NCBI RefSeq assembly: GCF_000021945.1
Contig: NC_011831.1
Span: forward strand, 840,001-904,000
Direction: 5' to 3'
DNA length: 64,000 bases
Origin: Chloroflexus aggregans DSM 9485
GTDB taxonomy: Bacteria > Chloroflexota > Chloroflexia > Chloroflexales > Chloroflexaceae
Position 1 is the first letter of the stretch. Each line of letters begins with the position of its first letter. Position numbers and translations under genes: made by a program. Positions 1 to 64,000 of this stretch are shown piece by piece. Below the pieces are notes generated by a model, which saw only the letters and a list, made by a program, of their open reading frames with translations, did not search any database and was not told the origin of the DNA.

Positions 1-775
1 TCGCAATGACAAAGGAACTGCGAGCGCAACCCCCTGTCCTTGCGAGCGTAGCCTGTCATTTCGAGCGCAGCGAGAAATCTTGTCAAGATTGCTCGGGCGC
101 TGGCGCGCCCTCGCAATGACAAAGGAACTGCGAGCGCAGCCTGTCCTTGCGAGCGTAGCCTGTCCTTGCGAGCGTAGCCCACTGTCATTTCGAGCGCAGC
201 GAGAAATCTTGTCAAGATTGCTCAGTCGCCGGCGCGCCCTCGCAATGACAAAGGAACTGCGAGCGCAGCCTGTCCTTGCGAGCGTAGCCCACTGTCATTT
301 CGAGCGCAGCGAGAAATCTTGTCAAGATTGCTCAGTCGCTGACGCACCCTCGCAATGACAAAGGAACTGCGAGCGCAGCCTGTCCTTGCGAGCGTAGCCT
401 GTCATTTCGAGCGTAGCGAGAAATCTTGTCAAGATTGCTCAGTCGCCGGCGCACCCTCGCAATGACAAAGGAACTGCGAGCGCAGCCTGTCCTTGCGAGC
501 ATAGCCTGTCCTTGCGAGCGCAGCGAGCAATCTTGTCAAGATTGCTCAGTCGCCGGCGCGCCCTCGCAATGACAAAGGAACTGCGAGCGCAGCCTGTCCT
601 TGCGAGCATAGCCTGTCCTTGCGAGCGCAGCGAGCAATCTTGTCAAGATTGCTCAGTCGCCGGCGCGCCCTCGCAATGACAAAGGAACTGCGAGCATAGC
701 CTGTCCTTGCGAGCGCAGCGAGCAATCTTGTCAAGATTGCTCAGTCGCTGACGCGCCCTCGCAATGACCAGGGGG
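1..775. repeat. Array of seven palindromic repeat units
   Basis: About seven tandem copies of a roughly 100-130 bp unit run from the window edge to about 775. Each unit contains the near-palindrome AATCTTGTCAAGATTGCTC, flanked by variants of GCGAGCGCAGCGAG and TCGCAATGACAAAGGAACTG. Cores lie near 75, 205, 315, 420, 530, 640 and 725. Units differ by a few bases and by duplicated sub-blocks (CTGTCCTTGCGAGCGTAGC), so the array has expanded by slippage or recombination. It resembles the intergenic REP-like repeats common in Chloroflexota. Short reading frames through it are by-products of the repetition. The array continues beyond the left edge. Confidence 0.9.
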
Positions 776-1021
776 CTACGAACGCAGCACCGTCCTGGCA
801 CATAAACCACTATCATTTTGCTTACAGAACGCTCATCTCATTGCTCGTTTTTGGTTGAAAGTATGTTTATAGAACATGCTACTATCTTAACTATAAATCT
901 TCATTTCTCGTTATTCCTATCACAGAAATAGTACCTTTAGGCGATACCACGATCTACAATCGCAAGATTACGATATTGTCAACGAAATGTTCATCGCTCG
1001 GCAACCCATTGCCAATGGTGA

Positions 1022-2865
1022 TCAGACAATATCGTTGCGATCGCCGTTAGAACCCATCACCCAGAGGAAGCTCAACTCACCCGCCGGAATGTCCTTGAGG
1101 GAGGAGTTGCACTGATGGCCGGGTTAGCAGCCGCCGGTTTTGCTGCCATAGGTAGCCCTACTGCTCCGGTCGCCGCTTGTCAATACATACCTCCTTCGCT
1201 ACGTACTATTGCGATGCGACGTTTGGTATTCGGCCCTAGCCCTGAACTGATGGCGATGTATGATGCTACGCCGGGAGCAAGCGACGAAGAGCGATTCGAC
1301 AACTGGGTGCGCCAGCAACTGAACCCCGCGGCTATTGATGATACCCCTTGCACTAACCGGATCGCTGCAACCCAACTCAAGATTCGCTACACCCGCAACA
1401 ACCAAACTGTCAACGAAGTCCGCCCACTGCGCTGGCTCAATGCTTCGCGTGAAGAACTATGGCAGCAACGTGTCGTACCGATTTAGATTGGTCTGAACGA
1501 GTACGCCCCTATGTCGAAGTACGGGTAGCAACGTGGTTGCGAGCTTTGTACAGTCGTCGGCAGCTTTTGGAGGTGTTGGTCGATTTCTGGCACAATCACT
1601 TCAATGTGCGCGCCGATGCCGACTCACGGATTGCGGCGACATGGCCAGATTATGACCGCATCATTCGCACCCACGCGCTTGGCAATTTTAACGCTATGCT
1701 CCTGGATGTGACCAAGAGTGTAGCGATGATGTACTACCTCAACAACGTCAGCAATAAAGCTGGCGGTGGTGAAGGGGGAAACGAGAACTTTGCTCGTGAA
1801 CTCTTCGAGCTACACACCCTCGGCAGTGATAACTATCTCAAGTTCTACGGTCAGCGCGAAAACATTCCGGTCGTCGAATACGGCAGCGAACGGTTTGCCG
1901 CAGCGTACATCGACTACGACGTTTACGAAGCGTCGCGTTGCCTGACCGGTTGGACGATCGCCAACGGGCGCGATGGGAGACCGAACACCGGCGCGTTTTA
2001 CCTGATGGAAGCGTGGCACGACAACTTTCCGAAAACGGTGCTCGCGCCGGCACCGCTTCCCGGCATCTCACCGGCGCCCAATTTCCCCTTCAACAATGGC
2101 GCGCAACGCGACGGCGAGACTGCACCGCGCCTCGTGGCCCGTCACCCCAGAACAGGGCGCAATCTGTGCAAAAAACTTTGCCAGCGCCTCGTAGCCGATG
2201 ATCCACCTGAATCGTTGATTGACCGCGCAACCACTGTCTGGATGGAACACCGTGACTCGCCCGATCAGATCCGCAGAGTGGTTGAAACAATTTTGTTGTC
2301 ACCAGAAGCAAAAAATACCTTCGGGCGTAAGATACGGCGTCCGTTGGAAGCAATCTGGGCCTTCTTGCGCGCTACGAATGCGAATGCGCCCAACGATGTT
2401 CCTTCCGTCAACGGTGATGCGACCGATGGTAACTACTGGCAGAGACTTTTTTGGAGCGTTGATCAGACCGGTCACCGTTTGTTTGGGTGGGATACGCCAA
2501 CCGGTCACCCTGAGCGTGCTGAGTATTGGGCTAACACGAATGCGCTCACCAGGACATGGAGTACCTTCTACACGATTTCTCAATCGTGGGGTGGCAACTT
2601 TGCCATTGATATCGTTGGTCAAACTCCCGCCGGTCTCTCGTGTGTCGGCATCGTTTATTTTTGGCTGCAACGGATGCTGGCCTATACATCAAGCGGCGAT
2701 CTACGGACGCTACTGATCAACTTTTTGGCTCAAGGTGGCGATCCAAACCAGCCACCGCAGCCGTTGCGCAGTGCGCCGGATTGGGGAAGTGCAGAGGCGG
2801 TACGTGACCATATCAATGCTATGGTGCAATTATTGGCGATGAGTCCTGAGTTCTGGTTGCGGTAA
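1022..2865 (+). pseudogene. DUF1800 family protein, frameshifted
   Basis: The translated pieces match the DUF1800 family, exported proteins usually encoded next to a DUF1501 protein as here. A twin-arginine signal is visible in the first frame (LTRRNVLEG followed by a hydrophobic GVALMAGLAAAGFAAI stretch), but that frame has no good upstream start. An ATG at 988 opens another frame that could supply the N-terminus after a shift near 1070, where CTCAA is tandemly repeated. A second frameshift lies near 1465-1480: the first frame stops at 1484-1486, and the family sequence resumes as DLDWSERVRPYVEVRVATWL, followed by the DFWHNHFNV core. The remaining 460 codons are intact to 2865. Sequencing error cannot be excluded, but the disrupted partner gene downstream argues for real decay. 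Confidence 0.75.
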
Positions 2866-2893
2866 GCAGCGCCTCACCCAAGGAGAAAACAAC

Positions 2894-3035
2894 ATGCAGT
2901 GGACACGCCGTGAGTTTCTGATGGGTTGTAGCGCCGCGATTGCCGCTATGGCAGCAGCCCGGATCGGCCATTTGGCCTTTGCCGAGCCGGCACAGCCGCA
3001 GGCCACCAATGAGATTTTTGTGCAGATCTTCTTAC
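2894..3035 (+). pseudogene. DUF1501 family protein, 5' fragment cut by island
   Basis: An ATG preceded by AAGGAGA opens a frame whose first 47 residues form a Tat signal (MQWTRREFLMG, then an Ala-rich hydrophobic segment) and the start of a mature protein ending QIF-L. The frame then runs into foreign sequence and stops within 10 codons. The expected continuation, L-R-G-G-C-D-G-L-S-L, is found at 31859 in the same phase. This is therefore the amino-terminal piece of a single DUF1501 gene interrupted by about 28.8 kb. In intact genomes DUF1501 proteins are exported and sit directly after DUF1800 genes, matching this arrangement. Confidence 0.88.
3031..3035. repeat. Left copy of 5-bp repeat CTTAC at island junction
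   Basis: CTTAC spans the last shared codon of the interrupted DUF1501 gene. An identical CTTAC at 31858-31862 starts the other half. Joining the halves through one copy restores the reading frame and the expected F-L-R-G-G motif. This looks like a target-site duplication. At least three of the five bases (the TTA codon) must match for the frame to make sense, so the independent support is modest. Confidence 0.6.
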
Positions 3036-3054
3036 TTGGAGATGTAATAGACCG

Positions 3055-3930
3055 ATGAAGAGAAATGGCACACCCTCCCCAGTTATTAAGCGAAGCAAAA
3101 AACGGATACTAGCATTTGGTTGGTATGGTGGAAAGTATTCACACCTTGATTGGCTTTTGCCCTTGCTGCCCTCATGCCACCATTACTGCGAGCCATTTGG
3201 CGGCTCGGCTGCTGTTTTATTGAACCGAGAACCTTCACCTGTAGAAACATACAACGACATTGACGGCGACGTTGTACATTTCTTCCGTGTTTTGCGAGAT
3301 GAGCCAGAACGTTTAGTCAGGGCAATTGGTCTTACACCTTTTTCGCGAGAAGAATTTGCAATAGCCTGTGAAATAGACCCATCTTTAGACCCCGTTGAAT
3401 GTGCAAGAAGGTTTTATGTGCGTGCTCGTCAAGTGCGAACAGGTCTGGCTCAATCTGCAACATTGGGACGATGGGCAAATTGCAAAAATACGAGCAGAGC
3501 AGGTATGGCAGGAGCCGTATCTCGCTGGCTTGGTGCAATTGAAGATTTACCAGATATAGCTCTGCGCTTGCTGCGTGTTCAAATTGAAAACAGGCCTTCT
3601 ATCGAAGTCATACGTTTGTACGATTCACCAGATACGCTTTTTTACTGCGATCCCCCTTATGTGCATGACACATGGGGCGATAACAACGCTTACGCTTATG
3701 AAATGAACAATGAAGAACATCGTCAACTAGCGTTGGTGCTGAATTCAGTTCAAGGCTTTGTGGCTATTTCAGGTTATGATTGCGATTTAATGAATGACTT
3801 GTATCCTTCTCCGAATTGGTACAAGAATATCGCCCCCACCAAAACAATACATTCGACCAAAGATGAGTGAACCGAGATTCTGTGGACAAATTATGACCCC
3901 AGAGCAATCAATCAGAAAACACTATTTTAG
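3055..3930 (+). pseudogene. D12-class DNA adenine-N6 methyltransferase, late nonsense codon
   Basis: This looks like a D12-class (Dam/DpnM-like) methylase, which would methylate adenine and protect host DNA from the endonuclease encoded next. Visible motifs are the SAM-binding FGWYGGKYSH near residue 21, HYCEPFGGSAA near 43 and the catalytic DPPY (YCDPPYVHD) near 199. The frame stops at TGA (3868-3870) directly before codons reading TEILWTNYDP, the typical end of the family, which run on to TAG at 3928. A CGA-to-TGA change would explain this. About 20 C-terminal residues are lost, so activity is uncertain. The gene is much AT-richer than the island interior and is followed 9 bases later by the endonuclease gene. 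Confidence 0.75.
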
Positions 3931-3939
3931 GGAGAAGCG

Positions 3940-5063
3940 ATGAGTACACCTGGTGAGATCCTTGCACACATCCTAAAACGTGCTTCTCAAGATATAAACA
4001 CATCGGTTATTTCAGACCATGATATTCGCTCACAGGTTGAGTATGTGTGCCGACAGATTAGTAATCGGGCATGCACAAGACTCCTTATGGCTTGCCTGTT
4101 GGCCAAATAGACCGACCAGATGTTGATCCCCGAAAGCCATACACCGAAATTGGCGATCCTGATGCTTTTTCTGGCCGTTCGTATGACGAAAGGTACATTA
4201 CCCATTTTGTTTACGAGAACCGTTTGCCCTTAAACCCAACAACTGCTTTCCTTACTCCTGCATTTCGCAATTTGGACAGGCCTCTTACAACAGATTTAGA
4301 GTTGGTGGGAAGGCCCCGGCAAGTGTATAGGGCAACTCTCCAATTGCCGGATGACGTGTATCGAGAGAGAATTGCAGCGGAAGATTTGTTGACAGAAATA
4401 GTGCGTATATTGTTGCTCATACGAGAAGAGAAACAAACAAGGATAAACACTTTACTTGCTGGACTTTCATCCGAAGACACGTTACCTCTATCATCTGAAG
4501 AAATTGTCAACCTGATTGAACAACATCTCAAATGTAAAAATTCTAGCAGATTGCCCGTTTTAATTGTTGCTGCTGCCTATAATTCTGTGGGAGAAAGACT
4601 TGGCGAGCGTATATTACCGTTACATAGCCATAACGCTGCTGATGAACAAACGGGTTCTCTGGGAGATGTGGAAGTATGTCTTAAAAATGATGACCACGTG
4701 GTAACAGTGTATGAGATGAAAATGAAACGAGTAACGGTTGATGATATTGACCGTGCGCTCGAGAAGATTGCATCGGCCACTAACAGAATACATAACTACA
4801 TCTTCATTACTACCGATGTAATTAGCGATGATGTTAAATCTTATGCAGCAGGATGCTATGCAAAAACTGGCGGCGCCGAGATCGCCGTACTTGATTGCAT
4901 AGGCTTTCTACGTCACTTTTTGCATTTCTTCCATAGATCACGAGCCAAGTTTTTAGACTCTTACCAAAACCTTGTGTTGAGCGAACCTGATAGTGCAGTG
5001 AGTCAGCCTCTAAAAGAAGCCCTCTTGGCATTAAGGCAAGCGGCAGAAGCTGATAGAGAGTAG
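3940..5063 (+). pseudogene. SacI-like type II restriction endonuclease, frameshifted
   Basis: A GGAG-preceded ATG at 3940 opens a frame ending ISNRACTRLLMACLLAK at TAG 4108. The protein continues one frame over as IDRPDVDPRKPYTEIG, DAFSGRSYDERYI and NPTTAFLTPAFRN to 5063. Restoring one A in the AAA run at 4105-4107 joins them into one protein of about 374 residues. From memory this conserved block matches the SacI restriction endonuclease family; a database search was not possible. A later D-VEV...YEMKMK stretch could be the metal-binding PD-(D/E)xK region. The position directly after an adenine methylase, and an attC-like site three bases past the stop, make it the second gene of a restriction-modification cassette. 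The homopolymer shift could be a sequencing error. Confidence 0.62.
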
Positions 5064-5065
5064 CG

Positions 5066-5142
<77 letters not shown>

Positions 5143-5176
5143 GCACTGTATTACCCTAGTCCAGAGAGGTGGAGAA

Positions 5177-5809
5177 ATGGCTAATGAAGTTCAAATAGGG
5201 ACTCTCCGCATTTTTACGAAGCGAGCCGGAACAGTCTCTGAAATTGTGGGGCTTCTTCAAGACATTGAAACTGCTTACAACAGGACATTTTTGTTCTTTT
5301 CATTTGTTGATTTCTTTGGTGACAGAGAACGGTTCTTTAGGTGGCGTCACTTCTGGCGAGAGTGGAGAGAATTCGGCTTCCCACCACCTTTTTGGATGTC
5401 ATATGCTGGTTTCCCACAGATCGGGGTTCTCGAAGCAATACTGCCTGAATACAAACTCGAAGTCAAGCGGATCCAAATTGAGTCGCCAGGTTTCTGGGAG
5501 TTTGTCGGTGCCCTAAATCCTTTGCAGCAAATTAGGGAGTATCTTAATGACCGGCATAAACGTAGGCAAGACCGGGAATATCGAGAACAAGCGGAACGTG
5601 AGAGACTACAGTTGGAGAACGAACTGATCCGCAGACAAATTTGGGAAAAGGAAAACTCAGTCTTTCGAGAACGTATTAACATCCTTAGAGAGAGAGGCTT
5701 TCCTAATGACGAGATACGACGCCTGATTTGGGCTTACGTCAGTCAACCATTGATCGCATTAGGCAAGCATCAGGACGTAGGACTAATAGAAAATGCTGAT
5801 TCTCAGTAG
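5177..5809 (+). CDS. Cassette-borne hypothetical protein with charged coiled coil
   Basis: A 210-residue protein of unknown function. The start is well supported by GAGAGGTGG seven bases upstream. The first 120 residues look globular and aromatic-rich (FLFFSFVDFF, FFRWRHFWREWREF), and contain SPGFWEFVGALNPLQQIR. Residues about 125-170 are a highly charged helix rich in Arg, Glu and Gln (HKRRQDREYREQAERERL) and probably form a coiled coil. The SPGFWEF-ALNPL-YLNDR segment resembles small uncharacterised proteins I have seen in cyanobacteria and Chloroflexota; no function is assigned. The gene is bracketed by two attC-like sites and is thus a typical promoterless one-gene integron cassette of about 740 bp. 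Confidence 0.8.
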   Translation: MANEVQIGTLRIFTKRAGTVSEIVGLLQDIETAYNRTFLFFSFVDFFGDRERFFRWRHFWREWREFGFPPPFWMSYAGFPQIGVLEAILPEYKLEVKRIQIESPGFWEFVGALNPLQQIREYLNDRHKRRQDREYREQAERERLQLENELIRRQIWEKENSVFRERINILRERGFPNDEIRRLIWAYVSQPLIALGKHQDVGLIENADSQ

Positions 5810-5811
5810 TG

Positions 5812-5883
<72 letters not shown>

Positions 5884-5929
5884 CACATCAAATGGCAAGC
5901 GTCTGATGATAAACAGAGAGGTGGTTAGC

Positions 5930-6421
5930 ATGAAACCTAGTCCTATCATCCTTATGGGAATGTGGAACCTTGTGAAGTATATACAAGCCAACAAATCGGA
6001 TCCCAGCAAGATTTACCAATACTACCAATCAGAGGAAGAAGGGTTGTCCCAACTTGCACCAGCTATCCCCGCTCTCATTGACATCCTGCTTGAGAGCGAA
6101 AATTGGCACATTATCTGTTTAGCTAGTCTCTTATTAGGATCAATTTGTATGAAAAGAGGAGTGAATGAAACAACTCGCCAAAAGGCGATTCAAGCGATAG
6201 GACTTGCATATGAGCCAAGTAATTCAATTGATGGCGGCACGAGTGCAGCGGCAAAACTGTTAGCATCAGGAATGTTAGGGCATGAGCCAGCAGTTCATGC
6301 AATTGAAACCAATGCAAGAAAGAATGGCTACGTTGATGTGAGGGAATTTACCTCTGATTTATTTTACAGAATAATTATGAATATTGCATCTTCCTCTGAT
6401 GAAGTCAGTAGCTTGGATTAA
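5930..6421 (+). CDS. Cassette-like hypothetical helical protein
   Basis: A protein of about 163 residues that I do not recognise. Start at 5930 is preferred over an in-frame ATG at 5906 because GAGAGGTGG precedes it; the same motif precedes the previous cassette gene. The sequence is mostly helical and may contain HEAT-like turns (IPALIDILLES, NWHIICLASLLLG). There is no signal peptide and no catalytic motif. The gene begins right after attC-like site 2, so it should be a third cassette, but no attC follows it. Its 3' part may have been lost when GC-rich DNA was joined near 6.6 kb. Confidence 0.6.
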   Translation: MKPSPIILMGMWNLVKYIQANKSDPSKIYQYYQSEEEGLSQLAPAIPALIDILLESENWHIICLASLLLGSICMKRGVNETTRQKAIQAIGLAYEPSNSIDGGTSAAAKLLASGMLGHEPAVHAIETNARKNGYVDVREFTSDLFYRIIMNIASSSDEVSSLD

Positions 6422-6435
6422 AGTTTGTTTTTTGA

Positions 6436-6633
6436 AGAGTAAAAGAACTAAACCTATACCTCTGGCGATGCAACTTACGCTATTACACCTGGGATTCACG
6501 AGAAAAGAACAAAATTCATGTACGTCCAGATTTAATTGCAAAAGGTGTAAAAAGGATTGAAGCGGAAAGAAGAGCAAAAGAGGAAGAGATTGAACGAGCA
6601 ATTGGGCGGCTGAGCGCCGACCGTCAGCCCTGA
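6436..6633 (+). other. Short open frame, probable gene remnant
   Basis: An open frame of about 65 codons without a clear start ends in a basic, charged helix (IEAERRAKEEEIERAIG) and stops at TGA 6631. Amino-acid usage looks coding and matches the AT-rich cassette region, yet there is no ribosome-binding site. It may be the 3' end of a truncated cassette gene. Base composition changes to high GC directly after it, marking an internal junction of the island. Confidence 0.3.
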
Positions 6634-6683
6634 CCACTGCCAGCCCCGGCCTTGCCGCCGACCACCGTGCTCCTTGGGCTTAC

Positions 6684-6723
6684 GCCGGGGGTTGCTGACC
6701 TCGCGAGGTCGGCAACCCCCGGC
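6684..6723. repeat. 40-bp near-perfect palindrome
   Basis: GCCGGGGGTTGC-T-GACCTCG is followed by its reverse complement with one mismatched pair, giving a 40-bp hairpin. It lies at the change from AT-rich cassettes to GC-rich DNA, just beyond the 3' end of a broken reverse-strand gene. It is likely a REP-type element or terminator. Confidence 0.75.
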
Positions 6724-6747
6724 TGCTTGTTCATGGGAGGATAAGCC

Positions 6748-7012
6748 TCACGGACACGCCCAACGCCCTTGCCACATGTCGTAGTAGCACCCCAGGATCG
6801 TGCCCCAATAGCTGGTGCTGGCCGGCGTGTAGCTGCCCAGCGAGGATGAGTTTGGCCCCCAGCCGGGGTTGATCTGGAAGTGGGGGAAGGCCCATTTGTT
6901 CTCGCAGGTGTAGCCCTTGAACGGGTCCCAGCCGCACTCGCGCACCCTGGCTCGCGCCAGGCCGTAGGCCAGCGGGTAGTGCGCCGAGGCGAAGGAAGTG
7001 GCGCTCGCCGCG
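6748..7012 (-). pseudogene. C-terminal remnant of an unknown protein
   Basis: On the reverse strand about 85 codons read as a convincing protein end (RECGWDPFKGY, NKWAFPHFQINPGWGPN, GCYYDMWQGRWACP then stop). Trp, Tyr, Gly and Cys are abundant, typical of a secreted or surface domain. No start is present: upstream of about 7012 the frame continues into sequence without coding character. I do not recognise the family. It is probably what remains of a gene truncated when the island blocks were joined. Confidence 0.4.
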
Positions 7013-7159
7013 GCATGAACAATTGCCCTGAGAATACGTGAGCATCCTTCGACTGCGGGCTATCGCTCTCCGCTCAGGGTGCTCCGCTATGTTTTCATCC
7101 GCCGTAGCGCTGTGGGCGGCATGGGCATCTGCTCTGAAAGTCCGTCCCATCACGGGCCC

Positions 7160-7186
7160 GGCACTCTGGAAGATGCCTGGTACGTG
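7160..7186. repeat. REP-like repeat copy 1
   Basis: GGCACTCTGGAAGATGCCTG followed by GTACGTG is a degenerate copy of the hairpin repeats at 8161-8198 and 14152-14185. It lies just past the stop codon of the reverse-strand lipoprotein gene. Confidence 0.6.
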
Positions 7187-7188
7187 AG

Positions 7189-8118
7189 TCAATGGATGGG
7201 CGGCTCCAGCTCTACCTCGTACCAGTACGTGACGCGCATGTTGCTGAAGTAAGCCATGAGTTCTGACGCGTTGGGAAGGTTCATGCGCGTCTCGCTTCGG
7301 TAGGTCAACAGGTCCTCCTGTCCGACCCAGGTGCGAATAGTGATCGCTGGCCGGTCGCCTTCGTAACACACCTGCTCATACAGCCATGTGGGACGCTTCT
7401 CCATCAAGTCCGGCCCGATGAAGCGGTACTCCCAGCGTGGATTCGTCAGCCCCAAGGCCTTCATTGCTTCCTCCAGGACAGCCGAATCTGCCCCAGTATC
7501 GGTTGGGTTTCTGAAGGAGTCCAGCATCGCGTCGGCTGCCGGGTCCTCCAAGCCGTCGGCAGTCACCCAGCCGGTATCCTTGCCGTCCACGTAGCCGCGC
7601 ACCCAACTCTTCCCGCCGATGGTGATCGTGTCCTGCCACTGGTCGGAGACCCCCTGCCAGCACCGCACGCGGTCGGGCGGCTCGTACTCCAGGATGGTGT
7701 TGAAAGTCACGTTGCCCTGGGCATCCAGCGTCTGAATGTGAATGCCGCGCTCGGGCATCCTGGCGGAGGCCTCGGCGGATCGAGCCAGGATGTCCGGCAC
7801 GTCACCGGGGGGCGGCTGCGGGCTGGCCGCGGGTGTCGGCGCGCTGGTCGCGACCGGCGTCGCTGTTCTATCCGGCGTTGCCGTTTTGCCCGGCGTCGGC
7901 GTCTTGGCCGACGTCGCCGTCGGTTCCGGCGTCGCCGTTGGTTCCGGCGTGTCTGTCTCGTACTCGATGTCTTCTTCCTTCGTGGGTGTGGGGAAGATGA
8001 CGACGGTAGGATTCGGCCGGGCCGTGACCGTCACGCCCGACGAGCCGGGCGCTTGCGGCTGGCACGCAGCCAGTCCCAGGCCCATCACCATCAACAGGAA
8101 CCATCCGAATAGCTTCAT
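7189..8118 (-). CDS. Threonine/proline-rich lipoprotein
   Basis: A 309-residue predicted lipoprotein. The start at 8118 gives MKLFGWFLLMVMGLGLAAC, a classic signal with lipobox LAAC. A low-complexity stalk of TPTPE/TATPE type repeats (about residues 40-110) should span the cell envelope. The rest is a globular domain (PDRVRCWQGV, GKSWVRGYVDGKDTGW, YEQVCYEGDRPAITIRTWVG) that may be related to LppX/LolA-like lipoprotein folds, an inference from the pattern of strands only. It is the last gene of a reverse-strand group with the C25 giant protein and another lipoprotein, and is separated from them by a REP-like hairpin. In-frame codons extend upstream past the methionine, but they cross the hairpin repeat and are not expected to be translated. 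Confidence 0.8.
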   Translation of the reverse strand: MKLFGWFLLMVMGLGLAACQPQAPGSSGVTVTARPNPTVVIFPTPTKEEDIEYETDTPEPTATPEPTATSAKTPTPGKTATPDRTATPVATSAPTPAASPQPPPGDVPDILARSAEASARMPERGIHIQTLDAQGNVTFNTILEYEPPDRVRCWQGVSDQWQDTITIGGKSWVRGYVDGKDTGWVTADGLEDPAADAMLDSFRNPTDTGADSAVLEEAMKALGLTNPRWEYRFIGPDLMEKRPTWLYEQVCYEGDRPAITIRTWVGQEDLLTYRSETRMNLPNASELMAYFSNMRVTYWYEVELEPPIH

Positions 8119-8160
8119 GTTCCTTACTCCATCACCCTGTGCTTCCCTGAGAACAGCCTC

Positions 8161-8198
8161 CCACGTGCCAGGCATCTTCCAGAGTGCCTGGCACGTGG
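8161..8198. repeat. REP-like hairpin copy 2
   Basis: CCACGTGCCAGGCA and its exact reverse complement TGCCTGGCACGTGG flank a 10-base loop. It lies between the C25 gene (upstream on the reverse strand) and the lipoprotein gene. It may act as an attenuator or terminator, or be a REP-like mobile element. Confidence 0.8.
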
Positions 8199-8219
8199 AA
8201 AGGGCGTTTTTCATCCCTC

Positions 8220-11200
8220 TCACCTGACGACCATCGGCAGGTACACCTGCTTCAGCACGACCCCGTACCCGCGCGTCGCCAGCCGCAGCGGCGTCTCGCC
8301 GTAGGGGGACTCGGTATTCCCCTGCACGAACTTGACCCGGTAGCGATTGTTGCCCGGGCTGACCGGCATGTAGGTGTACGGCCCGGCGGCCGGCGCTGTG
8401 CCGAGCGCTTCGTATCCTGCCAGCCCCTCCGGGTTCACCTCGATTACCGCCTGCGCGCCCGCCGGGCCGCCCGTCCACGATACCCGCACCGAGCCATCCG
8501 CCAGCAGGACAGCCTGCACGTTCTGGGGCTGCGGCAGGGTTTGGGAGCGAGTCGCGGCCGCCACTGTGTTGGAAGGGGCGCTCTCGCCGGTCTCATTCAG
8601 CGCGACGATCCGGTAGACGTAGGTGGTATTGGCGTTCAGGCCGGTCACGGTGTAGCCGGTGGCCTCGCTCGACACGGAGGCGACGATCGTAAACGGCCCC
8701 GCCGCAGTGTTGCTCTGCTCGATGCGGTACGTGGTTTGCTCGCTGCCAGCGGCAGGGGTCCAGGTCAGGCGCAGGCTGTCGGCGCTGAGCGACGTAATCG
8801 CGGAGAGCGTGGGCGGCGTCGGCCGGAGTGGCAGGCTGCGCACATCGTTCAGCGTGGCGGCGAAATCCGAGTCGTTCCCAGCAGCGTCCAACACCTGAAG
8901 CCGATAGGCGTAGACGATGCCGGGCTGCACGGTGGCGTCGTCCCATTGGGTCGTCCCGACCGGCAGCACGGCCAGGTCCTCCCAGTCGCCGTCAGCGGCG
9001 CGACGCTGCAACAAGTAGCCAACGGCGGCGCTCTCCAACGATGCCGCGCCTGCTGCCCCCAACCCGTCGAGCGTCCAGCTCACCCGCATGAACGGCTGCG
9101 AAGCCGGGTCGGGCAGCTTGACGGGGGCGGCGACGATGGAAGTGGGTTTGGCCTGCCAGCCCTCGCCGACCGCGATCACCCGGCCCTGGCCGGTCTGCAC
9201 GTAGACCTCGCGGCCGTAGCTGATCGCTGCCGACCCGCCGTTGGCGCCGCTGCCCAGCGACCAAACCCACAGCAACTCGCCCGTGTGCGGGTGATAGGCT
9301 TGCAGCCAGTCGCCGTTGCCCATGTAGATGGCGTCGGCGGAAGCGGCCGGGAGGCTGCGCACGGCCGCGCCCAGGTTGACCTGCCAGCGCAGCGCCATGC
9401 CGAGCGAGAGGCTGTAGAGGATGCCGCTCTCGGTTCCGACCAGCACCTGGCCGCCTGGCCCCGCAGTCGGCCCGCTGCTGATGGCGCCCGCGGCGGTGAA
9501 GCTGCCTTGCACGGCGAACGTGTCGAGGTTGAGCCGCACGACCGTGCCATCGCTGCGGCCGGCAAAGATGCTGTTGGCGTAGAGCAATGGCGGCGTGGTG
9601 TACGCCGTTGGCGCCGGGCTGGAATAGACGACGCAGCCGGTGCGGATATATCCGAAAGCAGGGCAGGACGGGGCGAACAGATCCAGGCGGAAGACGCGGC
9701 CGGTGTTGGTCGTGCCGTAGTAGGCGCGGTTCGCGCCCGCGGTCAGTCCGCCCACGATCTTGCCCTCGATGCCGTGGATGGCGTAGAGCTGGCCGTCGGG
9801 CCGCACGACCACCACCGCCGAGTTGGCGCCGTCGGTGTCGAGCGGCACGGCGATGAACCCATCCGACCCCACCACCGGCCCGGCGGTCGGCGCGCCGCCC
9901 AGGTTGAGCCGCCAGCGTTCGCCAGAAGACCTGAGGGCGTAGAGCCAGCCCAGGCGATCCACGGCGTAGACCGTGTTGTCCGTGGTGATCGCTGGCGCGC
10001 CCACCGCCGGCGCATTCAAGACCCAGCGCTGCTTGAGCTGGCCGCCACGCACCACATCCACAAAACTGTGCGCGACGACGACATCGCCGTTTACGTCTAC
10101 CACCGGCGAGGTGCGCACCGACAGGGAGAGGTTGGCCGGCGCTGCGTACTGCCAGAGCTGTTTGGGGAAGGATGGACCAACCAGGGTGGTGTAGCTGAGG
10201 CCGCGACTGTTATAGCGCAACATCGGCCACGCGGCGAGGGTCGCATCGCCGCCGGCATTGCCGAAGTAGCTGAGGGTCGGATCGCCGAAGAGGTCGTAGT
10301 TGAACGCCCACCAGCCGCCCTGTTGCCTGGCCTTCACTTTGGCCATGTACTCGGCCATCGTCTGCCACACCGCATCGCCCAGCCGCATCTGGTCGGCCAG
10401 CAGGCGCCGGTTGACGCCGACGCTGATGTCTTGCACGCCGCCCTGGCCGGGCTGCTGCCAGCCCGGTGAATAGGGCAACACGCCGACCCCGCCAGCCCAG
10501 GCCGTGGCGTTGAACCGGCTCAACATTTCGGCCCCGAAGTTGACCGGATCAGCCCAGTTGCCGGTGCTGCACGCCGCTACCACGTAGATGGGCGCACTGC
10601 CGTAGCGGGGGTTCATATCATCGTAGTCGAGCATTGTCGTCTGACTGACCTCGTCGACACCGTTGAGTTGTCCGGCAAACGGTTCGCTCGGCTGGTCGAG
10701 CCGGCCATTGGGGAAGAGGTCACCCGACCAATGGGTGCGAACGACGCCGTTGCCGTTGCCGTGGCCGACCAGATTGACGACGCCGTAGGAATATCGGTCG
10801 TCCAATACTTGGCCCTGGTTCAAGTAGTTGATGAGGTTTTGCTGCGTGAGCTCATACGGCGTCATCACGCCCGACGCGCCGGTGGCGATGCCGCCGAGGT
10901 TCACCGGCTCGTTTTCATAGAGGCGATCAATGCTGTAGCCCGTGGCGGTTTGAAAGCCGGTGCGCATCGTTTCGCCGACATAAGCGCCGTCGGTGCCGGT
11001 GCCGCACGGCGCCTGATAGCTACCGCCCTGGCCGTTTTCGTTCTTCTTCCAACACTGCCCGCGCAGATCCATCATGCTCATGGCCGAGAGGGTCCGGTTC
11101 TTGAACGACGCGGCCCGACGCTCGAACTCCATGCTATTCGCCAGCGTCCGGCGCACGGCCTGCGGGTCGGTCAGCGGGATGCGGCCGACGGCCACGGTCA

Positions 11201-13436
11201 GGTTGAAGACGTTGCGGCTGTCCGAAGTGTATCCGTTCCTCTGCTGCGCCGCCGGATCGCCGAAGATGCCGTCGCCCAGACAGCCGTTGCCGTTGGTGTC
11301 CCAGTTGCTGGTCAGGTCGGCGTAGTACCAGTCGGTGCGCCAGCCGGAGCCCGGCTCCGTGCCCTGGGGGTTGCGGCAGTTGCTGTTCCACGGCGCCTGA
11401 GAGTAGTCTTTGTCCGCGCCAGCTTCGACCTGGGCGTAGGGCAAGACTTGATTGGTGCCGATCAGCATCAGATACCGAAAGCGGCTGCCATACGTCTGAT
11501 ACCGGCCGATCTCAAAGTTGCGGATGTTCTTGACCAGCGCGATGTCGTTCGGGCTGGCGCCCTGGCCCGCCTGCTCGATGCTGACCACCTCGACCTCGAA
11601 ACCCAACCGGCGCTTGAAATCCACGAAGTCGGCGAGCGCGCCGGCCTGGATGACCGACTGGGGCGCAATGATGAGGAAGTAGGGCCCGGCTGTGTAATCG
11701 GTCGGCGACGGGAGCGCGTCTTTGAGCACGAAGGTGAAGCCGCTGTAGGCGCCGGCTCCAGCGGCGCCGAGCGTGATGGTGCGCGCGTCAATGACTGTGC
11801 CGGGTGAGTACGCCTCTGCCTTGAACGGGATGTAGCCCTTGGGCAGGGTCAGCGGGTCGAGTTCGAGCACGTGCTGTGTGAAGTCGTCCTCGCTGACCAC
11901 GGTGAAGCTGCCGTTCGGCTGGCTTGTGGCCACGCCGACGATGGCGCTGCTGCCGCCCGGATCGCGGCCGATCAACCGTACCTTCACGCCCCCTACGCCG
12001 ATCGGCTGGACCAAATCACTGCGCGGCTGGTAGAGGACGCGGCCGGTGAGGGTGCGGGGCGCGCCGAGGCTGCCCAGCGTGGCGGCGCTCCACGTGACGG
12101 GCTGGTTCCACCCGGAGATCACCGGCCAGATGCGGTCGTCGCCGATCCCGCCGATCCAGTTCTGCGCCAGCCGCAGGCCGAAGACGCCGCCCTTGTTGTT
12201 GAGCAGGCTGAGGCTGATGCGATACTCGGCGTTGCGGGTCTGGCCGAGCCCGGCGTCGAACATGCGGTACTGCCCATCCCACTGGCTGCTGATGGCCGAC
12301 GTGAGCGTGTACCCGCCGTTGCCATCGCCGGCGCGGGCGATCTTCGAGCCGTCGCTGCGCAGCTCCAGCGTGTAATCGTTGGGCTGGGCAAGCAGGCTGC
12401 GGCTCAGATCGGGATCGAGGTAGACGGCAACCCAGTTGTCGCCGAACCAGGTGGGCACGGTCAGGCCCTCGAAACAGATCCACAGGTCGCTGGCCGTGCG
12501 CAGCAGGTGCGCCGTGGTGCGAGGCGTTCCCTCCGGCGAGCCGTTCGATACGATCACCTGCGTGGCGCCCCCATATTCGCTGGGGGTGCAGTAGCCGTCG
12601 AGGCCAAGGGCGACGTTGCGCTGGGGGATGCGGATGTCGCGGGGGATGGCGCCGTCGGCCACGAAGAACCCGCCGCGCACCACGCCGTTGAAGCGGTTGG
12701 TGGCGTCAGCGGCGTCGCCGTTCAGCCGCCACTCCGCCAACAGTGTAGAGCCTGCGGTAGCTGGATCGAGTTCTCGAAACATGTTCGCCCGGATCTCGTT
12801 GCCGGACAATGCCCGCCGCCACAGGCGCACGTTGTCGAGCAGGCCGGAGAAGTAGTTGTGGACGTAATCGCGAGCCAGGTCGGCGCCGATGCCGAGCGGT
12901 GTGCCGCTGGCCTGGCCCACGCCGCCAGCGTAGGGGCTGGTGCTGTCCAAAATGCCGTTGATGTAGATGGCGCGCTGCGATGAGATCGTGCTGTAGGTGA
13001 CGGCGATGTGCATCCACACGCCGGTCGGCACCGTACCCACGCTGTCCATGCGGCTGCCGAAGCCGTTGCTCACGAACCGCACGTGACCGCCGAGAAACAT
13101 CAAGCAGTAGGAGCGGTCCCAATCGTTGCACAGAACAGACTCGTTCCGGCCGGCGTTGTTGCGCTTCACCCATGCCTCGATCGTGATGCCGTTCGGGAAG
13201 TTGTTCAGGGCTGACGAATGGGGCACCTCGATGTAGTTGAGCGGGAACGGGTCGCCGGGGCGGGCGCCGAGCAGGCTGAATGAGTTTTGTCCCGCCGCGG
13301 CCGGGGCGGCCAGCTCCGCTTGGTCCTCCGGCTGTCCATCCTGGGCATAGATCGGAACGGCCGAAATCACCACCACCAGGAGCAACAGCCAGCGCAAAGC
13401 TACGATCGGAAGACGTCGCGGTCTCATCGGCCTCAC
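8220..13436 (-). CDS. Giant secreted gingipain-type (C25) peptidase with LamG, beta-propeller and FN3 domains
   Basis: A 1738-residue secreted protein. Residues 1-32 are a signal peptide (hydrophobic WLLLLVVVISAVPIYAQ). About 65-255 is a LamG/concanavalin-like domain (ITIEAWVKRN, LLDNVRLWRRALS). About 270-460 looks like a carbohydrate-binding beta-sandwich. About 585-1060 matches peptidase family C25: candidate catalytic His in LVGHGN (near 890) and Cys in VVAACSTGNW (near 955). About 1090-1440 is a PQQ-type beta-propeller (repeated YAVDRLGWLYALRSSG-like blades). About 1450-1720 are two or three fibronectin type III domains (NTTYVYRIVALNETG). It should be cut or anchored outside the cell and bind polysaccharide or protein. 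Its start overlaps the stop of the upstream lipoprotein gene by four bases, so the two are translationally coupled. No type IX secretion C-terminal tag is evident. Confidence 0.88.
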   Translation of the reverse strand: MRPMRPRRLPIVALRWLLLLVVVISAVPIYAQDGQPEDQAELAAPAAAGQNSFSLLGARPGDPFPLNYIEVPHSSALNNFPNGITIEAWVKRNNAGRNESVLCNDWDRSYCLMFLGGHVRFVSNGFGSRMDSVGTVPTGVWMHIAVTYSTISSQRAIYINGILDSTSPYAGGVGQASGTPLGIGADLARDYVHNYFSGLLDNVRLWRRALSGNEIRANMFRELDPATAGSTLLAEWRLNGDAADATNRFNGVVRGGFFVADGAIPRDIRIPQRNVALGLDGYCTPSEYGGATQVIVSNGSPEGTPRTTAHLLRTASDLWICFEGLTVPTWFGDNWVAVYLDPDLSRSLLAQPNDYTLELRSDGSKIARAGDGNGGYTLTSAISSQWDGQYRMFDAGLGQTRNAEYRISLSLLNNKGGVFGLRLAQNWIGGIGDDRIWPVISGWNQPVTWSAATLGSLGAPRTLTGRVLYQPRSDLVQPIGVGGVKVRLIGRDPGGSSAIVGVATSQPNGSFTVVSEDDFTQHVLELDPLTLPKGYIPFKAEAYSPGTVIDARTITLGAAGAGAYSGFTFVLKDALPSPTDYTAGPYFLIIAPQSVIQAGALADFVDFKRRLGFEVEVVSIEQAGQGASPNDIALVKNIRNFEIGRYQTYGSRFRYLMLIGTNQVLPYAQVEAGADKDYSQAPWNSNCRNPQGTEPGSGWRTDWYYADLTSNWDTNGNGCLGDGIFGDPAAQQRNGYTSDSRNVFNLTVAVGRIPLTDPQAVRRTLANSMEFERRAASFKNRTLSAMSMMDLRGQCWKKNENGQGGSYQAPCGTGTDGAYVGETMRTGFQTATGYSIDRLYENEPVNLGGIATGASGVMTPYELTQQNLINYLNQGQVLDDRYSYGVVNLVGHGNGNGVVRTHWSGDLFPNGRLDQPSEPFAGQLNGVDEVSQTTMLDYDDMNPRYGSAPIYVVAACSTGNWADPVNFGAEMLSRFNATAWAGGVGVLPYSPGWQQPGQGGVQDISVGVNRRLLADQMRLGDAVWQTMAEYMAKVKARQQGGWWAFNYDLFGDPTLSYFGNAGGDATLAAWPMLRYNSRGLSYTTLVGPSFPKQLWQYAAPANLSLSVRTSPVVDVNGDVVVAHSFVDVVRGGQLKQRWVLNAPAVGAPAITTDNTVYAVDRLGWLYALRSSGERWRLNLGGAPTAGPVVGSDGFIAVPLDTDGANSAVVVVRPDGQLYAIHGIEGKIVGGLTAGANRAYYGTTNTGRVFRLDLFAPSCPAFGYIRTGCVVYSSPAPTAYTTPPLLYANSIFAGRSDGTVVRLNLDTFAVQGSFTAAGAISSGPTAGPGGQVLVGTESGILYSLSLGMALRWQVNLGAAVRSLPAASADAIYMGNGDWLQAYHPHTGELLWVWSLGSGANGGSAAISYGREVYVQTGQGRVIAVGEGWQAKPTSIVAAPVKLPDPASQPFMRVSWTLDGLGAAGAASLESAAVGYLLQRRAADGDWEDLAVLPVGTTQWDDATVQPGIVYAYRLQVLDAAGNDSDFAATLNDVRSLPLRPTPPTLSAITSLSADSLRLTWTPAAGSEQTTYRIEQSNTAAGPFTIVASVSSEATGYTVTGLNANTTYVYRIVALNETGESAPSNTVAAATRSQTLPQPQNVQAVLLADGSVRVSWTGGPAGAQAVIEVNPEGLAGYEALGTAPAAGPYTYMPVSPGNNRYRVKFVQGNTESPYGETPLRLATRGYGVVLKQVYLPMVVR

Positions 13437-14050
13437 CCCTTCTCTTTCAACCGCCGGAACAGCACAGCCAGGTAATCGGCGATCTGCGACTCAGTGCTCA
13501 AAACCAGGTTGTCGGCCGGGAAGCGCAGGAAGACGTAGCGGCCATCCTGCAGGGCCTGCACCGCGCGCAGCTTGCTCTCCGGGATGACCCAGGTGTAGCC
13601 CTCCTGCACGTAGTCGGCCAGGCTGTTCACGGTTACGCCGGCCAGCCGATTGGCCGGGTCGGTGTCCATACGCCACTTGACCAGGGTCTCCTCGCCGGTG
13701 TAGGCTTGCACGGTGAACTCGGACTGTTGGCTCGCGCCGGTGGGGGTGTAGAACCACGTGCAGGCGGTCCAGCCTAGCATGACCGTCTCCATCAAGTTGT
13801 CGGGCTTGACGCCGATCATGCGCGCCAGCTCGTCGGCAGGAACCAGCTCGGCGCAGGGGATGGTCAACGCCGCCGATGCGGCGGTCTGCTCGGCCGCCGG
13901 CTCAGCGGCGGGAGCGGTCGTTGGCGCCGGCGGAACCGCTGTGGACGCCGGCTTGACCTGTGGGGACGACTGGCCGCCCCCGCACGCAGCCAGGGCAAGG
14001 GCGACAAACAATGTGAGCAAGGCCAACGCGATCTCAGTTCTATGTTTCAT
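13433..14050 (-). CDS. Lipoprotein co-transcribed with C25 peptidase
   Basis: A 205-residue lipoprotein. Two ATGs are available: AGGAG abuts the one at 14056 and lies six bases ahead of the one at 14050, so 14050 (MKHRTEIALALL) is preferred. The lipobox is LALAAC, followed by a Pro/Ala/Thr linker to about residue 70. The globular part (PCAELVPADELARMIG, WTACTWFY, YTWVIPESKLRAVQALQDGRYVFL) resembles DUF3558-type lipoproteins of actinobacteria, in which two cysteines form a disulfide; this assignment is tentative. Its stop overlaps the start of the C25 gene, suggesting a joint role at the cell surface. Confidence 0.78.
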   Translation of the reverse strand: MKHRTEIALALLTLFVALALAACGGGQSSPQVKPASTAVPPAPTTAPAAEPAAEQTAASAALTIPCAELVPADELARMIGVKPDNLMETVMLGWTACTWFYTPTGASQQSEFTVQAYTGEETLVKWRMDTDPANRLAGVTVNSLADYVQEGYTWVIPESKLRAVQALQDGRYVFLRFPADNLVLSTESQIADYLAVLFRRLKEKG

Positions 14051-14151
14051 CTTCATCTCCTGACAGCAATGTGCCCGACAGACGCCATCTGGGTCTTGTC
14101 ATAGAATCTGCTCCGTAAGCTGAGTTTCAGTTGATCTCAGATGTTGCTTGC

Positions 14152-14185
14152 ACGTGCCTGGCACTTTCGGAAGTGCCAGGCACGT
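14152..14185. repeat. REP-like hairpin copy 3
   Basis: ACGTGCCTGGCACTT and its exact reverse complement flank a TCGG tetraloop in the divergent gap between the lipoprotein operon and the XRE-STAND gene. The same core occurs at 8161-8198 and, degenerated, at 7160-7186. Confidence 0.85.
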
Positions 14186-14285
14186 AGACGGCAAATCGTG
14201 ATCTGCTGAGTGTATCTGTGCGCATTTTGACCGAACTTTGTTTGCAAAGGGTCACGCGCAGCGTTACAATCAGCGTGACAAGATC

Positions 14286-16625
14286 ATGGACGAACTCACG
14301 GAATTCTCTTTCGGGTATTGGGTGCGCCGACGGCGGCTGGCGCTCGACCTGACCCAAGCCGAGCTGGGCCGCCGCGCGGGCGTCAGCGCGGCCGCCATCC
14401 GCAAGATCGAGGCGGACGAGCGGCGGCCGTCGTGCGAGCTGGCCGAGCTGCTGGCGTCGGCTTTGGGCGTGCCCGCTGAGGAACGCGCCGCGTTTCTGGC
14501 CGCGGCGCGCGGCCTCGCGTCGATCGAGCGCCTGCCGGTCGCCGTGGGACCGCTGGCCGCGCCCGCGCAGCCGATACCGCCCGCCACCCCGCACAACCTG
14601 CCTGCGCCGCTGACCTCCTTCGTGAACCGCACCTCCGATGTCGCCGCGGTGACAGCCCTGCTGCGCCGGCCCGACGTGCGCCTGCTCACCCTCGTCGGCC
14701 CGCCCGGCGTCGGCAAGACGCGGCTCAGCATCCACGCTGCGGAGGCGTTGCTGCCCGCTTTCCCCGACGGCGTCTGGTTCGTTGAACTGGCGCCCATCAG
14801 CGACCCGGCGCTGGCGCTCGCGGCCATTGCGCGGCAGGCCGGGGTGTCTAAGCGGGCCGACGAGCCGTTGGCTCAGCGCTTTCGCGCCGCCTTGGGCGGG
14901 AAGCGGGTGCTGTTGGTGCTGGACAACTGCGAGCAGGTGGTGGAGGTTGCGGCAGAGGTGAGCGAGTTGTTGCGGGCCTGCAAGGGGCTGAAGGTCCTAG
15001 CCACCAGCCGCGTGCCGTTGCACGTCTACGGCGAGCACGAATACGCAGCCTCGCCGCTGTCGCTGCCGCCGCCGGGTGCGCTGCCCGACCAGATGCTGGA
15101 GTTCGAGGCGGTGCAGTTGTTCGTGGCCTGCACACGGCAGCATCAGCCGGCTTTCGCCGTGGACGCAGCCAACGCCGGGGACGTGGCCGACATCCTGCGC
15201 AAGCTGGAGGGCATTCCGCTGGCCATCGAGCTGGCTGCCGTGGCCTTGCGCCGCCTGTCCGTGGCCGGGTTGGCCGCCATGCTGTGTTGCGAGGCGAACT
15301 GGGTGGACGCGATCCAGGCCACGGCGCGCGATCTGCCGCCGCGCCAGCGCACCCTGGCCAGCGCCATCGCCTGGAGCTACGATCTGCTCGACGCGGACAG
15401 CCAGCGCTGTTTGCGGCGCCTGGCCGTCTTAGTCGGCCCTTTCACCCTCGATGCCGCGGTTGCCATCTGCACGGAGACGGCCGATCCGGCCGACCGCGCA
15501 CGGGCGCAGGCGTGGCTGACGGCCCTGGCCGATCACAGCCTGCTGTCGCCCGAACCGGGCCGCTGGCGGCTGCTGGAGATGGTGCGCGAGTTCGCCTGGA
15601 ACCGGCTCGACCCGCAAGAGCGCGACCTGGCGCAGCGCAGGCACGCGGATTACTTCCGCAACCTGTTGGCGCAGTCCGCGAGCGACATGGCAGCCATCGA
15701 GCGCGACCACAACAACTACCTGGCCGCCCTGCGGTGGTTCATCGAACGGGGGGAAGCCTCCGCTGCGCTGCGCATGTGCGCTGACCTGGCCTGGTTCTGG
15801 GAGACGCACGGTTACGTGCACGAGGGCCAGGCGCTGATCCGCCGCAGCCTGGCGCTCGGGGGAGAAGTGGCTGTCGAGCAGCGCATCGGCCTCCTGTTTA
15901 AGGCAGCCAACCTCTCCTGGCAGCGCCACGACTTCGCCAGCGCCGACGAGTTTGCCGGTCAGGCCATCGCCATCGCCGAGGACGAACGGCCCGAGGAGCT
16001 GGCGGCGCTGTTCAACCTGGTGGGACGCATGGAGATCGAGCGCGGGGAGTTTGCCCAGGCAGAAGCGGCGTTGCGACGCAGCGCGGCGCTGGCGCGGCAG
16101 CGGCCGGAGCTGCTCAACCCCGGCTTCCCCCTCTTGCAGTTGGGCGAGGTCGCGTGGGCGCGCGGGGACCTGACGCAGGCTCAGGCGTTGTTCGACGAGG
16201 CGGCCGCGCTGCTGCCCGACGCCGGGCCGGAGCTGGCGCGCGCCATCCTGCACACCGACCGGGCCGAGATCGCCCTAGCGCGCGGGGATGTGGTGGCGGC
16301 GCGGGGGGAACTGCTGCTGGCGCTGCCCCACGTCCGCCAGCATGTGCGCCGCGTGCGCTTCTGGCTGGTCAGCCTGGCCGGTTGGCTGCTGGCCGACGGA
16401 TCGCCGGAGGACGCCGCCTTAGCTGTGCAATGCCTAGCTGCCGAGGAGGGACTGGGCGAGCGCGGCGGTCCTCTTTCCCCCATTTACCATGCGCTGATCG
16501 CCCAACGCCGGCGCACCGCGTGCGACTTGGTGGAGGCAGCGACCTGGTCAGCGCTTTGGCGCGCCGCGCGCGTGTGGACGGCGCAAGAGGCGCTGGCGCG
16601 GGCCGAGAGCTGGTTGGGCCGCTGA
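14286..16625 (+). CDS. XRE-type HTH / STAND ATPase transcriptional regulator
   Basis: A 779-residue regulator. Residues about 10-70 form an XRE helix-turn-helix (DLTQAELGRRAGVSAAAIRK). About 105-440 is an NB-ARC/STAND ATPase with Walker A LVGPPGVGKTRLS near 136 and Walker B VLLVLDNCE near 208, then a winged-helix region. The C-terminal half is alpha-helical TPR-like repeats (AEAALRRSAALARQRPEL). This architecture is common in Chloroflexota and actinobacteria, where the repeats sense a ligand and ATP hydrolysis drives oligomerisation and DNA binding. The ATG at 14286 is chosen because the upstream in-frame codons are not family-like. It is divergent from the C25/lipoprotein group, so those genes are plausible targets. 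Very high GC distinguishes it from the host flanks. Confidence 0.87.
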   Translation: MDELTEFSFGYWVRRRRLALDLTQAELGRRAGVSAAAIRKIEADERRPSCELAELLASALGVPAEERAAFLAAARGLASIERLPVAVGPLAAPAQPIPPATPHNLPAPLTSFVNRTSDVAAVTALLRRPDVRLLTLVGPPGVGKTRLSIHAAEALLPAFPDGVWFVELAPISDPALALAAIARQAGVSKRADEPLAQRFRAALGGKRVLLVLDNCEQVVEVAAEVSELLRACKGLKVLATSRVPLHVYGEHEYAASPLSLPPPGALPDQMLEFEAVQLFVACTRQHQPAFAVDAANAGDVADILRKLEGIPLAIELAAVALRRLSVAGLAAMLCCEANWVDAIQATARDLPPRQRTLASAIAWSYDLLDADSQRCLRRLAVLVGPFTLDAAVAICTETADPADRARAQAWLTALADHSLLSPEPGRWRLLEMVREFAWNRLDPQERDLAQRRHADYFRNLLAQSASDMAAIERDHNNYLAALRWFIERGEASAALRMCADLAWFWETHGYVHEGQALIRRSLALGGEVAVEQRIGLLFKAANLSWQRHDFASADEFAGQAIAIAEDERPEELAALFNLVGRMEIERGEFAQAEAALRRSAALARQRPELLNPGFPLLQLGEVAWARGDLTQAQALFDEAAALLPDAGPELARAILHTDRAEIALARGDVVAARGELLLALPHVRQHVRRVRFWLVSLAGWLLADGSPEDAALAVQCLAAEEGLGERGGPLSPIYHALIAQRRRTACDLVEAATWSALWRAARVWTAQEALARAESWLGR

Positions 16626-16687
16626 GCGAGCCGCGCCGCAAGTGAGGGGGCCATCGGCCGGCGCTGGTCAGGCAGGCAAGAGCGGAT

Positions 16688-16840
16688 TCAAGGCCGGGAC
16701 TTCACGAGGATCCGCACCACGTCCCGCTCCGGGATCAGGCACGTGGGCACGCCGCCGGGGTTGACCCACTGGCCGGCCGTGATGAAGCGGCCCAGGCCGG
16801 GCAGAGGGACGGATGCCTGCATGTTGAGCGTGCATGAAAG
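16688..16840 (-). pseudogene. C-terminal remnant of unknown protein beside IS
   Basis: About 50 reverse-strand codons read as a protein end (QASVPLPGLGRFITAGQWVN, CLIPERDVVRILVKSRP, stop) with no start. The frame runs upstream into the IS1595-like element, whose insertion probably removed the rest. The family is not recognised. Confidence 0.35.
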
Positions 16841-16911
16841 GGGCAGGAGTTGCTCATGGAGGCTCATGAGTTCATGAGTAGCCAGCTTGCAAGGCATGGT
16901 AGACTGATTGT

Positions 16912-18037
16912 ATGATTGACTTTCCGATTACCGACCTGCTCGATGATGCCAGCTGCCTGCAGTGGCTCGAGCAGCACCTGCATCCCGACGGCGTCGTCTG
17001 TCCGCAGTGCGGGAGGGCGGATCGCCGCCTGTTTGTCCGCAATCAGGCCTTTCCCGGCTATCGCTGTCGCGCTTGTGCCACGTACTATACGATCCTCACC
17101 GGCACGGCGTTCGAGAAGACCCGGCAGCGGCCGGCGACCCTCGTCCTGCTGGTACGTGGCATTGCCACAGGCGAGTCGACCGCGCGCTTCTCCCGCGAAC
17201 TTGGGATCTCGCGCAAGCAATTGGATACGCTGCGCCTGCGTGTCCAAACCAACGTGGGGGAAACCGCACCCACCGACGTGATGGACGGGACCGAGTTTGA
17301 AGCGGATGAACTGTATCAGAATGCGGGGAAAAAAGGTACGCCGCAGCGCGATCCAGACGATCCGCCGCGCCGACGGGCGAACAAACGACCGGGTCGCGGC
17401 ACCGACGCCAATGATCGCCCGCCGATCGTGAGCATCATGTCCCGCACCACGAAGGAACATCGCTACTGGGTGGCCGAGACCACCACCAAAGACGAATTGC
17501 ACCCGTTGGTACGCGAGAACGTGCCCGCCGGGAGCACCGTCTGGTTCTCCACCGATGAACGCGCCAGTTATGCGGGCAGTCATCCGCAGCATGGCACGGT
17601 CTGCCACAGCCGGCATGCATGGGCGCGCGATGATGATGGTGACGGACGACGCGAAGTCCACTGCAATACATGTGAAGGCCGTGGCGCCGCACTCCGCACC
17701 TACCTCCGTCCGTTTCGTGGTACGCGAGAACGTGCCCGCCGGGAGCACCGTCTGGTTCTCCACCGATGAACGCGCCAGTTATGCGGGCATTCATCCGCAG
17801 CATGGCACGGTCTGCCACAGCCGGCATGCATGGGCGCGCGATGATGATGGTGACGGACGACGCGAAGTCCACTGCAATACATGTGAAGGCCGTGGCGCCG
17901 CACTCCGCACCTACCTCCGTCCGTTTCGTGGTGTCCATAAGCGCCATCTCTGGCACTCTGTGGCCACCTTCGAAGCCATGTCCAACGCCCGAACCATTAC
18001 CCCGACATTGATACACCGTATGTGTGTCGGCTACTAG
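16912..18037 (+). pseudogene. IS1595-family transposase, broken by 211-bp duplication
   Basis: The N-terminus carries a zinc ribbon (VVCPQCGRAD and YRCRACATYYTILTGTAFE), followed by the ISXO2-like catalytic core (DGTEFEADELYQNAGKKG, STDERASYAG). The family ending FRGVHKRHLWHSVATFEAM is present but lies after a second copy of 211 bases. Because 211 is not a multiple of three, the frame is lost at 17719. Removing one copy restores a normal transposase of about 305 residues ending at TAG 18035. The start ATG at 16912 lies about 20 bases inside the left inverted repeat. Confidence 0.85.
17508..17929 (+). repeat. 211-bp tandem duplication inside transposase
   Basis: Bases 17508-17718 are repeated immediately at 17719-17929 with a single visible difference (GGGCAGTC against GGGCATTC). 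The near identity implies a recent event. Confidence 0.93.
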
Positions 18038-18061
18038 GAGCAAGCTGGCTACTCATGAGCC

Positions 18062-18381
18062 ACCCCATGATGGGCGGAAAGGGATTGGCCTTACAACATG
18101 AATATATTATTTATGCTACAAAGGACTACCAACCTATTGAATTCAGAAGCCCCAATGTAAGGAAAATCTTAGACAAAGCACATTCCTTAATACAGAAGTA
18201 TGGCGGCGCAACACAACAAGCTAAAGACGAATTTTCACAGTGGGTTAAAAGCGCAAAGGGATTGTCTGGCGGGGAACAGGCCTATAAGTACTTAGATGAA
18301 CAAGGACGTATTTACAGGTTGGTAGCTATGACATGGCCTAACCCTAATCCAGCCTTAGTGCATGACACACACTTGTTCTGA
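18062..18381 (+). pseudogene. Internal fragment of a site-specific DNA methyltransferase
   Basis: About 100 codons match the region before the target-recognition part of type III Mod-like or N4/N6 DNA methylases (ALQHEYIIYATKD, SPNVRKILDKAH, GGEQAYKYLDEQGRIYRLVA, MTWPNPNP). Neither the SAM-binding motif nor the catalytic DPPY is present: the 5' part stops at the IS1595 right end and the 3' part at the following transposase region. It is AT-rich like the cassette region and unlike its neighbours. It is non-functional debris of a second restriction-modification system. Confidence 0.62.
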
Positions 18382-18478
18382 TTGAGTACGGCGCATTCTG
18401 ATGGGGGAAACGAGCATTGACTGGTTCACAGGAATCCGTATGATCGGGTATGCACCAGCCTGAGCCCCGGAGGTCCCG

Positions 18479-19620
18479 ATGAACCAGTCGCAGCCATTCT
18501 ACGATGTCCAGTCGGCGGTGCATGCCCTCGACCCTTGGCGGGAGCAACATCTGCCCAACCGTGAGCCGGGCGCACGACCGCATTTCATCCAACTCGTGGC
18601 CGGCATGACCGAACAGCACGCATTCCTGTTTCGGGAGCGTGCGGCCAGCAGTGCTGGTCCAGCCGAGCAGCCCGAAAGCACCTATCCGCAGGTACAACGT
18701 ATCATTCGCGACACGCGCTTGCCCCTGGAAACCGTCTCCTCCCCCTGCGTGCGTCAACTCCTAGCGTCGATTCCTAGCGACGTCTTCTCTGTCACGCTCG
18801 ATGCAACCAACCAGGGCAAGCGGTTCACCCTCGTGGTGGTGGGCTGGGCCACCGATGGCATCCGTTTGCCCCTGGGCTTCCTCCGCTCTTCAGGGGATGG
18901 CAGGTGGGCCGAGGAGGCGCGTCGTGTGCTCGATCGCTTGGAAGGCCGCATCCCTCCCGACCAACGCATCGTGCTCCTAGCCGACCGGGTCCATCCGGCG
19001 CGGCCTTGCTGGCCTGCCTGAGCGCCCTCGACGGGGGCGTTATCGTGCGTCTGGCCGCGCCTACCTTCAGCGAGACTGAGCGGGACGGTTGGGTCGAGCT
19101 GCGGCTCACGCGCCAACGGGCCGGCCGCATGCGCTGCTTCAGCACTGTGCGGACCGGGAACAGCGCGTCCCGTCAGGCAACCATCTGGTTGCATCGGCAC
19201 CGCAAGCCAGATGGAAGCGGTACGACCTGGTACATCGTCACCCATGTGGAGGGCGACCCCACGCGCTTGGTCGCATATGCCGGTCGCTGGTGGCAAGCGT
19301 GCATGCACACACGGCTCAAGAGCGGGTTTTGCACCTGGGAGGGGGGGCGGGTCACGCATCCGCCACGGGGGACCATGCTGCGCATGGGCTTTGGTTGGGC
19401 CGGTTGGGTCTTGTGGCTCCTGGGGCGAAGCGACGAACAGACCGCTCAGCGCACGCCAACCACCACCAAGAGCCAACCACGGCGCCGCACCATCATCACA
19501 TGGGGCTGGGACATCCTGCGAACCGCCTGCACGCGCCGGAAAACGCTCGAACGCCCCCGCCGCCAGCGCCCCGCGTGCTCAATGACCAGCGTCGCACTCC
19601 AGGCTCCCGTCTCTCCTGCG
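18479..19620 (+). pseudogene. IS4-like DDE transposase, frameshifted
   Basis: The first frame (18479-19021) has the N-terminal part and an RNase-H-like strand (SVTLDATNQGKRFTLVVVGW), ending around VLLADRVHP. The match continues in another frame from about 19005 (LDGGVIVRLAAP, AYAGRWWQACMHTRLKSGF) to about 19.6 kb. The Y-R-K signature of IS4-type elements is present, but the acidic residue expected between the Arg and the Lys seems replaced, which would also remove catalysis. I could not identify terminal repeats. The reading frame then runs into a sigma-factor fragment. Confidence 0.6.
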
Positions 19621-19636
19621 CTGCGCGCCTCGTCGA

Positions 19637-20094
19637 ATGATGGTAACTCGCACATCTGTCTGTCATGCAGTAAGCAGCGCCTGCGCGCCTTCATCCTGCG
19701 TTGCGTCAGTGACGAAGCCGCCGCCGAAGACATTTTGCAAGACGTCTTTCTCAAAATCCACACCCGCCTCGCCAGCCTGCAAAACCACGACCGCCTGGAA
19801 GCCTAGGTGTACCAGATTGCCCGCAACGCCACCATTGATTACGACCGCCGCGCACACCCCTTCACCGACCTGAGCGATAACCTGCCCTTGCCCGTTGATG
19901 AAGACCCCGACCTCGCTGCCCTGACCTTCTGGGAACGCAGCGGCCTGATTTGGCGCGACCCGCTCAGCTTGGAATGGGAATTCGTCCATCGCGGCTTCGA
20001 GCAATTCGGCCGCGCCCTGTACCTGCATTCCGCCTGGAAGCAAACCGCCCTTGCCCCGCAGGTCGAAGCCCTGCAGCGCGCCACCCTCGGCTAG
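19637..20094 (+). pseudogene. ECF sigma factor fragment with amber stop and fused tail
   Basis: The sequence LRAFILRCVSDEAAAEDILQ followed by DVFLKIHTRL is sigma-70 region 2 of an extracytoplasmic-function sigma factor. The frame hits TAG at 19804, where the family has Trp (LEA-stop-VYQIARNATIDYDRR), consistent with TGG to TAG. It continues to PDLAAL and then abruptly changes to an unrelated helical tail (EFVHRGFEQFGRALYLHSAW), ending at TAG 20092. Region 4, needed for -35 recognition, is missing. It is a deletion fusion and not a working sigma factor. Such sigma factors often head CHAT loci, so it may have belonged to the genes that follow. Confidence 0.6.
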
Positions 20095-20133
20095 GAGGAG
20101 TGGGATTGAAGTCTGGGAGATGGTGTATGGGCT

Positions 20134-23103
20134 GTGAAGAATGCCATGTTCTCCCCGCTTTCCTCCCTCCTTCCCCTCGCCGAAGCCTTCCCCGCCGAAG
20201 AAGCCGCCCGTGACCGCGCCCTGACGAGCCTCGTCCGCCGCCTAGCGAACGCCGCCTCGCTCCCGCCCGAAGTCGCCGCGCTGACCCTGCACCTGGCGCG
20301 CAGCGATTTGCTCGACCTCTACAGCGGCTTTGTCTTGGGTGCGTTTGCCTCCGTCCTGACCCGTTTCCGCCCGCGGCGCTTCCCGACCGTTGCCCAAGCC
20401 CGCCTCCACGACCGCCTGCGCACCCTGCTGACCCTGACTCCTGCCCGCACCGAAGCCCTCTCTTGGCTGGGCGTTGCCCTGCAAGACGAATTGACCGCTC
20501 TGCTGCACGGAAGCCTGAGCCAGACCCGGCCGATCTCCCGCCGCTTGGCCGCCGGCGTGCTGGGAGTGGTCAACCTGTTGCCCACCGAAAGTGACCACCC
20601 GCCTGAATACGAATTCGCCCTCGCTCTGCTGCGTCTGCTGCTCGAAAGCGCCGATTTCACCCTACCCGACCTCGAATGCACCACCCTGCTCGCCGCCGTG
20701 GATGGCTGGGTGAGCGCATTCCCCTACTTCCCCGAAGGCCGCCTGCGTGACCTGTTCCTGGCGCTGCATGGCCTCGAACTGACCCCGCCGCAGCGTCAGG
20801 CCCTGCTCGAACGACTGCTCGCCTGGCGCGACTGGAGCGCTATCCACCGTACCGTTTCGTCCCGAACCGCTGCGCCTACCTGCGTTCGCTGCGCCGCGCC
20901 CTGGGCTGGAGCGGCCCGCTGGCTTACCTGGCCGAATGGGCCGGGCGCGTCCTCAACCCCGGTCCCGTCCACCCCGAACTGCCCGACGAAGAAACCGCCT
21001 GCCGCCATCTCTCCCTGCGCCTGTCCACGATCATCCCCGGCTTGGCCCTGCTCGCCCGCCAGGACGAAAGCGCCTTCCCCCCGCTCTTCGAAGCCTTCAC
21101 CGAATTACTGCTTCAGTATTTGCTCTCTCTGCAACTGGGCGGCAGCGTGGAATGCGAGTGGGTGCTGCTCGACCTGTTGCCCGCGGCCCTGGCGCATCCC
21201 CGCTGGCTGGAACGGCTGGCGCAGACGCTCGAAACATTCCGCTTCTACCGCCTGAGCGAGAACGCCCCGCGCGAACTGGCCGAACGCGCCCCGCGCCTGA
21301 CGCCCTCCGCCCTGGCGACCCTGCTCGACCTGCGCCGCCGCTTCCCGAAACATGAATGGATGCTCCAGACCCTGGAAGGTTGCGCCGCGCCTGACCCGTC
21401 CGCCGACCTGGAGCGCGCCGACCGCCCCCGCTGGCGGCTGACTCCGCCCGGCGCCGGGCTCACCCCCGCCGCGCAGGACGGACTGCAAGAGCGACTCGCT
21501 TCGTCCCTGGACCCGGAGCCGGTGGAGGCCGCTCTGCGCCTGCTCTCCCACCCCGACCCTTCCCGCGCCCCCCTTGGCCGACGCCCTGGCGCTCAACCTG
21601 ACGCGCCGCCTGCAAGAGGGGATGCCGCTGCCCGCCGACTGGGTGGCTGAACTGGCACGCAACGACGAAGCCCTGCGCCGCGTGCTGCTCCGCCTGAGCG
21701 CATCGCTGAGCGCCGAAGCCGCGCCCCTCCCTCACGACTTTCTGCGTCACCTGAGCGGCGCGCTCTACGCTTTGCCCGCTCTCACCCTGCATAAACTGAC
21801 GGTTGCCTGTCTGTGCGATCCACAAAACCCGCTGCAAAGCGGCCTGCCCCTGGCGCAACGTCTGGACGAAGCCGCCCGCCTGCTGCTGGGACGCGGAGAC
21901 GAAGCCGAAATCCTGGCCCGGCTGCGGCGTCTCCTGCCCCCGGACCCGCCCGATCTCGCCCTGATGGCGCAACTCGAGCGCCAGCAGGACGCCCCTGCCC
22001 TGCGCATCGCCGCAGCCCATCCCCGCCTGCTCCCCATCCTGGTGGAAGCGTGGGAATCCGGTTCGCAGACGCGGGCCGGCACCCCGCGCCGCTTGGCGCT
22101 GGCGCGCGCCCTGGCCTCTGCCTCACCACAACACGCCCTGCCCCTGCTGCGCGAATTGTTTTACCTGGCCGTAGAACTTTGCACGGTCTGGTCAGAGGCG
22201 GGAGGCATGCCTCGCCATTTCCCCGAATTTTTCTGGGAGGCCAATCCACTGGCACAGCAGGTTCTCAAAACAGTGGTTCAACTGGAGCCTGTCTGCCCAC
22301 AAGCCGTGAACCTGCTCGAAGAGATCATTCCCGCCCATTACAACGTGCCAGAGGGGGGCTTCAACGGCCCCACCTTCTCGCCTGGAGTAATCGAAAGGGA
22401 GATATTGCCATTAATGGTGAATCGTTTTGTCTCCCCTCAGGCCATTCCTGCGCTGGTCCATTTGCTGCAACAAGACTATCCGCCAGAGCAACGGTACGAG
22501 CAAACGATTTGGAAATGTACCCTGCAATGGCTGACAAATGTGTCTGCCCTGACCACCGACCAGCAGGCGACGCTCTGGCAGCATGGCTACGCCTCGCCCG
22601 ACCTGCTCACCCGCGCCTTGGCCTTGCTGGCGCTGGGGCGGCAGCGTCCGCTCACCGAACAGACCTGGCAGACCGTGCGCCGCCTGTTGCGTTCGTCCTC
22701 GCTGGCGCTTTATGACCAGCGGCAGCGGGAGATCGCCCGGCTCAACCGCCAGGGGGCTGACTTCGTCTTTGACGCGCCGGGGCAGGTCTTCCTGCTCAAA
22801 GGCGTAGCCGTGGCGCTGGCGGCGGAATGGCGGCAAAGCCCCGGCCTGCTCACCCCCGCCCAGCGCGCCGACCTGCAAGACTCGCTCCGAAAAGCCGCCT
22901 CGTCCTTCCAGCGCACCCTGGAAGCCCGGCTGACAGCGAGCAGCCATGCCGGGTTCAGCCAGGAGCATTCTCCCCTCCGCGCTCTGGCTCTCAGCCTGTG
23001 CGACGCCGTTCACCGCTCCCCCGATGACGACCCCGACTGGCTGCTCCATCCCGCCGACCTGGCGTATCTGACTTTCGTAGTCTCAGAAAGGATTTTCCTA
23101 TGA
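20134..23103 (+). pseudogene. Large helical-repeat protein of CHAT locus, two frameshifts
   Basis: Three successive frames join into one protein of about 990 residues. Frame one runs from GTG 20134 to about 20840 (LLERLLAWRDWSA), frame two from about 20841 (YPPYRFVPNRCAYLRSLRRA) to about 21570, and frame three onward (ADALALNLTRRLQEGMP) to TGA 23101. The sequence is nearly all alpha-helical, rich in Leu and Ala, with HEAT-like repeated helices (LLPILVEAWES, ALALLALGRQRPL), and lacks a catalytic motif. It is probably a scaffold or sensor of the CHAT locus. Its stop overlaps the next start (ATGA), so the genes were one operon. Function unknown. Confidence 0.55.
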
Positions 23104-23834
23104 ACGAACCTGAATTCCACGAATTGCTCGAACTGCTCGACCGCTACTTCACCGAGGCCGAACCGGACGATCCGGCCGGCAACATCCGCCTGATCAAACG
23201 CCTGACCGGCATGCAGTTTCCCGACCAAATCGGCAAATTGCTGCTCTTCGCCCCTTCGTTCATGCTCCAGGCGCTGCGCGAGATGGTGGGCGAACAAACG
23301 CGGCGCATGTTGTTTGGCGGCTACCGCAGCGAGTCAGAAATGGACCGGCAACTTCAAGCCTTCGCCCTGGCGCTGGTGATGACCTATGCCCATCTCATCC
23401 AGGCGGCCGGCAGCGGCGGGGTGATGGCGCTGGTCACCGCGCTGCCCCTCTGGCTGCGGCAGCAGGAGGACGAAACCGCCCTCAGCGCGCTGGCGCTGAG
23501 CTTCGTCGCGCGCAACGCCGACCCGTTGACCCGGGTGGCGCTGAAGAGCGCCGTCCAGGCCAGCGCGTTTCGTGACGCGTACGAGCAGGCCTACAACACC
23601 GCCACGCGCATTGCGTTGGCCTACCTGCTCTTTGAGCAGGGTCAGCGCGAACCGTTCCAGAGCGCCGCTGGGCCGCTGCTGGCGCGGGGCGAGGAGCGCC
23701 GTCAACTGGAGCGGCAGTTACAGCCCGGCAACGTCCACCTGCGCGGTTGGGTGCTGGCCATGCTCCTGCTGGAAATCGCCTCCCAGGGCGGCAGCGTCCG
23801 CCCGGAAGCTGGCTGGCGTCGCAGGAGGCAATGA
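23100..23834 (+). CDS. Helical hypothetical protein of CHAT locus
   Basis: A 244-residue protein with no recognised family. It starts at ATG overlapping the previous stop by four bases. The sequence is helical and Leu/Ala-rich (FHELLELLDRYFTEAE, DQIGKLLLFAPSFMLQALRE, ALALVMTYAHLIQAAGSGG). One moderately hydrophobic segment (GGVMALVTALPLWL) is too weak to call membrane-spanning. The frame is intact, unlike the genes on either side. Presumably an accessory subunit of the same system. Confidence 0.6.
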   Translation: MNEPEFHELLELLDRYFTEAEPDDPAGNIRLIKRLTGMQFPDQIGKLLLFAPSFMLQALREMVGEQTRRMLFGGYRSESEMDRQLQAFALALVMTYAHLIQAAGSGGVMALVTALPLWLRQQEDETALSALALSFVARNADPLTRVALKSAVQASAFRDAYEQAYNTATRIALAYLLFEQGQREPFQSAAGPLLARGEERRQLERQLQPGNVHLRGWVLAMLLLEIASQGGSVRPEAGWRRRRQ

Positions 23835-23859
23835 CAGGAACATTATCTTGCCAACCTTT

Positions 23860-23922
23860 CGCAATCCAACACCCATTGAATTGCGAAAATAGCCTGTTTT
23901 CGCTGCACAATCGCCGCTTTTT
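23860..23922 (+). repeat. Direct repeat with hairpin, left copy (pairs with 29249-29310)
   Basis: CGCAATCCAA, CATTGAATT and CGAAA blocks followed by TTTTCGC recur at 29249-29310, roughly three quarters identical over about 60 bases. Each copy can fold a small hairpin (here GCGAAAA-TAGCCTG-TTTTCGC). The two copies bracket the CpXC-CHAT module. They may be terminators, promoters or recombination sites. Confidence 0.55.
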
Positions 23923-24735
23923 CCCCGGTTATCCCCTGAAATATTCGCAATCAAATCTACCCCTGCGCAGGAATTTGTTGTATAGTTATTCCAAATGGGG
24001 AAACCGTTCCCCTAGCAAAGTCGCCTGCAACGTGGGAGATTGCCATGCCTCACTCCTACGCCCACACCCAATCCCTGACCTGCCCGCGCTGCGGCCGGAC
24101 CTTCGAGGCCGAAATCTGGCTGATTATAGACGCCGCCGAGCGCCCTGACTTGCTGGAAAAGGCCAAAGACGGCACAATCCACCAGATTGTCTGCCCCGCT
24201 TGTGGCCCGGTCGTTCAGGCTGACGCCCCCCTCCTACTTTACCGCCCCGGCAAAGAACCACCCATCCTCTTCTCCCCCGCACAGCAGACCTCGAATGAAC
24301 AAGACCGGCAACAGGCCCAGGAACTGCTTGCCCAACTGCGCCAGCGCCTGGGAGATTCCTGGCAGTAGGAGTGGCTGCGAAACGGAATCCCCGGCGTGCA
24401 ACGCGCCCTGCTCCCCGCCGCGCTGAGCGACGACCCCGAAGCCGCTCTGCGCGAACTGATGGAGAAGCAACAGACTGAACTGGAACGCCTGCGGAGGGAA
24501 GACCCGCAGCGGTTCTTGCAGATGATGATCGTTACTTTGCTGCAAACGCAGGACGTTGCCCAAAAACGTACCATTGTAGAGAACACCCCCGAACTGCTCA
24601 CCGATCAGGCCGATACGCTACTAGAACAAATTGCAAAAGCACAGGAAAACCCGCAGGCCCGGCAACTGGTCGAACAGCACCGCGTCCTGTTACAACGGTG
24701 CCGCGCCGTGGGTGTGGAGCAGGCATTTGCCGTCC

Positions 24736-24772
24736 CCCCCTCCCCCCGCGGGAAAGGGGCCGGGGGTGAGGG
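24736..24772. repeat. Palindromic repeat inserted in coding sequence
   Basis: CCCCCTCCCCCCGCGGGAAA, then GGGGCCGGGGGTGAGGG, is the inverted GC-rich repeat frequently seen between genes in Chloroflexota and other phyla. Here it lies in frame in the CHAT gene and encodes a low-complexity loop (PPSPRGKGAGGEGE). Confidence 0.55.
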
Positions 24773-26630
24773 CGAAATTGAAGCGCCCCCCCAACTCCCC
24801 GACGACCTGCAAGAGCGCCTGCGCCGCGCCGGTGTGACCGACGAAGAAAGCTTCCAGCGCGCCCTGGAAAACGACCCCCAACTGGCCGCCGATTTGCAGG
24901 CCTTCCTGCAAGCCAACCCGCAAGCCGTGCTGGCCGGGTTGGTTCAGGCTTTCCTGTCTATACAAACCTCGGAACAACTGCGCGCATTCTGGCGCGCCGT
25001 GCCCACCGAACTGGAACAGCCTTTCATCGAACTGGTAGAACGCCTGATCGCCGAAGCCCCGCCCGACACCCCCGCCGAAGCGCTGGAAAGCCTGCGCGCC
25101 AGATTGCGAGATTTCCGGGAACTGTGCGAGGCAGCACGTGCTGCCCGTAACATTCCACCCGAACTGCGCGAAGTGCTGGAAGAACTGGCCCGCCGCGGCG
25201 TGGAAATCCGCAGTGAAGAAGATCTGCGCCGCACCCTGGAAGAAAACCCCGACCTGCGCGCCAGACTGGAGCGCGCCGCGCAGAATATGCAGGGTGGCCC
25301 GCCCATCCCGCCCGAATTCCACCAGGATATCCAGCAAGCCCAGGAAGGCGAAGCCCGCTACACCCGGACCGGCGACCTGAACGCCCTGAACGCCGCCATC
25401 GCCGCCTGGGAGCGTATCCTGAACCACCCCGCCTTCGCCCGCGCCGACGAACGCTTCCGCCTGGCCGCCTGGAACGATGCCGGGGGCGCGTACCTGCGCC
25501 GCTACTGGCGGATGGGAGATACGACCGACCTGGATAAGGCCCTGAACCTGTGGCAGTAGGCTGTGGCCGCCACGCCGGAAGGCCACCCCGATTTGCCTGG
25601 CTATCTCAACAACCTGGGCACCGGGTTGCGCGACCGCTACCGCCGCACCGGGCGGCTGGAAGACCCTGGAAGAAGCCATCCGCGTCTTGCGCTAGGCCGT
25701 GGAAAACGTGGAACGCAATCCGGCCGATAGTCTGGTGGCGGCACGCAACGGGCTGCGCCTCGCCTTCAAAGCCGGGCGCTGGGAGGATGTCCTGCGCTTC
25801 TGGGAAGCCGTCCAGGACGCCGGGCAGGCCCGCCTGCGCGCCCAGTTCGAGCGGGAGGACAAAATCGCCACCCTGGGCCAAACCCGCGGCCTGTCCGCCC
25901 TGGCGGCCTGGGCCGCCGGGCAGCAGGGTGACCTGCCCAGGGCAGTCGAAATCCTGGAATCCGGGCGCGCCCAACTGCTGCGCGAAGCCCAGGAACGCCA
26001 GCGCCGCGACCTGCACGCCCTGGCGGGCGGGGAATACGACGCCCTCTACCAGGCCTACCGCGCCGCCGCCCGTCAGGTGGATGACCTGTACGCCCTGCCC
26101 TACGCCCGGCGCCCGGCCGATTGGGGGCAACAACTGGCCGCTGCCCAAGGGACCCTGCAGCAGGCCACAGACGCCCTGCGCGACCAGGCGCCCGGCTTCA
26201 AGTACTTCCTGCGCCCGCTGCCCTTCGAGGCTATCCGAGAGCAGGCCGCCGACGCCCCGCTGGTCTATCTGGCTGCCACCGACCGCGGCGGATTTGCCCT
26301 GGTGGTGCCCCCGCAGACTGCCGAAGCCTGGCACATCCCCCTGCCGCAATTGACCGACAAATCCCTGCGTGAGCGCGTCCAAGGCCCCGATGATGATCCT
26401 GCATGGGGCGGCTACCTGGGCGCCTACCTGCGCTGGCGCAACGATCCAGGAGACGAAACCGCCCGCGCCGCTTGGTTCACCGCCCCGGAAGAGACCCTGG
26501 ACTGGCTGGGCAAGGCCGTCATGCGTCCGTTGGTGACGGCCTTGCAGGAAAAGGGTCTGCCGCAAGGCGCGCTCGTCCGCCTGGCGCCGGGCGGCTGGCT
26601 GGGGCTGCTGCCGCTGCATGCCGGAAGATG

Positions 26631-26699
26631 GACCATGGACGGTGGACGGGAAACGGTAGATGGCGAAGCACCGTCCACGGTCCACGGTCAACCGTCTAC
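26631..26699. repeat. Inverted repeat inserted inside CHAT domain
   Basis: GACCATGGACGGTGGACGG at 26631-26649 pairs (17 of 19 bases) with CCGTCCACGGTCCACGGTC at 26671-26689. It interrupts the CHAT core between GLLPLHA and LDHYTFTYAPSAQAL without shifting the frame, adding about 23 residues. Confidence 0.7.
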
Positions 26700-27477
26700 C
26701 TTCGCCCTCGACCACTACACCTTCACCTACGCCCCCTCCGCGCAGGCGCTCTACCATACTCGCGAAGATGCCAGTCGCCCCGCCGATTCGCTGCTGGCCG
26801 TGCGCTACCCGGACCCGAACTTCCAATTGGCTGACCAGGCGGTCGCCGCCGCGCTGGATGTTTTCCCGCCGGAGCGCACCATCCCCCTTCTGATGGAAAA
26901 AGCCACCCTGGGCGCCGTGCGGCAGGCCTTCGCTCAACACGCTGTGCTGTTCTTCTTCACGCATGGCTTCGCCGATTTCAATCAGCCGCTCAACTCGGGC
27001 TTGCTGACCGCCGATGAGCAGCGCTTCACCCTGGACGAAATCCTCTCCCTGCGCAGCCAGCGCGCCCGCCTGGCGGTGCTTTCCGCCTGTGAGACCGGCG
27101 TGCCTTCCGATGTCCGCAACGTGGACGAAGTGGTCTCCCTGCCTTCGGGGATGATGCAGGCCGGAATCCCGGGCGTGGTCGGCTCGCTGTGGAGCGTGGC
27201 CGAATCGAGCACTGCCATCCTGATGAGCATCTTCTTCGAAGAATGGCGCACCCACGGCCTGACCCCGCCCTAGGCCCTGCGCCGCGCTCAGCAGGTCCTG
27301 CGCGACGCTCGCTTCGACCAGGGCGCCCGGCGCTACTTCGCCCGCTACCTGATGCCCGGCGATGTAGCCTATGACCTGCACGTGGAGACCATGATCAAAG
27401 ACTTCGCCCATCCCTTCTTCTGGGCGGCCTTTACCTACACCGGTTTGTAAAGCCCCTTGTTTGACCAGGAGGAACCC

Positions 27478-27858
27478 ATGCCCCGTTACCCCCCTGAACA
27501 AATCTACGCCGCCGTCTGCGCCCTGCTGCCCGAACTGGACGAACCGCTGAAGGGTCAGGTGCAGTCCCTGCTGACCCAGGCCGCAAACGGACAGCCCGCC
27601 GACCTGCAATTGCTCGACCTGCTCAGCCAGGATGACGCCCTCCGTCAACGGCTGCGCCGCCTCCTGCAAGCGGAAGAAACCACCCGCGAAGCGACGCTGG
27701 GCGGCTATAGCGGCCTGGGCGGCGAGACTTACTCGACCAAAGCCGGGGACGTCTTTGCCTGCCCGGAGTGCGGCTACCGCTTCGTCATTGGAGAAGACGG
27801 TGAGCAGCCGCTCCCCTGTGAAAAGCACCCCAGGGTGCGTCTGTCAAAGGAGCAGTGA
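27478..27858 (+). CDS. Zinc-ribbon hypothetical protein of CHAT locus
   Basis: A 126-residue protein starting at ATG 27478, preceded by AGGAGG at good spacing. The N-terminal 75 residues are helical (YAAVCALLPELDE, LLDLLSQDDALRQRLRRLL). The C-terminus carries a zinc ribbon (FACPECGYRFVIGED and PLPCEKHPRV), with pairs of Cys/His suited to bind one metal. Similar ribbon proteins accompany CHAT genes. It may be a regulator or substrate of the peptidase; this is inferred from context only. It starts 28 bases after the CHAT stop and ends four bases before the next gene. Confidence 0.72.
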   Translation: MPRYPPEQIYAAVCALLPELDEPLKGQVQSLLTQAANGQPADLQLLDLLSQDDALRQRLRRLLQAEETTREATLGGYSGLGGETYSTKAGDVFACPECGYRFVIGEDGEQPLPCEKHPRVRLSKEQ

Positions 27859-27861
27859 GCC

Positions 27862-28776
27862 ATGTTATCGTCCTTCTGGGAAAGCATCGGGGAGGGCCTT
27901 TCGGAGAAGTGGCTGGAACGCCTCTTCGGCCCGGCTTTCCTGTTCTGGGCGGGCGGCCTGCTGCTGTGGATCGGCCCGCAAAACCTGGCGGCGAAATGGG
28001 GCGAACTGGCCGCCCTGCCGCTGGTGACCCAGTCTGCGCTGCTGATCGGCGCACTGCTGGCGCTGGCCGCTTCCGATCGCCTGATGGACGCCGTCAACCT
28101 GCCGGTATTGCGCCTGCTGGAAGGGTACTGGCCGGGACCGCTGCGGTGGCTGGCGGCCTGGTGCGCGCGCAGACGGGCAAAAGGCGCCGCCGACAAAAAG
28201 CGCCGCTGGAGCGACCTGATGCTCAAACGGGACGAAGTCGGCCTGACCTGGGCCGAGCAGCGCGAACTGGCGCGCCTGGAAGCCTGGCGCCATCACACCC
28301 CGCGCGACGCCGCCGACGTGATGCCCACCCGCCTGGGGGACATCCTGAAGACCGCCGAGACGCGCCCGCGTCAACGCTACGGGCTGGACCCGGTGCTGCT
28401 CTGGCCGCACCTGTGGCTGGGACTGCCGGAGAACGTCCGCAGCGACCTAGCGGCGGCCCGCGCCCGTCTCGACCGCATGGCGCAGGCCTGGGCCTGGGGG
28501 CTGCTCTTCGCCCTGTGGGGATTCGTCACTCCCTGGGCGCTGGTCATCGCCCTGCTGTGGATGCTGACCGCCTACGCCCTGGCGCTGAGCGCCGCCGAAA
28601 CCTTCGCCGACCTGCTGCTGGCAGCCTTCGACGCCCATCGCTGGCGGCTCTACGAAGCCCTGCGCTGGCCGCTGCCCGCCTCCAGCGACGCCGAAAAAGC
28701 CGCCGGAGCCGCCCTGACGCGCTTCGTCCAGCGCGGGATGTTGGGTGTGCCGGTTGTGTATGGAAAGGATGAATGA
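27862..28776 (+). CDS. Membrane protein of CHAT locus
   Basis: A 304-residue protein with about four predicted membrane segments: LFGPAFLFWAGGLLLWIG, LVTQSALLIGALLALAA, AWGLLFALWGFVTPWALVIA and the adjacent LLWMLTAYALALSA. Between the pairs is a cytoplasmic-looking basic region (ARRRAKGAADKKRRW). No known enzymatic motif. It lies four bases after the zinc-ribbon gene, so is co-transcribed. In CHAT systems such membrane proteins are candidate cleavage targets or pore-forming effectors; this role is an inference. The frame is intact. Confidence 0.68.
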   Translation: MLSSFWESIGEGLSEKWLERLFGPAFLFWAGGLLLWIGPQNLAAKWGELAALPLVTQSALLIGALLALAASDRLMDAVNLPVLRLLEGYWPGPLRWLAAWCARRRAKGAADKKRRWSDLMLKRDEVGLTWAEQRELARLEAWRHHTPRDAADVMPTRLGDILKTAETRPRQRYGLDPVLLWPHLWLGLPENVRSDLAAARARLDRMAQAWAWGLLFALWGFVTPWALVIALLWMLTAYALALSAAETFADLLLAAFDAHRWRLYEALRWPLPASSDAEKAAGAALTRFVQRGMLGVPVVYGKDE

Positions 28777-28779
28777 CCA

Positions 28780-29268
28780 TGACCCTGCCCCAACTCCCCG
28801 CAACTGGCCGTGCTATCGGCCTGCGAGACCGCCGTCCCGCCGAAACTGGAATCACCAGATGCAATCATCGCCTTGCCCACCAGTCTGATGGTGGCGGGCA
28901 TCCCGGCGGTCGGTTCGCTGTGGTCGGTGTCTGGCGTCAGCCCCGCCATTCTGATGGCGCGCTTCTATGAAGGATGGCGCGGCGCGGTCATGGATGCGGT
29001 CGGCGCGCTGCACGAAGCGCAACGCTGGCTGCGTATCTCTACCACGCGGCAGCTCAAAGAATACTTCAAGAAAGACCTGCCCCAATTTGCCGGAGAGCAC
29101 CTGCCGCAAAGCAGCGTTGCAGCCTTTTTCAAGGAGGTCGGCCTACGGGCTGGCCTAGACGAACGTCCCTTCGAACATCCCTACTATTGGGCTGGGTTCA
29201 TCTATATATGTCGGGTTGCCGATCGCGGCGCACGGAGGGTGAACATCACGCAATCCAAAAGGCATTGA
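28780..29268 (+). pseudogene. CHAT-domain C-terminal fragment
   Basis: The frame begins abruptly with QLAVLSACETAVPPKLES, the catalytic-Cys block of a CHAT peptidase. It continues through LPTSLMVAGIPAVGSLWSVSG to HPYYWAGFIYI, where the domain should end, but then runs on into unrelated residues to TGA 29266. The catalytic His half of the domain is absent, and in the coding frame a stop lies just upstream, so there is no proper start. This is the debris of a second CHAT gene, fused at both ends to foreign DNA. Confidence 0.68.
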
Positions 29269-29310
29269 ATTACGAAAGCTGCTCGTTTTCGCGGCATATT
29301 GCGGGTTTCT
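29249..29310 (+). repeat. Direct repeat with hairpin, right copy
   Basis: This copy shares the CGCAATCCAA, CATTGAATT, CGAAA and GTTTTCGC blocks with 23860-23922. Here it overlaps the end of the truncated CHAT fragment and is followed by about 250 bases (to 29568) in which I see no gene. Confidence 0.5.
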
Positions 29311-29568
29311 CATCTTGCGCCCAGTATGGCGGGGGTGTAAGCTACTAACAATGAAGATGGTCGAGCGTGAGCGACGTCTGGCTTGCTTGGCGAGCCGTGT
29401 GCCCGGGCAACAACGCAAACGCCGGAAAGCAGCGCGTGAGGACGACGCTGGTGAGCGTGGGCGCAAAAGGGCAAGGCACCGCGCGGCACGCTGCCTAGAA
29501 CGATTCGGCGATCAGGCGACGCTCGCGCCGGGCGTGGTCGCCGCCTAGCGATACACCGGAGGTCAACG

Positions 29569-30079
29569 ATGGATCCCAAACTTCTGGAACTGGCCCAACA
29601 CGTCGGTACGTTTCTGATCCCCTTCCTACCCTACCTGCTCAAGATCGGCGACAAAGCTGCCGAAGAGGCAGGCAAGAAGTTCGGCGAAGCGGCGTGGGAG
29701 CAAGCCAAAGCGCTGGGGAACAAACTGCTGCGCAAAGAGCGAGTGCAAAAGGCTGCCGAAGCGGCCGTAGCCCTGCCCGATAACACCGCTATCCAGCAGG
29801 GCGTGGCGACCGAGATCGCCCGCGCGCTGGAGGAGGATCGAGACCTGCAGCAGGAGATCGCCCGCCTGTGGGGTGAGGACCGATCCGCCGGTCACACTGT
29901 CATCGCTGCCGGCGATCGCTCTGTCGCCACCGGCGGGAATGTGAGCAACAGTGTGATTGTGACGGGCGACCGCAACACCGTGCAGCACGGCAAGTAAAAC
30001 ATCCAGATCGGTCACGCCGAAGGCATCGCTATCGGCGATAATGCAACCGTTCAACCACCTGACGAGGAATCGCAACGAT
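29569..30079 (+). pseudogene. Small helical / beta-strand protein of a NACHT-type operon, ochre stop near end
   Basis: The start at 29569 has GGAGG upstream. Residues 1-95 are helical (KIGDKAAEEAGKKFGEAAWE), followed by a Gly-rich strand pattern (HTVIAAGDRSVATGG, SVIVTGDRNTVQHGK). The frame stops at TAA 29995 but continues coherently as NIQIGHAEGIAIGDNATVQP to TGA 30077, overlapping the next start. In related proteins a Tyr commonly sits where the TAA is, so TAC-to-TAA is plausible. Proteins with this GDRNTV/GDNATV pattern typically precede NACHT or AAA ATPase genes in Chloroflexota; their function is unknown. The shortened product could still fold. Confidence 0.5.
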
Positions 30080-30390
30080 GACCTTTGCCAACGACATCGT
30101 CACCGACCTAGCCACTTCGCTGGTCTCCGACATGGTGCAGGTCGGCGTCGCGCGGCTCCGAGCCTTTGTTTCGGGTTCGCCGGAGGAGCAAGCTCTGCGT
30201 CGTTGTTACTAGAGTGCGTTTGTGTCCATGCTGTGCGCGGTGACCGCCGGCTTGGATGCCGACCTGCGCTCGTAAACCGACCCGCGCGGTGGGCGAGATG
30301 CTGGTAGACCTGAACTGGGCGCGCCTGCCCGCCGAAACTCGCTACCCCTCTGGCAGCACCCGGTCTATCACATGCTGGAAGCCGGCACCT
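30078..30390 (+). pseudogene. N-terminal remnant of a NACHT/STAND-type protein
   Basis: The ATG overlaps the previous stop (ATGA). The first 44 codons (ANDIVTDLATSLVSDMVQVG, EEQALRRCY) look like the N-terminal helical domain often found ahead of NACHT ATPases. The frame is interrupted by TAG at 30210, TAA at 30273 and a shift into GEMLVDLNWARLPAETR, and is cut by the IS at about 30393. No P-loop remains. Confidence 0.42.
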
Positions 30391-30394
30391 AAGC

Positions 30395-31856
30395 TCGACT
30401 TTATCCATTCGGTAGACGAAAAACGGGAGGCAGGGTATGCTTGGCTAGAACCCAACTACCACGAAGGGGCCAGCCATGCGCAACCTGCCACGAGCGATTA
30501 TACCGGTCCTCCGCAAGTTCGAGTTGCTGTTTAGCGAGCGTGTATGGGAATGGGCGAAGATACTGCTCATCGGCGCCATCCTAGCCCCCGGCAAGCGCAC
30601 GGTCACTTCGGCGCTGCGGGTGATGGGGCTGAGCGACGATGCGCAATTCCAGAACTACCATCGCGTCCTCAACCGCGCCGTCTGGTCGCCCTACGCCGCC
30701 AGCCGCATCCTGCTGCGCCTGCTCGTCGACGCCTTCGTTCCGTCCGATACGGCTCTCGTGCTCGGCCTCGACGACCATATCGAGCGCCGGCGCGGGGCCA
30801 AGATCAAGGCCAAGGGGATCTACCGCGACCCTGTCCGCTCGTCGCGCTCGTTCTTCGTCAAGACCAGCGGCCTGCGCTGGTTGTGTCTGATGCTGCTCGC
30901 CCCCATCCCTTGGGCCCAGCGGGTTTGGGCCTTGCCCTTTCTGACCGTCCTAGCGCCCTCCGAGCGCTACCATCAGGAGCTCGGCAAGCGCCACAAACAG
31001 CTCACCGACCGGGCGCGTCAGATCATCTTCCAAGTCCGTCAGTGGCTGCCCGAGCGCGTGCTGGTCGTTGTGGCCGACAGCAGCTACGCCGCGCTCGAAC
31101 TGCTTGCCGCCTGCCAGGGCTTGCCCAACCCCGTTACCGTGGTCACGCGCTTGCGCTTGGATGCGGCCTTGTACGACACGGCGTACGTGCATCCAGCAGG
31201 GCGACCCGGTCGGCCGCGCAAGAAAGGCGCACGGCAGCCGACCCTGGAGCAGCGGCTCAGCGACCCGACCACAGACTGGCAGCACACGAGCGTGCGTTGG
31301 TATGGCGGAACGACGCGAACGGTGCGGCTGGCATCGGCAACGGCGGTCTGGTATCACAGTGGCTTGCCGCCGGTGAGCATTCGCTGGGTGCTCATTACCG
31401 ACCCCGATGGGAAGTTTGAGGCCCAGGCACTGCTGAGCACGAACCCGGCGGCTACCCCCAAGGAGATTGTGGAGTGGTTCGTGATGCGCTGGCAGGTGGA
31501 GGTCACGTTCGAGGAAGCGCGAGCACACTTGGGCATCGAGACCCAGCGCAGTGGTCGGACCTGGCGATCCTGCGTACGACACCGGTGCTGTTGGGGTTGT
31601 TCTCGCTCGTGACGCTGTTCGCCCATCACCTGCTCCAAGCAGGCGAGTTGCCCGTGAGGCAGGCGGCCTGGTACACCAAGGCGCTGCCGACCTTCAGCGA
31701 CACACTGGCCGTCGTCCGCAAGCAGCTCTGGCCGGTCACCATTTCTTGGATGTCGCCTGCGGAAGCCGACATGGTCAAAATCCCGAAGTCGTTACTTGTT
31801 CGCCTGACTGATGCGCTCGCCTATGCTGCGTGAGCGGCACAGATGGATAAAGTCGA
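30395..31856 (+). mobile_element. DDE-transposase insertion sequence at right island border
   Basis: TCGACTTTATCCAT at 30395-30408 and its exact reverse complement at 31843-31856 are terminal inverted repeats around a transposase gene. The right end abuts CTTAC and the resumed DUF1501 frame. No matching direct repeats flank the two IS ends (left flank CTAAGC, right flank ACTTAC). So either the IS left side was rearranged after insertion, or the IS joined the island end by recombination. Confidence 0.8.
30476..31833 (+). pseudogene. IS4/IS701-like transposase, frameshifted
   Basis: The first frame (from 30476) carries the N-terminal helical region and core strands (ALVLGLDDHIERRRG, VVADSSYAALELLAA, WFVMRWQVEVTFEEARAHLG). 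The last gives the Y/W-R-E-K-like catalytic-Glu region of IS4-superfamily enzymes. After GIETQR, at about 31550, the sequence continues in the next frame (WSDLAILRTTPVLLGLFSL) to TGA 31831. One base change in phase restores about 450 residues. No slippery heptamer typical of programmed frameshifting is evident, so I treat it as broken. Confidence 0.75.
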
Positions 31857-31857
31857 A

Positions 31858-33091
31858 CTTACGTGGTGGTTGCGATGGACTTAGCCTGCTTAGCCCCTAC
31901 GATGATACCTACTACCGTTCGGCAAGGGGAACGTTGGCCTTGCCATTAAGCGGCCCCAATGCACCGTTGCGGATCGATACTAACAATCCCTCATACAACA
32001 CGAACAGCTTCGGCTTCAATAGCAAGATGCCGCATCTGCGCGATCTTTACAACAGCGGCCATCTGGCTCTCATCCATGCCTGCGGGTTAGATGACGACAC
32101 CCGCAGCCATTTTGATGCGATGGACTACATCGAGCGCGGGACACCGGGCAATAAAACCACAAACAGCGGATGGCTCACCCGTCACTTGCAGTCGCAGGGA
32201 GGAACCAGCAGTTTACTACCGGCAGTCGCAGCAAATACCGCCGTGCCAGCCTCGCTGCTCAATCACCCGCCGGCAATTGCACTGTCGTCGCCGAGCAGTT
32301 TCACGGTGAGCACGCATTGGCGCTACAATCGCGAACAAGATAATTTTCCGTTCCTGACTACGCTGCGCGAAATGTACAACCGCAGTACGATCTATCCATT
32401 GGCGTCGGCCGGTCGGCGAGTGACGCAGGTGCTTGATCTGATGCGTACTATGGGGAGCTATACCCCAGCTTCGAGTATCGCTTATCCTTCTGGTACATTT
32501 GGCGATGCGTTGAAGACGGTGGCTCAGTTGATCAAAGCTGAGATTGGCCTGCAAATAGCGACGATTGATTTCGGTGGCTGGGATACCCACGAAGCACAGG
32601 CAAACAGCGATGGTGGTGGCTACTTACCCGATCGACTCGGTGTGCTTTCGCAGGGATTGGGCGCGTTTTACAATGACCTCGCAGCATATCACAACCGCTT
32701 GACCATCGTTGTTCTGAGCGAATTTGGTCGTCGGTTGGGACGTAACCGGTCGAACGGTACCGATCACGGCCATGGTAATATGATGATGGTACTGGGCGGC
32801 AATGTGAACGGACGCAAAGTGTATGGTACGTGGCCGGGGTTACATCCCGATCAGCTTGATAAACGGCAAGATTTGCAGATTACAACTGACTTCCGACAGG
32901 TGCTGAGTGAGATTTTGATTCGCCGATTGGGTAACCCGCTGCTTGGAGTGATCTTCCCGGGCTTGACATCGTACACACCGCTAGGAATTGTGCGCGGGAC
33001 CGATTTACCACCGGTACTCTCTGCTGACACGGTAGCACCTGCCAATACGGAGCATCGTATTTTCGTACCGGTGATTCAGCAATGTCGGTAG
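31858..33091 (+). pseudogene. DUF1501 family protein, 3' fragment
   Basis: From the TTA codon at 31859 the frame reads LRGGCDGLSLLSPYDD and continues for 410 codons with DUF1501 landmarks (GHLALIHACGLDDDTRSHFD, IDFGGWDTHEAQ, VVLSEFGRRLGRN, GTDHGHGNMMMVLGG) to TAG 33089. DUF1501 proteins are Tat-exported and related to the alkaline phosphatase/sulfatase fold. The first 47 codons, with the signal peptide, are at 2894-3035, on the other side of the island. Without them the product cannot be exported normally. The body has no further damage, suggesting that the insertion is recent. Confidence 0.9.
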
Positions 33092-33107
33092 ACGTGAGGA
33101 AGGTTCG

Positions 33108-33551
33108 GTGTTCTGGCTTATTCGATGGTGTGCAATCTTGTTGATGAGCGTCGTGTTGGTCAGCGCATGCGCTACATCGACAACAGCAGTCGATCTCACC
33201 CTGAATACTGGTGGTTGCACGCCAAACAGCATCACATTGCCACCAACACACGAACCGACGCTGACCATCCGCAACATTGCGCACGAGGCGATGGTGGTGA
33301 GCATACCCGTAATGGATCTCTGGATTGAAGTTGCACCGAGAGATAGCGGGGCATTGGAATTGCCGCGTTACATTATGGGTACGTTCGATCTCTTTTGCCT
33401 GAGCGCTGCCGATCACCGCGCCCTTGGCGGCGACAACCCGTTCCTCTGCGTGCTCGAACCAGATGAGTTACGGCCGGTATCACGTTCGAGTGGGAAACTG
33501 ATCATTGAGCCGCACGACCGCATCCGGGAGATACTTGAGCAGGAGCGCTAG
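33108..33551 (+). CDS. Small lipoprotein, possible cupredoxin-like fold
   Basis: A 147-residue protein starting with GTG 33108, preceded by GAGGAAGG. The signal MFWLIRWCAILLMSVVLVSAC ends in a lipobox (VSAC). The mature part is predicted beta-rich (NSITLPPTHEPTLTIRNIAH, MVVSIPVMDLWIEVAPRDSG, LPRYIMGTFDLFCL), a layout like cupredoxin domains, but the usual copper ligands are not clearly present. It lies 17 bases after the DUF1501 stop and was probably the third gene of the DUF1800-DUF1501 operon. Its expression now likely depends on promoters inside the island. Confidence 0.65.
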   Translation: MFWLIRWCAILLMSVVLVSACATSTTAVDLTLNTGGCTPNSITLPPTHEPTLTIRNIAHEAMVVSIPVMDLWIEVAPRDSGALELPRYIMGTFDLFCLSAADHRALGGDNPFLCVLEPDELRPVSRSSGKLIIEPHDRIREILEQER

Positions 33552-33593
33552 GGTTGGCGGAACACGGCATGCATCTCGGTCGTGTTTTGCTTT

Positions 33594-33622
33594 GGAATGC
33601 GGCAAAATAACTGCCGCATTCC
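33594..33622. terminator. Bidirectional terminator between lipoprotein and agmatine deiminase genes
   Basis: GGAATGCGGCA and TGCCGCATTCC form an 11-bp stem around AAATAAC, located between two convergent genes. Confidence 0.75.
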
Positions 33623-33641
33623 ATACTTTACTCGGCGAGAG

Positions 33642-34685
33642 CTACCTCACGGCGGGCACTTGTTGGCTAAGACAATGCCACGCACCTAATCCCCACACCA
33701 CATCGGTGGCATCAATCCCAACGATACGTCGGTCGGGAAAACAGCGCTGCAAGACCTCACATGCCCGTTGATCGTTGGGATGATTGAATACCGGCACGAT
33801 CACCGCATGATTCGCGATGTAGAAATTGGCATACGAGGCGGGTAGCCGCTGCCCCTGATGATACACCGGTGGTGGCATCGGAATGGTAAGAATCGTCAGC
33901 GGTTTACCGGCAGCATCGCGCATACGTTGAAGACGCCGCAAATTGTCTTGGAGCACGTGATAATTCTCGTCGGTAGGATCTTCTTCGACGACAGTAACTA
34001 CTGTACTCGGAGCAACAAAGCGGGCCAGATCATCGATATGACCATCGGTATCATCACCGACAATACCCTCACCGAGCCAGAGAATGGTATGGACACCAAG
34101 CATATCGCGGAGACGTTGTTCAATCTCTGTTCGGGTCATGTGTGGGTTGCGGTTAGGGTTGAGTAAACATTGTTCGGATGTGAGCAACAACCCATTACCG
34201 TCAACCTCAATCGAGCCACCTTCGAGCACCATACCACCGCAGAAGCGAGGTACCCCAAGATACTCGGCCATACGAGCCGGTATCTGGTTATCAAGATCGT
34301 AGGGTGGATACTTATTCCCCCACGCATTGAACTCCCAATCAGTCGCCGCCAGTTCTCGCCCATGCGGGCCATCACGCACAATAAAAATAGCCCCGTGGTC
34401 GCGGCACCAGGCGTCATTGGTCGGGAACTCGTGCAAGCGAATATCGCCGGTAGCACCGGCCTCGGCCAAAAATGCACGGGCTTGCGCAGCCATCGCCGCA
34501 TCGTTCACGTTGATGTGTACGGTCTCGCCGCGGGCCAGTTCGGCGACAAAACGCGCATAAATCGGCCAAATCCGTTCGATCAGCCCCGGCCAGCTCGCCT
34601 CTTTATGCGGCCACGATAGCCACGTCGCTTGATGCGGCGCCCATTCGGCGGGCATGAAGTAACCTGATTCAGCAGGTGTCGGCAT
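33642..34685 (-). CDS. aguA: Agmatine deiminase
   Basis: Converts agmatine to N-carbamoylputrescine and ammonia in the arginine-decarboxylase route to putrescine. The start at 34685 (MPTPAESGYFMPAEWAPHQA) matches the family; in-frame codons further upstream overlap the preceding gene and are unlikely. Visible family features are ATWLSWPHKE near residue 19, the active-site GHIDD-type motif (DTDGHIDDLARFV), LEGGSIEVDG, and the catalytic Cys in GAWHCLSQQVP at the C-terminus. Length (about 347 residues) is normal. It lies four bases after the amidase gene, forming a two-gene operon that performs consecutive steps. Confidence 0.95.
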   Translation of the reverse strand: MPTPAESGYFMPAEWAPHQATWLSWPHKEASWPGLIERIWPIYARFVAELARGETVHINVNDAAMAAQARAFLAEAGATGDIRLHEFPTNDAWCRDHGAIFIVRDGPHGRELAATDWEFNAWGNKYPPYDLDNQIPARMAEYLGVPRFCGGMVLEGGSIEVDGNGLLLTSEQCLLNPNRNPHMTRTEIEQRLRDMLGVHTILWLGEGIVGDDTDGHIDDLARFVAPSTVVTVVEEDPTDENYHVLQDNLRRLQRMRDAAGKPLTILTIPMPPPVYHQGQRLPASYANFYIANHAVIVPVFNHPNDQRACEVLQRCFPDRRIVGIDATDVVWGLGAWHCLSQQVPAVR

Positions 34686-34689
34686 CGGT

Positions 34690-35577
34690 TTACTCCTCAT
34701 CGATATAGCGACGGGTAATCTCGCCATATGCATCGATGCGGCGATCACGTAGGAACGGCCAGTGGGTACGTTGCACATCGATCTTGTCTAGATCGACCGG
34801 GGCAACCAACACAGCCGGTTCATCGACCGGCGCACGGGCAATCACCATTCCCGCCGGGTCGGAGATAAAACTCTGTCCCCAAAACTCAATGCCGCCATCG
34901 GGATCGCCTTCGTGCCCGGTACGGTTGACACTCACCACATAGCAGCCGTTAGCAATTCCGTGTGAACGCTGAATGATCTCCCAACTTTGATGCTGGGCAA
35001 CCCCGTATTCGGCTTTTTCTGAGGGATGCCAGCCAATCGCAGTGGGATAACAGAGAATATCAGCCCCACGCAACGCCGTCAGGCGCGCCGCTTCGGGATA
35101 CCACTGATCCCAGCAGATGAGCACACCAATGCGAGCATAGCGTGTCTTGAACACTTTAAAACCGAGATCACCCGGCGTAAAATAGAACTTCTCGTAAAAC
35201 AGTGGGTCGTCGGGTATGTGCATCTTGCGATATTTGCCCAGATAACGACCATCGGCATCGAGTACCACCGCCGTGTTGTGGTAGAGACCTTCGGCCCGCT
35301 TCTCAAACAGACTCGCGACGATCACGACACCCAACTCAGCCGCTAACGCACTAAGACGTTCGGTACTTGGGCCGGGAACCGGCTCAGCCAGCGCGAAATT
35401 GGCGTGATCCTCGCTCTGGCAAAAATACAGTGAACGAAACAGTTCCGGTAAGCAGACGATCTGCGCCCCTTGAGCCGCAGCAGTCCGAATATCGGCTTCC
35501 GCTTGCGCAAGATTAGTATCTGGATCGGCAGTACAGCGCATCTGCACTAACCCAACATTGACGATACGTTTGCTCAT
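34690..35577 (-). CDS. aguB: N-carbamoylputrescine amidase
   Basis: A nitrilase-superfamily hydrolase that cleaves N-carbamoylputrescine to putrescine, CO2 and ammonia. The catalytic triad is visible: Glu in VCLPELFRSLYFCQ, Lys in YRKMHIPDDPLFYEKFYF and Cys in VLICWDQWYPEAARL. The motif THWPFLRDRRIDAYG near the C-terminus is typical of this subfamily. Length of 295 residues is normal. It is transcribed just ahead of the agmatine deiminase gene, giving both enzymes of the agmatine-to-putrescine route. Confidence 0.95.
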   Translation of the reverse strand: MSKRIVNVGLVQMRCTADPDTNLAQAEADIRTAAAQGAQIVCLPELFRSLYFCQSEDHANFALAEPVPGPSTERLSALAAELGVVIVASLFEKRAEGLYHNTAVVLDADGRYLGKYRKMHIPDDPLFYEKFYFTPGDLGFKVFKTRYARIGVLICWDQWYPEAARLTALRGADILCYPTAIGWHPSEKAEYGVAQHQSWEIIQRSHGIANGCYVVSVNRTGHEGDPDGGIEFWGQSFISDPAGMVIARAPVDEPAVLVAPVDLDKIDVQRTHWPFLRDRRIDAYGEITRRYIDEE

Positions 35578-35596
35578 TTGCTTACTCCGTGACGGC

Positions 35597-36010
35597 TCAT
35601 GACCATTCGCCGCTATCGATCAACCACAATTCACCACGCCGGATGGCTGCTTCTACGACAGCTCCGGCAATGTACACCCATGCCTCACACGGTCCGACAG
35701 CCGTCTGAACCATTCTGATAACCCGCTCGTAGAGATTACCGACACGACCGGGGACAAAATCCTCTAGCTCATCGAGCAGCGCCAACGTTTGTTGATACTG
35801 ATCCACCGCCACTGTCATGAGTTCACCGAAAACAGTCGCGCCGGGTGGCACCAGATCAACCGCTTCGACCAGAAACGGATATGGACCCGCGGTATAGAGC
35901 GCAGTGTTGGGCAACCATGCCCGCATCTCGCTCACCGTCTGCCCGGCCAACAGGCGGGCATAATTCGATTGTCCCCGCTTTAACGTTCCGTAGACAAAAA
36001 ATGGACGCAT
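35597..36010 (-). CDS. Gamma-glutamylcyclotransferase (AIG2-like) family protein
   Basis: A 137-residue protein of the AIG2/GGCT fold. The N-terminal signature FVYGTLKRGQSNYARLL is characteristic, and Glu in ELEDF sits where the family has its catalytic acid. Members release 5-oxoproline from gamma-glutamyl amines or act on related bonds; the substrate here is unknown. Because it sits upstream of the agmatine-to-putrescine operon on the same strand (19-base gap), an action on gamma-glutamyl-putrescine-like compounds is conceivable but is only inference. ATG at 36010 is preferred over the adjacent TTG. Confidence 0.82.
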   Translation of the reverse strand: MRPFFVYGTLKRGQSNYARLLAGQTVSEMRAWLPNTALYTAGPYPFLVEAVDLVPPGATVFGELMTVAVDQYQQTLALLDELEDFVPGRVGNLYERVIRMVQTAVGPCEAWVYIAGAVVEAAIRRGELWLIDSGEWS

Positions 36011-36143
36011 CAACTATTTTTCGCGGTATACTAGCACTCAAGCCGCAAGTGGCCCGCAGATACTATACCATCATTGTGTGGATACAGCGCTACGATCAAC
36101 CAAACAAGGGTAGCGCTGCTACACACCAACAAGGAGCAGTACC

Positions 36144-37067
36144 ATGCCGATTGAAATCGCCCTCATGATCGAAGGTCAAAACGGGTTAACATGGCCGCGT
36201 TGGCAGCGTCTAGCTCAAGCGGCAGAAGATCTCGGCTTTGTCGGATTGTACCGGTCTGACCATTTCACCAATGCCACCCCCCCGGAAAAAGAATCGCTCG
36301 AGCTGTGGGTTTCACTGACGTGGCTGGCTTCGCACACCAAACGTATCGAATTCGGCCCACTCGTCTCACCGGTCTCGTTCCGCCATCCGGCACTCACGGC
36401 GCGGATGGCCGCTGCGGTTGATGATCTGTCTGGCGGCAGGCTCCAGCTCGGCTTGGGAGCGGGCTGGCAAGAGCGCGAACATACCATGTTTGGCTTTGAT
36501 CTCCTTCCGGTTCAGGAGCGGTTTCACCGTTTTGCCGAGGGGCTTGAGGTCGTCACACGCCTATTGTGTAGCGAGACACCAATCACGTGGATCGGGGAAT
36601 ACTACCAATTACGCGACGCCATCTTGCTCCCGCGCCCACGACGTCTGGGCGGGCCACCGATTGTCATCGGTGGCAACGGCGAAAAGCGCACCCTTCCGCT
36701 CACTGCACGCTACGCCGATGAGTGGAATGCCGTGTTTGTGCCACCGGATCGCTTTGCCCAACTCAACGCTAAACTCGACGAGCTGTTGGCGACAGCCGGG
36801 CGTCCTCGTGCGGCTGTCCGACGGTCACTGATGACCGGTTCGGTCTTTGGGCGTGATGACGCTGAAGTCGAACGGGTGCTTGCCGGACGTGACCGGGCGA
36901 CGCTGCGCGCACGCGGGGTGCTGGTAGGTACAGCCGGTGAAGTGATCGAACAGATTCATGCCTTCGCGGCGGTAGGTGTTGAGCGGCTGATGGTGCAGTG
37001 GCTCGATGTAGATGATCTCGACCGGTTAGAAGCATTTGCTACACAGGTGTTACCGCATGTCGGTTGA
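36144..37067 (+). CDS. LLM-class flavin-dependent (F420-type) oxidoreductase
   Basis: A 307-residue TIM-barrel luciferase-like monooxygenase or reductase. The GGAG-preceded start reads MPIEIALMIEGQNGLTWPRW. Family motifs include GFVGLYRSDHF, RLQLGLGAGWQEREHTMFG and PIVIGGNGEKRTLPLTARYADEWN. The pattern (GLTWPRW start, YRSDHF, NGEKRTLPLTARYADEWN) fits the F420-dependent group more than FMN luciferases. Substrate unknown. It is transcribed divergently from the GGCT gene. No sign of transfer. Confidence 0.85.
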   Translation: MPIEIALMIEGQNGLTWPRWQRLAQAAEDLGFVGLYRSDHFTNATPPEKESLELWVSLTWLASHTKRIEFGPLVSPVSFRHPALTARMAAAVDDLSGGRLQLGLGAGWQEREHTMFGFDLLPVQERFHRFAEGLEVVTRLLCSETPITWIGEYYQLRDAILLPRPRRLGGPPIVIGGNGEKRTLPLTARYADEWNAVFVPPDRFAQLNAKLDELLATAGRPRAAVRRSLMTGSVFGRDDAEVERVLAGRDRATLRARGVLVGTAGEVIEQIHAFAAVGVERLMVQWLDVDDLDRLEAFATQVLPHVG

Positions 37068-37243
37068 GAACGGCGAAGCCCGGATCATGAGCTTTTCAGG
37101 CATCGTGGAGTAGTTCTATCAAGTCAGGATAAGGACCACGCTGTAGCGACAGCAACCACCTGCTCGATATTCGTTATACCAATTTCAGACTCCCACACGG
37201 CTGTTTAGTCCTACTCGAAGAGTATCACATTCATCAAAAACCT

Positions 37244-38458
37244 ATGCAAACACGTTGGCAAACAACCTTATGGATCATGTTCGTTGCGCAATTTCTTTCG
37301 GCAATCGGATTTTCAATTATTTTCCCTTTTTTACCCCTCTACGTCGCCTATCTCGGTGTCGCTACGGTCGGTGATATTGCCTTGTGGTCTGGGTTAGTCT
37401 TCTCATTGCAAGCTCTCACCATGGCCATTGCTGCACCGATTTGGGGATCGTTGGCCGACCGGTTCGGCTACAAGTTGATGGTCGAACGGGCAATGTACGG
37501 TGGTGCGATAATTCTGTTGCTGATGGGATTTGCGCGGTCGGCTGAGGAGTTAACGCTCCTACGGGCAATTCAGGGAATGATTACCGGCACAATTTCGGCG
37601 GCGAATGCACTGGTCGCAACTGTTACCCCGCGCGAACGAATGGGGTTTGCAATGGGAACGTTGCAAATGGGACTATGGAGCGGCACAGCTACCGGGCCAC
37701 TCATCGGCGGACTGATGGCCGAGACGCTGGGATTTCGGGCCACATTTATCACAACTGCGGCGCTCTTACTTGTATCAGGTATACTGGTAACGATAGGAGT
37801 GCGTGGTGGTCGGCCAGCACCGGTAAAGCCCAAACAACAACCAAGCGGAATGCTACGCGGTTGGTTGACGATTCTGCGCACTCCCGGCATCGGGCCGACT
37901 TACGGGATGCGCTTTCTGAGCAGCTTGGCGCAGACGATCTTGTTACCGTTTGCGCCACTCTTCATCGCCAGCCTGCTCAGTGCCGGCGATCCGGTCAACG
38001 CCTTCACCGGTCTCATCGTTGGCGTTTCGTCGGCAGCGGGCACGGCCACTGCTATCTGGCTTGGTCGCCTCGGTGACCGGATCGGACACCGGCAGGTGTT
38101 AATGGGGAGCGCACTCCTTGCCGGTCTGACCTTTGCACCACAGGGTTTGGCGAGCAATGTCTGGCAACTGCTCATCTTACAGGCGCTCAGCGGAGCAGCA
38201 ATCGGCGGGATTACCCCTTCGTTAAGTGCATTGCTTGGCCGATACACGGCAACCGGCAATGAAGGAGCCGTGTATGGCCTTGACAGCTCGATTGTATCGG
38301 CAGCACGAGCAGTTGCACCGTTGTTCGGCGCGTTGGTGGTGGGACCGTTCGGCTACGGAGCAGCGTTTGCGGTGAGTAGTGTAGCATGTTTTGCTATCGG
38401 TATCGGCGCAGCACGGTTGCCTACCGAAGAACGGCAGATTGTATCAAAACCGACATAG
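37244..38458 (+). CDS. MFS transporter, multidrug efflux type
   Basis: A 404-residue integral membrane protein with about 12 membrane segments. The cytoplasmic loop between TM2 and TM3 carries the MFS motif A (IWGSLADRFGYKLM), and the corresponding loop in the second half has a related form (IWLGRLGDRIGHRQVLMG). The similarity is to drug:H+ antiporters (DHA1/TetA-like). Substrate cannot be read from sequence. The start ATG at 37244 lies after about 175 bases of upstream intergenic sequence without an obvious RNA element. The next gene follows after 35 bases and may be co-transcribed. Confidence 0.88.
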   Translation: MQTRWQTTLWIMFVAQFLSAIGFSIIFPFLPLYVAYLGVATVGDIALWSGLVFSLQALTMAIAAPIWGSLADRFGYKLMVERAMYGGAIILLLMGFARSAEELTLLRAIQGMITGTISAANALVATVTPRERMGFAMGTLQMGLWSGTATGPLIGGLMAETLGFRATFITTAALLLVSGILVTIGVRGGRPAPVKPKQQPSGMLRGWLTILRTPGIGPTYGMRFLSSLAQTILLPFAPLFIASLLSAGDPVNAFTGLIVGVSSAAGTATAIWLGRLGDRIGHRQVLMGSALLAGLTFAPQGLASNVWQLLILQALSGAAIGGITPSLSALLGRYTATGNEGAVYGLDSSIVSAARAVAPLFGALVVGPFGYGAAFAVSSVACFAIGIGAARLPTEERQIVSKPT

Positions 38459-38493
38459 CAGCGGAGATGACCGTACTGTAAGGAGGCATTGGT

Positions 38494-39219
38494 TTGGATC
38501 GTCGCCTTGTTTGGATTGTTGGGATCGTTACATCAGGCACGGTCCTTGTCGCCGGTTTCTTGGGTTGGCAACGGGCATTTCAATATGAACGCCTTTTTCA
38601 CCTTGTCCGTCTCGATCCGCTTGGCCTCAATACAGTTCGCAGTACACCAACAATGCCGGCAACGATAGTCTTCGTCGGTGACTCACGAGCAGCAGCATGG
38701 CCGGTGCCTACCGGCTTTACGATTGACAACCGCGGTGTACCCGGTCATACGACCATTCAAACGCGGCTCAGCTACCCACTGCTGGTGAGTCCACTCAAAC
38801 CGCAATGGGTCATCATCCAAGTCGGGGTTAATGATCTGACAGCGCTCGAGGTATTTCCCCACGACGCCGAGATGATCATTCAAAACACGATCACCAACTT
38901 GCGCGCAATCATCGATCTCGCCCGCACCGATGGTAGTCGCGTTATCCTCACGACAATCTTCCCGCTCGGTCCAAATCCCTTCGAGCGGATCAATCCGGGA
39001 ACCGGCTTGATTGCTACCGGTATCGAGCGCGTCAATTCAGCTATTCGAGCGATGGCTGCACCTGATGTGCTCATCTTCGATAGTAGCGCGGTATTGGCCG
39101 CCAACGACGGTTTTGTCGCCGAAGGTTACCGTCTCGACTTGCTACACATTAATCAGGCTGGGTATCGAGCGTTGAACGAAGCACTTAGTCCATTGTTAAC
39201 CGCGCACATCGGCCCATGA
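38494..39219 (+). CDS. SGNH/GDSL-family hydrolase, membrane anchored
   Basis: A 241-residue protein starting with TTG 38494, preceded by AAGGAGG. An N-terminal hydrophobic helix (LVWIVGIVTSGTVLVAGFLG) anchors or exports it. SGNH blocks are visible: block I IVFVGDSRAAAW with the nucleophilic Ser, block III QVGVNDLT with Asn, and block V DLLHINQAGY with Asp and His. It should be an esterase or acyl-hydrolase acting at the cell surface, perhaps on acylated polysaccharide; substrate unknown. It converges with the sfsA gene 24 bases downstream. Confidence 0.85.
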   Translation: MDRRLVWIVGIVTSGTVLVAGFLGWQRAFQYERLFHLVRLDPLGLNTVRSTPTMPATIVFVGDSRAAAWPVPTGFTIDNRGVPGHTTIQTRLSYPLLVSPLKPQWVIIQVGVNDLTALEVFPHDAEMIIQNTITNLRAIIDLARTDGSRVILTTIFPLGPNPFERINPGTGLIATGIERVNSAIRAMAAPDVLIFDSSAVLAANDGFVAEGYRLDLLHINQAGYRALNEALSPLLTAHIGP

Positions 39220-39242
39220 ACCAAGAGCTTGCCACCACAATC

Positions 39243-40026
39243 TTACAGGCGACGGCGTAATTCGCTGGGAACTGCACTGAGCGACATGAATACCGGAACC
39301 TCATGCCCAAGCGTAATACCCGTTGGTGTTACCGGGCAAAGATAGGCATATATCTCAACCCCAAGTGCGCGTGCAGTACGTAACGCTCGGCTAAATGCCC
39401 GATCAATTGTCTCATCAGGAGCAAAGGCAACCCCTTGAGAGCGCTGGATGATAAACACTACTGCTGCTCGTTGACCGTTGCGCGCTGCGTTGGTCAATAA
39501 TTCGAGATGCTGGCTACCACGTTCGGTCGGAGCATCAGGAAAGACCGCAACCCCGTCAATCACACGAGTAACCGACTTGACTTCAAGCAAGCAGGTATCC
39601 AACCCTTCGCTCAGGCGAAAATCGATTCGGTGCGGGCCGAGCTGTACCTCACGCTGAACAGTACCATAACGTGCAAACTGAGGTAATGCTCTTAACGACA
39701 GCGCAGCAGCGACCAGACGATTGGGTAGTTGGGTATCAAGCGAGACCAAATCGCTGTCTTGATAGACCGCCACCACTTGAAACGCCGTCTTACGACCAAC
39801 CTCCTCGCGCGGGGCGAGCAACAGACGAGCGCCGGGTACGAGGAGATCGACCAGACGGCCACGGTCGGCTACATGTGCCCGCACCATGCGTCCGCCCATC
39901 TGCGCTTCGACCAAAAATTGGCCAGACCGCGCAGCAAATGTCGCTTCGATCAACGGTACGCCGGCCGAGAACGGTACCCGCACGATAGGGTGAATCTGCT
40001 GACCGGTTCCATGTCCTGTATTCATA
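39243..40026 (-). CDS. sfsA: DNA/RNA nuclease SfsA
   Basis: SfsA family protein of about 260 residues; the E. coli protein binds DNA and has been linked to sugar-fermentation gene stimulation, and the fold includes a PD-(D/E)xK-like nuclease domain. Visible motifs are [45 protein letters not shown] and [16 protein letters not shown], the last three covering the conserved Asp, Glu-x-Lys and Thr-x-Arg-Gly-x-x-His signature. ATG at 40026 is the best start, since it gives the usual N-terminus; an upstream extension would cover the preceding intergenic region. Confidence 0.92.
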
Positions 40027-40030
40027 CCTT

Positions 40031-40593
40031 TTAGTATATCACAGCAAGCGATGAAATCACGCTTGCACACCCTCCAGCGATAGACAAACGCACGCGCGTC
40101 AACTCGTCTAGCCCGTCGGCATGATATCTGATCAGTTGTAACGAACGTACCACTACACCAACGATACGAGATTCTGCGGAAATCAGCCAGACCGGATTGG
40201 CCGTAAGGGTCAAGATCGAATGACCGGGAGGTACCGTTACGATGACTGTATAACAGCGTGGTTGGACAGTGACCGGAACAACAAGCCGAGCCGTTGTCGC
40301 ACCTTGCACGATAAGTGTTGTTGACTGTGCCGCTACCATTACCATTTGCAACAACGCTTATTGCGACGTTGCAGACGAATTAAAGACGTGAACATCCGCT
40401 TGATCCGCTGTCACTGCCAGCGTATGCCATTGTCAGTGCGTTCTAGATTGTACCAGCCTTTGCCTAGCGAAAAGGTTAAGTTGGGCTGTGGAGGTAACGA
40501 ACGACGACAGAGGCTTGTCTGTTCATCTCGATAAACTACTTCGAGAAACTGAGCCAACTGTTCAGTCGTATACCGTTGACTCGAACTCAACAA
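40031..40593 (-). pseudogene. Decayed C-terminal part of an envelope protein
   Basis: Reverse-strand codons in two frames give a coherent protein tail: KGWYNLERTDNGIRWQ, then after a shift [13 protein letters not shown], a TAA, and [20 protein letters not shown] continuing to a stop at 40031. The beta-rich pattern resembles the C-terminal extracellular domain of large membrane glycosyltransferases. With one frameshift and one nonsense codon and no start, it is a relic. Family assignment is weak. Confidence 0.4.
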
Positions 40594-40694
40594 CTGCTCA
40601 TGAACAATGGTATTTCAATACGCGCTGCTGCTTCCTCGTGCCGATACCCGTTCTGTGTCGTCCTGACGTGTTCCCGTCAGCGGCAACCGAAAGC

Positions 40695-40730
40695 GGGCAG
40701 GAAGGCCGGCCAATGCCTGCCTTCCTGCCC
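40695..40730 (-). terminator. Hairpin downstream of RCC1 fragment
   Basis: GGGCAGGAAGGC and GCCTTCCTGCCC form a 12-bp stem with a 12-base loop. It lies just past the end of the reverse-strand RCC1-like fragment and probably terminated its transcription. Confidence 0.65.
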
Positions 40731-40765
40731 GTCGCAATCCACCGGACGTTGTTCTCATCTGATAA

Positions 40766-40990
40766 TCATCGGTAGGTGTACTGACCCTGCGCTGACATCA
40801 CCACGTCCACCGGCGTGGTGCGATACAACGCTCTGCCGTCGCCCAATTGCTCAGAGAAGTTGCTGCCCCAGCACGTCACCCCGCCGGTAGCGGTCCGCGC
40901 ACAGGTGTGCTGCCCACCCACCGCAATGGCCGCCACTCCGCTCGGCAGCCCGACCACATCCACCGGTGTCCTCCTCATGATGGAATTCAT
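40766..40990 (-). pseudogene. RCC1-repeat protein fragment
   Basis: About 70 codons encode one and a half RCC1/BNR-type blades (SGVAAIAVGGQHTCARTATG, VTCWGSNFSEQLGDG) and a proper C-terminal stop. The rest of the gene, normally several hundred residues of seven-bladed propeller with a signal peptide, is absent upstream. There the sequence becomes AT-rich and non-coding. This is a truncated remnant. Confidence 0.65.
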
Positions 40991-41292
40991 ATATCAAACC
41001 GAGCTAAACATTACGAAAGATGAGAAATCACAATGTATACGATTTAAACAGAGCAAAATATATTATGAAATTTGTATTACTTCTTCTCATATTAAAAAGA
41101 AACTTCTTATCTCGCTTACACATAGTAACCGAATCGTTTAGTCCAACAAACAACTGGCCAACACATGAACTCATGAGCCACCAGAGAGTGTAACGTAGTT
41201 CTTACATAACGCATGCGAACAATTGCCTGCCAAAAATCGCTCGATACCGGCAGTGGTACAATTAAAAAGGTACCTGATGAAAAGGGTGTTCA
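40991..41292. other. AT-rich gap without recognisable gene
   Basis: This stretch is strikingly AT-rich compared with its surroundings (for example AACATTACGAAAGATGAGAA and the run near 41040-41100). I see no convincing reading frame, RNA gene or repeat. It separates the RCC1 fragment from the kinase gene and may mark an old deletion or insertion junction. Confidence 0.5.
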
Positions 41293-42297
41293 ATGCTGAC
41301 CCACGACGATATTGCCCGTGTATTGGCATACTACGACATCGGCGAGTTACGGTCGAGCCGTCCGGCCAGCCACGGTGCGATCAACGAGACGGCATTTATC
41401 GAAACGACCGTTGGCAGGTTTGTCATCCGACGTAACCGTCGTCAACAGGGTTTTCAAGCCATTCGTTTACGCCATCGTCTGCTCGAGTGGCTGCGTCAGC
41501 GCGGCTTCCCAGCGCCGCGGGTGTTGCCGGCGCGCAACGGTGATACGGTGGTGATCCTCAATGATCGGGTGTATGAGTTAAGTGTATTCATCATCGGCGA
41601 CGAGTTTAATCCGAGCCGTCCGCGCCAACTGAGTGACATTGGCCGCGTGCTGGCCAGCTACCATCGGGCTGTGAGCGACTTTCCCGATCCACCACCTGAG
41701 CCGCCACCCCGTTATCTCCCATCGAGCCTTGGTAGTCTAACCGAACGCCTGATCACGCGCGACATTCTCGGTGATCTGACAAATGCTTTGCATTGGTACG
41801 AACGACGGATCGCCGAACTACGTCGCCGGTTGAGTGATGAAGCGTATGCGACGTTACCGCATTTACTCATCCACGGCGATATTCATCGCGATAATCTGAT
41901 CTTTCGCGGCGACGCAGTAGCAGCGTTAATCGATTACGATCAAATTGGTATTGATGCCCGCCTTGTCGATCTGGTCGATGGTCTGGTTGATATGGCTATC
42001 GGCGCACCGCCACCCAACTGGTCAATGTGGGGAGTGTATCGAGCGCCGCTTGACATTGAGCGGGTGAAGTTGTTGCTGAGCGCGTATAATGCGATTGCAC
42101 CACTGTCGACGAGTGAAGTGAACGCCCTCCCGGCACTGCTCGAAACGGTGTGGCTGCAAGGTAATCTTCGACGTGTTTTAAGTACGCCCGACGCCGACCC
42201 TGATTATCATCTTGAGCTACTCGGACAAGGCCGGTGGTTGTCCGAATGGATGGATCGTTATCGCGAGCAAGTGATCGCTGCGGCAATGGTATACTAA
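41293..42297 (+). CDS. APH-family phosphotransferase (homoserine-kinase-II-like)
   Basis: A 334-residue protein of the aminoglycoside phosphotransferase/choline kinase fold. The catalytic loop is LIHGDIHRDNLIF, with the Asp base and Asn metal ligand, and the DFG-equivalent is VAALIDYDQIG. N-terminal GAINETAFIETTVGRFVIRR is the nucleotide-binding beta-hairpin region. The overall layout (HGDIHRDN, IDYDQ) is like homoserine kinase type II (ThrB-like) and related small-molecule kinases. Substrate not determinable from sequence. The gene stands alone, 87 bases before the next one. Confidence 0.82.
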   Translation: MLTHDDIARVLAYYDIGELRSSRPASHGAINETAFIETTVGRFVIRRNRRQQGFQAIRLRHRLLEWLRQRGFPAPRVLPARNGDTVVILNDRVYELSVFIIGDEFNPSRPRQLSDIGRVLASYHRAVSDFPDPPPEPPPRYLPSSLGSLTERLITRDILGDLTNALHWYERRIAELRRRLSDEAYATLPHLLIHGDIHRDNLIFRGDAVAALIDYDQIGIDARLVDLVDGLVDMAIGAPPPNWSMWGVYRAPLDIERVKLLLSAYNAIAPLSTSEVNALPALLETVWLQGNLRRVLSTPDADPDYHLELLGQGRWLSEWMDRYREQVIAAAMVY

Positions 42298-42384
42298 CGC
42301 CATACGAAATGTGGCGCTCGCACGGTACATTCTGATGGAAGGCACTCGTTCGCTTTGCGTCATCCATTATCCTCAACAAGAGGC

Positions 42385-45300
42385 ATGAGCACACGCATAC
42401 CGCATTGGCTGGGTGTTCTGGCCCGTCTTTGGACAATCATGCTGTTCGGCGTGGTGGTAAGCTTACTCGGGGGGCTGGCCATTCGCTGGTTCGCTCCGGC
42501 ATTACCGTGGGCTGAAACGCCAACGGTGCAACTGCGTGATCCCTTACCGCAAAGTCAAGTTGTACCGCCTCGTAGTACCATCACGCTCGTCTTTAGCACG
42601 CCGATGAACCCGTTTACGGTTGTGCGGGCGTTACGCATCGATCCGCCAATCGCCGGCAAACTGGAATGGTCGGAAGACCGACGTAGTGTGCGGTTGATCC
42701 CGGATCAACCGCTGCAACCGGCTACAACGTACCGTGTACAGGTGATGACCAACGCGCAGAGCCAATGGTGGCGGCCCCTGGCTCGGTCACTTGACGTTGA
42801 GTTTACCACTGCTGCCCAACCTACCGTCACAGCGGCATTGGCCCCGCAGTCGCGGACAGCCCCAATTGCGCTTATCTTTAGCCGGCCAATGGTTGACCCG
42901 GATACAATCGGTCAGCCTGCATCGCTGGAACAGATCCGAATATCGCCACCGCTGCAACTGAATGGCGAATGGCTTGATCGGCAAACGTTGCTGTTGCAAC
43001 CGGCAACTGCCTTTACGGCCATCACCACCTACACCCTCACCCTCGATGCGAATCTACGCGATGCACGGGGGATCGAACTTGGCCAACCGTTCCAATGGCA
43101 ATTCACAACGCCATGGCCAATCCTACTCGAACAGACGCCATTGCCTGACGAACAATGGGTGAATCCGCAACAGCCTCTGACCTTGGTGTTTGATGCCCCG
43201 ATTGATACCCGTCTACTCAGCTCAGCGTTAACGATTACCCCGGCCGTCAGCGGCAATTTTAGCAGTTTCACCGATGGCGACCGCTATATCACCATCTTTA
43301 CTCCCCATAACGGTTGGTCACCCGGCCAGACCTATCAGATACGCCTCCAACCCGACCCAAGTGGCGAACCGGTAGCTGCGTGGCGCTTCACCGTCGAACC
43401 TGAACCGCTCCTCATTGCGTCATTTCCGGGGCAAGGCCAGACGCTCGCGCCGGGTCAAGCGATTCGCTTGATCTTCAGCACCCCAATGGACGAAGCCGAG
43501 TTACGTGCCGGTTTGCGGATTGATCCGCCGGTGGTAAAGCTCGAACTGGAAGTGGATGAGAATCGGATCACGCTGCAACCGCTCTTACAGGCATCAACGA
43601 CATATACCATCACTATCGCTGCCGGTACACGTGATCGCAGTGGAGTGCCACTCGCCCACGATGTGTCGCTCACCATTCGTACCGCCAGTGCCTCACCGCA
43701 GTTGCAGGTTATCGGCGAGATCGTTCTCTCGTTTCCCGCCAATGTGCAACCGGTAGTAACTATCGAGCGAATGAATCTGTCGGTGATCGACGGTCAATTG
43801 TACCAACTCGATCCGTCAACCCTGATCAGAGCGCTCTCACTCCGACCAAACGAATGGGCTAGCTTCGTGCCCGAAAGGTATGGGCAACCTCTCGTGCGTG
43901 CATGGCGTGAGCTACTGAACGACCCGGCCGATACCCTTGTGCGTAGTTTGCTACCGATCACGGCCAACAGTGCCGGCGATCCCTTGCCGCCGGGAGCGTA
44001 CTATCTGCGGATGACCGCTAGTGCCGGTTTACGGGCTGACCGGTTATTGCTCATCTCATCGCTGAATCTGTCGCTGTTGGTGAACAATGATGAACTGCTA
44101 CTGTGGGTGACAACCGGTGGGACCGGTACACCCGCCGGCAATATTCCGTTGACGGTCTATACCGGTGAGACGGTGCTGGCGCGCGGTACGAGTGACGATC
44201 AGGGTCTGTGGCGGGTACCGCTGACCGGCCTGTCAACCGGGAATAGTAGTTCGCCACTACCGATAATTGCTTTGGCCGAAGGCAATGGCCTGACGCTGGC
44301 CCGTGCCGAACTCACAACGACACAACCACGAGTACAAGCCCTGCTTGCCCCTGATCGGTTAAGCTATCGTCCAGGCGGCGTCGTGCGGATCAACGGTGTG
44401 GCTCGTGCTCAACAACCTGATGGTCGGCTGATGCTGCCGACGAGCGGCAATTGTACCATTCAACTCGACGGCCCAAACCTGAACGACCAACCACCTGCCG
44501 TGGACTGTACGGTGAGTAATACCGGTATTGTCAGCGGCAGTCTCCAATTGAATGCCCGTACTACACCCGGCCCCTATACAGCAACCGTCGTTATCGGCGA
44601 TAGTGTCTACCGTCTGCCGATTCGAGTCAGGGGACCGTCTACCGGTACGGCCGTTCGGATCATGCCCGCACGCCCGGCCGGCCTGGCGGTTGATGTGACC
44701 CGTGCCGGCCTACCGGTGAGCGGTGCAACCATCAGTTGGACACTCCGCCTCGAAACCCTCTCGGTCGCCGAACTTGACGGGGTCAACGGCGTGGTGATCG
44801 GTGGGGTTAGTGAAAACCAGGCCAGTGCCACCACCGACGCCAGCGGTCGGGCGATGATCAATCTGCCGGCCGATGAAAACCTGCTACGCCCATTACGCTA
44901 TCAACTCGCTCTCACCGTCCTCCTCCCCGATGGCGAACAGCTCTCACGTGAAACAGAGGGAGTGATCACCCCGCGCAGTCCGCGGTTGGTGCTCGATGCT
45001 CCGGCGATCGTTGAGCGCAACGAACGGGCTACCATCACGATGTGGTTGCGCACAGCCGATGGTGCAGCGATTGGGAATACGTTGGTTGAACTTGAAGTTC
45101 GCCGTAACCCAACCGACCCGCCACTGATCGTGCGTCGTGTCCGTACCAACAATGACGGCCAGACCAGCGCCGAACTCGTACCACTCGCACCGGGCCGCTA
45201 CGAACTCACCGCCCGCGCAGGTACGGCTCTCAGCCGTCATTCCTTGTGGGTCGCCGGATTCGGCCTGTCTACTGCCGAACCACAAATCATCCCCGATCGC

Positions 45301-47565
45301 TCGTCCTATACGGTGGGCGAAACGGCTCGTGTGTTGATCACCGGACCGGCCGGCGGTAGAACGCTCCTCCTCGTGATCGGTCAAGGCGCTACTGCTCAAA
45401 CCATCATTACTGCTGCGCAGCCCGGTACGGTGCTCGATATACCGATAAGCGCCGATCTGGCGCCAATCACCCTCCTCACCGCCCTTATTGACGATGGCGT
45501 GCGGCATTGGATGACCTCTACCACGATCTCCATCGATCCGCCACCGCCACCAGAACTGAACATCAGCCAACCCGATGTCTTGCCCGGTGCGACGGTCACG
45601 TTCACGGTAACGGCAGCAACCGATACCCTGCTGGTTGTCCTCAGTTTGCTCCATTCGCCGCCGGTCGACCTGACACCCTGGAATCAACCTCTCGCACCTT
45701 TAACCCGCGCGCCAGGGCAACAGACCGGTCTTGACGGGATTATCCTGCCGGCGAGTATTCAATCTCACCAAAACCAGCACACGATCAGTGTGACTATGCC
45801 AAACCAACTCGGTCGCTGGCGCCTCAGCGTGATTGCGGTTTATCCGAACGGTATCGCTACCATCGCCGGTGCCCTGCTCGACACTAACCAACCCATTGAA
45901 GCGATTGCCATTCCTCTCCCGGCCCCACGCCCACCCGACACGGTGACGGCGACGCTCATCCTCCGCAATCTCAGTGGACAAGACCGCACGGTACGCAGTC
46001 GGCTTTGGCTCAGTGATGGCATCCTCCTCGACCCGCTTGAACAGACCACCACCGTACCAGCCGGCGCAACCGTCCCGATTGCCTGGCGCTTACAACCACA
46101 ACCCAATGCCAATCTCGTCGGTTTGCGCTATGAGGTGATCGATACGATCAGCTTGCCACCGATTGAATACGCCATACCGGTATGGCGTGACCCGCCACTG
46201 CCTACTACCGACCAGACATACGTCGCCACCGACCCGATTACCATCACCCTCCCCGACGGAAACAACGAAGTCGTCATTGCAGCGAGTGTCCGTGCCGCTC
46301 TGGCCGACCAGGCCCAACGGTTGTTGCAAACTACGCCCCCAACCGCGGAAACGCTCGCCGCTGCCATTGTGATCGGTCGTGAACTCGAACGTACTGCTAC
46401 CACCACTGCCGAAGCCGACCGGTGGCGAACAGCTATCGAGAATGTGTTACCACCACTGCGTAGCCTTCGTAACCCCGATGGCGGATGGGGCTGGTGGCCC
46501 AATACGGCCTCCGATCCCTTCATAACCGCCTTTGTGCTCGAAGCAATAGGCCGACTTCCTTCACCGTCTGCCGAGCGTCGTGAATTGAGCGAACCGGCCC
46601 TAAGCTATCTACGCCGTACACGGTTGACGCAACCGGCCGATGCTCAGGCTTATATTAATTATGTCATGTCACTCTACGGTGCAAACCCGACGCCGCCGAC
46701 ACTCCCCACCGGCGCCGGACCGGCCGGACGTGCGTTTACCGCCCTGCAATTGCCGAACGAGCGTGATACACTGCTCAATCCGTTGCGCGTTTCTGCCAGC
46801 AGTCGTTTACCGTGGGCCGGTGCCGAAGGATTGCCACCGAGTACACTCGCCGTCAGTGCGAGTGTCATACAGGCCTTAGCGCAAGATCGTCCCTCTGATC
46901 CACGTCTTACCCACTGGCGCACGACCCTTATGCGAACCTGGCAGATCGATGGTCGGTCAACGCCGTATGAAGCAGCACGGGTTGCACTTGCCCTTAACAC
47001 CACATTATTGGCCGAAGATGGCGAGGTGCAGGTCTTCCACAACGATACGTTGATAACCGACCGGCCATTGGGTGATGTGGCGCGTTTCCGGTTCAACGGT
47101 GGCACCCTTCGGATCGAACCGGCCCAGACAGCCGCACTCATCACGGTGCGGAGTCCGGCATCACCTACGCAGCCAAACAACGTGCGTGCCCGCCTGCAAT
47201 ACCTCACCAATACCAACTCGCTCACAGTCGACCGGCCGGTACAGATCGAATTAATTGTGATCACCACTCAGCCACTTTTCCGGCTTGATGTTGCCGTACC
47301 GCTCCCGGCCGGTCTGACTCCGCTCGCAGTTGACGCCGGTACTGAACTTACCGTTCAACAGATAGATCGTGAACGGCGGCAAGTGCGGCTCGGCGGTGTA
47401 CGATTAGCGCGTGGCGTGTATCGTATTCTCATCACGGCACAGACCACCGCGACCGGTAGCTTTACTGTGCCATCGGCATTTATCAGCATGCCGGGAAGTG
47501 ATTTAGCTCCGGTCGTAGCAGAATGGCAAACGATGATTGCGATTACGCCAAAAATTGACGAATAA
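42385..47565 (+). CDS. Giant Ig-like / alpha-2-macroglobulin family surface protein
   Basis: About 1726 residues starting at ATG 42385 (MSTRIPHWLGVLARLW), with an N-terminal membrane anchor (IMLFGVVVSLLGGLAIRWF). Residues about 50-460 are four SbsA/Big_5-type Ig domains, each beginning like TITLVFSTPMNPFTVVRAL and ending like LQPATTYRVQV. About 560-1300 are MG-type beta-sandwich domains (RLSYRPGGVVRINGVARAQQ, YTVGETARVLITGPAGG). About 1320-1560 is a helical TED-like domain (NPDGGWGWWPNTASDPFITA). The thioester CxEQ motif of classical alpha-2-macroglobulins is absent, as in some bacterial members. Bacterial macroglobulins are thought to trap foreign proteases at the envelope. Confidence 0.82.
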   Translation: MSTRIPHWLGVLARLWTIMLFGVVVSLLGGLAIRWFAPALPWAETPTVQLRDPLPQSQVVPPRSTITLVFSTPMNPFTVVRALRIDPPIAGKLEWSEDRRSVRLIPDQPLQPATTYRVQVMTNAQSQWWRPLARSLDVEFTTAAQPTVTAALAPQSRTAPIALIFSRPMVDPDTIGQPASLEQIRISPPLQLNGEWLDRQTLLLQPATAFTAITTYTLTLDANLRDARGIELGQPFQWQFTTPWPILLEQTPLPDEQWVNPQQPLTLVFDAPIDTRLLSSALTITPAVSGNFSSFTDGDRYITIFTPHNGWSPGQTYQIRLQPDPSGEPVAAWRFTVEPEPLLIASFPGQGQTLAPGQAIRLIFSTPMDEAELRAGLRIDPPVVKLELEVDENRITLQPLLQASTTYTITIAAGTRDRSGVPLAHDVSLTIRTASASPQLQVIGEIVLSFPANVQPVVTIERMNLSVIDGQLYQLDPSTLIRALSLRPNEWASFVPERYGQPLVRAWRELLNDPADTLVRSLLPITANSAGDPLPPGAYYLRMTASAGLRADRLLLISSLNLSLLVNNDELLLWVTTGGTGTPAGNIPLTVYTGETVLARGTSDDQGLWRVPLTGLSTGNSSSPLPIIALAEGNGLTLARAELTTTQPRVQALLAPDRLSYRPGGVVRINGVARAQQPDGRLMLPTSGNCTIQLDGPNLNDQPPAVDCTVSNTGIVSGSLQLNARTTPGPYTATVVIGDSVYRLPIRVRGPSTGTAVRIMPARPAGLAVDVTRAGLPVSGATISWTLRLETLSVAELDGVNGVVIGGVSENQASATTDASGRAMINLPADENLLRPLRYQLALTVLLPDGEQLSRETEGVITPRSPRLVLDAPAIVERNERATITMWLRTADGAAIGNTLVELEVRRNPTDPPLIVRRVRTNNDGQTSAELVPLAPGRYELTARAGTALSRHSLWVAGFGLSTAEPQIIPDRSSYTVGETARVLITGPAGGRTLLLVIGQGATAQTIITAAQPGTVLDIPISADLAPITLLTALIDDGVRHWMTSTTISIDPPPPPELNISQPDVLPGATVTFTVTAATDTLLVVLSLLHSPPVDLTPWNQPLAPLTRAPGQQTGLDGIILPASIQSHQNQHTISVTMPNQLGRWRLSVIAVYPNGIATIAGALLDTNQPIEAIAIPLPAPRPPDTVTATLILRNLSGQDRTVRSRLWLSDGILLDPLEQTTTVPAGATVPIAWRLQPQPNANLVGLRYEVIDTISLPPIEYAIPVWRDPPLPTTDQTYVATDPITITLPDGNNEVVIAASVRAALADQAQRLLQTTPPTAETLAAAIVIGRELERTATTTAEADRWRTAIENVLPPLRSLRNPDGGWGWWPNTASDPFITAFVLEAIGRLPSPSAERRELSEPALSYLRRTRLTQPADAQAYINYVMSLYGANPTPPTLPTGAGPAGRAFTALQLPNERDTLLNPLRVSASSRLPWAGAEGLPPSTLAVSASVIQALAQDRPSDPRLTHWRTTLMRTWQIDGRSTPYEAARVALALNTTLLAEDGEVQVFHNDTLITDRPLGDVARFRFNGGTLRIEPAQTAALITVRSPASPTQPNNVRARLQYLTNTNSLTVDRPVQIELIVITTQPLFRLDVAVPLPAGLTPLAVDAGTELTVQQIDRERRQVRLGGVRLARGVYRILITAQTTATGSFTVPSAFISMPGSDLAPVVAEWQTMIAITPKIDE

Positions 47566-47569
47566 TAGT

Positions 47570-48193
47570 ATGGTGAAACCCGATTCAACTCCTGCTAGCA
47601 CTCGTAGATCAATGGACAAGACGATTCTCACTACGCCGCGCCTCTGGCTGCGCGTGATGGCACCGTGCGATAACGAGGCAGTTCGCGGCTATTTTTATCG
47701 AGCCTGGACGTTTGGCGAAGACTGGTTGCCAATCCCACCTGCCGATTTTTTTACTTTACAAGGGCAGCGACGCCGATTGGCTGCGGAAGAAACGATGCGC
47801 GCTACCGGCCGCAACTTGCGCCTCTTTCTCGTGCGACGAGACGATCCTTTTGAGCGGATTTGCGGTGATATTTGGATCGACTGTATTGATCGGCTCGTGT
47901 ACCACACCGCCCTGATCGAGTGTCGAATGGAGGAACGTTCAAGCCGGAAGGGGCTGATGAGCGAGGCGTTAGCCTGCGTTATCGCTTATGCCGGGCAAAC
48001 ACTTGGTCTGCACCGCCTCGAAGCATTGATCGCACCGCAGCATCACCCCGCCCGTCGCTTAGTTGAACGGTGCGGATTCACACCATTATCGGGAGTCACC
48101 TGTTGGCGGCAGATCGGGCAGGGTTGGGTAGAGCATCAGGTGTATACAATTACGCTAACTTCCTCATTGCTTGACCACGGCCACCACAGATGA
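47570..48193 (+). CDS. GNAT-family N-acetyltransferase (RimJ/RimL-like)
   Basis: A protein of about 207 residues with the RimJ/RimL-type opening TILTTPRLWLRVMAPCDNEA. The acetyl-CoA-binding region is around IECRMEERSSRKGLMSEALA, and the C-terminal strand HRLEALIAPQHHPARRLVER is followed by CGFTPL. An ATG at 47612 is an alternative start that would omit 14 residues. The gene begins four bases after the macroglobulin stop and overlaps the next gene by four bases. Acceptor (protein N-terminus or small molecule) unknown. Confidence 0.83.
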   Translation: MVKPDSTPASTRRSMDKTILTTPRLWLRVMAPCDNEAVRGYFYRAWTFGEDWLPIPPADFFTLQGQRRRLAAEETMRATGRNLRLFLVRRDDPFERICGDIWIDCIDRLVYHTALIECRMEERSSRKGLMSEALACVIAYAGQTLGLHRLEALIAPQHHPARRLVERCGFTPLSGVTCWRQIGQGWVEHQVYTITLTSSLLDHGHHR

Positions 48194-49794
48194 GAGCACT
48201 ACTCCATCTGACATTCCTGCTCACCGCTGCTGTGATGTTCGTAGCCGATGCGCCGACCCTACACCGGCCCATCACCCAACCAATTGCGATTCGTACCCCA
48301 ACCGGGCCACTGGCTATCGGAATCAACAGCCATCTGGCAACTCGTTATCCCGATGCTGCGACAATGGCAATCCCGGCAGCAATCGTCGCCGATCTCGGCG
48401 TGCAGTGGGTGCGTGAAGACCTGCATTGGCATCGCATCCAACCCCAACCCGATGTCTGGGATTGGGTATTTACCGATGCCGCTCTCTATGCGCTCAGCCG
48501 TCAGGATGTACGGATTCTGGGCGTCTTGGGACCGTCCGTCGGCTGGGCCACCGCCGACCCGACCGACCGGCCCAATCTCATTTCGTTTGCCCCACCCGAT
48601 GAAGATGCGTTTGTCACGTATGCCGGTGCCGTCGTCCAACGCTACAAACACCTCATTAAACACTGGCAAATCTGGAACGAACCCGACCAAACCCTTTTCT
48701 GGCGGCCATCACCCGATCCGGCACGCTATACCCGCCTCCTGATTGCTACTGCCCAAACGATTCGCACGATTGATCCGACGGCCACCATCGTTCTTGGCGG
48801 CATTAACCCTTTCGACACCGGTTTTCTGCGTGCGATTGCTGCTTATGGTGGATGGAACGCCTTTGATGTGATCGCCATCCACCCCTACGTCGATCCACTC
48901 AATCCAGAAGAGGGGAACCTCATTGCTGCTGCGGATGGTGTGCGTGCCGTGGCTGCGCGATACGGCATGAAACCGATCTGGGCCACCGAAGTGGGGTGGG
49001 CGAGCGGCCCCGGCGACCGCGATGCGCTTGGGCTGACGAATGCTACGCTTCAAGCTGCGTACCTCTCCCGTACCTACTGTGCGCTCTGGTACGGCGGGGT
49101 GAGTGCTGTCTTCTGGTACATGCTCAAAGACGATCCGCACAATCCGTATGGGCTGTTTGCGTATGGGAGCGGACGGGCCGATTTTAGCACACCCAAACCG
49201 GCAGTAACCGCGATGCGTGAACTGCCCGACACACTTGCCGCGTGTCACCTAGAGCCACCCACTACTACCATTCCACTCCTTACCGGCAGCCAACCTGTGC
49301 AATGGCGACGGCCCAGCCAGCCCAACGGTTCACTCCGGTTGATCGAACACGATCGCGTCTTCCACATCAGCTATCGCTTTACAACCCGTATGAATGATTA
49401 CGTGGCTTTTGCGCTGAGCAACCCTATCCCCCTACCCGACGATACAACCGCCATCACCGTTCAGCTTTTCGGTGATGGCAATGGGCACCGACTACGGCTC
49501 TGGTTACGCGACAGCGAAGGCGAAACCTTCTCGCTGACTGCCGGTATTATCGGCCCACCTGCCTGGCAAACCATCAACACTCCACTGAGCCGTCGACCGA
49601 TGCAGTATGAACTGATTGCCGGGAATGGCAACAGGCAACCTGACGCTCCACTCGCGTTAGCGGCCATCGTTATCGATGACGAAGATGATACCTGGACCGG
49701 GATGGGTGAAGTGCTGATCGAGCGCATAGCCGCGGTACGCACCACACTTGACGCAGCCTCACTCCCGACGTATACTGTCACTCAACGGCGATGA
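48190..49794 (+). CDS. Clan GH-A glycoside hydrolase-like secreted protein
   Basis: A 534-residue protein with a signal peptide (LLHLTFLLTAAVMFVADA). Residues about 35-350 are a TIM barrel of the GH-A clan: the acid/base Glu lies in HWQIWNEPDQTLFW near 163 and the candidate nucleophile Glu in WATEVGWASGPGD near 264. The closest known types are GH39/GH5-like xylosidases or endoglucanases. About 370-530 is a beta-sandwich domain (TAITVQLFGDGNGHRLRLWL) that probably binds carbohydrate. It acts outside the cell on polysaccharide, perhaps its own sheath or slime. The ATGA overlap with the acetyltransferase gene indicates translational coupling. Confidence 0.82.
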   Translation: MRALLHLTFLLTAAVMFVADAPTLHRPITQPIAIRTPTGPLAIGINSHLATRYPDAATMAIPAAIVADLGVQWVREDLHWHRIQPQPDVWDWVFTDAALYALSRQDVRILGVLGPSVGWATADPTDRPNLISFAPPDEDAFVTYAGAVVQRYKHLIKHWQIWNEPDQTLFWRPSPDPARYTRLLIATAQTIRTIDPTATIVLGGINPFDTGFLRAIAAYGGWNAFDVIAIHPYVDPLNPEEGNLIAAADGVRAVAARYGMKPIWATEVGWASGPGDRDALGLTNATLQAAYLSRTYCALWYGGVSAVFWYMLKDDPHNPYGLFAYGSGRADFSTPKPAVTAMRELPDTLAACHLEPPTTTIPLLTGSQPVQWRRPSQPNGSLRLIEHDRVFHISYRFTTRMNDYVAFALSNPIPLPDDTTAITVQLFGDGNGHRLRLWLRDSEGETFSLTAGIIGPPAWQTINTPLSRRPMQYELIAGNGNRQPDAPLALAAIVIDDEDDTWTGMGEVLIERIAAVRTTLDAASLPTYTVTQRR

Positions 49795-50077
49795 CGGGGA
49801 CGAGTAGCTGCCGCTTGCCCGCCAGCGAGCCCGGGATGGTGGAAGCCGGGTGGAGCCAGCGGTAGTGAATATCACCCCTGAGCCGGCAGGTGAACCGCGG
49901 GGTTGGTTGCCCCGCACAGTAGCCGCGCCCGGAATGCCCACCGTTATCGGGGCAGAGCGTTGATCGACGCTCACTGAGTGCGACGCGCGCCCGATTGTGT
50001 GCGCCGTCGAAATGGGGTGGTACCGCGGGGTCTATCGGCCTCGTCCCCTTTTGGGGACGAGGCTTTTTCCATTGGTG
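49795..50077 (+). promoter_or_regulatory. T-box riboswitch (tRNA-Ile-sensing) upstream of ileS
   Basis: The leader between the hydrolase gene and ileS has the T-box signature AATGGGGTGGTACCGCGG at 50011-50028. Its UGGU bulge would pair with the ACCA end of uncharged tRNA, as expected for tRNA-Ile with discriminator A. In the upstream stem I, the loop GTAGTGAATATCACC presents ATC (49871-49873), an isoleucine codon, as specifier. The leader ends in an intrinsic terminator (50038-50068). When tRNA-Ile is uncharged the antiterminator forms and ileS is transcribed. Stem I and the T-box are about 140 bases apart, with further stems between them. Confidence 0.92.
50038..50068 (+). terminator. T-box terminator
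   Basis: GCCTCGTCCCC and GGGGACGAGGC form an 11-bp stem around TTTT and are followed by TTTTT. The 5' part competes with the antiterminator helix of the T-box. Confidence 0.92.
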
Positions 50078-50091
50078 CGCACGGAGGTTGC

Positions 50092-53000
50092 ATGTTTAAG
50101 CCGGTTGATCCGAATGTCAAATTTCCCCAACTCGAAGAAGAAGTGCTGGCGTGGTGGGATGCCAATGACGTGGTGGCGAAGTCGTTGGCCGCTGGCGAAA
50201 AGCCGTTTGTCTTCTATGAGGGGCCGCCGACCGCGAATGGCCGTCCCGGTCTTCACCATACCATCTCGCGCAGCTTCAAAGATGTGATTTTGCGCTATCG
50301 CTCGATGCAGGGCTATCGTATCATCGGTCGCCGCGAAGGCTGGGACACCCACGGCCTACCGGTCGAAATTGAGATCGAGAAGAAACTCGGTTTTAGCGGT
50401 AAACCTGACATCGAGCGGTTTGGTATCGCGGAATTCAATCGCCTCTGCCGCGAGAGCGTCTGGGAGTACATCCAGGAGTGGAAGGCGTTTACCAAGCGGA
50501 TCGCGTTCTGGCTGAGCGAAGATGCGTATATCACCTACGAGAACGACTATATCGAGTCGACATGGTGGATCTTCCGTCAGTTGTGGGATCGCGGCCTGCT
50601 CTTCCGCGACTACAAGGTCACGATGCACTGCCCGCGCTGCGGCACCAGCCTCAGCGACCACGAGGTCAGCCTTGGCGCGCGCGATGATGTCGATGATCCG
50701 AGCGTCTATATCAAGTTCCGCGTGAAAGGCACGACGTTACCACCACCCGCAGTTGATGGTACACTCGAAGGGGCTTTTCTGGTGGCGTGGACGACGACGC
50801 CATGGACGTTGCCGGCCAACGTGGCGCTGGCCGTCAAGCACGACGCCGAGTATGTCGAGGTTGAGCATAACGGTGAGCGATTGGTGATGGCGGCGACACT
50901 GATCAATCAGGTTTTGCCCGCCGAGAGCTTCACTGTGCTGCGTCGGTTCCGCGGTAACGATCTGGTCGGCCTCCGCTACGAGCCGCTCTTCCGCGGCGTG
51001 CCCGGCGCCGGCGATACCGTCGATTGGGAGACGGCCTACCGCGTGATCGCCGATGAGATCGTCAGCCTTGACGATGGTACCGGCATTGTCCATATCGCAC
51101 CGGCCTACGGCGACCTCGAAGTCGGGCGCAAGCACGGCTTACCTACCCTGTTTTCGGTTGGTCTCGACGGTCGGGTATTGCCGGAGTTTGCCGATCTCGG
51201 TTTTGCCGGTAAGTTCTTCAAAGAGGCCGATCCCGATATTACCCGCAACCTCAAAGCGCGTGGCCTGCTCTTGCGCAGCGGGCGCGTGCGCCACTACTAC
51301 CCGTTCTGCTGGCGCTGCGGCACGCCACTCCTGTACTACGCCAAGCGTTCGTGGTACATCCGCACCACTGCCTTCAAAGCCGATCTGGTCGCCAACAACC
51401 AGCAGATTCACTGGGTGCCCGAACACATCCGCGACGGCCGGTTCGGCAACTGGCTGGAAAATAACATCGACTGGGCGATCAGCCGCGAGCGGTATTGGGG
51501 CACGCCAATCCCGATCTGGACGAACGCTGACGGCTCGCACATGGTCTGCATCGGTTCGCTGGCCGAGCTGGAAGAAAAGGTGGGCCGTTCGCTGCGCGAT
51601 CTCGACCTGCACCGGCCCTACATCGACGAGGTCGTCTGGGAAGACCCCGACCATGGCTTGATGCGCCGGATTCCCGACGTTGCCGACTGCTGGTTCGACA
51701 GCGGTTCGATGCCGGTGGCCCAGTGGCACTACCCGTTTGAGAATCGCGACGTCTTCGAGATGTCCCATCCCGCCGACTATATCTGTGAGGCGGTAGACCA
51801 GACCCGCGGCTGGTTCTACACCTTGCACGCGGTCAGTACCCTGCTCTTCGACCGGCCCGCGTTCAAGAACGTGATCTGTCTCGGCCACATTCTCGACAAA
51901 GACGGCCAAAAGATGAGCAAGAGCCGGGGCAATGTGATCGAACCGCAAGAAGTGATCAACGCTTACGGCGTTGATGCCCTGCGCTGGTACCTGTTCACCG
52001 CTGCGCCTCCCGGTAATGCCCGCCGCTTCAGCATGGATCTGGTCAGCGAGAGCATGCGCAAGTTCCTGCTCACGCTCTGGAACACGTATGCCTTCTTCGT
52101 CACCTACGCCAACCTCGACCGGTGGCAACCTAACAGCGGGCGCACCGCCGAATTGCAGCCAATCGACCGCTGGGCGCTGGCAGCGCTCAACCAGCTTGTG
52201 CAAACGGCAACCGCTGCCTTCGAGGAGTACGATGTCTACTCGGCGGCGAACGCAATCGAGCACTTCGTCGATGAGTTGTCGAACTGGTACGTGCGTCGCA
52301 ACCGTCGTCGCTTCTGGAAGAGCGAAGGCGACGCCGATAAGGAAGCGGCCTACCAGACCCTGTATACCTGTCTGGTCACCGTTGCTAAGCTGGCAGCACC
52401 GTTTATCCCGTTTGTCAGCGAGGAGATCTATCGCAATCTGGTCGCCGAACGGGACGCTTCCGCTCCCGAAAGTGTTCATCTCGCTCGTTGGCCAGAAGTC
52501 GATCAAGCACTGCTCGATGACCAACTGGTGGCCGATACCGAAGCGTTGCTGACGGCAGTATCACTCGGACGAGCAGCACGTAAACAGGCGAATATCAAGG
52601 TTCGTCAGCCCCTCAGTGAGCTGTGGCTGCGAGCTAGCACCCCGGCGCTGCTCAACGGTGTCCGCCGCTTCGAGGCTGAGCTGCGCGATGAGCTGAACGT
52701 CAAAGTGGTGCGCTACCTCGACGCTAACAGCGCCGTGGTCGAGTACCGCCTGAAGCCAAACCTACGCCTCGTTGGCAAGAAGTTCGGTAAATTGGTGCCG
52801 GCGATCACCACCGCACTGCGCGATCTCACCGGTGATGACGCGCGAGCCGCAGCGCAGGCCGTTGAAGCCGGTCAGCCGGTACACCTATCGGTTGACGGCC
52901 AAACGATTGAGCTGCTGGCCGAAGAGGTGCTGGTCGAGAGCAGTGCGCCCGCAGGGTACGCGGTGGCCGAAGCCGACGGGATGCTGGTCGCGTTGAACAC

Positions 53001-53292
53001 GACGGTGACGGAAGAACTACGGTTGGAAGGCGCGGCCCGCGATCTGGTCCGCTACGTGCAAGATGCGCGTAAGAGTGCTGGACTGGCAATCAGCGACCGC
53101 ATCCGGCTCTTCCTCAGCAGCACCGACGAAGCCGCACTGCTGGCGGCCACCCTTGCACAGCACGGTGCGTACATCCAAAACGAGACCCTCGCCGTCGAGC
53201 TGACGGTCAGCGCACCGCCGGCCGGTGCGCACGTCGAGACCGATGAGTTCGGTGACGGCGAGATAACGATCGGGGTTGTGAAGGCCGGCTGA
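50092..53292 (+). CDS. ileS: Isoleucyl-tRNA synthetase
   Basis: Charges tRNA-Ile with isoleucine in the cytoplasm. The start at 50092 (MFKPVDPNVKFPQLEEEVLA) follows CGGAGG; earlier in-frame codons lie inside the T-box and are not coding. The class I signature HIGH appears as PGLHH near residue 53, and KMSKS as KDGQKMSKSRGN near 605. GWDTHGLPVEIEIEKKLG and the overall layout resemble the eukaryote-like IleS2 group, which tends to be less sensitive to mupirocin, rather than E. coli IleS (GWDCHGLP). Length of about 1066 residues fits. The editing CP1 domain is present between HGLP and KMSKS. Confidence 0.96.
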   Translation: MFKPVDPNVKFPQLEEEVLAWWDANDVVAKSLAAGEKPFVFYEGPPTANGRPGLHHTISRSFKDVILRYRSMQGYRIIGRREGWDTHGLPVEIEIEKKLGFSGKPDIERFGIAEFNRLCRESVWEYIQEWKAFTKRIAFWLSEDAYITYENDYIESTWWIFRQLWDRGLLFRDYKVTMHCPRCGTSLSDHEVSLGARDDVDDPSVYIKFRVKGTTLPPPAVDGTLEGAFLVAWTTTPWTLPANVALAVKHDAEYVEVEHNGERLVMAATLINQVLPAESFTVLRRFRGNDLVGLRYEPLFRGVPGAGDTVDWETAYRVIADEIVSLDDGTGIVHIAPAYGDLEVGRKHGLPTLFSVGLDGRVLPEFADLGFAGKFFKEADPDITRNLKARGLLLRSGRVRHYYPFCWRCGTPLLYYAKRSWYIRTTAFKADLVANNQQIHWVPEHIRDGRFGNWLENNIDWAISRERYWGTPIPIWTNADGSHMVCIGSLAELEEKVGRSLRDLDLHRPYIDEVVWEDPDHGLMRRIPDVADCWFDSGSMPVAQWHYPFENRDVFEMSHPADYICEAVDQTRGWFYTLHAVSTLLFDRPAFKNVICLGHILDKDGQKMSKSRGNVIEPQEVINAYGVDALRWYLFTAAPPGNARRFSMDLVSESMRKFLLTLWNTYAFFVTYANLDRWQPNSGRTAELQPIDRWALAALNQLVQTATAAFEEYDVYSAANAIEHFVDELSNWYVRRNRRRFWKSEGDADKEAAYQTLYTCLVTVAKLAAPFIPFVSEEIYRNLVAERDASAPESVHLARWPEVDQALLDDQLVADTEALLTAVSLGRAARKQANIKVRQPLSELWLRASTPALLNGVRRFEAELRDELNVKVVRYLDANSAVVEYRLKPNLRLVGKKFGKLVPAITTALRDLTGDDARAAAQAVEAGQPVHLSVDGQTIELLAEEVLVESSAPAGYAVAEADGMLVALNTTVTEELRLEGAARDLVRYVQDARKSAGLAISDRIRLFLSSTDEAALLAATLAQHGAYIQNETLAVELTVSAPPAGAHVETDEFGDGEITIGVVKAG

Positions 53293-53325
53293 CGCCAACA
53301 ATACGCTGTTGCGGAGGTGACGCAC

Positions 53326-54168
53326 GTGCCACCAGTTGTACATGCTCGATCGCATGGCATGGGATCACTTCCGCTCCTCCCGCGCTGTAGCGGTGGGGCC
53401 GGTGTGGTCAGGCTCGCCAGTGGATTGCGCCTCATCCGCCCACCCGGCCCCGCCGACCGCTACCGCAACGCCCAACTCGACGACTTCGGGAGGCAGGCCG
53501 GCCCACCGCGCGCATTGCGCCCACCCTACACCCTCCGCCTGCGCGCGCGCACCTCGTACCCGGCTCACCAGTTAGTTGGCACCGCCGGCTTCGGCTTGTG
53601 GAGCTACCCGTGGGCATGGCCGCCGTGCATGCCCCAAGCGGTCTGGTTCTTCTTCGGGGCGCCACCGCACGACATGCCGCTAGCCCTTGGCGTCCCCGGC
53701 CACGGCTGGAAAGCAGCCACCATCGATACCGGTCGCCTAACTGCGCTCACGTGGCTCCCCGCCGCGCCGCTCGTCGTACCGCTCCTCAACCTGCCACCGC
53801 TCTACCACCGGCTCTGGCCGTTCATCCAACGCGCCGCCGGCATCGCCGAAACCATCGTCAACGTCGATCTCAGCCAATGGCACGACTACGAAATCCACTG
53901 GGGAATCACCGAAAGCACCCTCGCCGTCGATGGCGTCATTGTCCTCCGCGCTCCCTCACCGCGCGGCCCGCTTAGCACCGTGATCTGGATCGACAACCAA
54001 TACGCGATCGTGCGCCCCACCGGCCAGCTCGGCTGGGGAGTGCAAGCGTGCGCCGCAGCGCAGTGGTTGGAAGTGGCGCTTACATTCGCGGGACCAGAAG
54101 AGGACCCGGACCCACCCGGGTTGAGACGAATGGACACGGATCGGGCTAGCGGAATGGGACACGGATAA
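53326..54168 (+). CDS. Concanavalin/GH16-like hypothetical protein
   Basis: A protein of about 280 residues, probably starting at GTG 53326, eight bases after GGAGG (a GTG at 53317 lies too close to it). The core is beta-rich and aromatic (LVGTAGFGLWSYPWAWPPCM, AVWFFFGAPPHDMPLALGVP, WHDYEIHWGITESTLAVDGV, VIWIDNQYAIVRPTGQLGWG). This resembles the jellyroll of GH16/LamG-type proteins (WHDYEIHW plus VDG), but the GH16 catalytic ExDxE motif is not seen. It has no clear signal peptide. Function unknown; perhaps a carbohydrate-recognising or lipid-related protein. It follows ileS by about 30 bases. Confidence 0.68.
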   Translation: MPPVVHARSHGMGSLPLLPRCSGGAGVVRLASGLRLIRPPGPADRYRNAQLDDFGRQAGPPRALRPPYTLRLRARTSYPAHQLVGTAGFGLWSYPWAWPPCMPQAVWFFFGAPPHDMPLALGVPGHGWKAATIDTGRLTALTWLPAAPLVVPLLNLPPLYHRLWPFIQRAAGIAETIVNVDLSQWHDYEIHWGITESTLAVDGVIVLRAPSPRGPLSTVIWIDNQYAIVRPTGQLGWGVQACAAAQWLEVALTFAGPEEDPDPPGLRRMDTDRASGMGHG

Positions 54169-54228
54169 ACGACAGGTAAGACAGAGGGGTACAGACCCGA
54201 AGGATTCTGGGTAGAGGCCTTCTATTGT

Positions 54229-54290
54229 CATTGCGAGGACGCACCGGCCACCACCACGCGGTGGGCCGGTCGCCTGCCGCAATCTCTCCC
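54229..54290. repeat. REP-like hairpin related to the 1-775 repeats
   Basis: GTCATTGCGAGGACGC, a central hairpin (ACCGGCC-CACC ... GGTG-GGCCGGT) and GCAATCTC follow the layout of the repeats at the window start (GTCATTTCGAGC ... AATCTTG). It is a single copy in the 250-base gap before the receptor locus. Confidence 0.55.
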
Positions 54291-54415
54291 GTCGGCGCCT
54301 GCCACTCCCTGCCGGCGCGTGTCGCACCACCAGCCACTCACGAGCATGCACCCCATCCGCCGCAGCTTGAGCTACAATAACACCCAGTGCTATCCGTCGC
54401 CAAAGGAGACAAGTT

Positions 54416-54865
54416 ATGACTCAACCAACCGGCTTGCTCATCACCTTCCGCCCAGCCGATACGGACGGCGCCAACCCGGCGCTGGTCAACCGCGTCGCCC
54501 GCGAGGTCGTTAATAGCCTGCGTCAGCAACAACACACCATCGAACCAGCCTACACCACCTTGCGCAGCGGCGATGTCTACCGGTGGCTGGTCACGGCTGC
54601 TGATGCCGCCCAAACCCTGCTGCCATTGGTAACATTCTCGGCGGCGGTCGTGCAACTGCTTAACGAATTGAAAAAATTGACCGCCAAACCAGACAGCCCC
54701 AAGCCAACTGTCATCATCATCAACTACAACGCCGGCCAAACCGCCATCCCGGCTGATAGCGACGAGGCCTTGCTGACCCAACTGCTACGCGAACGCCTGC
54801 CAGAGCGGATTGATCCGGCCCAGACCAGCATCGAGGTGCAGATCGCCGCGCCGGACCCATGGTAA
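54416..54865 (+). CDS. EACC1-like small partner protein of the caspase-STAND receptor
   Basis: A 149-residue protein with AAAGGAG seven bases before its ATG. It begins with strands (GLLITFRPADTD), then a helix (ALVNRVAREVVNSLRQQQ). A hydrophobic helix (LLPLVTFSAAVVQLLNELKK) is followed by strands (PTVIIINYNAG) and a variable tail. This order resembles the effector-associated constant component (EACC1) proteins described next to peptidase/STAND conflict genes; the assignment is by pattern only. It precedes the 1831-residue caspase-STAND gene by 115 bases on the same strand and is probably its partner, perhaps coupling the effector to a membrane or trigger. Confidence 0.5.
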   Translation: MTQPTGLLITFRPADTDGANPALVNRVAREVVNSLRQQQHTIEPAYTTLRSGDVYRWLVTAADAAQTLLPLVTFSAAVVQLLNELKKLTAKPDSPKPTVIIINYNAGQTAIPADSDEALLTQLLRERLPERIDPAQTSIEVQIAAPDPW

Positions 54866-54901
54866 TCGGCGCAATGACTACCTATTCCATCATACCTTTG
54901 G

Positions 54902-54907
54902 TATAAT
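54902..54907 (+). promoter_or_regulatory. Candidate -10 element before caspase-STAND gene
   Basis: A perfect TATAAT sits 73 bases before the start codon, overlapping a small palindrome (ATACC-TTT-GGTAT) that could be an operator. No good -35 hexamer is present at 17 bases, so recognition may need an activator. Confidence 0.4.
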
Positions 54908-54980
54908 GTTCACCAAAGATTTCATTGCCAACCCGCCGCCACACAACTCGGCATAGGAGATTGTCGGGGGATCAACGTAT

Positions 54981-57900
54981 ATGTCTGCCGCCACTTCCCA
55001 CCGCCACGCCCTGATTGTCGGCGTTGACCACACCGCTGATCCGCACCTTGCCTCCTTGACCAGCGCCGAACGCGACGCGCGCGCATTGGCAGCGGCGCTA
55101 GAAGCGCCGGCCTGCGGCTTCACGGTGACGTTGCTGCTCGGCGCTGAAGCGACCGCTCACCGTATCCGGCGCGAGATTACTGCGCTACGCCAGCAAGCGA
55201 AACAACACCCTCTTGACATGATTGTCGCCTTCTGCGGCCATGGCGTACCGGTAGCGCTCGATGGCGGAGGGCATGAGACGTTTCTCGCCACCCACGATTT
55301 CATCACCGATGACGCAGCGTTAGATGCCACCGCCTTCCTCTCGCTGCGCTGGCTTTACCAGCAGGTCTATAAAGCCACTGAACCACGCAGCGCGGTACTC
55401 ATCCTCGATCACTGCTATGCCGGCAACATTCGAGACGCTGGCAACAATCGGTTGATAGTAGACCTGCGCGCAGCAATTGAACAGTATCGCGCCGAACAAC
55501 GACCTACCCCCGTGCCTCACGAATGGCTACGCGCGATCTTTCCCGCCACCCGTCCCGGCGAGCTGGCCGGCGAAACCGCCGCCGGCGGGTTGTTGACACA
55601 GGCCATCCTCACCGTATTGCGTGGCGAAACCCGGCTCGGTGATGGGCATATCACCATCGGCCAGCTTGACCACTATCTGAAACAGCAGTTTGCGGGGCAG
55701 AGCCAGCAACCATACACCCTGATCGAAGGCAACTATCCCTTGATACTAGCCGATTACCGCGAGCGCATTGCTGCGGAGCGGGCTGCCGCCGAACAACAAC
55801 ACCGCCGCGCTGAAGCGCAGGAAATGCTCAAACGCTGGCGCTCGCCTGATAGCCACGCCCGCGCTGCCGAACTACAGGCAAGCTTTGTCGGGCGGGAAAA
55901 GGAACTGGAGGAGATCCAGCGGCATATCGAGCAGCTCCGCCCTACCGGCGGCTACCTGCTCGTCACCGGGGTGGCCGGCCAAGGCAAGAGCAGCATCCTG
56001 GCGCGCTTGACCAGCACAACCGATCCCCCCCTCCCAGCCTACTTTATTCGCTTCATGCCCGGCCCCGACGAGCAAGCCGCCTTGCTCGGCCACCTGATTG
56101 CCGAACTGCTGACCCAGCACGGCCTGAGCGACGAGGCGTTGACCTATCTGGCCGATAATGCCAGCCCGATCACGCTGCGCAACAGCTTGATAGCGCTGCT
56201 CGACCGGGTGGCCCACAAGCACCCGCTGACCCTGATGATCGATGGCCTTGACCAAATCCCGGTTGATCGAAACCTCGGCCAGCGCGATCTCAGCTTTTTG
56301 CCTGAACAGTTGCCGAAAGGGGTGGTGTTCGTAATCGGCACCCGTCCGGATGATACGCTGGTGCCGCTCAAACTGCTCACCTCGTGCCGCGAATACCCCC
56401 TGCCGCCGCTCAGCCTCGCCGACTTCACCACCTTGCTTGACCGGCGTGGGGTCGCGTTGAGCGAGGCCGACCGCGCGGAGCTGTATACGGCGCTGCACGG
56501 CAATGCCTTCGACCTCGCCTTCTTGGCACAGGAATTGCAGCGCCAACCCAACATTGCCAATGCGCAGGCGCTGATCCGGCAGGTGATCGCCAACCCACGC
56601 AATATTTTCGTTCCGACCATTGAGCGATTGAAGCGCGAACTGCTCTGGGATAGGGCGATTAAACCGATCCTCGGTGTACTAACGGCGGCGCAGGAACCGC
56701 TCAGCTCGCCGGCCCTCACCGGCATTTTAGAACTGAATCACGACCTGGTGGAAGACGCGATAACGCTACTGCGCGGCCTACTCGGCGAACGTGACCGGGC
56801 GGGGCAAGCGCGCTATTTCTTGCTTCACCTGAAACTGCTCGACTATTTGCGCAGCAAATTGTTCCCCGATAACGAGCTAGCCACCTTCCACAACCGCTTA
56901 GCGCATTGGTGTGAACGCGATCTCGACCGTCTCTGGCAATCGGCCAACGACCAACCCGAAGCAGAGCGGCGCGCCTACGCCCAAACCCACCTCGTCGACC
57001 ACTTCGTCCACGCCAAAGCCTACGACCGGCTGTGGCAGTTGCTCGATGCCGATGAGTATGGCGCGGCCAAGCGGCAGGCCGACCCCAGCCTGCGCCGCTA
57101 TGCCCTTGACCTTGACCTCGCCCGGCGCGCGGTGGTCGCGGCTGCCGGCGACGATATTCCTGCGCTGGCGCGCAGTTTGCCGCGCCTCTGGCAATACAGC
57201 CTGCTCCGCTGCTCGCTCACCAGCCAAATCGACCGATGGCCGGTCGCACTGTTTACCGCGCTGGTGGCGCTCGGCCGCAGCGCCGAAGCCCGCGACCGGG
57301 CCGAACTGCTGAGCAATCCGAAACACCGCGCCAGCGTGTTGCTGGCGATTGGCCACGCGCTGCTCAATCGTGGCGAGCCGGAAGAGGCGTTGGCGGTGTG
57401 GCGAGGGGTGCGCAAGGCGGTTGATGCGATATCTGATGCTGAAGAGCGGTTCACACAGTTGCATGAGTTGGCCGTGGCCTTCACCCAGGCGGGATGTGCA
57501 GAAGAAGCGGATGCGGTCTTTGCACAAGCCCGCCACGCCGCCGACGCGATTGCAGACAACGATGACCGCACAAGGGCGCTGACCGCACTGGCCACCGCCC
57601 TCGCCCGCGCCGGGCAGTTCACCGCCGCCCGCCACGCCGCCGACGCGATTGCTGACAACGATGACCGCGCCAAGGCGCTGACCGAACTGGCCACCGCCCT
57701 CGCCCGCGCCGGGCAGTTCACCGCCGCCCGCCACGCCGCCGACGCGATTGATAGCGAATATCTCCGCGCAAGGGCGCTGACCGAACTTGCCACCGCCCTC
57801 GCCCACGCCGGGCAGTTCACCGCCGCCCGCCACGCCGCCGACGCGATTGATAGCGAATATCGCCGCGCCGAGGCGCTGACCGAACTGGCCACCGCCCTCG

Positions 57901-60476
57901 CCCGCGCCGGGCAGTTCACCGCCGCCCGCCACGCCGCCGACGCGATTGATAGCGAATATCTCCGCGCATGGGCGCTGACCGAACTGGCCACCGCCCTCGC
58001 CCGCGCCGGGCACGCACAGGCAGCCGAAGATACCTTTACCGCCGCCCGCCACGCCGCCGACGCGATTGCTGACAACGCTGCCCGCGCCGAGGCGCTGACC
58101 GCACTGGCCACCGCCCTCGCCCACGCCGGGCACGCACAGGCAGCCGAAGATACCTTTACCGCCGCCCGCCACGCCGCCGACGCGATTGATAGCGAATATC
58201 GCCGCGCCGAGGCGCTGACCGAACTGGCCACCGCCCTCGCCCACGCCGGGCACGCACAGGCAGCCGAAGATACCTTTACCGCCGCCCGCCACGCCGCCGA
58301 CGCGATTGCTGACAACCGTACCCGCGCATGGGCGCTGACCAATCTTGCCACCGCCCTCGCCCGCGCCGGGCAGTTCACCGCCGCCCGCCACGCCGCCGAC
58401 GCGATTGCTGACAACGCTGACCGCGCAAGGGCGCTGACCAAACTTGCCACCGCCCTCGCCCACGCCGGGCATGTCACCGCCGCCCGCCACGCCGCCGACG
58501 CGATTGCTGACAACGATGACCGCGCCGAGGCGCTGACCAAACTTGCCACCGCCCTCGCCCACGCCGGGCATGTCACCGCCGCCCGCCACGCCGCCGACGC
58601 GATTGATAGCGAATATCACCGCGCCAGGGCGCTGACCGAACTGGCCACCGCCCTCGCCCGCGCCGGGCATGTCACCGCCGCCCGCCACGCCGCCGACGCG
58701 ATTGCTGACAACGATGACCGCGCCAAGGCGCTGACCGCCCTTGCCACCGCCCTCGCCCGCGCCGGGCAGTTCACCGCCGCCCGCCACGCCGCCGACGCGA
58801 TTGCTGACAACGATGACCGCGCCGAGGCGCTGACCAAACTTGCCACCGCCCTCGCCCACGCCGGGCATGTCACCGCCGCCCGCCACGCCGCCGACGCGAT
58901 TGCTGACAACGATGACCGCGCCGAGGCGCTGACCAAACTTGCCACCGCCCTCGCCCACGCCGGGCAGTTCACCGCCGCCCGCCACGCCGCCGACGCGATT
59001 GATAGCGAATATCACCGCGCCAGGGCGCTGACCGCCCTTGCCACCGCCCTCGCCCACGCCGGGCAGTTCACCGCCGCCCGCCACGCCGCCGACGCGATTG
59101 ATAGCGAATATCACCGCGCCAGGGCGCTGACCGCCCTTGCCACCGCCCTCGCCCACGCCGGGCACGCACAGGCAGCCGAAGATACCTTTACCGCCGCCCG
59201 CCACGCCGCCGACGCGATTGCTGACAACGCTGACCGCGCAAGGGCGCTGACCAATCTTGCCACCGCCCTCGCCCGCGCCGGGCACGCACAGGCAGCCGAA
59301 GATACCTTTACCGCCGCCCGCCACGCCGCCGACGCGATTGCTGACAACGCTGACCGCGCCGAGGCGCTGACCGCCCTTGCCACCGCCCTCGCCCACGCCG
59401 GGCATGTCACCGCCGCCCGCCACGCCGCCGACGCGATTGCTGACAACCGTACCCGCGCATGGGCGCTGACCAATCTTGCCACCGCCCTCGCCCGCGCCGG
59501 GCAGTTCACCGCCGCCCGCCACGCCGCCGACGCGATTGCTGACAACGCTGACCGCGCAAGGGCGCTGACCAAACTTGCCACCGCCCTCGCCCACGCCGGG
59601 CACGCACAGGCAGCCGAAGATACCTTTACCGCCGCCCGCCACGCCGCCGACGCGATTGCTGACAACGCTGACCGCGCCGAGGCGCTGACCGAACTGGCCA
59701 CCGCCCTCGCCCACGCCGGGCAGTTCACCGCCGCCCGCCACGCCGCCGACGCGATTGCTGACAACCGTGCCCGCGCATGGGCGCTGACCAATCTTGCCAC
59801 CGCCCTCGCCCGCGCCGGGCACGCACAGGCAGCCGAAGATACCTTTACCGCCGCCCGCCACGCCGCCGACGCGATTGCTGACAACCGTGCCCGCGCAAGG
59901 GCGCTGACCAATCTTGCCACCGCCCTCGCCCACGCCGGGCACGCACAGGCAGCCGAAGATACCTTTACCGCCGCCCGCCACGCCGCCGACGCGATTGCTG
60001 ACAACGCTGCCCGCGCCGAGGCGCTGACCAATCTTGCCACCGCCCTCGCCCACGCCGGGCACGCACAGGCAGCCGAAGATACCTTTACCGCCGCCCGCCA
60101 CGCCGCCGACGCGATTGCTGACAACGCTGACCGCGCAAGGGCGCTGACCAATCTTGCCACCGCCCTCGCCCACGCCGGGAACGCACAGGCAGCCGAAGAT
60201 ACCTTTACCGCCGCCCGCCACGCCGCCGACGCGATTGCTGACAACGATGACCGCGCCAGGGCGCTGACCAATCTTGCCACCGCCCTCGCCAACACTGACC
60301 GCATCGCCGAGGTCGTGTTACTCGTTGCCGAGGTATGGCAAAATGCGCAGACCCGCGCTGAATTGCTACTCTTGTTTGCAATGGCGACAATGTTGCTCCG
60401 GGCGTACCCGGAGATCGGGGCCGGTTTTGTGCAGGCGTTTGCGTGGGTCGAAGAAGCGATGCGGCGGGGTATGTAG
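54981..60476 (+). CDS. Caspase-like / STAND ATPase / 26-repeat helical sensor protein
   Basis: An 1831-residue protein with GGGGGA ahead of its ATG. Residues about 8-245 are a caspase-like (C14) domain with His in IVAFCGHGVPV (near 88) and Cys in LILDHCYAGNI (near 145). About 300-640 is a STAND/NACHT ATPase with Walker A TGVAGQGKSS (near 336) and Walker B LTLMIDGLDQ (near 420). After a helical connector, residues about 850-1770 are 26 copies of a 33- or 40-residue TPR-like repeat (ALTELATALARAG plus ARHAADAI). By analogy with NLR-type receptors, binding to the repeats would drive ATP-dependent oligomerisation and protease activation, killing or arresting the cell. Partner gene upstream; all catalytic residues intact. 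Confidence 0.88.
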   Translation: MSAATSHRHALIVGVDHTADPHLASLTSAERDARALAAALEAPACGFTVTLLLGAEATAHRIRREITALRQQAKQHPLDMIVAFCGHGVPVALDGGGHETFLATHDFITDDAALDATAFLSLRWLYQQVYKATEPRSAVLILDHCYAGNIRDAGNNRLIVDLRAAIEQYRAEQRPTPVPHEWLRAIFPATRPGELAGETAAGGLLTQAILTVLRGETRLGDGHITIGQLDHYLKQQFAGQSQQPYTLIEGNYPLILADYRERIAAERAAAEQQHRRAEAQEMLKRWRSPDSHARAAELQASFVGREKELEEIQRHIEQLRPTGGYLLVTGVAGQGKSSILARLTSTTDPPLPAYFIRFMPGPDEQAALLGHLIAELLTQHGLSDEALTYLADNASPITLRNSLIALLDRVAHKHPLTLMIDGLDQIPVDRNLGQRDLSFLPEQLPKGVVFVIGTRPDDTLVPLKLLTSCREYPLPPLSLADFTTLLDRRGVALSEADRAELYTALHGNAFDLAFLAQELQRQPNIANAQALIRQVIANPRNIFVPTIERLKRELLWDRAIKPILGVLTAAQEPLSSPALTGILELNHDLVEDAITLLRGLLGERDRAGQARYFLLHLKLLDYLRSKLFPDNELATFHNRLAHWCERDLDRLWQSANDQPEAERRAYAQTHLVDHFVHAKAYDRLWQLLDADEYGAAKRQADPSLRRYALDLDLARRAVVAAAGDDIPALARSLPRLWQYSLLRCSLTSQIDRWPVALFTALVALGRSAEARDRAELLSNPKHRASVLLAIGHALLNRGEPEEALAVWRGVRKAVDAISDAEERFTQLHELAVAFTQAGCAEEADAVFAQARHAADAIADNDDRTRALTALATALARAGQFTAARHAADAIADNDDRAKALTELATALARAGQFTAARHAADAIDSEYLRARALTELATALAHAGQFTAARHAADAIDSEYRRAEALTELATALARAGQFTAARHAADAIDSEYLRAWALTELATALARAGHAQAAEDTFTAARHAADAIADNAARAEALTALATALAHAGHAQAAEDTFTAARHAADAIDSEYRRAEALTELATALAHAGHAQAAEDTFTAARHAADAIADNRTRAWALTNLATALARAGQFTAARHAADAIADNADRARALTKLATALAHAGHVTAARHAADAIADNDDRAEALTKLATALAHAGHVTAARHAADAIDSEYHRARALTELATALARAGHVTAARHAADAIADNDDRAKALTALATALARAGQFTAARHAADAIADNDDRAEALTKLATALAHAGHVTAARHAADAIADNDDRAEALTKLATALAHAGQFTAARHAADAIDSEYHRARALTALATALAHAGQFTAARHAADAIDSEYHRARALTALATALAHAGHAQAAEDTFTAARHAADAIADNADRARALTNLATALARAGHAQAAEDTFTAARHAADAIADNADRAEALTALATALAHAGHVTAARHAADAIADNRTRAWALTNLATALARAGQFTAARHAADAIADNADRARALTKLATALAHAGHAQAAEDTFTAARHAADAIADNADRAEALTELATALAHAGQFTAARHAADAIADNRARAWALTNLATALARAGHAQAAEDTFTAARHAADAIADNRARARALTNLATALAHAGHAQAAEDTFTAARHAADAIADNAARAEALTNLATALAHAGHAQAAEDTFTAARHAADAIADNADRARALTNLATALAHAGNAQAAEDTFTAARHAADAIADNDDRARALTNLATALANTDRIAEVVLLVAEVWQNAQTRAELLLLFAMATMLLRAYPEIGAGFVQAFAWVEEAMRRGM
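57528..60290 (+). repeat. 26 tandem coding repeats of 99 or 120 bp
   Basis: The unit begins GCCCGCCACGCCGCCGACGC and is 99 bp, or 120 bp when it carries an extra CACGCACAGGCAGCCGAAGA insert (residues HAQAAED). Copies differ almost only in a short variable cassette after ADAI (ADNDD, ADNAD, ADNRT, DSEYL, DSEYR, DSEYH and others) and at one linker. The same variants recur in scattered positions. All lengths are multiples of three, so gain or loss of units keeps the frame. Confidence 0.93.
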
Positions 60477-60501
60477 GGGCAGAGCATCGCTCTGCCCCTA
60501 C
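60473..60501. terminator. Bidirectional terminator overlapping both stop codons
   Basis: GTAGGGGCAGAGC and GCTCTGCCCCTAC pair perfectly (13 bp) around ATC. The stem contains the stop codon of the receptor gene on one arm and that of surE on the other. The genes converge here. Confidence 0.8.
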
Positions 60502-61259
60502 TCCCACTCCCACCTGCGCAGCTCTTCCAGCCAGCGATGACTGGTCAAGTCCATCTGCACCGGTGTCAAGCTGGCGTAGCCTTCGCTGATCGCTGCGATG
60601 TCGGTGCCCTCTTCACAGTGGTCTTCCGGCTCGGCCCCGTCAATCCAGTAGTATGGCCGCCCGCGCGGGTCGTAGCGCACGACTAGCTCGTCGCGGTAGA
60701 CGCGGCGACCCAGCCGGCTCACTTTGATCCCACGCAGTGTTTCGGGCGTCACCGCCGGAATATTCAGGTTCAGTAACAACTCCGGCGGCAAACCCCGTTC
60801 GCGAATCAGCATCACCAGACGACGCACCGCCACTTGCGCCGCCCGAAAGTCCCACTGCCCATCCTTTGGTCGTATTTGCGACACCGCCAACCCTGGCACA
60901 CCAAACACGATCCCTTCCATCGCAGCGGCAACCGTACCAGAATAGAGCAGATCGGTGCCGAGGTTCGCCCCTAAATTGATCCCCGACACGACCAGATCGG
61001 GTTTGCGGTCGAGGAGGCCCAAAATGGCCAACGCCACGCAATCGGCCGGCGTGCCGTCGCAGATCAGCGCCGGCGAACCGTCGCTCAGCGTTCCTTCCCA
61101 CGCCCGCAGCGGGTCGAACAGTTTGCGGTAGTGGCCGGCGGCGCTCCAGTTGCGGTCAGGGGCAACCACCGCAACCTCGCCGATTTCGCTCAACACGGCG
61201 CGCAATGCCGCTAACCCCGGACTTTGGTAGCCATCGTCGTTGGTGACAAGAATGTACAT
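60498..61259 (-). CDS. surE: 5'/3'-nucleotidase SurE
   Basis: Survival protein E, a metal-dependent nucleoside-monophosphate phosphatase acting in nucleotide salvage and stationary-phase survival. The start at 61259 gives MYILVTNDDGYQSPGLAAL, with the metal-binding Asp pair (NDDG). Other family motifs are CDGTPADCVALAIL and VSGINLGANLGTDLLYSGTV followed by AAAMEG. Length of about 253 residues is normal. In-frame codons upstream of this start cross a tandem octamer repeat and are not coding. Convergent with the receptor gene. Confidence 0.95.
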   Translation of the reverse strand: MYILVTNDDGYQSPGLAALRAVLSEIGEVAVVAPDRNWSAAGHYRKLFDPLRAWEGTLSDGSPALICDGTPADCVALAILGLLDRKPDLVVSGINLGANLGTDLLYSGTVAAAMEGIVFGVPGLAVSQIRPKDGQWDFRAAQVAVRRLVMLIRERGLPPELLLNLNIPAVTPETLRGIKVSRLGRRVYRDELVVRYDPRGRPYYWIDGAEPEDHCEEGTDIAAISEGYASLTPVQMDLTSHRWLEELRRWEWE

Positions 61260-61320
61260 ACGTGGTGTCCTTATGTGAAATGCCTGCGGTATGCCGATGC
61301 ATACGCAGTAGAGGACGTAA

Positions 61321-61360
61321 ACGCAAAGACGCAAAGACGCAAAGACGCAAAGACGCAAAG
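61321..61360. repeat. Octamer tandem repeat ACGCAAAG x5
   Basis: Five perfect copies of ACGCAAAG followed by the variant GACGCAGAGG, in the 185-base gap between surE and the VWA gene. A slippage-prone microsatellite upstream of surE. Confidence 0.9.
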
Positions 61361-61445
61361 GACGCAGAGGGTTGTGGGATAATTCGCAGAACCACACGGT
61401 CGTGCGGCTCCACCCCCCAGCGGGGGGCTAGGAGGAGCATTCTGA

Positions 61446-62705
61446 TCACTCCTTCGGCAATTCGATGTCGGTTAAGCGCACCGTCTTGCGGCCCTGAAAC
61501 TTGATCGTCTTTTGACCTTCGCTCGACATTTGGCCTTGTTGTTCGAGGTTGGCAATCTCTTGCTGCATCGTCGCCGCTAACTCCACTTCTCCCTGATTGA
61601 GTAAGCGCGTCACCGCGCTCTTCAGCTTCTGGGTTGCGCCACTCACATCGCCGGCGGCAAGGTCTTGCAAGGCGCGGGTTTGGAGCTTGAACGCACTCAC
61701 CTTTTCGACGATGTTCATCACCGTCGGATTCACTTGTTGCAGTTGAGCCGGATCATTGGTAAAGGTCAGCATAATATCCAACTTGGCTTTTTCTCCCACC
61801 AACTGCAACGCCGGCGCGTCGTAGCTCAACTCGGCCTGCCCGATCCGGTAGGTGCCGAGCGGACGGGGATCGATCAACAGTTCGATCAGGAGTATCCGGG
61901 GTTGCGAACCTTCGAGTTCGCCGAGTTTCACACTCACCGCCCGGTCACCGATCGGTTGGTAGCCGAGATTGTCGATCAGCGGTGTTACTTGCCAGACGGC
62001 GCGCGGCGTTACGCCCTGCACGAACCGCAAGGTAAGCACACTGTTCTGAATGACGGTCTGTTGGGCACGCTGCACGGTATGTTGAAAATAGTTTACAATC
62101 TCGCCGGGTTGGGCAATATAATCGGCCACTCCCTTCGAGCGATTCGCCATCTCGATCAAGAGATCTTCGTTCCAGTCTTTGCCGATGCCAAGGGCAGTAA
62201 TCGGCACACCAAGCCGCCCGGCATCGTCGGCCCGCAGCAAACACTCGTTCTCGTGCTCGGTTTGGCCGTCGGTAAGTAATATGAGACGGCGTACACCCGG
62301 CGGCATCTTCTGCAACTCCTGCAACCCTTTTTCGACCGCAGGTGCAATCCGCGTCCCACCGGCATCACGAATACGGTGAACGAGATCGAGGATCATCGCG
62401 CGGTTACGCACCGGCTGAGCCGGAACCAATACTTCGGTACGATGATCGAAAATCACAATCGCAAGCGAGTCCTGCTGATCGAGCAGCTCAATCGCCTTCA
62501 CCACTGCTTGTCGCAATCGCTCGATCTTCTCACCCTTCATCGAACCGCTCCGGTCGAGCACAAAACAGACATTGACCGGCATTCGCACCTGCGTCATCTG
62601 TGGCGCCGGCTGCGCTTCGAGCAGCACGTAGGCCACTTGTGGCGTAGTTGTGGCTGCTAAAAAGGGACGCGCTAACACGGCGCGCAGAGAAACTTCTCCA
62701 GCCAT
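61446..62705 (-). CDS. VWA-domain protein
   Basis: A 419-residue protein. Residues about 43-215 are a von Willebrand factor A domain with a complete metal-ion site: DRSGSMKG (DxSxS), a Thr in GGTRIAPAV, and LLTDGQTEHENE with Asp. About 220-345 is beta-rich (QPRILLIELLIDPRPLGTY, LDIMLTFTNDPAQLQ). The C-terminus is helical (FKLQTRALQDLAAGDVSGAT). No signal peptide, so likely cytoplasmic. The whole layout resembles cyanobacterial/Chloroflexota VWA proteins of unknown role, possibly scaffolds in phosphorylation-controlled assemblies. Confidence 0.85.
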   Translation of the reverse strand: MAGEVSLRAVLARPFLAATTTPQVAYVLLEAQPAPQMTQVRMPVNVCFVLDRSGSMKGEKIERLRQAVVKAIELLDQQDSLAIVIFDHRTEVLVPAQPVRNRAMILDLVHRIRDAGGTRIAPAVEKGLQELQKMPPGVRRLILLTDGQTEHENECLLRADDAGRLGVPITALGIGKDWNEDLLIEMANRSKGVADYIAQPGEIVNYFQHTVQRAQQTVIQNSVLTLRFVQGVTPRAVWQVTPLIDNLGYQPIGDRAVSVKLGELEGSQPRILLIELLIDPRPLGTYRIGQAELSYDAPALQLVGEKAKLDIMLTFTNDPAQLQQVNPTVMNIVEKVSAFKLQTRALQDLAAGDVSGATQKLKSAVTRLLNQGEVELAATMQQEIANLEQQGQMSSEGQKTIKFQGRKTVRLTDIELPKE

Positions 62706-62911
62706 AGTACACTCCTCGTCTCAAGGCACTCGCCGTCTGGCGAGAAGGCTTCGACGTATGCGACGATGCAAGGTCAGCAGTGGTTGCAATCAGGTGTATT
62801 GTAGCACGAGCTTATCAGCAGATGATGAATACAAGATGAGGGAGATGCCCATACCATCGCCAGGAGGCAATGTGGTGATGTACGCCGAGGGTATCGGTCA
62901 CGCAATCGATC

Positions 62912-63295
62912 TTACCGCCGATAGCGCATCACTCGTCCATTGAGCAGACTCGCCAACAAAAGTCGGTCAATCAATGGATCGCGCTGCATCAACAGATCAA
63001 CCTCTGACCGACAATACGGACACGAAGCAACATGATGCGCAATCCGTGCTTGCTGCGCCGGTGGGAGTAGTCCTTGACAGTAATCAACTAACAGATCGGT
63101 GCTTGGGCAAAGAACGCGATACAAACGATAGCGCAACGCATGTTGCAGATTCCGCAGGGTCGCGACGCGCCGACGACAAAGAGGACATTCGTTGAGATGG
63201 GCGAGGATCGTTTCATCGGCTTCACCATCAACAGCAGCTACCAGCTCCAGACCGGAAAGATGGGTTGCGCCGTCGCTCAATTGTTCTTCTTCCAT
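62912..63295 (-). CDS. Zinc-finger (zf-HC2-like) protein, candidate anti-sigma factor
   Basis: A 127-residue protein starting at 63295 (MEEEQLSDG), with GCGGAGGTG upstream; an in-frame extension to 63367 is less likely. Two Cys/His clusters are visible, HLNECPLCRRRV and HHVASCPYCRSEV, each like the H-x3-C-x2-C zinc site of anti-sigma factors. No transmembrane helix follows, so it would be cytoplasmic. It directly follows a sigma-factor-like gene on the same strand, supporting a sigma/anti-sigma pair. Confidence 0.72.
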   Translation of the reverse strand: MEEEQLSDGATHLSGLELVAAVDGEADETILAHLNECPLCRRRVATLRNLQHALRYRLYRVLCPSTDLLVDYCQGLLPPAQQARIAHHVASCPYCRSEVDLLMQRDPLIDRLLLASLLNGRVMRYRR

Positions 63296-63367
63296 ACCGG
63301 CGCACCTCCGCAACGTAACAAATGGCCAACCTCTACCCCAGACGATTTCCTGTAGAAGAAAACGCAA

Positions 63368-63392
63368 ACGGGGACGTTTTTCACGTCCCCGT
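63368..63392 (-). terminator. Hairpin between sigma-like and zinc-finger genes
   Basis: ACGGGGACGT and ACGTCCCCGT form a 10-bp stem with a 5-base loop, 24 bases past the sigma-like stop codon. It may reduce readthrough into the anti-sigma gene. Confidence 0.55.
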
Positions 63393-63415
63393 CAGTCCAA
63401 TTTCGGAATTAGCGA

Positions 63416-64000
63416 TTATCCTTTTCCTACCAACGCTCGCAATTGACTATTACGACTTAGTCGGCTCAAAACATTACGTTTCACATTGTACACATCATAG
63501 ATGCTCTCAAAGAGGGTGTTATACTGCTCGAAAATCGCGCGTGGCGTCATCCCCAATACGAACGAACCGTATACGACAACCCGTTCACTTTCACTGTGCA
63601 AATGGCTATCAATAAAGTGCCAGAACTCTTGTCGATCAACCCGCTGCATTGCCTCTTCATCGGGCATCGTGCGTGGTGTGCGGTGGATATCGATCCGGTC
63701 TTCCGGCACCATTTCTGCCCATGACTGAGCACGTACTGCATCGATCACCACACTCGACGCGCACAGTTGCAGATATTGCAACAGTGAGGCCAGATTCGGG
63801 AACGACGCAAACCGTTCGGGAGTCACGGCACGCCAAAACTTAGCAAATGCTCCCACCACGAAATATTCGCTGCTCTCGCCACTATTGGCAAATGCGCCAC
63901 TGCGGCGGATCCAGCCCTCGACCAAGGCACTGTACTGCTGAAACAGATAGCTCCACGCCGTTTCATCACGCTCGACGAGGGCACGCCGGAAGAGTTCAAA
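63416..64000 (-). CDS. Sigma-70-family-like protein, partial at window edge
   Basis: The open frame runs off the right edge (at least 194 codons). The visible N-terminal part (ELFRRALVERDETAWSYLFQ, QYSALVEGWIRRSGAFANSG, AFAKFWRAVTPERFASFPNL) matches the region-2-like domain of ECF-type sigma proteins found in Chloroflexota. The C-terminal part (FWHFIDSHLHSESERVVVYG followed by SFVLGMTPRAIFEQY) is a region-4-like helix-turn-helix. Paired with the zinc-finger gene downstream. True start is outside the window. Confidence 0.72.
   Translation of the reverse strand, partial: FELFRRALVERDETAWSYLFQQYSALVEGWIRRSGAFANSGESSEYFVVGAFAKFWRAVTPERFASFPNLASLLQYLQLCASSVVIDAVRAQSWAEMVPEDRIDIHRTPRTMPDEEAMQRVDRQEFWHFIDSHLHSESERVVVYGSFVLGMTPRAIFEQYNTLFESIYDVYNVKRNVLSRLSRNSQLRALVGKG

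Follow-up and report, generated by a model that had tools for sequence, protein, structure and literature searches.

A caspase-STAND receptor gene of Chloroflexus aggregans with a homogenized and recombined TPR-like array, a candidate diversifying sensor

Introduction

Can a bacterial death receptor carry a sensor that is built to change by recombination? The question is raised by one gene in a window of 64,000 nucleotides from Chloroflexus aggregans DSM 9485, the window being the whole stretch of DNA analyzed here (bases 840001 to 904000 of a genome that is a single contig of 4,684,931 bases). An initial annotation described the gene as a caspase-STAND receptor that ends in an array of near-identical repeats. 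It made no mention of the small partner gene at 54416-54865, on concerted evolution across relatives, or on the fungal precedents (PMC4986451, PMC12222747). As far as the accessible text of these two reports goes, fungal NLRs carry near-identical WD40, ANK, or TPR repeats that evolve in concert, are polymorphic in number, and have hypervariable positions at the surface.

Results

The receptor has the features of an NLR-like protein, with an N-terminal effector domain, a central P-loop NTPase, and C-terminal repeats that form a superstructure (Table 1). The caspase-STAND-repeat architecture given in the initial annotation was upheld by Pfam, in which Peptidase_C14, AAA_16, and TPR_17 all scored above cut-off; nSTAND1 (24.8 bits) and NACHT (21.1 bits) also matched the ATPase, both below cut-off. 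PADLOC reported only STAND_TPR and TPR for this protein, both through the repeats. The caspase His/Cys dyad and the Walker A lysine are conserved in all 9 aligned rows, as is DGLD in all 7 rows of the window receptor's own family, so that the motifs are intact, as had been claimed. An AlphaFold2 model of the caspase-ATPase half, made from a two-row alignment, has a pLDDT of 40 and serves as rough secondary structure only; no sequence relative of this half was found among solved structures at E 0.01. No second copy of the half was found elsewhere in the genome, and the receptor is the sole Peptidase_C14 match there, which speaks against an expanded repertoire of caspase receptors.

Upstream of the gene, the inverted repeat around TATAAT is a candidate promoter or operator. 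A near-identical sequence with one arm mismatch is present in Chloroflexus islandicus, the nearest named relative that we found, and it is not kept in genome G002; a consensus promoter scan listed no promoter on the + strand at this position.

Table 1. Features of the receptor locus, in window coordinates
Feature	Position	Strand	Basis or remark
Partner gene, 149 aa	54416..54865	+	alpha/beta flanks around one hydrophobic helix; alpha/beta by sequence reading
Inverted repeat CTTTGGT-N9-ACCAAAG around TATAAT	54896..54918	.	candidate promoter/operator of the receptor gene
Caspase-STAND-TPR receptor gene	54981..60476	+	ATG start, 1831 aa
Caspase (Peptidase_C14) domain	55002..55634	+	Pfam PF00656, 48.5 bits, cut-off 21.4
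Caspase His87 codon	55239-55241
Caspase Cys145 codon	55413-55415
STAND-type P-loop ATPase	55875..56420	+	AAA_16, 50.9 bits, cut-off 32.6
Walker A (GVAGQGKSS)	55968-55991
Walker B (MIDGLD), Asp421 codon	56241-56243
Helical linker and degenerate TPR-like units ahead of the array	56421..57527	+	low-confidence model (secondary structure), sequence reading
Array of 26 TPR-like units (99 or 120 bp), self-homogenized, with variable modules	57528..60311	+
Non-repeated C-terminal cap (..RAYPEIGAGFVQAFAWVEEAMRRGM)	60312..60476	+	kept in C. islandicus

Splitting the translation at ARHAADAI gave 26 units, 16 of 33 aa (99 bp) and 10 of 40 aa (120 bp), with the degenerate last unit (unit 26) counted as 99 bp and 33 aa. 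Tandem Repeats Finder independently returned a period of 99 (best score, 1361) and one of 120 (best score, 1030), and a composite unit compared with the whole genome had 26 matches, every one inside the array. The 26 tandem units of 99 or 120 bp originally reported are thereby confirmed. Both unit lengths are multiples of 3, and therefore gain, loss, or exchange of a unit preserves the reading frame; in this sense, the repeats are indeed frame neutral.

The description of the units as nearly identical is right outside the variable modules and too strong inside them. Over the 87-nt core, DNA identity between units averages 0.897 (range, 0.782 to 1.000), and amino acid identity averages 0.829 (range, 0.655 to 1.000). 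Among the 25 full units, the DNA is invariant at 19 of 29 core codons (17 of 29 when all 26 units are taken), and the variable sites are codons 9 to 13, 15 and 16, 20 and 21, and 27, together with the unit tail, which reads QF, HV, or (H/N)AQAAEDTF. The ADN and DSEY cassettes recur out of order along the units, as first noticed. Most differences between units alter amino acids; synonymous ones are seen only at codons 9, 15, 20, and 21, and at codons 12, 13, 16, and 27, the differences are confined to the first two bases. Relative to the high-internal-conservation (HIC) criterion, a repeat identity above 85% across 100 aa or more as defined in PMC4986451, the array has runs that qualify, while the mean for all 26 units falls under 85%. 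With a pairwise measure of our own, applied to the 29-aa core in place of the tool used in that report, mean identity is at least 0.85 in 8 of 23 contiguous four-unit runs and reaches 0.914 in the best.

Structure prediction, which had been proposed as a check on the repeats, gave a confident alpha-solenoid for units 1 to 10 (AlphaFold2; pLDDT, 91.9; pTM, 0.82; input, five rows from the window array and the C. islandicus array). Helix A of the model spans unit positions 11 to 27, and helix B has 9 residues in the 33-aa units versus 16 in the 40-aa units, which carry a 7-aa insertion. Foldseek and VIA-align matched the model to TPR proteins (LGN and O-GlcNAc transferase), designed PPR proteins, and VPS35, with the middling scores that are usual for repeat proteins. 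Variable positions 12, 13, 16, 20, and 27 lie within 100 degrees on a helical wheel, on one face of helix A; an arc this narrow occurs in about 1% of random five-position sets, or 2% with Leu18, Leu21, and Leu25 excluded, for positions that were chosen after the data had been seen. These leucines lie at 180 to 240 degrees (Leu18 and Leu25 worked out by hand), so that the variable stripe points away from them, and variable positions 9 to 11 are at the turn that precedes helix A. TPR proteins have a concave groove whose lining is formed by the exposed side of helix A. For a Podospora TPR NLR, selected sites map to the concave side, according to the part of PMC4986451 that was available.

How did the units come to differ at so few places? 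Treating the six modules as loci, 23 of 25 unit haplotypes are distinct; here, as in the four-gamete and pN/pS counts, the degenerate unit 26 was excluded, leaving 25 of the 26 units. With the 11 two-state sites at which the rarer state was present at least twice, all four combinations were found in 37 of 55 pairs of sites, and the Hudson-Kaplan minimum is 4 recombination intervals within 87 bp. Recombination has occurred within units, bearing out the suggestion that the cassettes are re-assorted in this way. Association is not absent: of 15 module pairs, 5 show it at a P value of <0.05, namely, codons 9 to 11 with 12 and 13 and codons 12 and 13 with 15 and 16 (P = 0.0005 each), plus codons 9 to 11 with 15 and 16, 9 to 11 with 20 and 21, and 15 and 16 with 27. 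The remaining three neighboring pairs gave no significant association, nor did any pair that includes the tail, and across unit junctions, 0 of 9 tests were significant.

Block duplication as the only mode of recombination is ruled out by the array itself, in which the sole exact duplicate of at least 150 bp is one of 194 bases, at 58278 and 59409. Recurrent mutation is an improbable cause as well, since modules such as GCTGACAAC and GATAGCGAA differ at several bases together. The simplest reading of these patterns would be short-tract exchange between units, by gene conversion or by repeated crossing-over at many points, combined with homogenization. No RVT_1 reverse transcriptase was matched in the genome (3 of 14 control genomes gave a match), and because no copy of the unit was found outside the array either, the array's own units are the most likely donors.

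Over all pairs of units, pN/pS is 2.29 (codon bootstrap 95% interval, 0.78 to 35.9, with 6.4% of values below 1). Within the variable codons it is 1.66, and in the other 19 codons both rates are zero. Positive selection on the array is suggested by these ratios, with a codon bootstrap that spans 1. The ratios for six other arrays, over all 29 codons, are 0.47 to 0.91; at the variable codons, only one of the six (G030) exceeds 1 (1.27).

The C. islandicus ortholog adjoins the same IleRS gene (named from its sequence) and the same partner gene. It is 82% identical to the window receptor over the first 770 aa, with a dS of about 0.27 in the aligned receptor half, and the C-terminal array has turned over between the two species: it consists of 20 units in C. 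islandicus, carrying other modules, and its unit order has no significant match to that of the window (P = 0.074 for variable positions and 0.194 for all positions; self-control P = 0.002). The proposal that the array expands, contracts, and shuffles fits this comparison. The genome collections compared include one genome for each species, and both shuffling within a species and its present rate are what we infer.

Each unit was also compared with the units of other arrays. The nearest unit belonged to the same array for 26 of 26 units in the window and for 20 of 20, 24 of 25, 24 of 26, and 11 of 11 in four related arrays (not counting one pre-array unit in L009 and two leading ones in L022). 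Judged from their sequences, the arrays evidently evolve in concert within species. Their variability profiles by position correlate with that of the window at a P value of <0.05 in four of six other arrays (rho, 0.23 to 0.57; uncorrected for multiple testing). The pattern-based unit finder missed degenerate units, which gave irregular spacings in L023, L024, L028, and L032.

Across the class, a match to any part of the query, at an E value no higher than 1e-20, was present in 22 of 158 genomes. We scored 39 ORFs from a set of loci of our own choosing, not independent by descent, with homologs read at their matched reading frames: in 17, the match starts at query residue 10 or before (caspase), and in 22, at residue 241 or later. 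Leaving aside ORFs cut at the 3′ end (3 of the 17 and 2 of the 22), near-identical arrays, defined by a best-lag DNA identity of at least 0.8 over 198 bases, are present in 12 of the 14 proteins with a match to the caspase part, the window's included, and in 6 of the 20 homologs lacking such a match. The two caspase-matching exceptions are L035 (0.545) and L077 (0.46). Absence of a caspase means here that the query's caspase part was not matched, and one of the homologs so classed, L083, is cut at its 5′ end. Near-identical arrays are thus commoner with a caspase, without being tied to one. A search for phage homologs of the array gave no match at E 1e-10.

A second family joins a caspase to another type of ATPase and to arrays of 126 bp. 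A WD40 nature of these arrays was considered and dropped, since no WD units were found and the sequence reads as 42-aa units that are TPR-like by eye. One member, in G003, has 19 units with 9 distinct sequences and 8 adjacent identical pairs, giving it the look of a fresh expansion; another, in G007, has ten units, all different.

The partner gene recurs with these receptors. It was found in 10 of 41 genomes (13 matches), directly adjacent to a caspase gene in nine matches, six lying 5′ of it in the window family and three 3′ of it in the second family. In G018, the match is about 2 kb downstream of the caspase gene. For the other three, no caspase gene was seen adjoining: one copy, in G036, is at a contig end, one (G004 C20) is at the IleRS site without a receptor, and the remaining match is G004 C5. 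The hydrophobic stretch of the partner has a Kyte-Doolittle maximum of 1.62 in the window and of 1.49 to 2.29 in nine homologs. The window copy had no Pfam match at E values up to 10; an NCBIfam match to RlmC, at 20 bits against a cut-off of 558, was judged meaningless.

The layout calls to mind System 4 of the EACC1-caspase systems (Kaur et al. 2020; PMC7159879), which, in the portion of that report open to us, likewise pairs two genes: a small one on the 5′ side, whose product has a single hydrophobic helix flanked by alpha/beta parts, and a second one downstream that encodes an N-terminal caspase and a STAND/repeat C terminus. The only NCBIfam match of the receptor caspase is in fact caspase_w_EACC1 (NF047832; 57.9 bits; E 9.3e-16); however, this score is far below the curated cut-off of 140, and EACC1 (PF19953) had no match at the partner locus. 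None scored over cut-off in the 41 genomes, and none was found at E 1e-5 in 400 genomes of the phylum or in the plasmid records searched for true EACC1 neighbors; no control genome scored over cut-off either, so that the ability of the search to detect true EACC1 was never demonstrated. With every search negative, the partner was rejected as an EACC1 protein; the likeness is one of layout only, and by analogy, the partner may work like EACC1 rather than be EACC1.

Discussion

Our preferred reading, to which we give a probability of roughly 0.6, is that the gene encodes a bacterial NLR-like death receptor with a sensor built to diversify by recombination. We imagine that in the resting state, the TPR array and the ATPase core would keep each other closed. 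A ligand that binds the helix-A face of the alpha-solenoid would allow the ATPase to open and oligomerize, bringing the N-terminal caspases together and activating them, and the active caspases might then lead to cell suicide or set an effector free, the outcome being phage defense, kin recognition, or perhaps a programmed death under stress. A part in this process is probable for the small partner protein, which may act at the membrane. Recombination among the array's own units would leave the scaffold identical in DNA and re-assort the short modules. As these encode variable positions 12, 13, 16, 20, and 27 and the length of helix B, new surfaces could arise without loss of frame.

Ligand binding, oligomerization, caspase activity, and cell death, as well as an immune or kin-recognition role, are what we infer by analogy; the release by ligand is proposed because of the likeness to TPR-closed STAND proteins and to NLRs that gather their effectors. 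To our knowledge, the STAND proteins MalT and PH0952 have neither a caspase nor homogenized repeats. Like the window receptor, both have a STAND core followed by a TPR-type sensor, and autoinhibition by that sensor is established for both, in the available part of PMC6468293.

An alternative that we consider unlikely, although it deserves to be taken seriously, is recent expansion and nothing more. The array would then be a young product of slippage or unequal crossing-over in an ordinary scaffold or regulatory STAND protein without a diversifying function, and the variable residues would be exposed positions that tolerate change. Exposed positions do tolerate change, and the pN/pS bootstrap includes 1; the second family has runs of identical units of the kind typical of fresh expansion (8 adjacent identical pairs, L034), and some STAND homologs without a caspase have near-identical arrays as well (the 6 of 20 above). 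Re-assortment within 87 bp, in an array with a single long exact duplicate, nevertheless argues against this explanation, as does the recurrence of near-identity in an ortholog whose receptor half has diverged to a dS of 0.27. The synonymous differences point the same way, lying in or beside codons that change amino acids, a contrast that comes in part from how the codons were sorted.

Kin or self recognition in place of phage defense seems to us less probable again. It would use the same mechanism as the diversifying receptor that we favor, the ligand being a polymorphic protein of neighboring filaments, comparable to fungal heterokaryon incompatibility. Chloroflexus is filamentous and mat-forming, which counts for this idea, but we know of no cytoplasmic fusion in filamentous bacteria of the Chloroflexus type, which counts against it. 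In the fungal case, HET-D and HET-E recognize variants of HET-C via near-identical repeats under diversifying selection, as the accessible part of PMC12222747 describes.

It is very improbable that the number or order of units reflects an assembly artefact. Long near-identical arrays are hard to assemble, and the G004 contig ends at its first array-like unit, yet the window comes from a single-contig genome, the independently assembled ortholog spans a similar array, and the fact that 23 of 25 units can be distinguished limits mis-ordering. A diversity-generating retroelement, in which reverse transcription of a template would mutate the repeats as its variable regions, would suit the differences limited to the first two bases of codons 12, 13, 16, and 27, and retroelement-diversified STAND receptors do exist in multicellular bacteria (PMC10907252, in the text available), but this possibility is made all but untenable by searches of this genome that found neither an RVT_1 match nor a template copy of the unit outside the array.

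By analogy, the window receptor matches the pattern of the fungal HIC NLRs, which are fast-evolving immune receptors, here in a bacterium and with a caspase effector and a small, conserved partner gene. In the accessible parts of PMC12222747 and PMC4986451, HIC NLRs such as HET-D and HET-E (WD40) and those of Podospora (ANK and TPR) have the same order of N-terminal effector, central NTPase, and C-terminal repeats, and their near-identical repeats undergo concerted evolution, a few positions at the interaction surface being hypervariable. Unlike them, the window receptor is bacterial, has a caspase as its effector, mixes TPR-like units of 33 and 40 aa, shuffles below the level of the unit, and is encoded by one caspase-receptor gene rather than by a gene family.

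Among prokaryotic proteins, the highly repetitive WD40 proteins share high internal repeat identity with the window array, but they are beta-propellers, are explained mostly by recent duplication, and, in the text of PMC5587647 that was accessible, are not described as shuffling modules inside units. STAND/CLec sensors resemble the window receptor in placing a diversified sensor on a STAND receptor of a multicellular bacterium; in those sensors, the target of the mutating reverse transcriptase is a C-type lectin domain, according to the part of PMC10907252 available, whereas here, the repeats are the likely donors. In architecture, the receptor belongs with the prokaryotic metacaspases that carry NACHT or NB-ARC and repeats, two NB-ARC metacaspases being listed from the genus Chloroflexus; the accessible portion of that account (PMC3501461) does not mention repeat identity or array evolution. 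Our survey of the open literature found no report of a bacterial caspase receptor whose TPR array is near-identical and shuffled below the level of the unit.

One can envision a stronger version of the diversifying receptor, although we find it doubtful: a somatic-type diversifier in which the units are both donors and acceptors, so that cells of one population, perhaps of one mat, differ in the sensor surface on a suicide protease. If so, this would be receptor diversification that needs neither a reverse transcriptase nor silent cassettes, shared by two separate families of caspase receptor in the filamentous Chloroflexales. In fungi, concerted evolution diversifies the near-identical repeats of NLRs; in some bacteria, retroelements diversify the sensors of STAND proteins. 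Should the array work as its anatomy suggests, the fungal route would also exist in bacteria, with a caspase effector and with diversification below the single repeat. The locus offers a sequenced test case for asking whether death receptors of bacteria differ among members of one population, which positions determine their specificity, and what they recognize.

Partner and receptor genes

An inverted repeat, CTTTGGT-N9-ACCAAAG around TATAAT, lies in the gap between the partner and receptor genes (table below). Almost identical sequence is found in C. islandicus, and one related genome (G002) lacks the repeat. It may act as the operator of a self-regulated promoter.

In G004, the partner gene (L091, G004:C20) is still at the IleRS locus, the site of both genes in C. 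islandicus, with no receptor gene adjoining. The receptor gene is on a different contig (L026, G004:C25), which stops at the first array-like unit.

We also saw a second family of caspase receptors, at L034 (G003:C1:4572000-4585000) and L036 (G007:C84), in which the caspase is joined to a different type of P-loop ATPase and to an array of near-identical 42-aa TPR-like units; at L034, there are 19 units, with 8 adjacent pairs identical. In this family, a homolog of the partner gene sits 3′ of the caspase gene.

Repeats and the antisense ORF

Features of the window (Tandem Repeats Finder, TRF)
Feature	Position	Strand	Remark
Tandem array, period 107 bases	33-768		Window start; TRF
Two 211-base tandem copies	17507-17932		99% matches; TRF
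Inverted repeat	54896-54918		Partner-receptor gap
ORF, 1107 aa	56898-60221	-	Antisense; overlaps receptor array
Octamer ACGCAAAG	61321-61366		5.6 copies; TRF

The 107-base period contains 19-base sub-repeats, TGCGAGCGCAGCCTGTCCT. Because 211 bases do not make a whole number of codons, these tandem copies would shift the frame if inside a gene. The octamers lie directly upstream of where a minus-strand gene, which we take to be surE-like from its MYILVTNDDGY start, probably begins. The antisense ORF extends over the receptor array because the repeat is stop-free in that frame; it is probably not a gene.

Near-identical 99- or 120-base arrays (best-lag DNA identity over 198 bases, 0.80-0.97) are also present in six STAND homologs with no match to the caspase part of the query (L032, L078, L028, L027, L079, and L083, the last cut at its 5′ end). 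Thus, repeat homogenization is not confined to caspase receptors.
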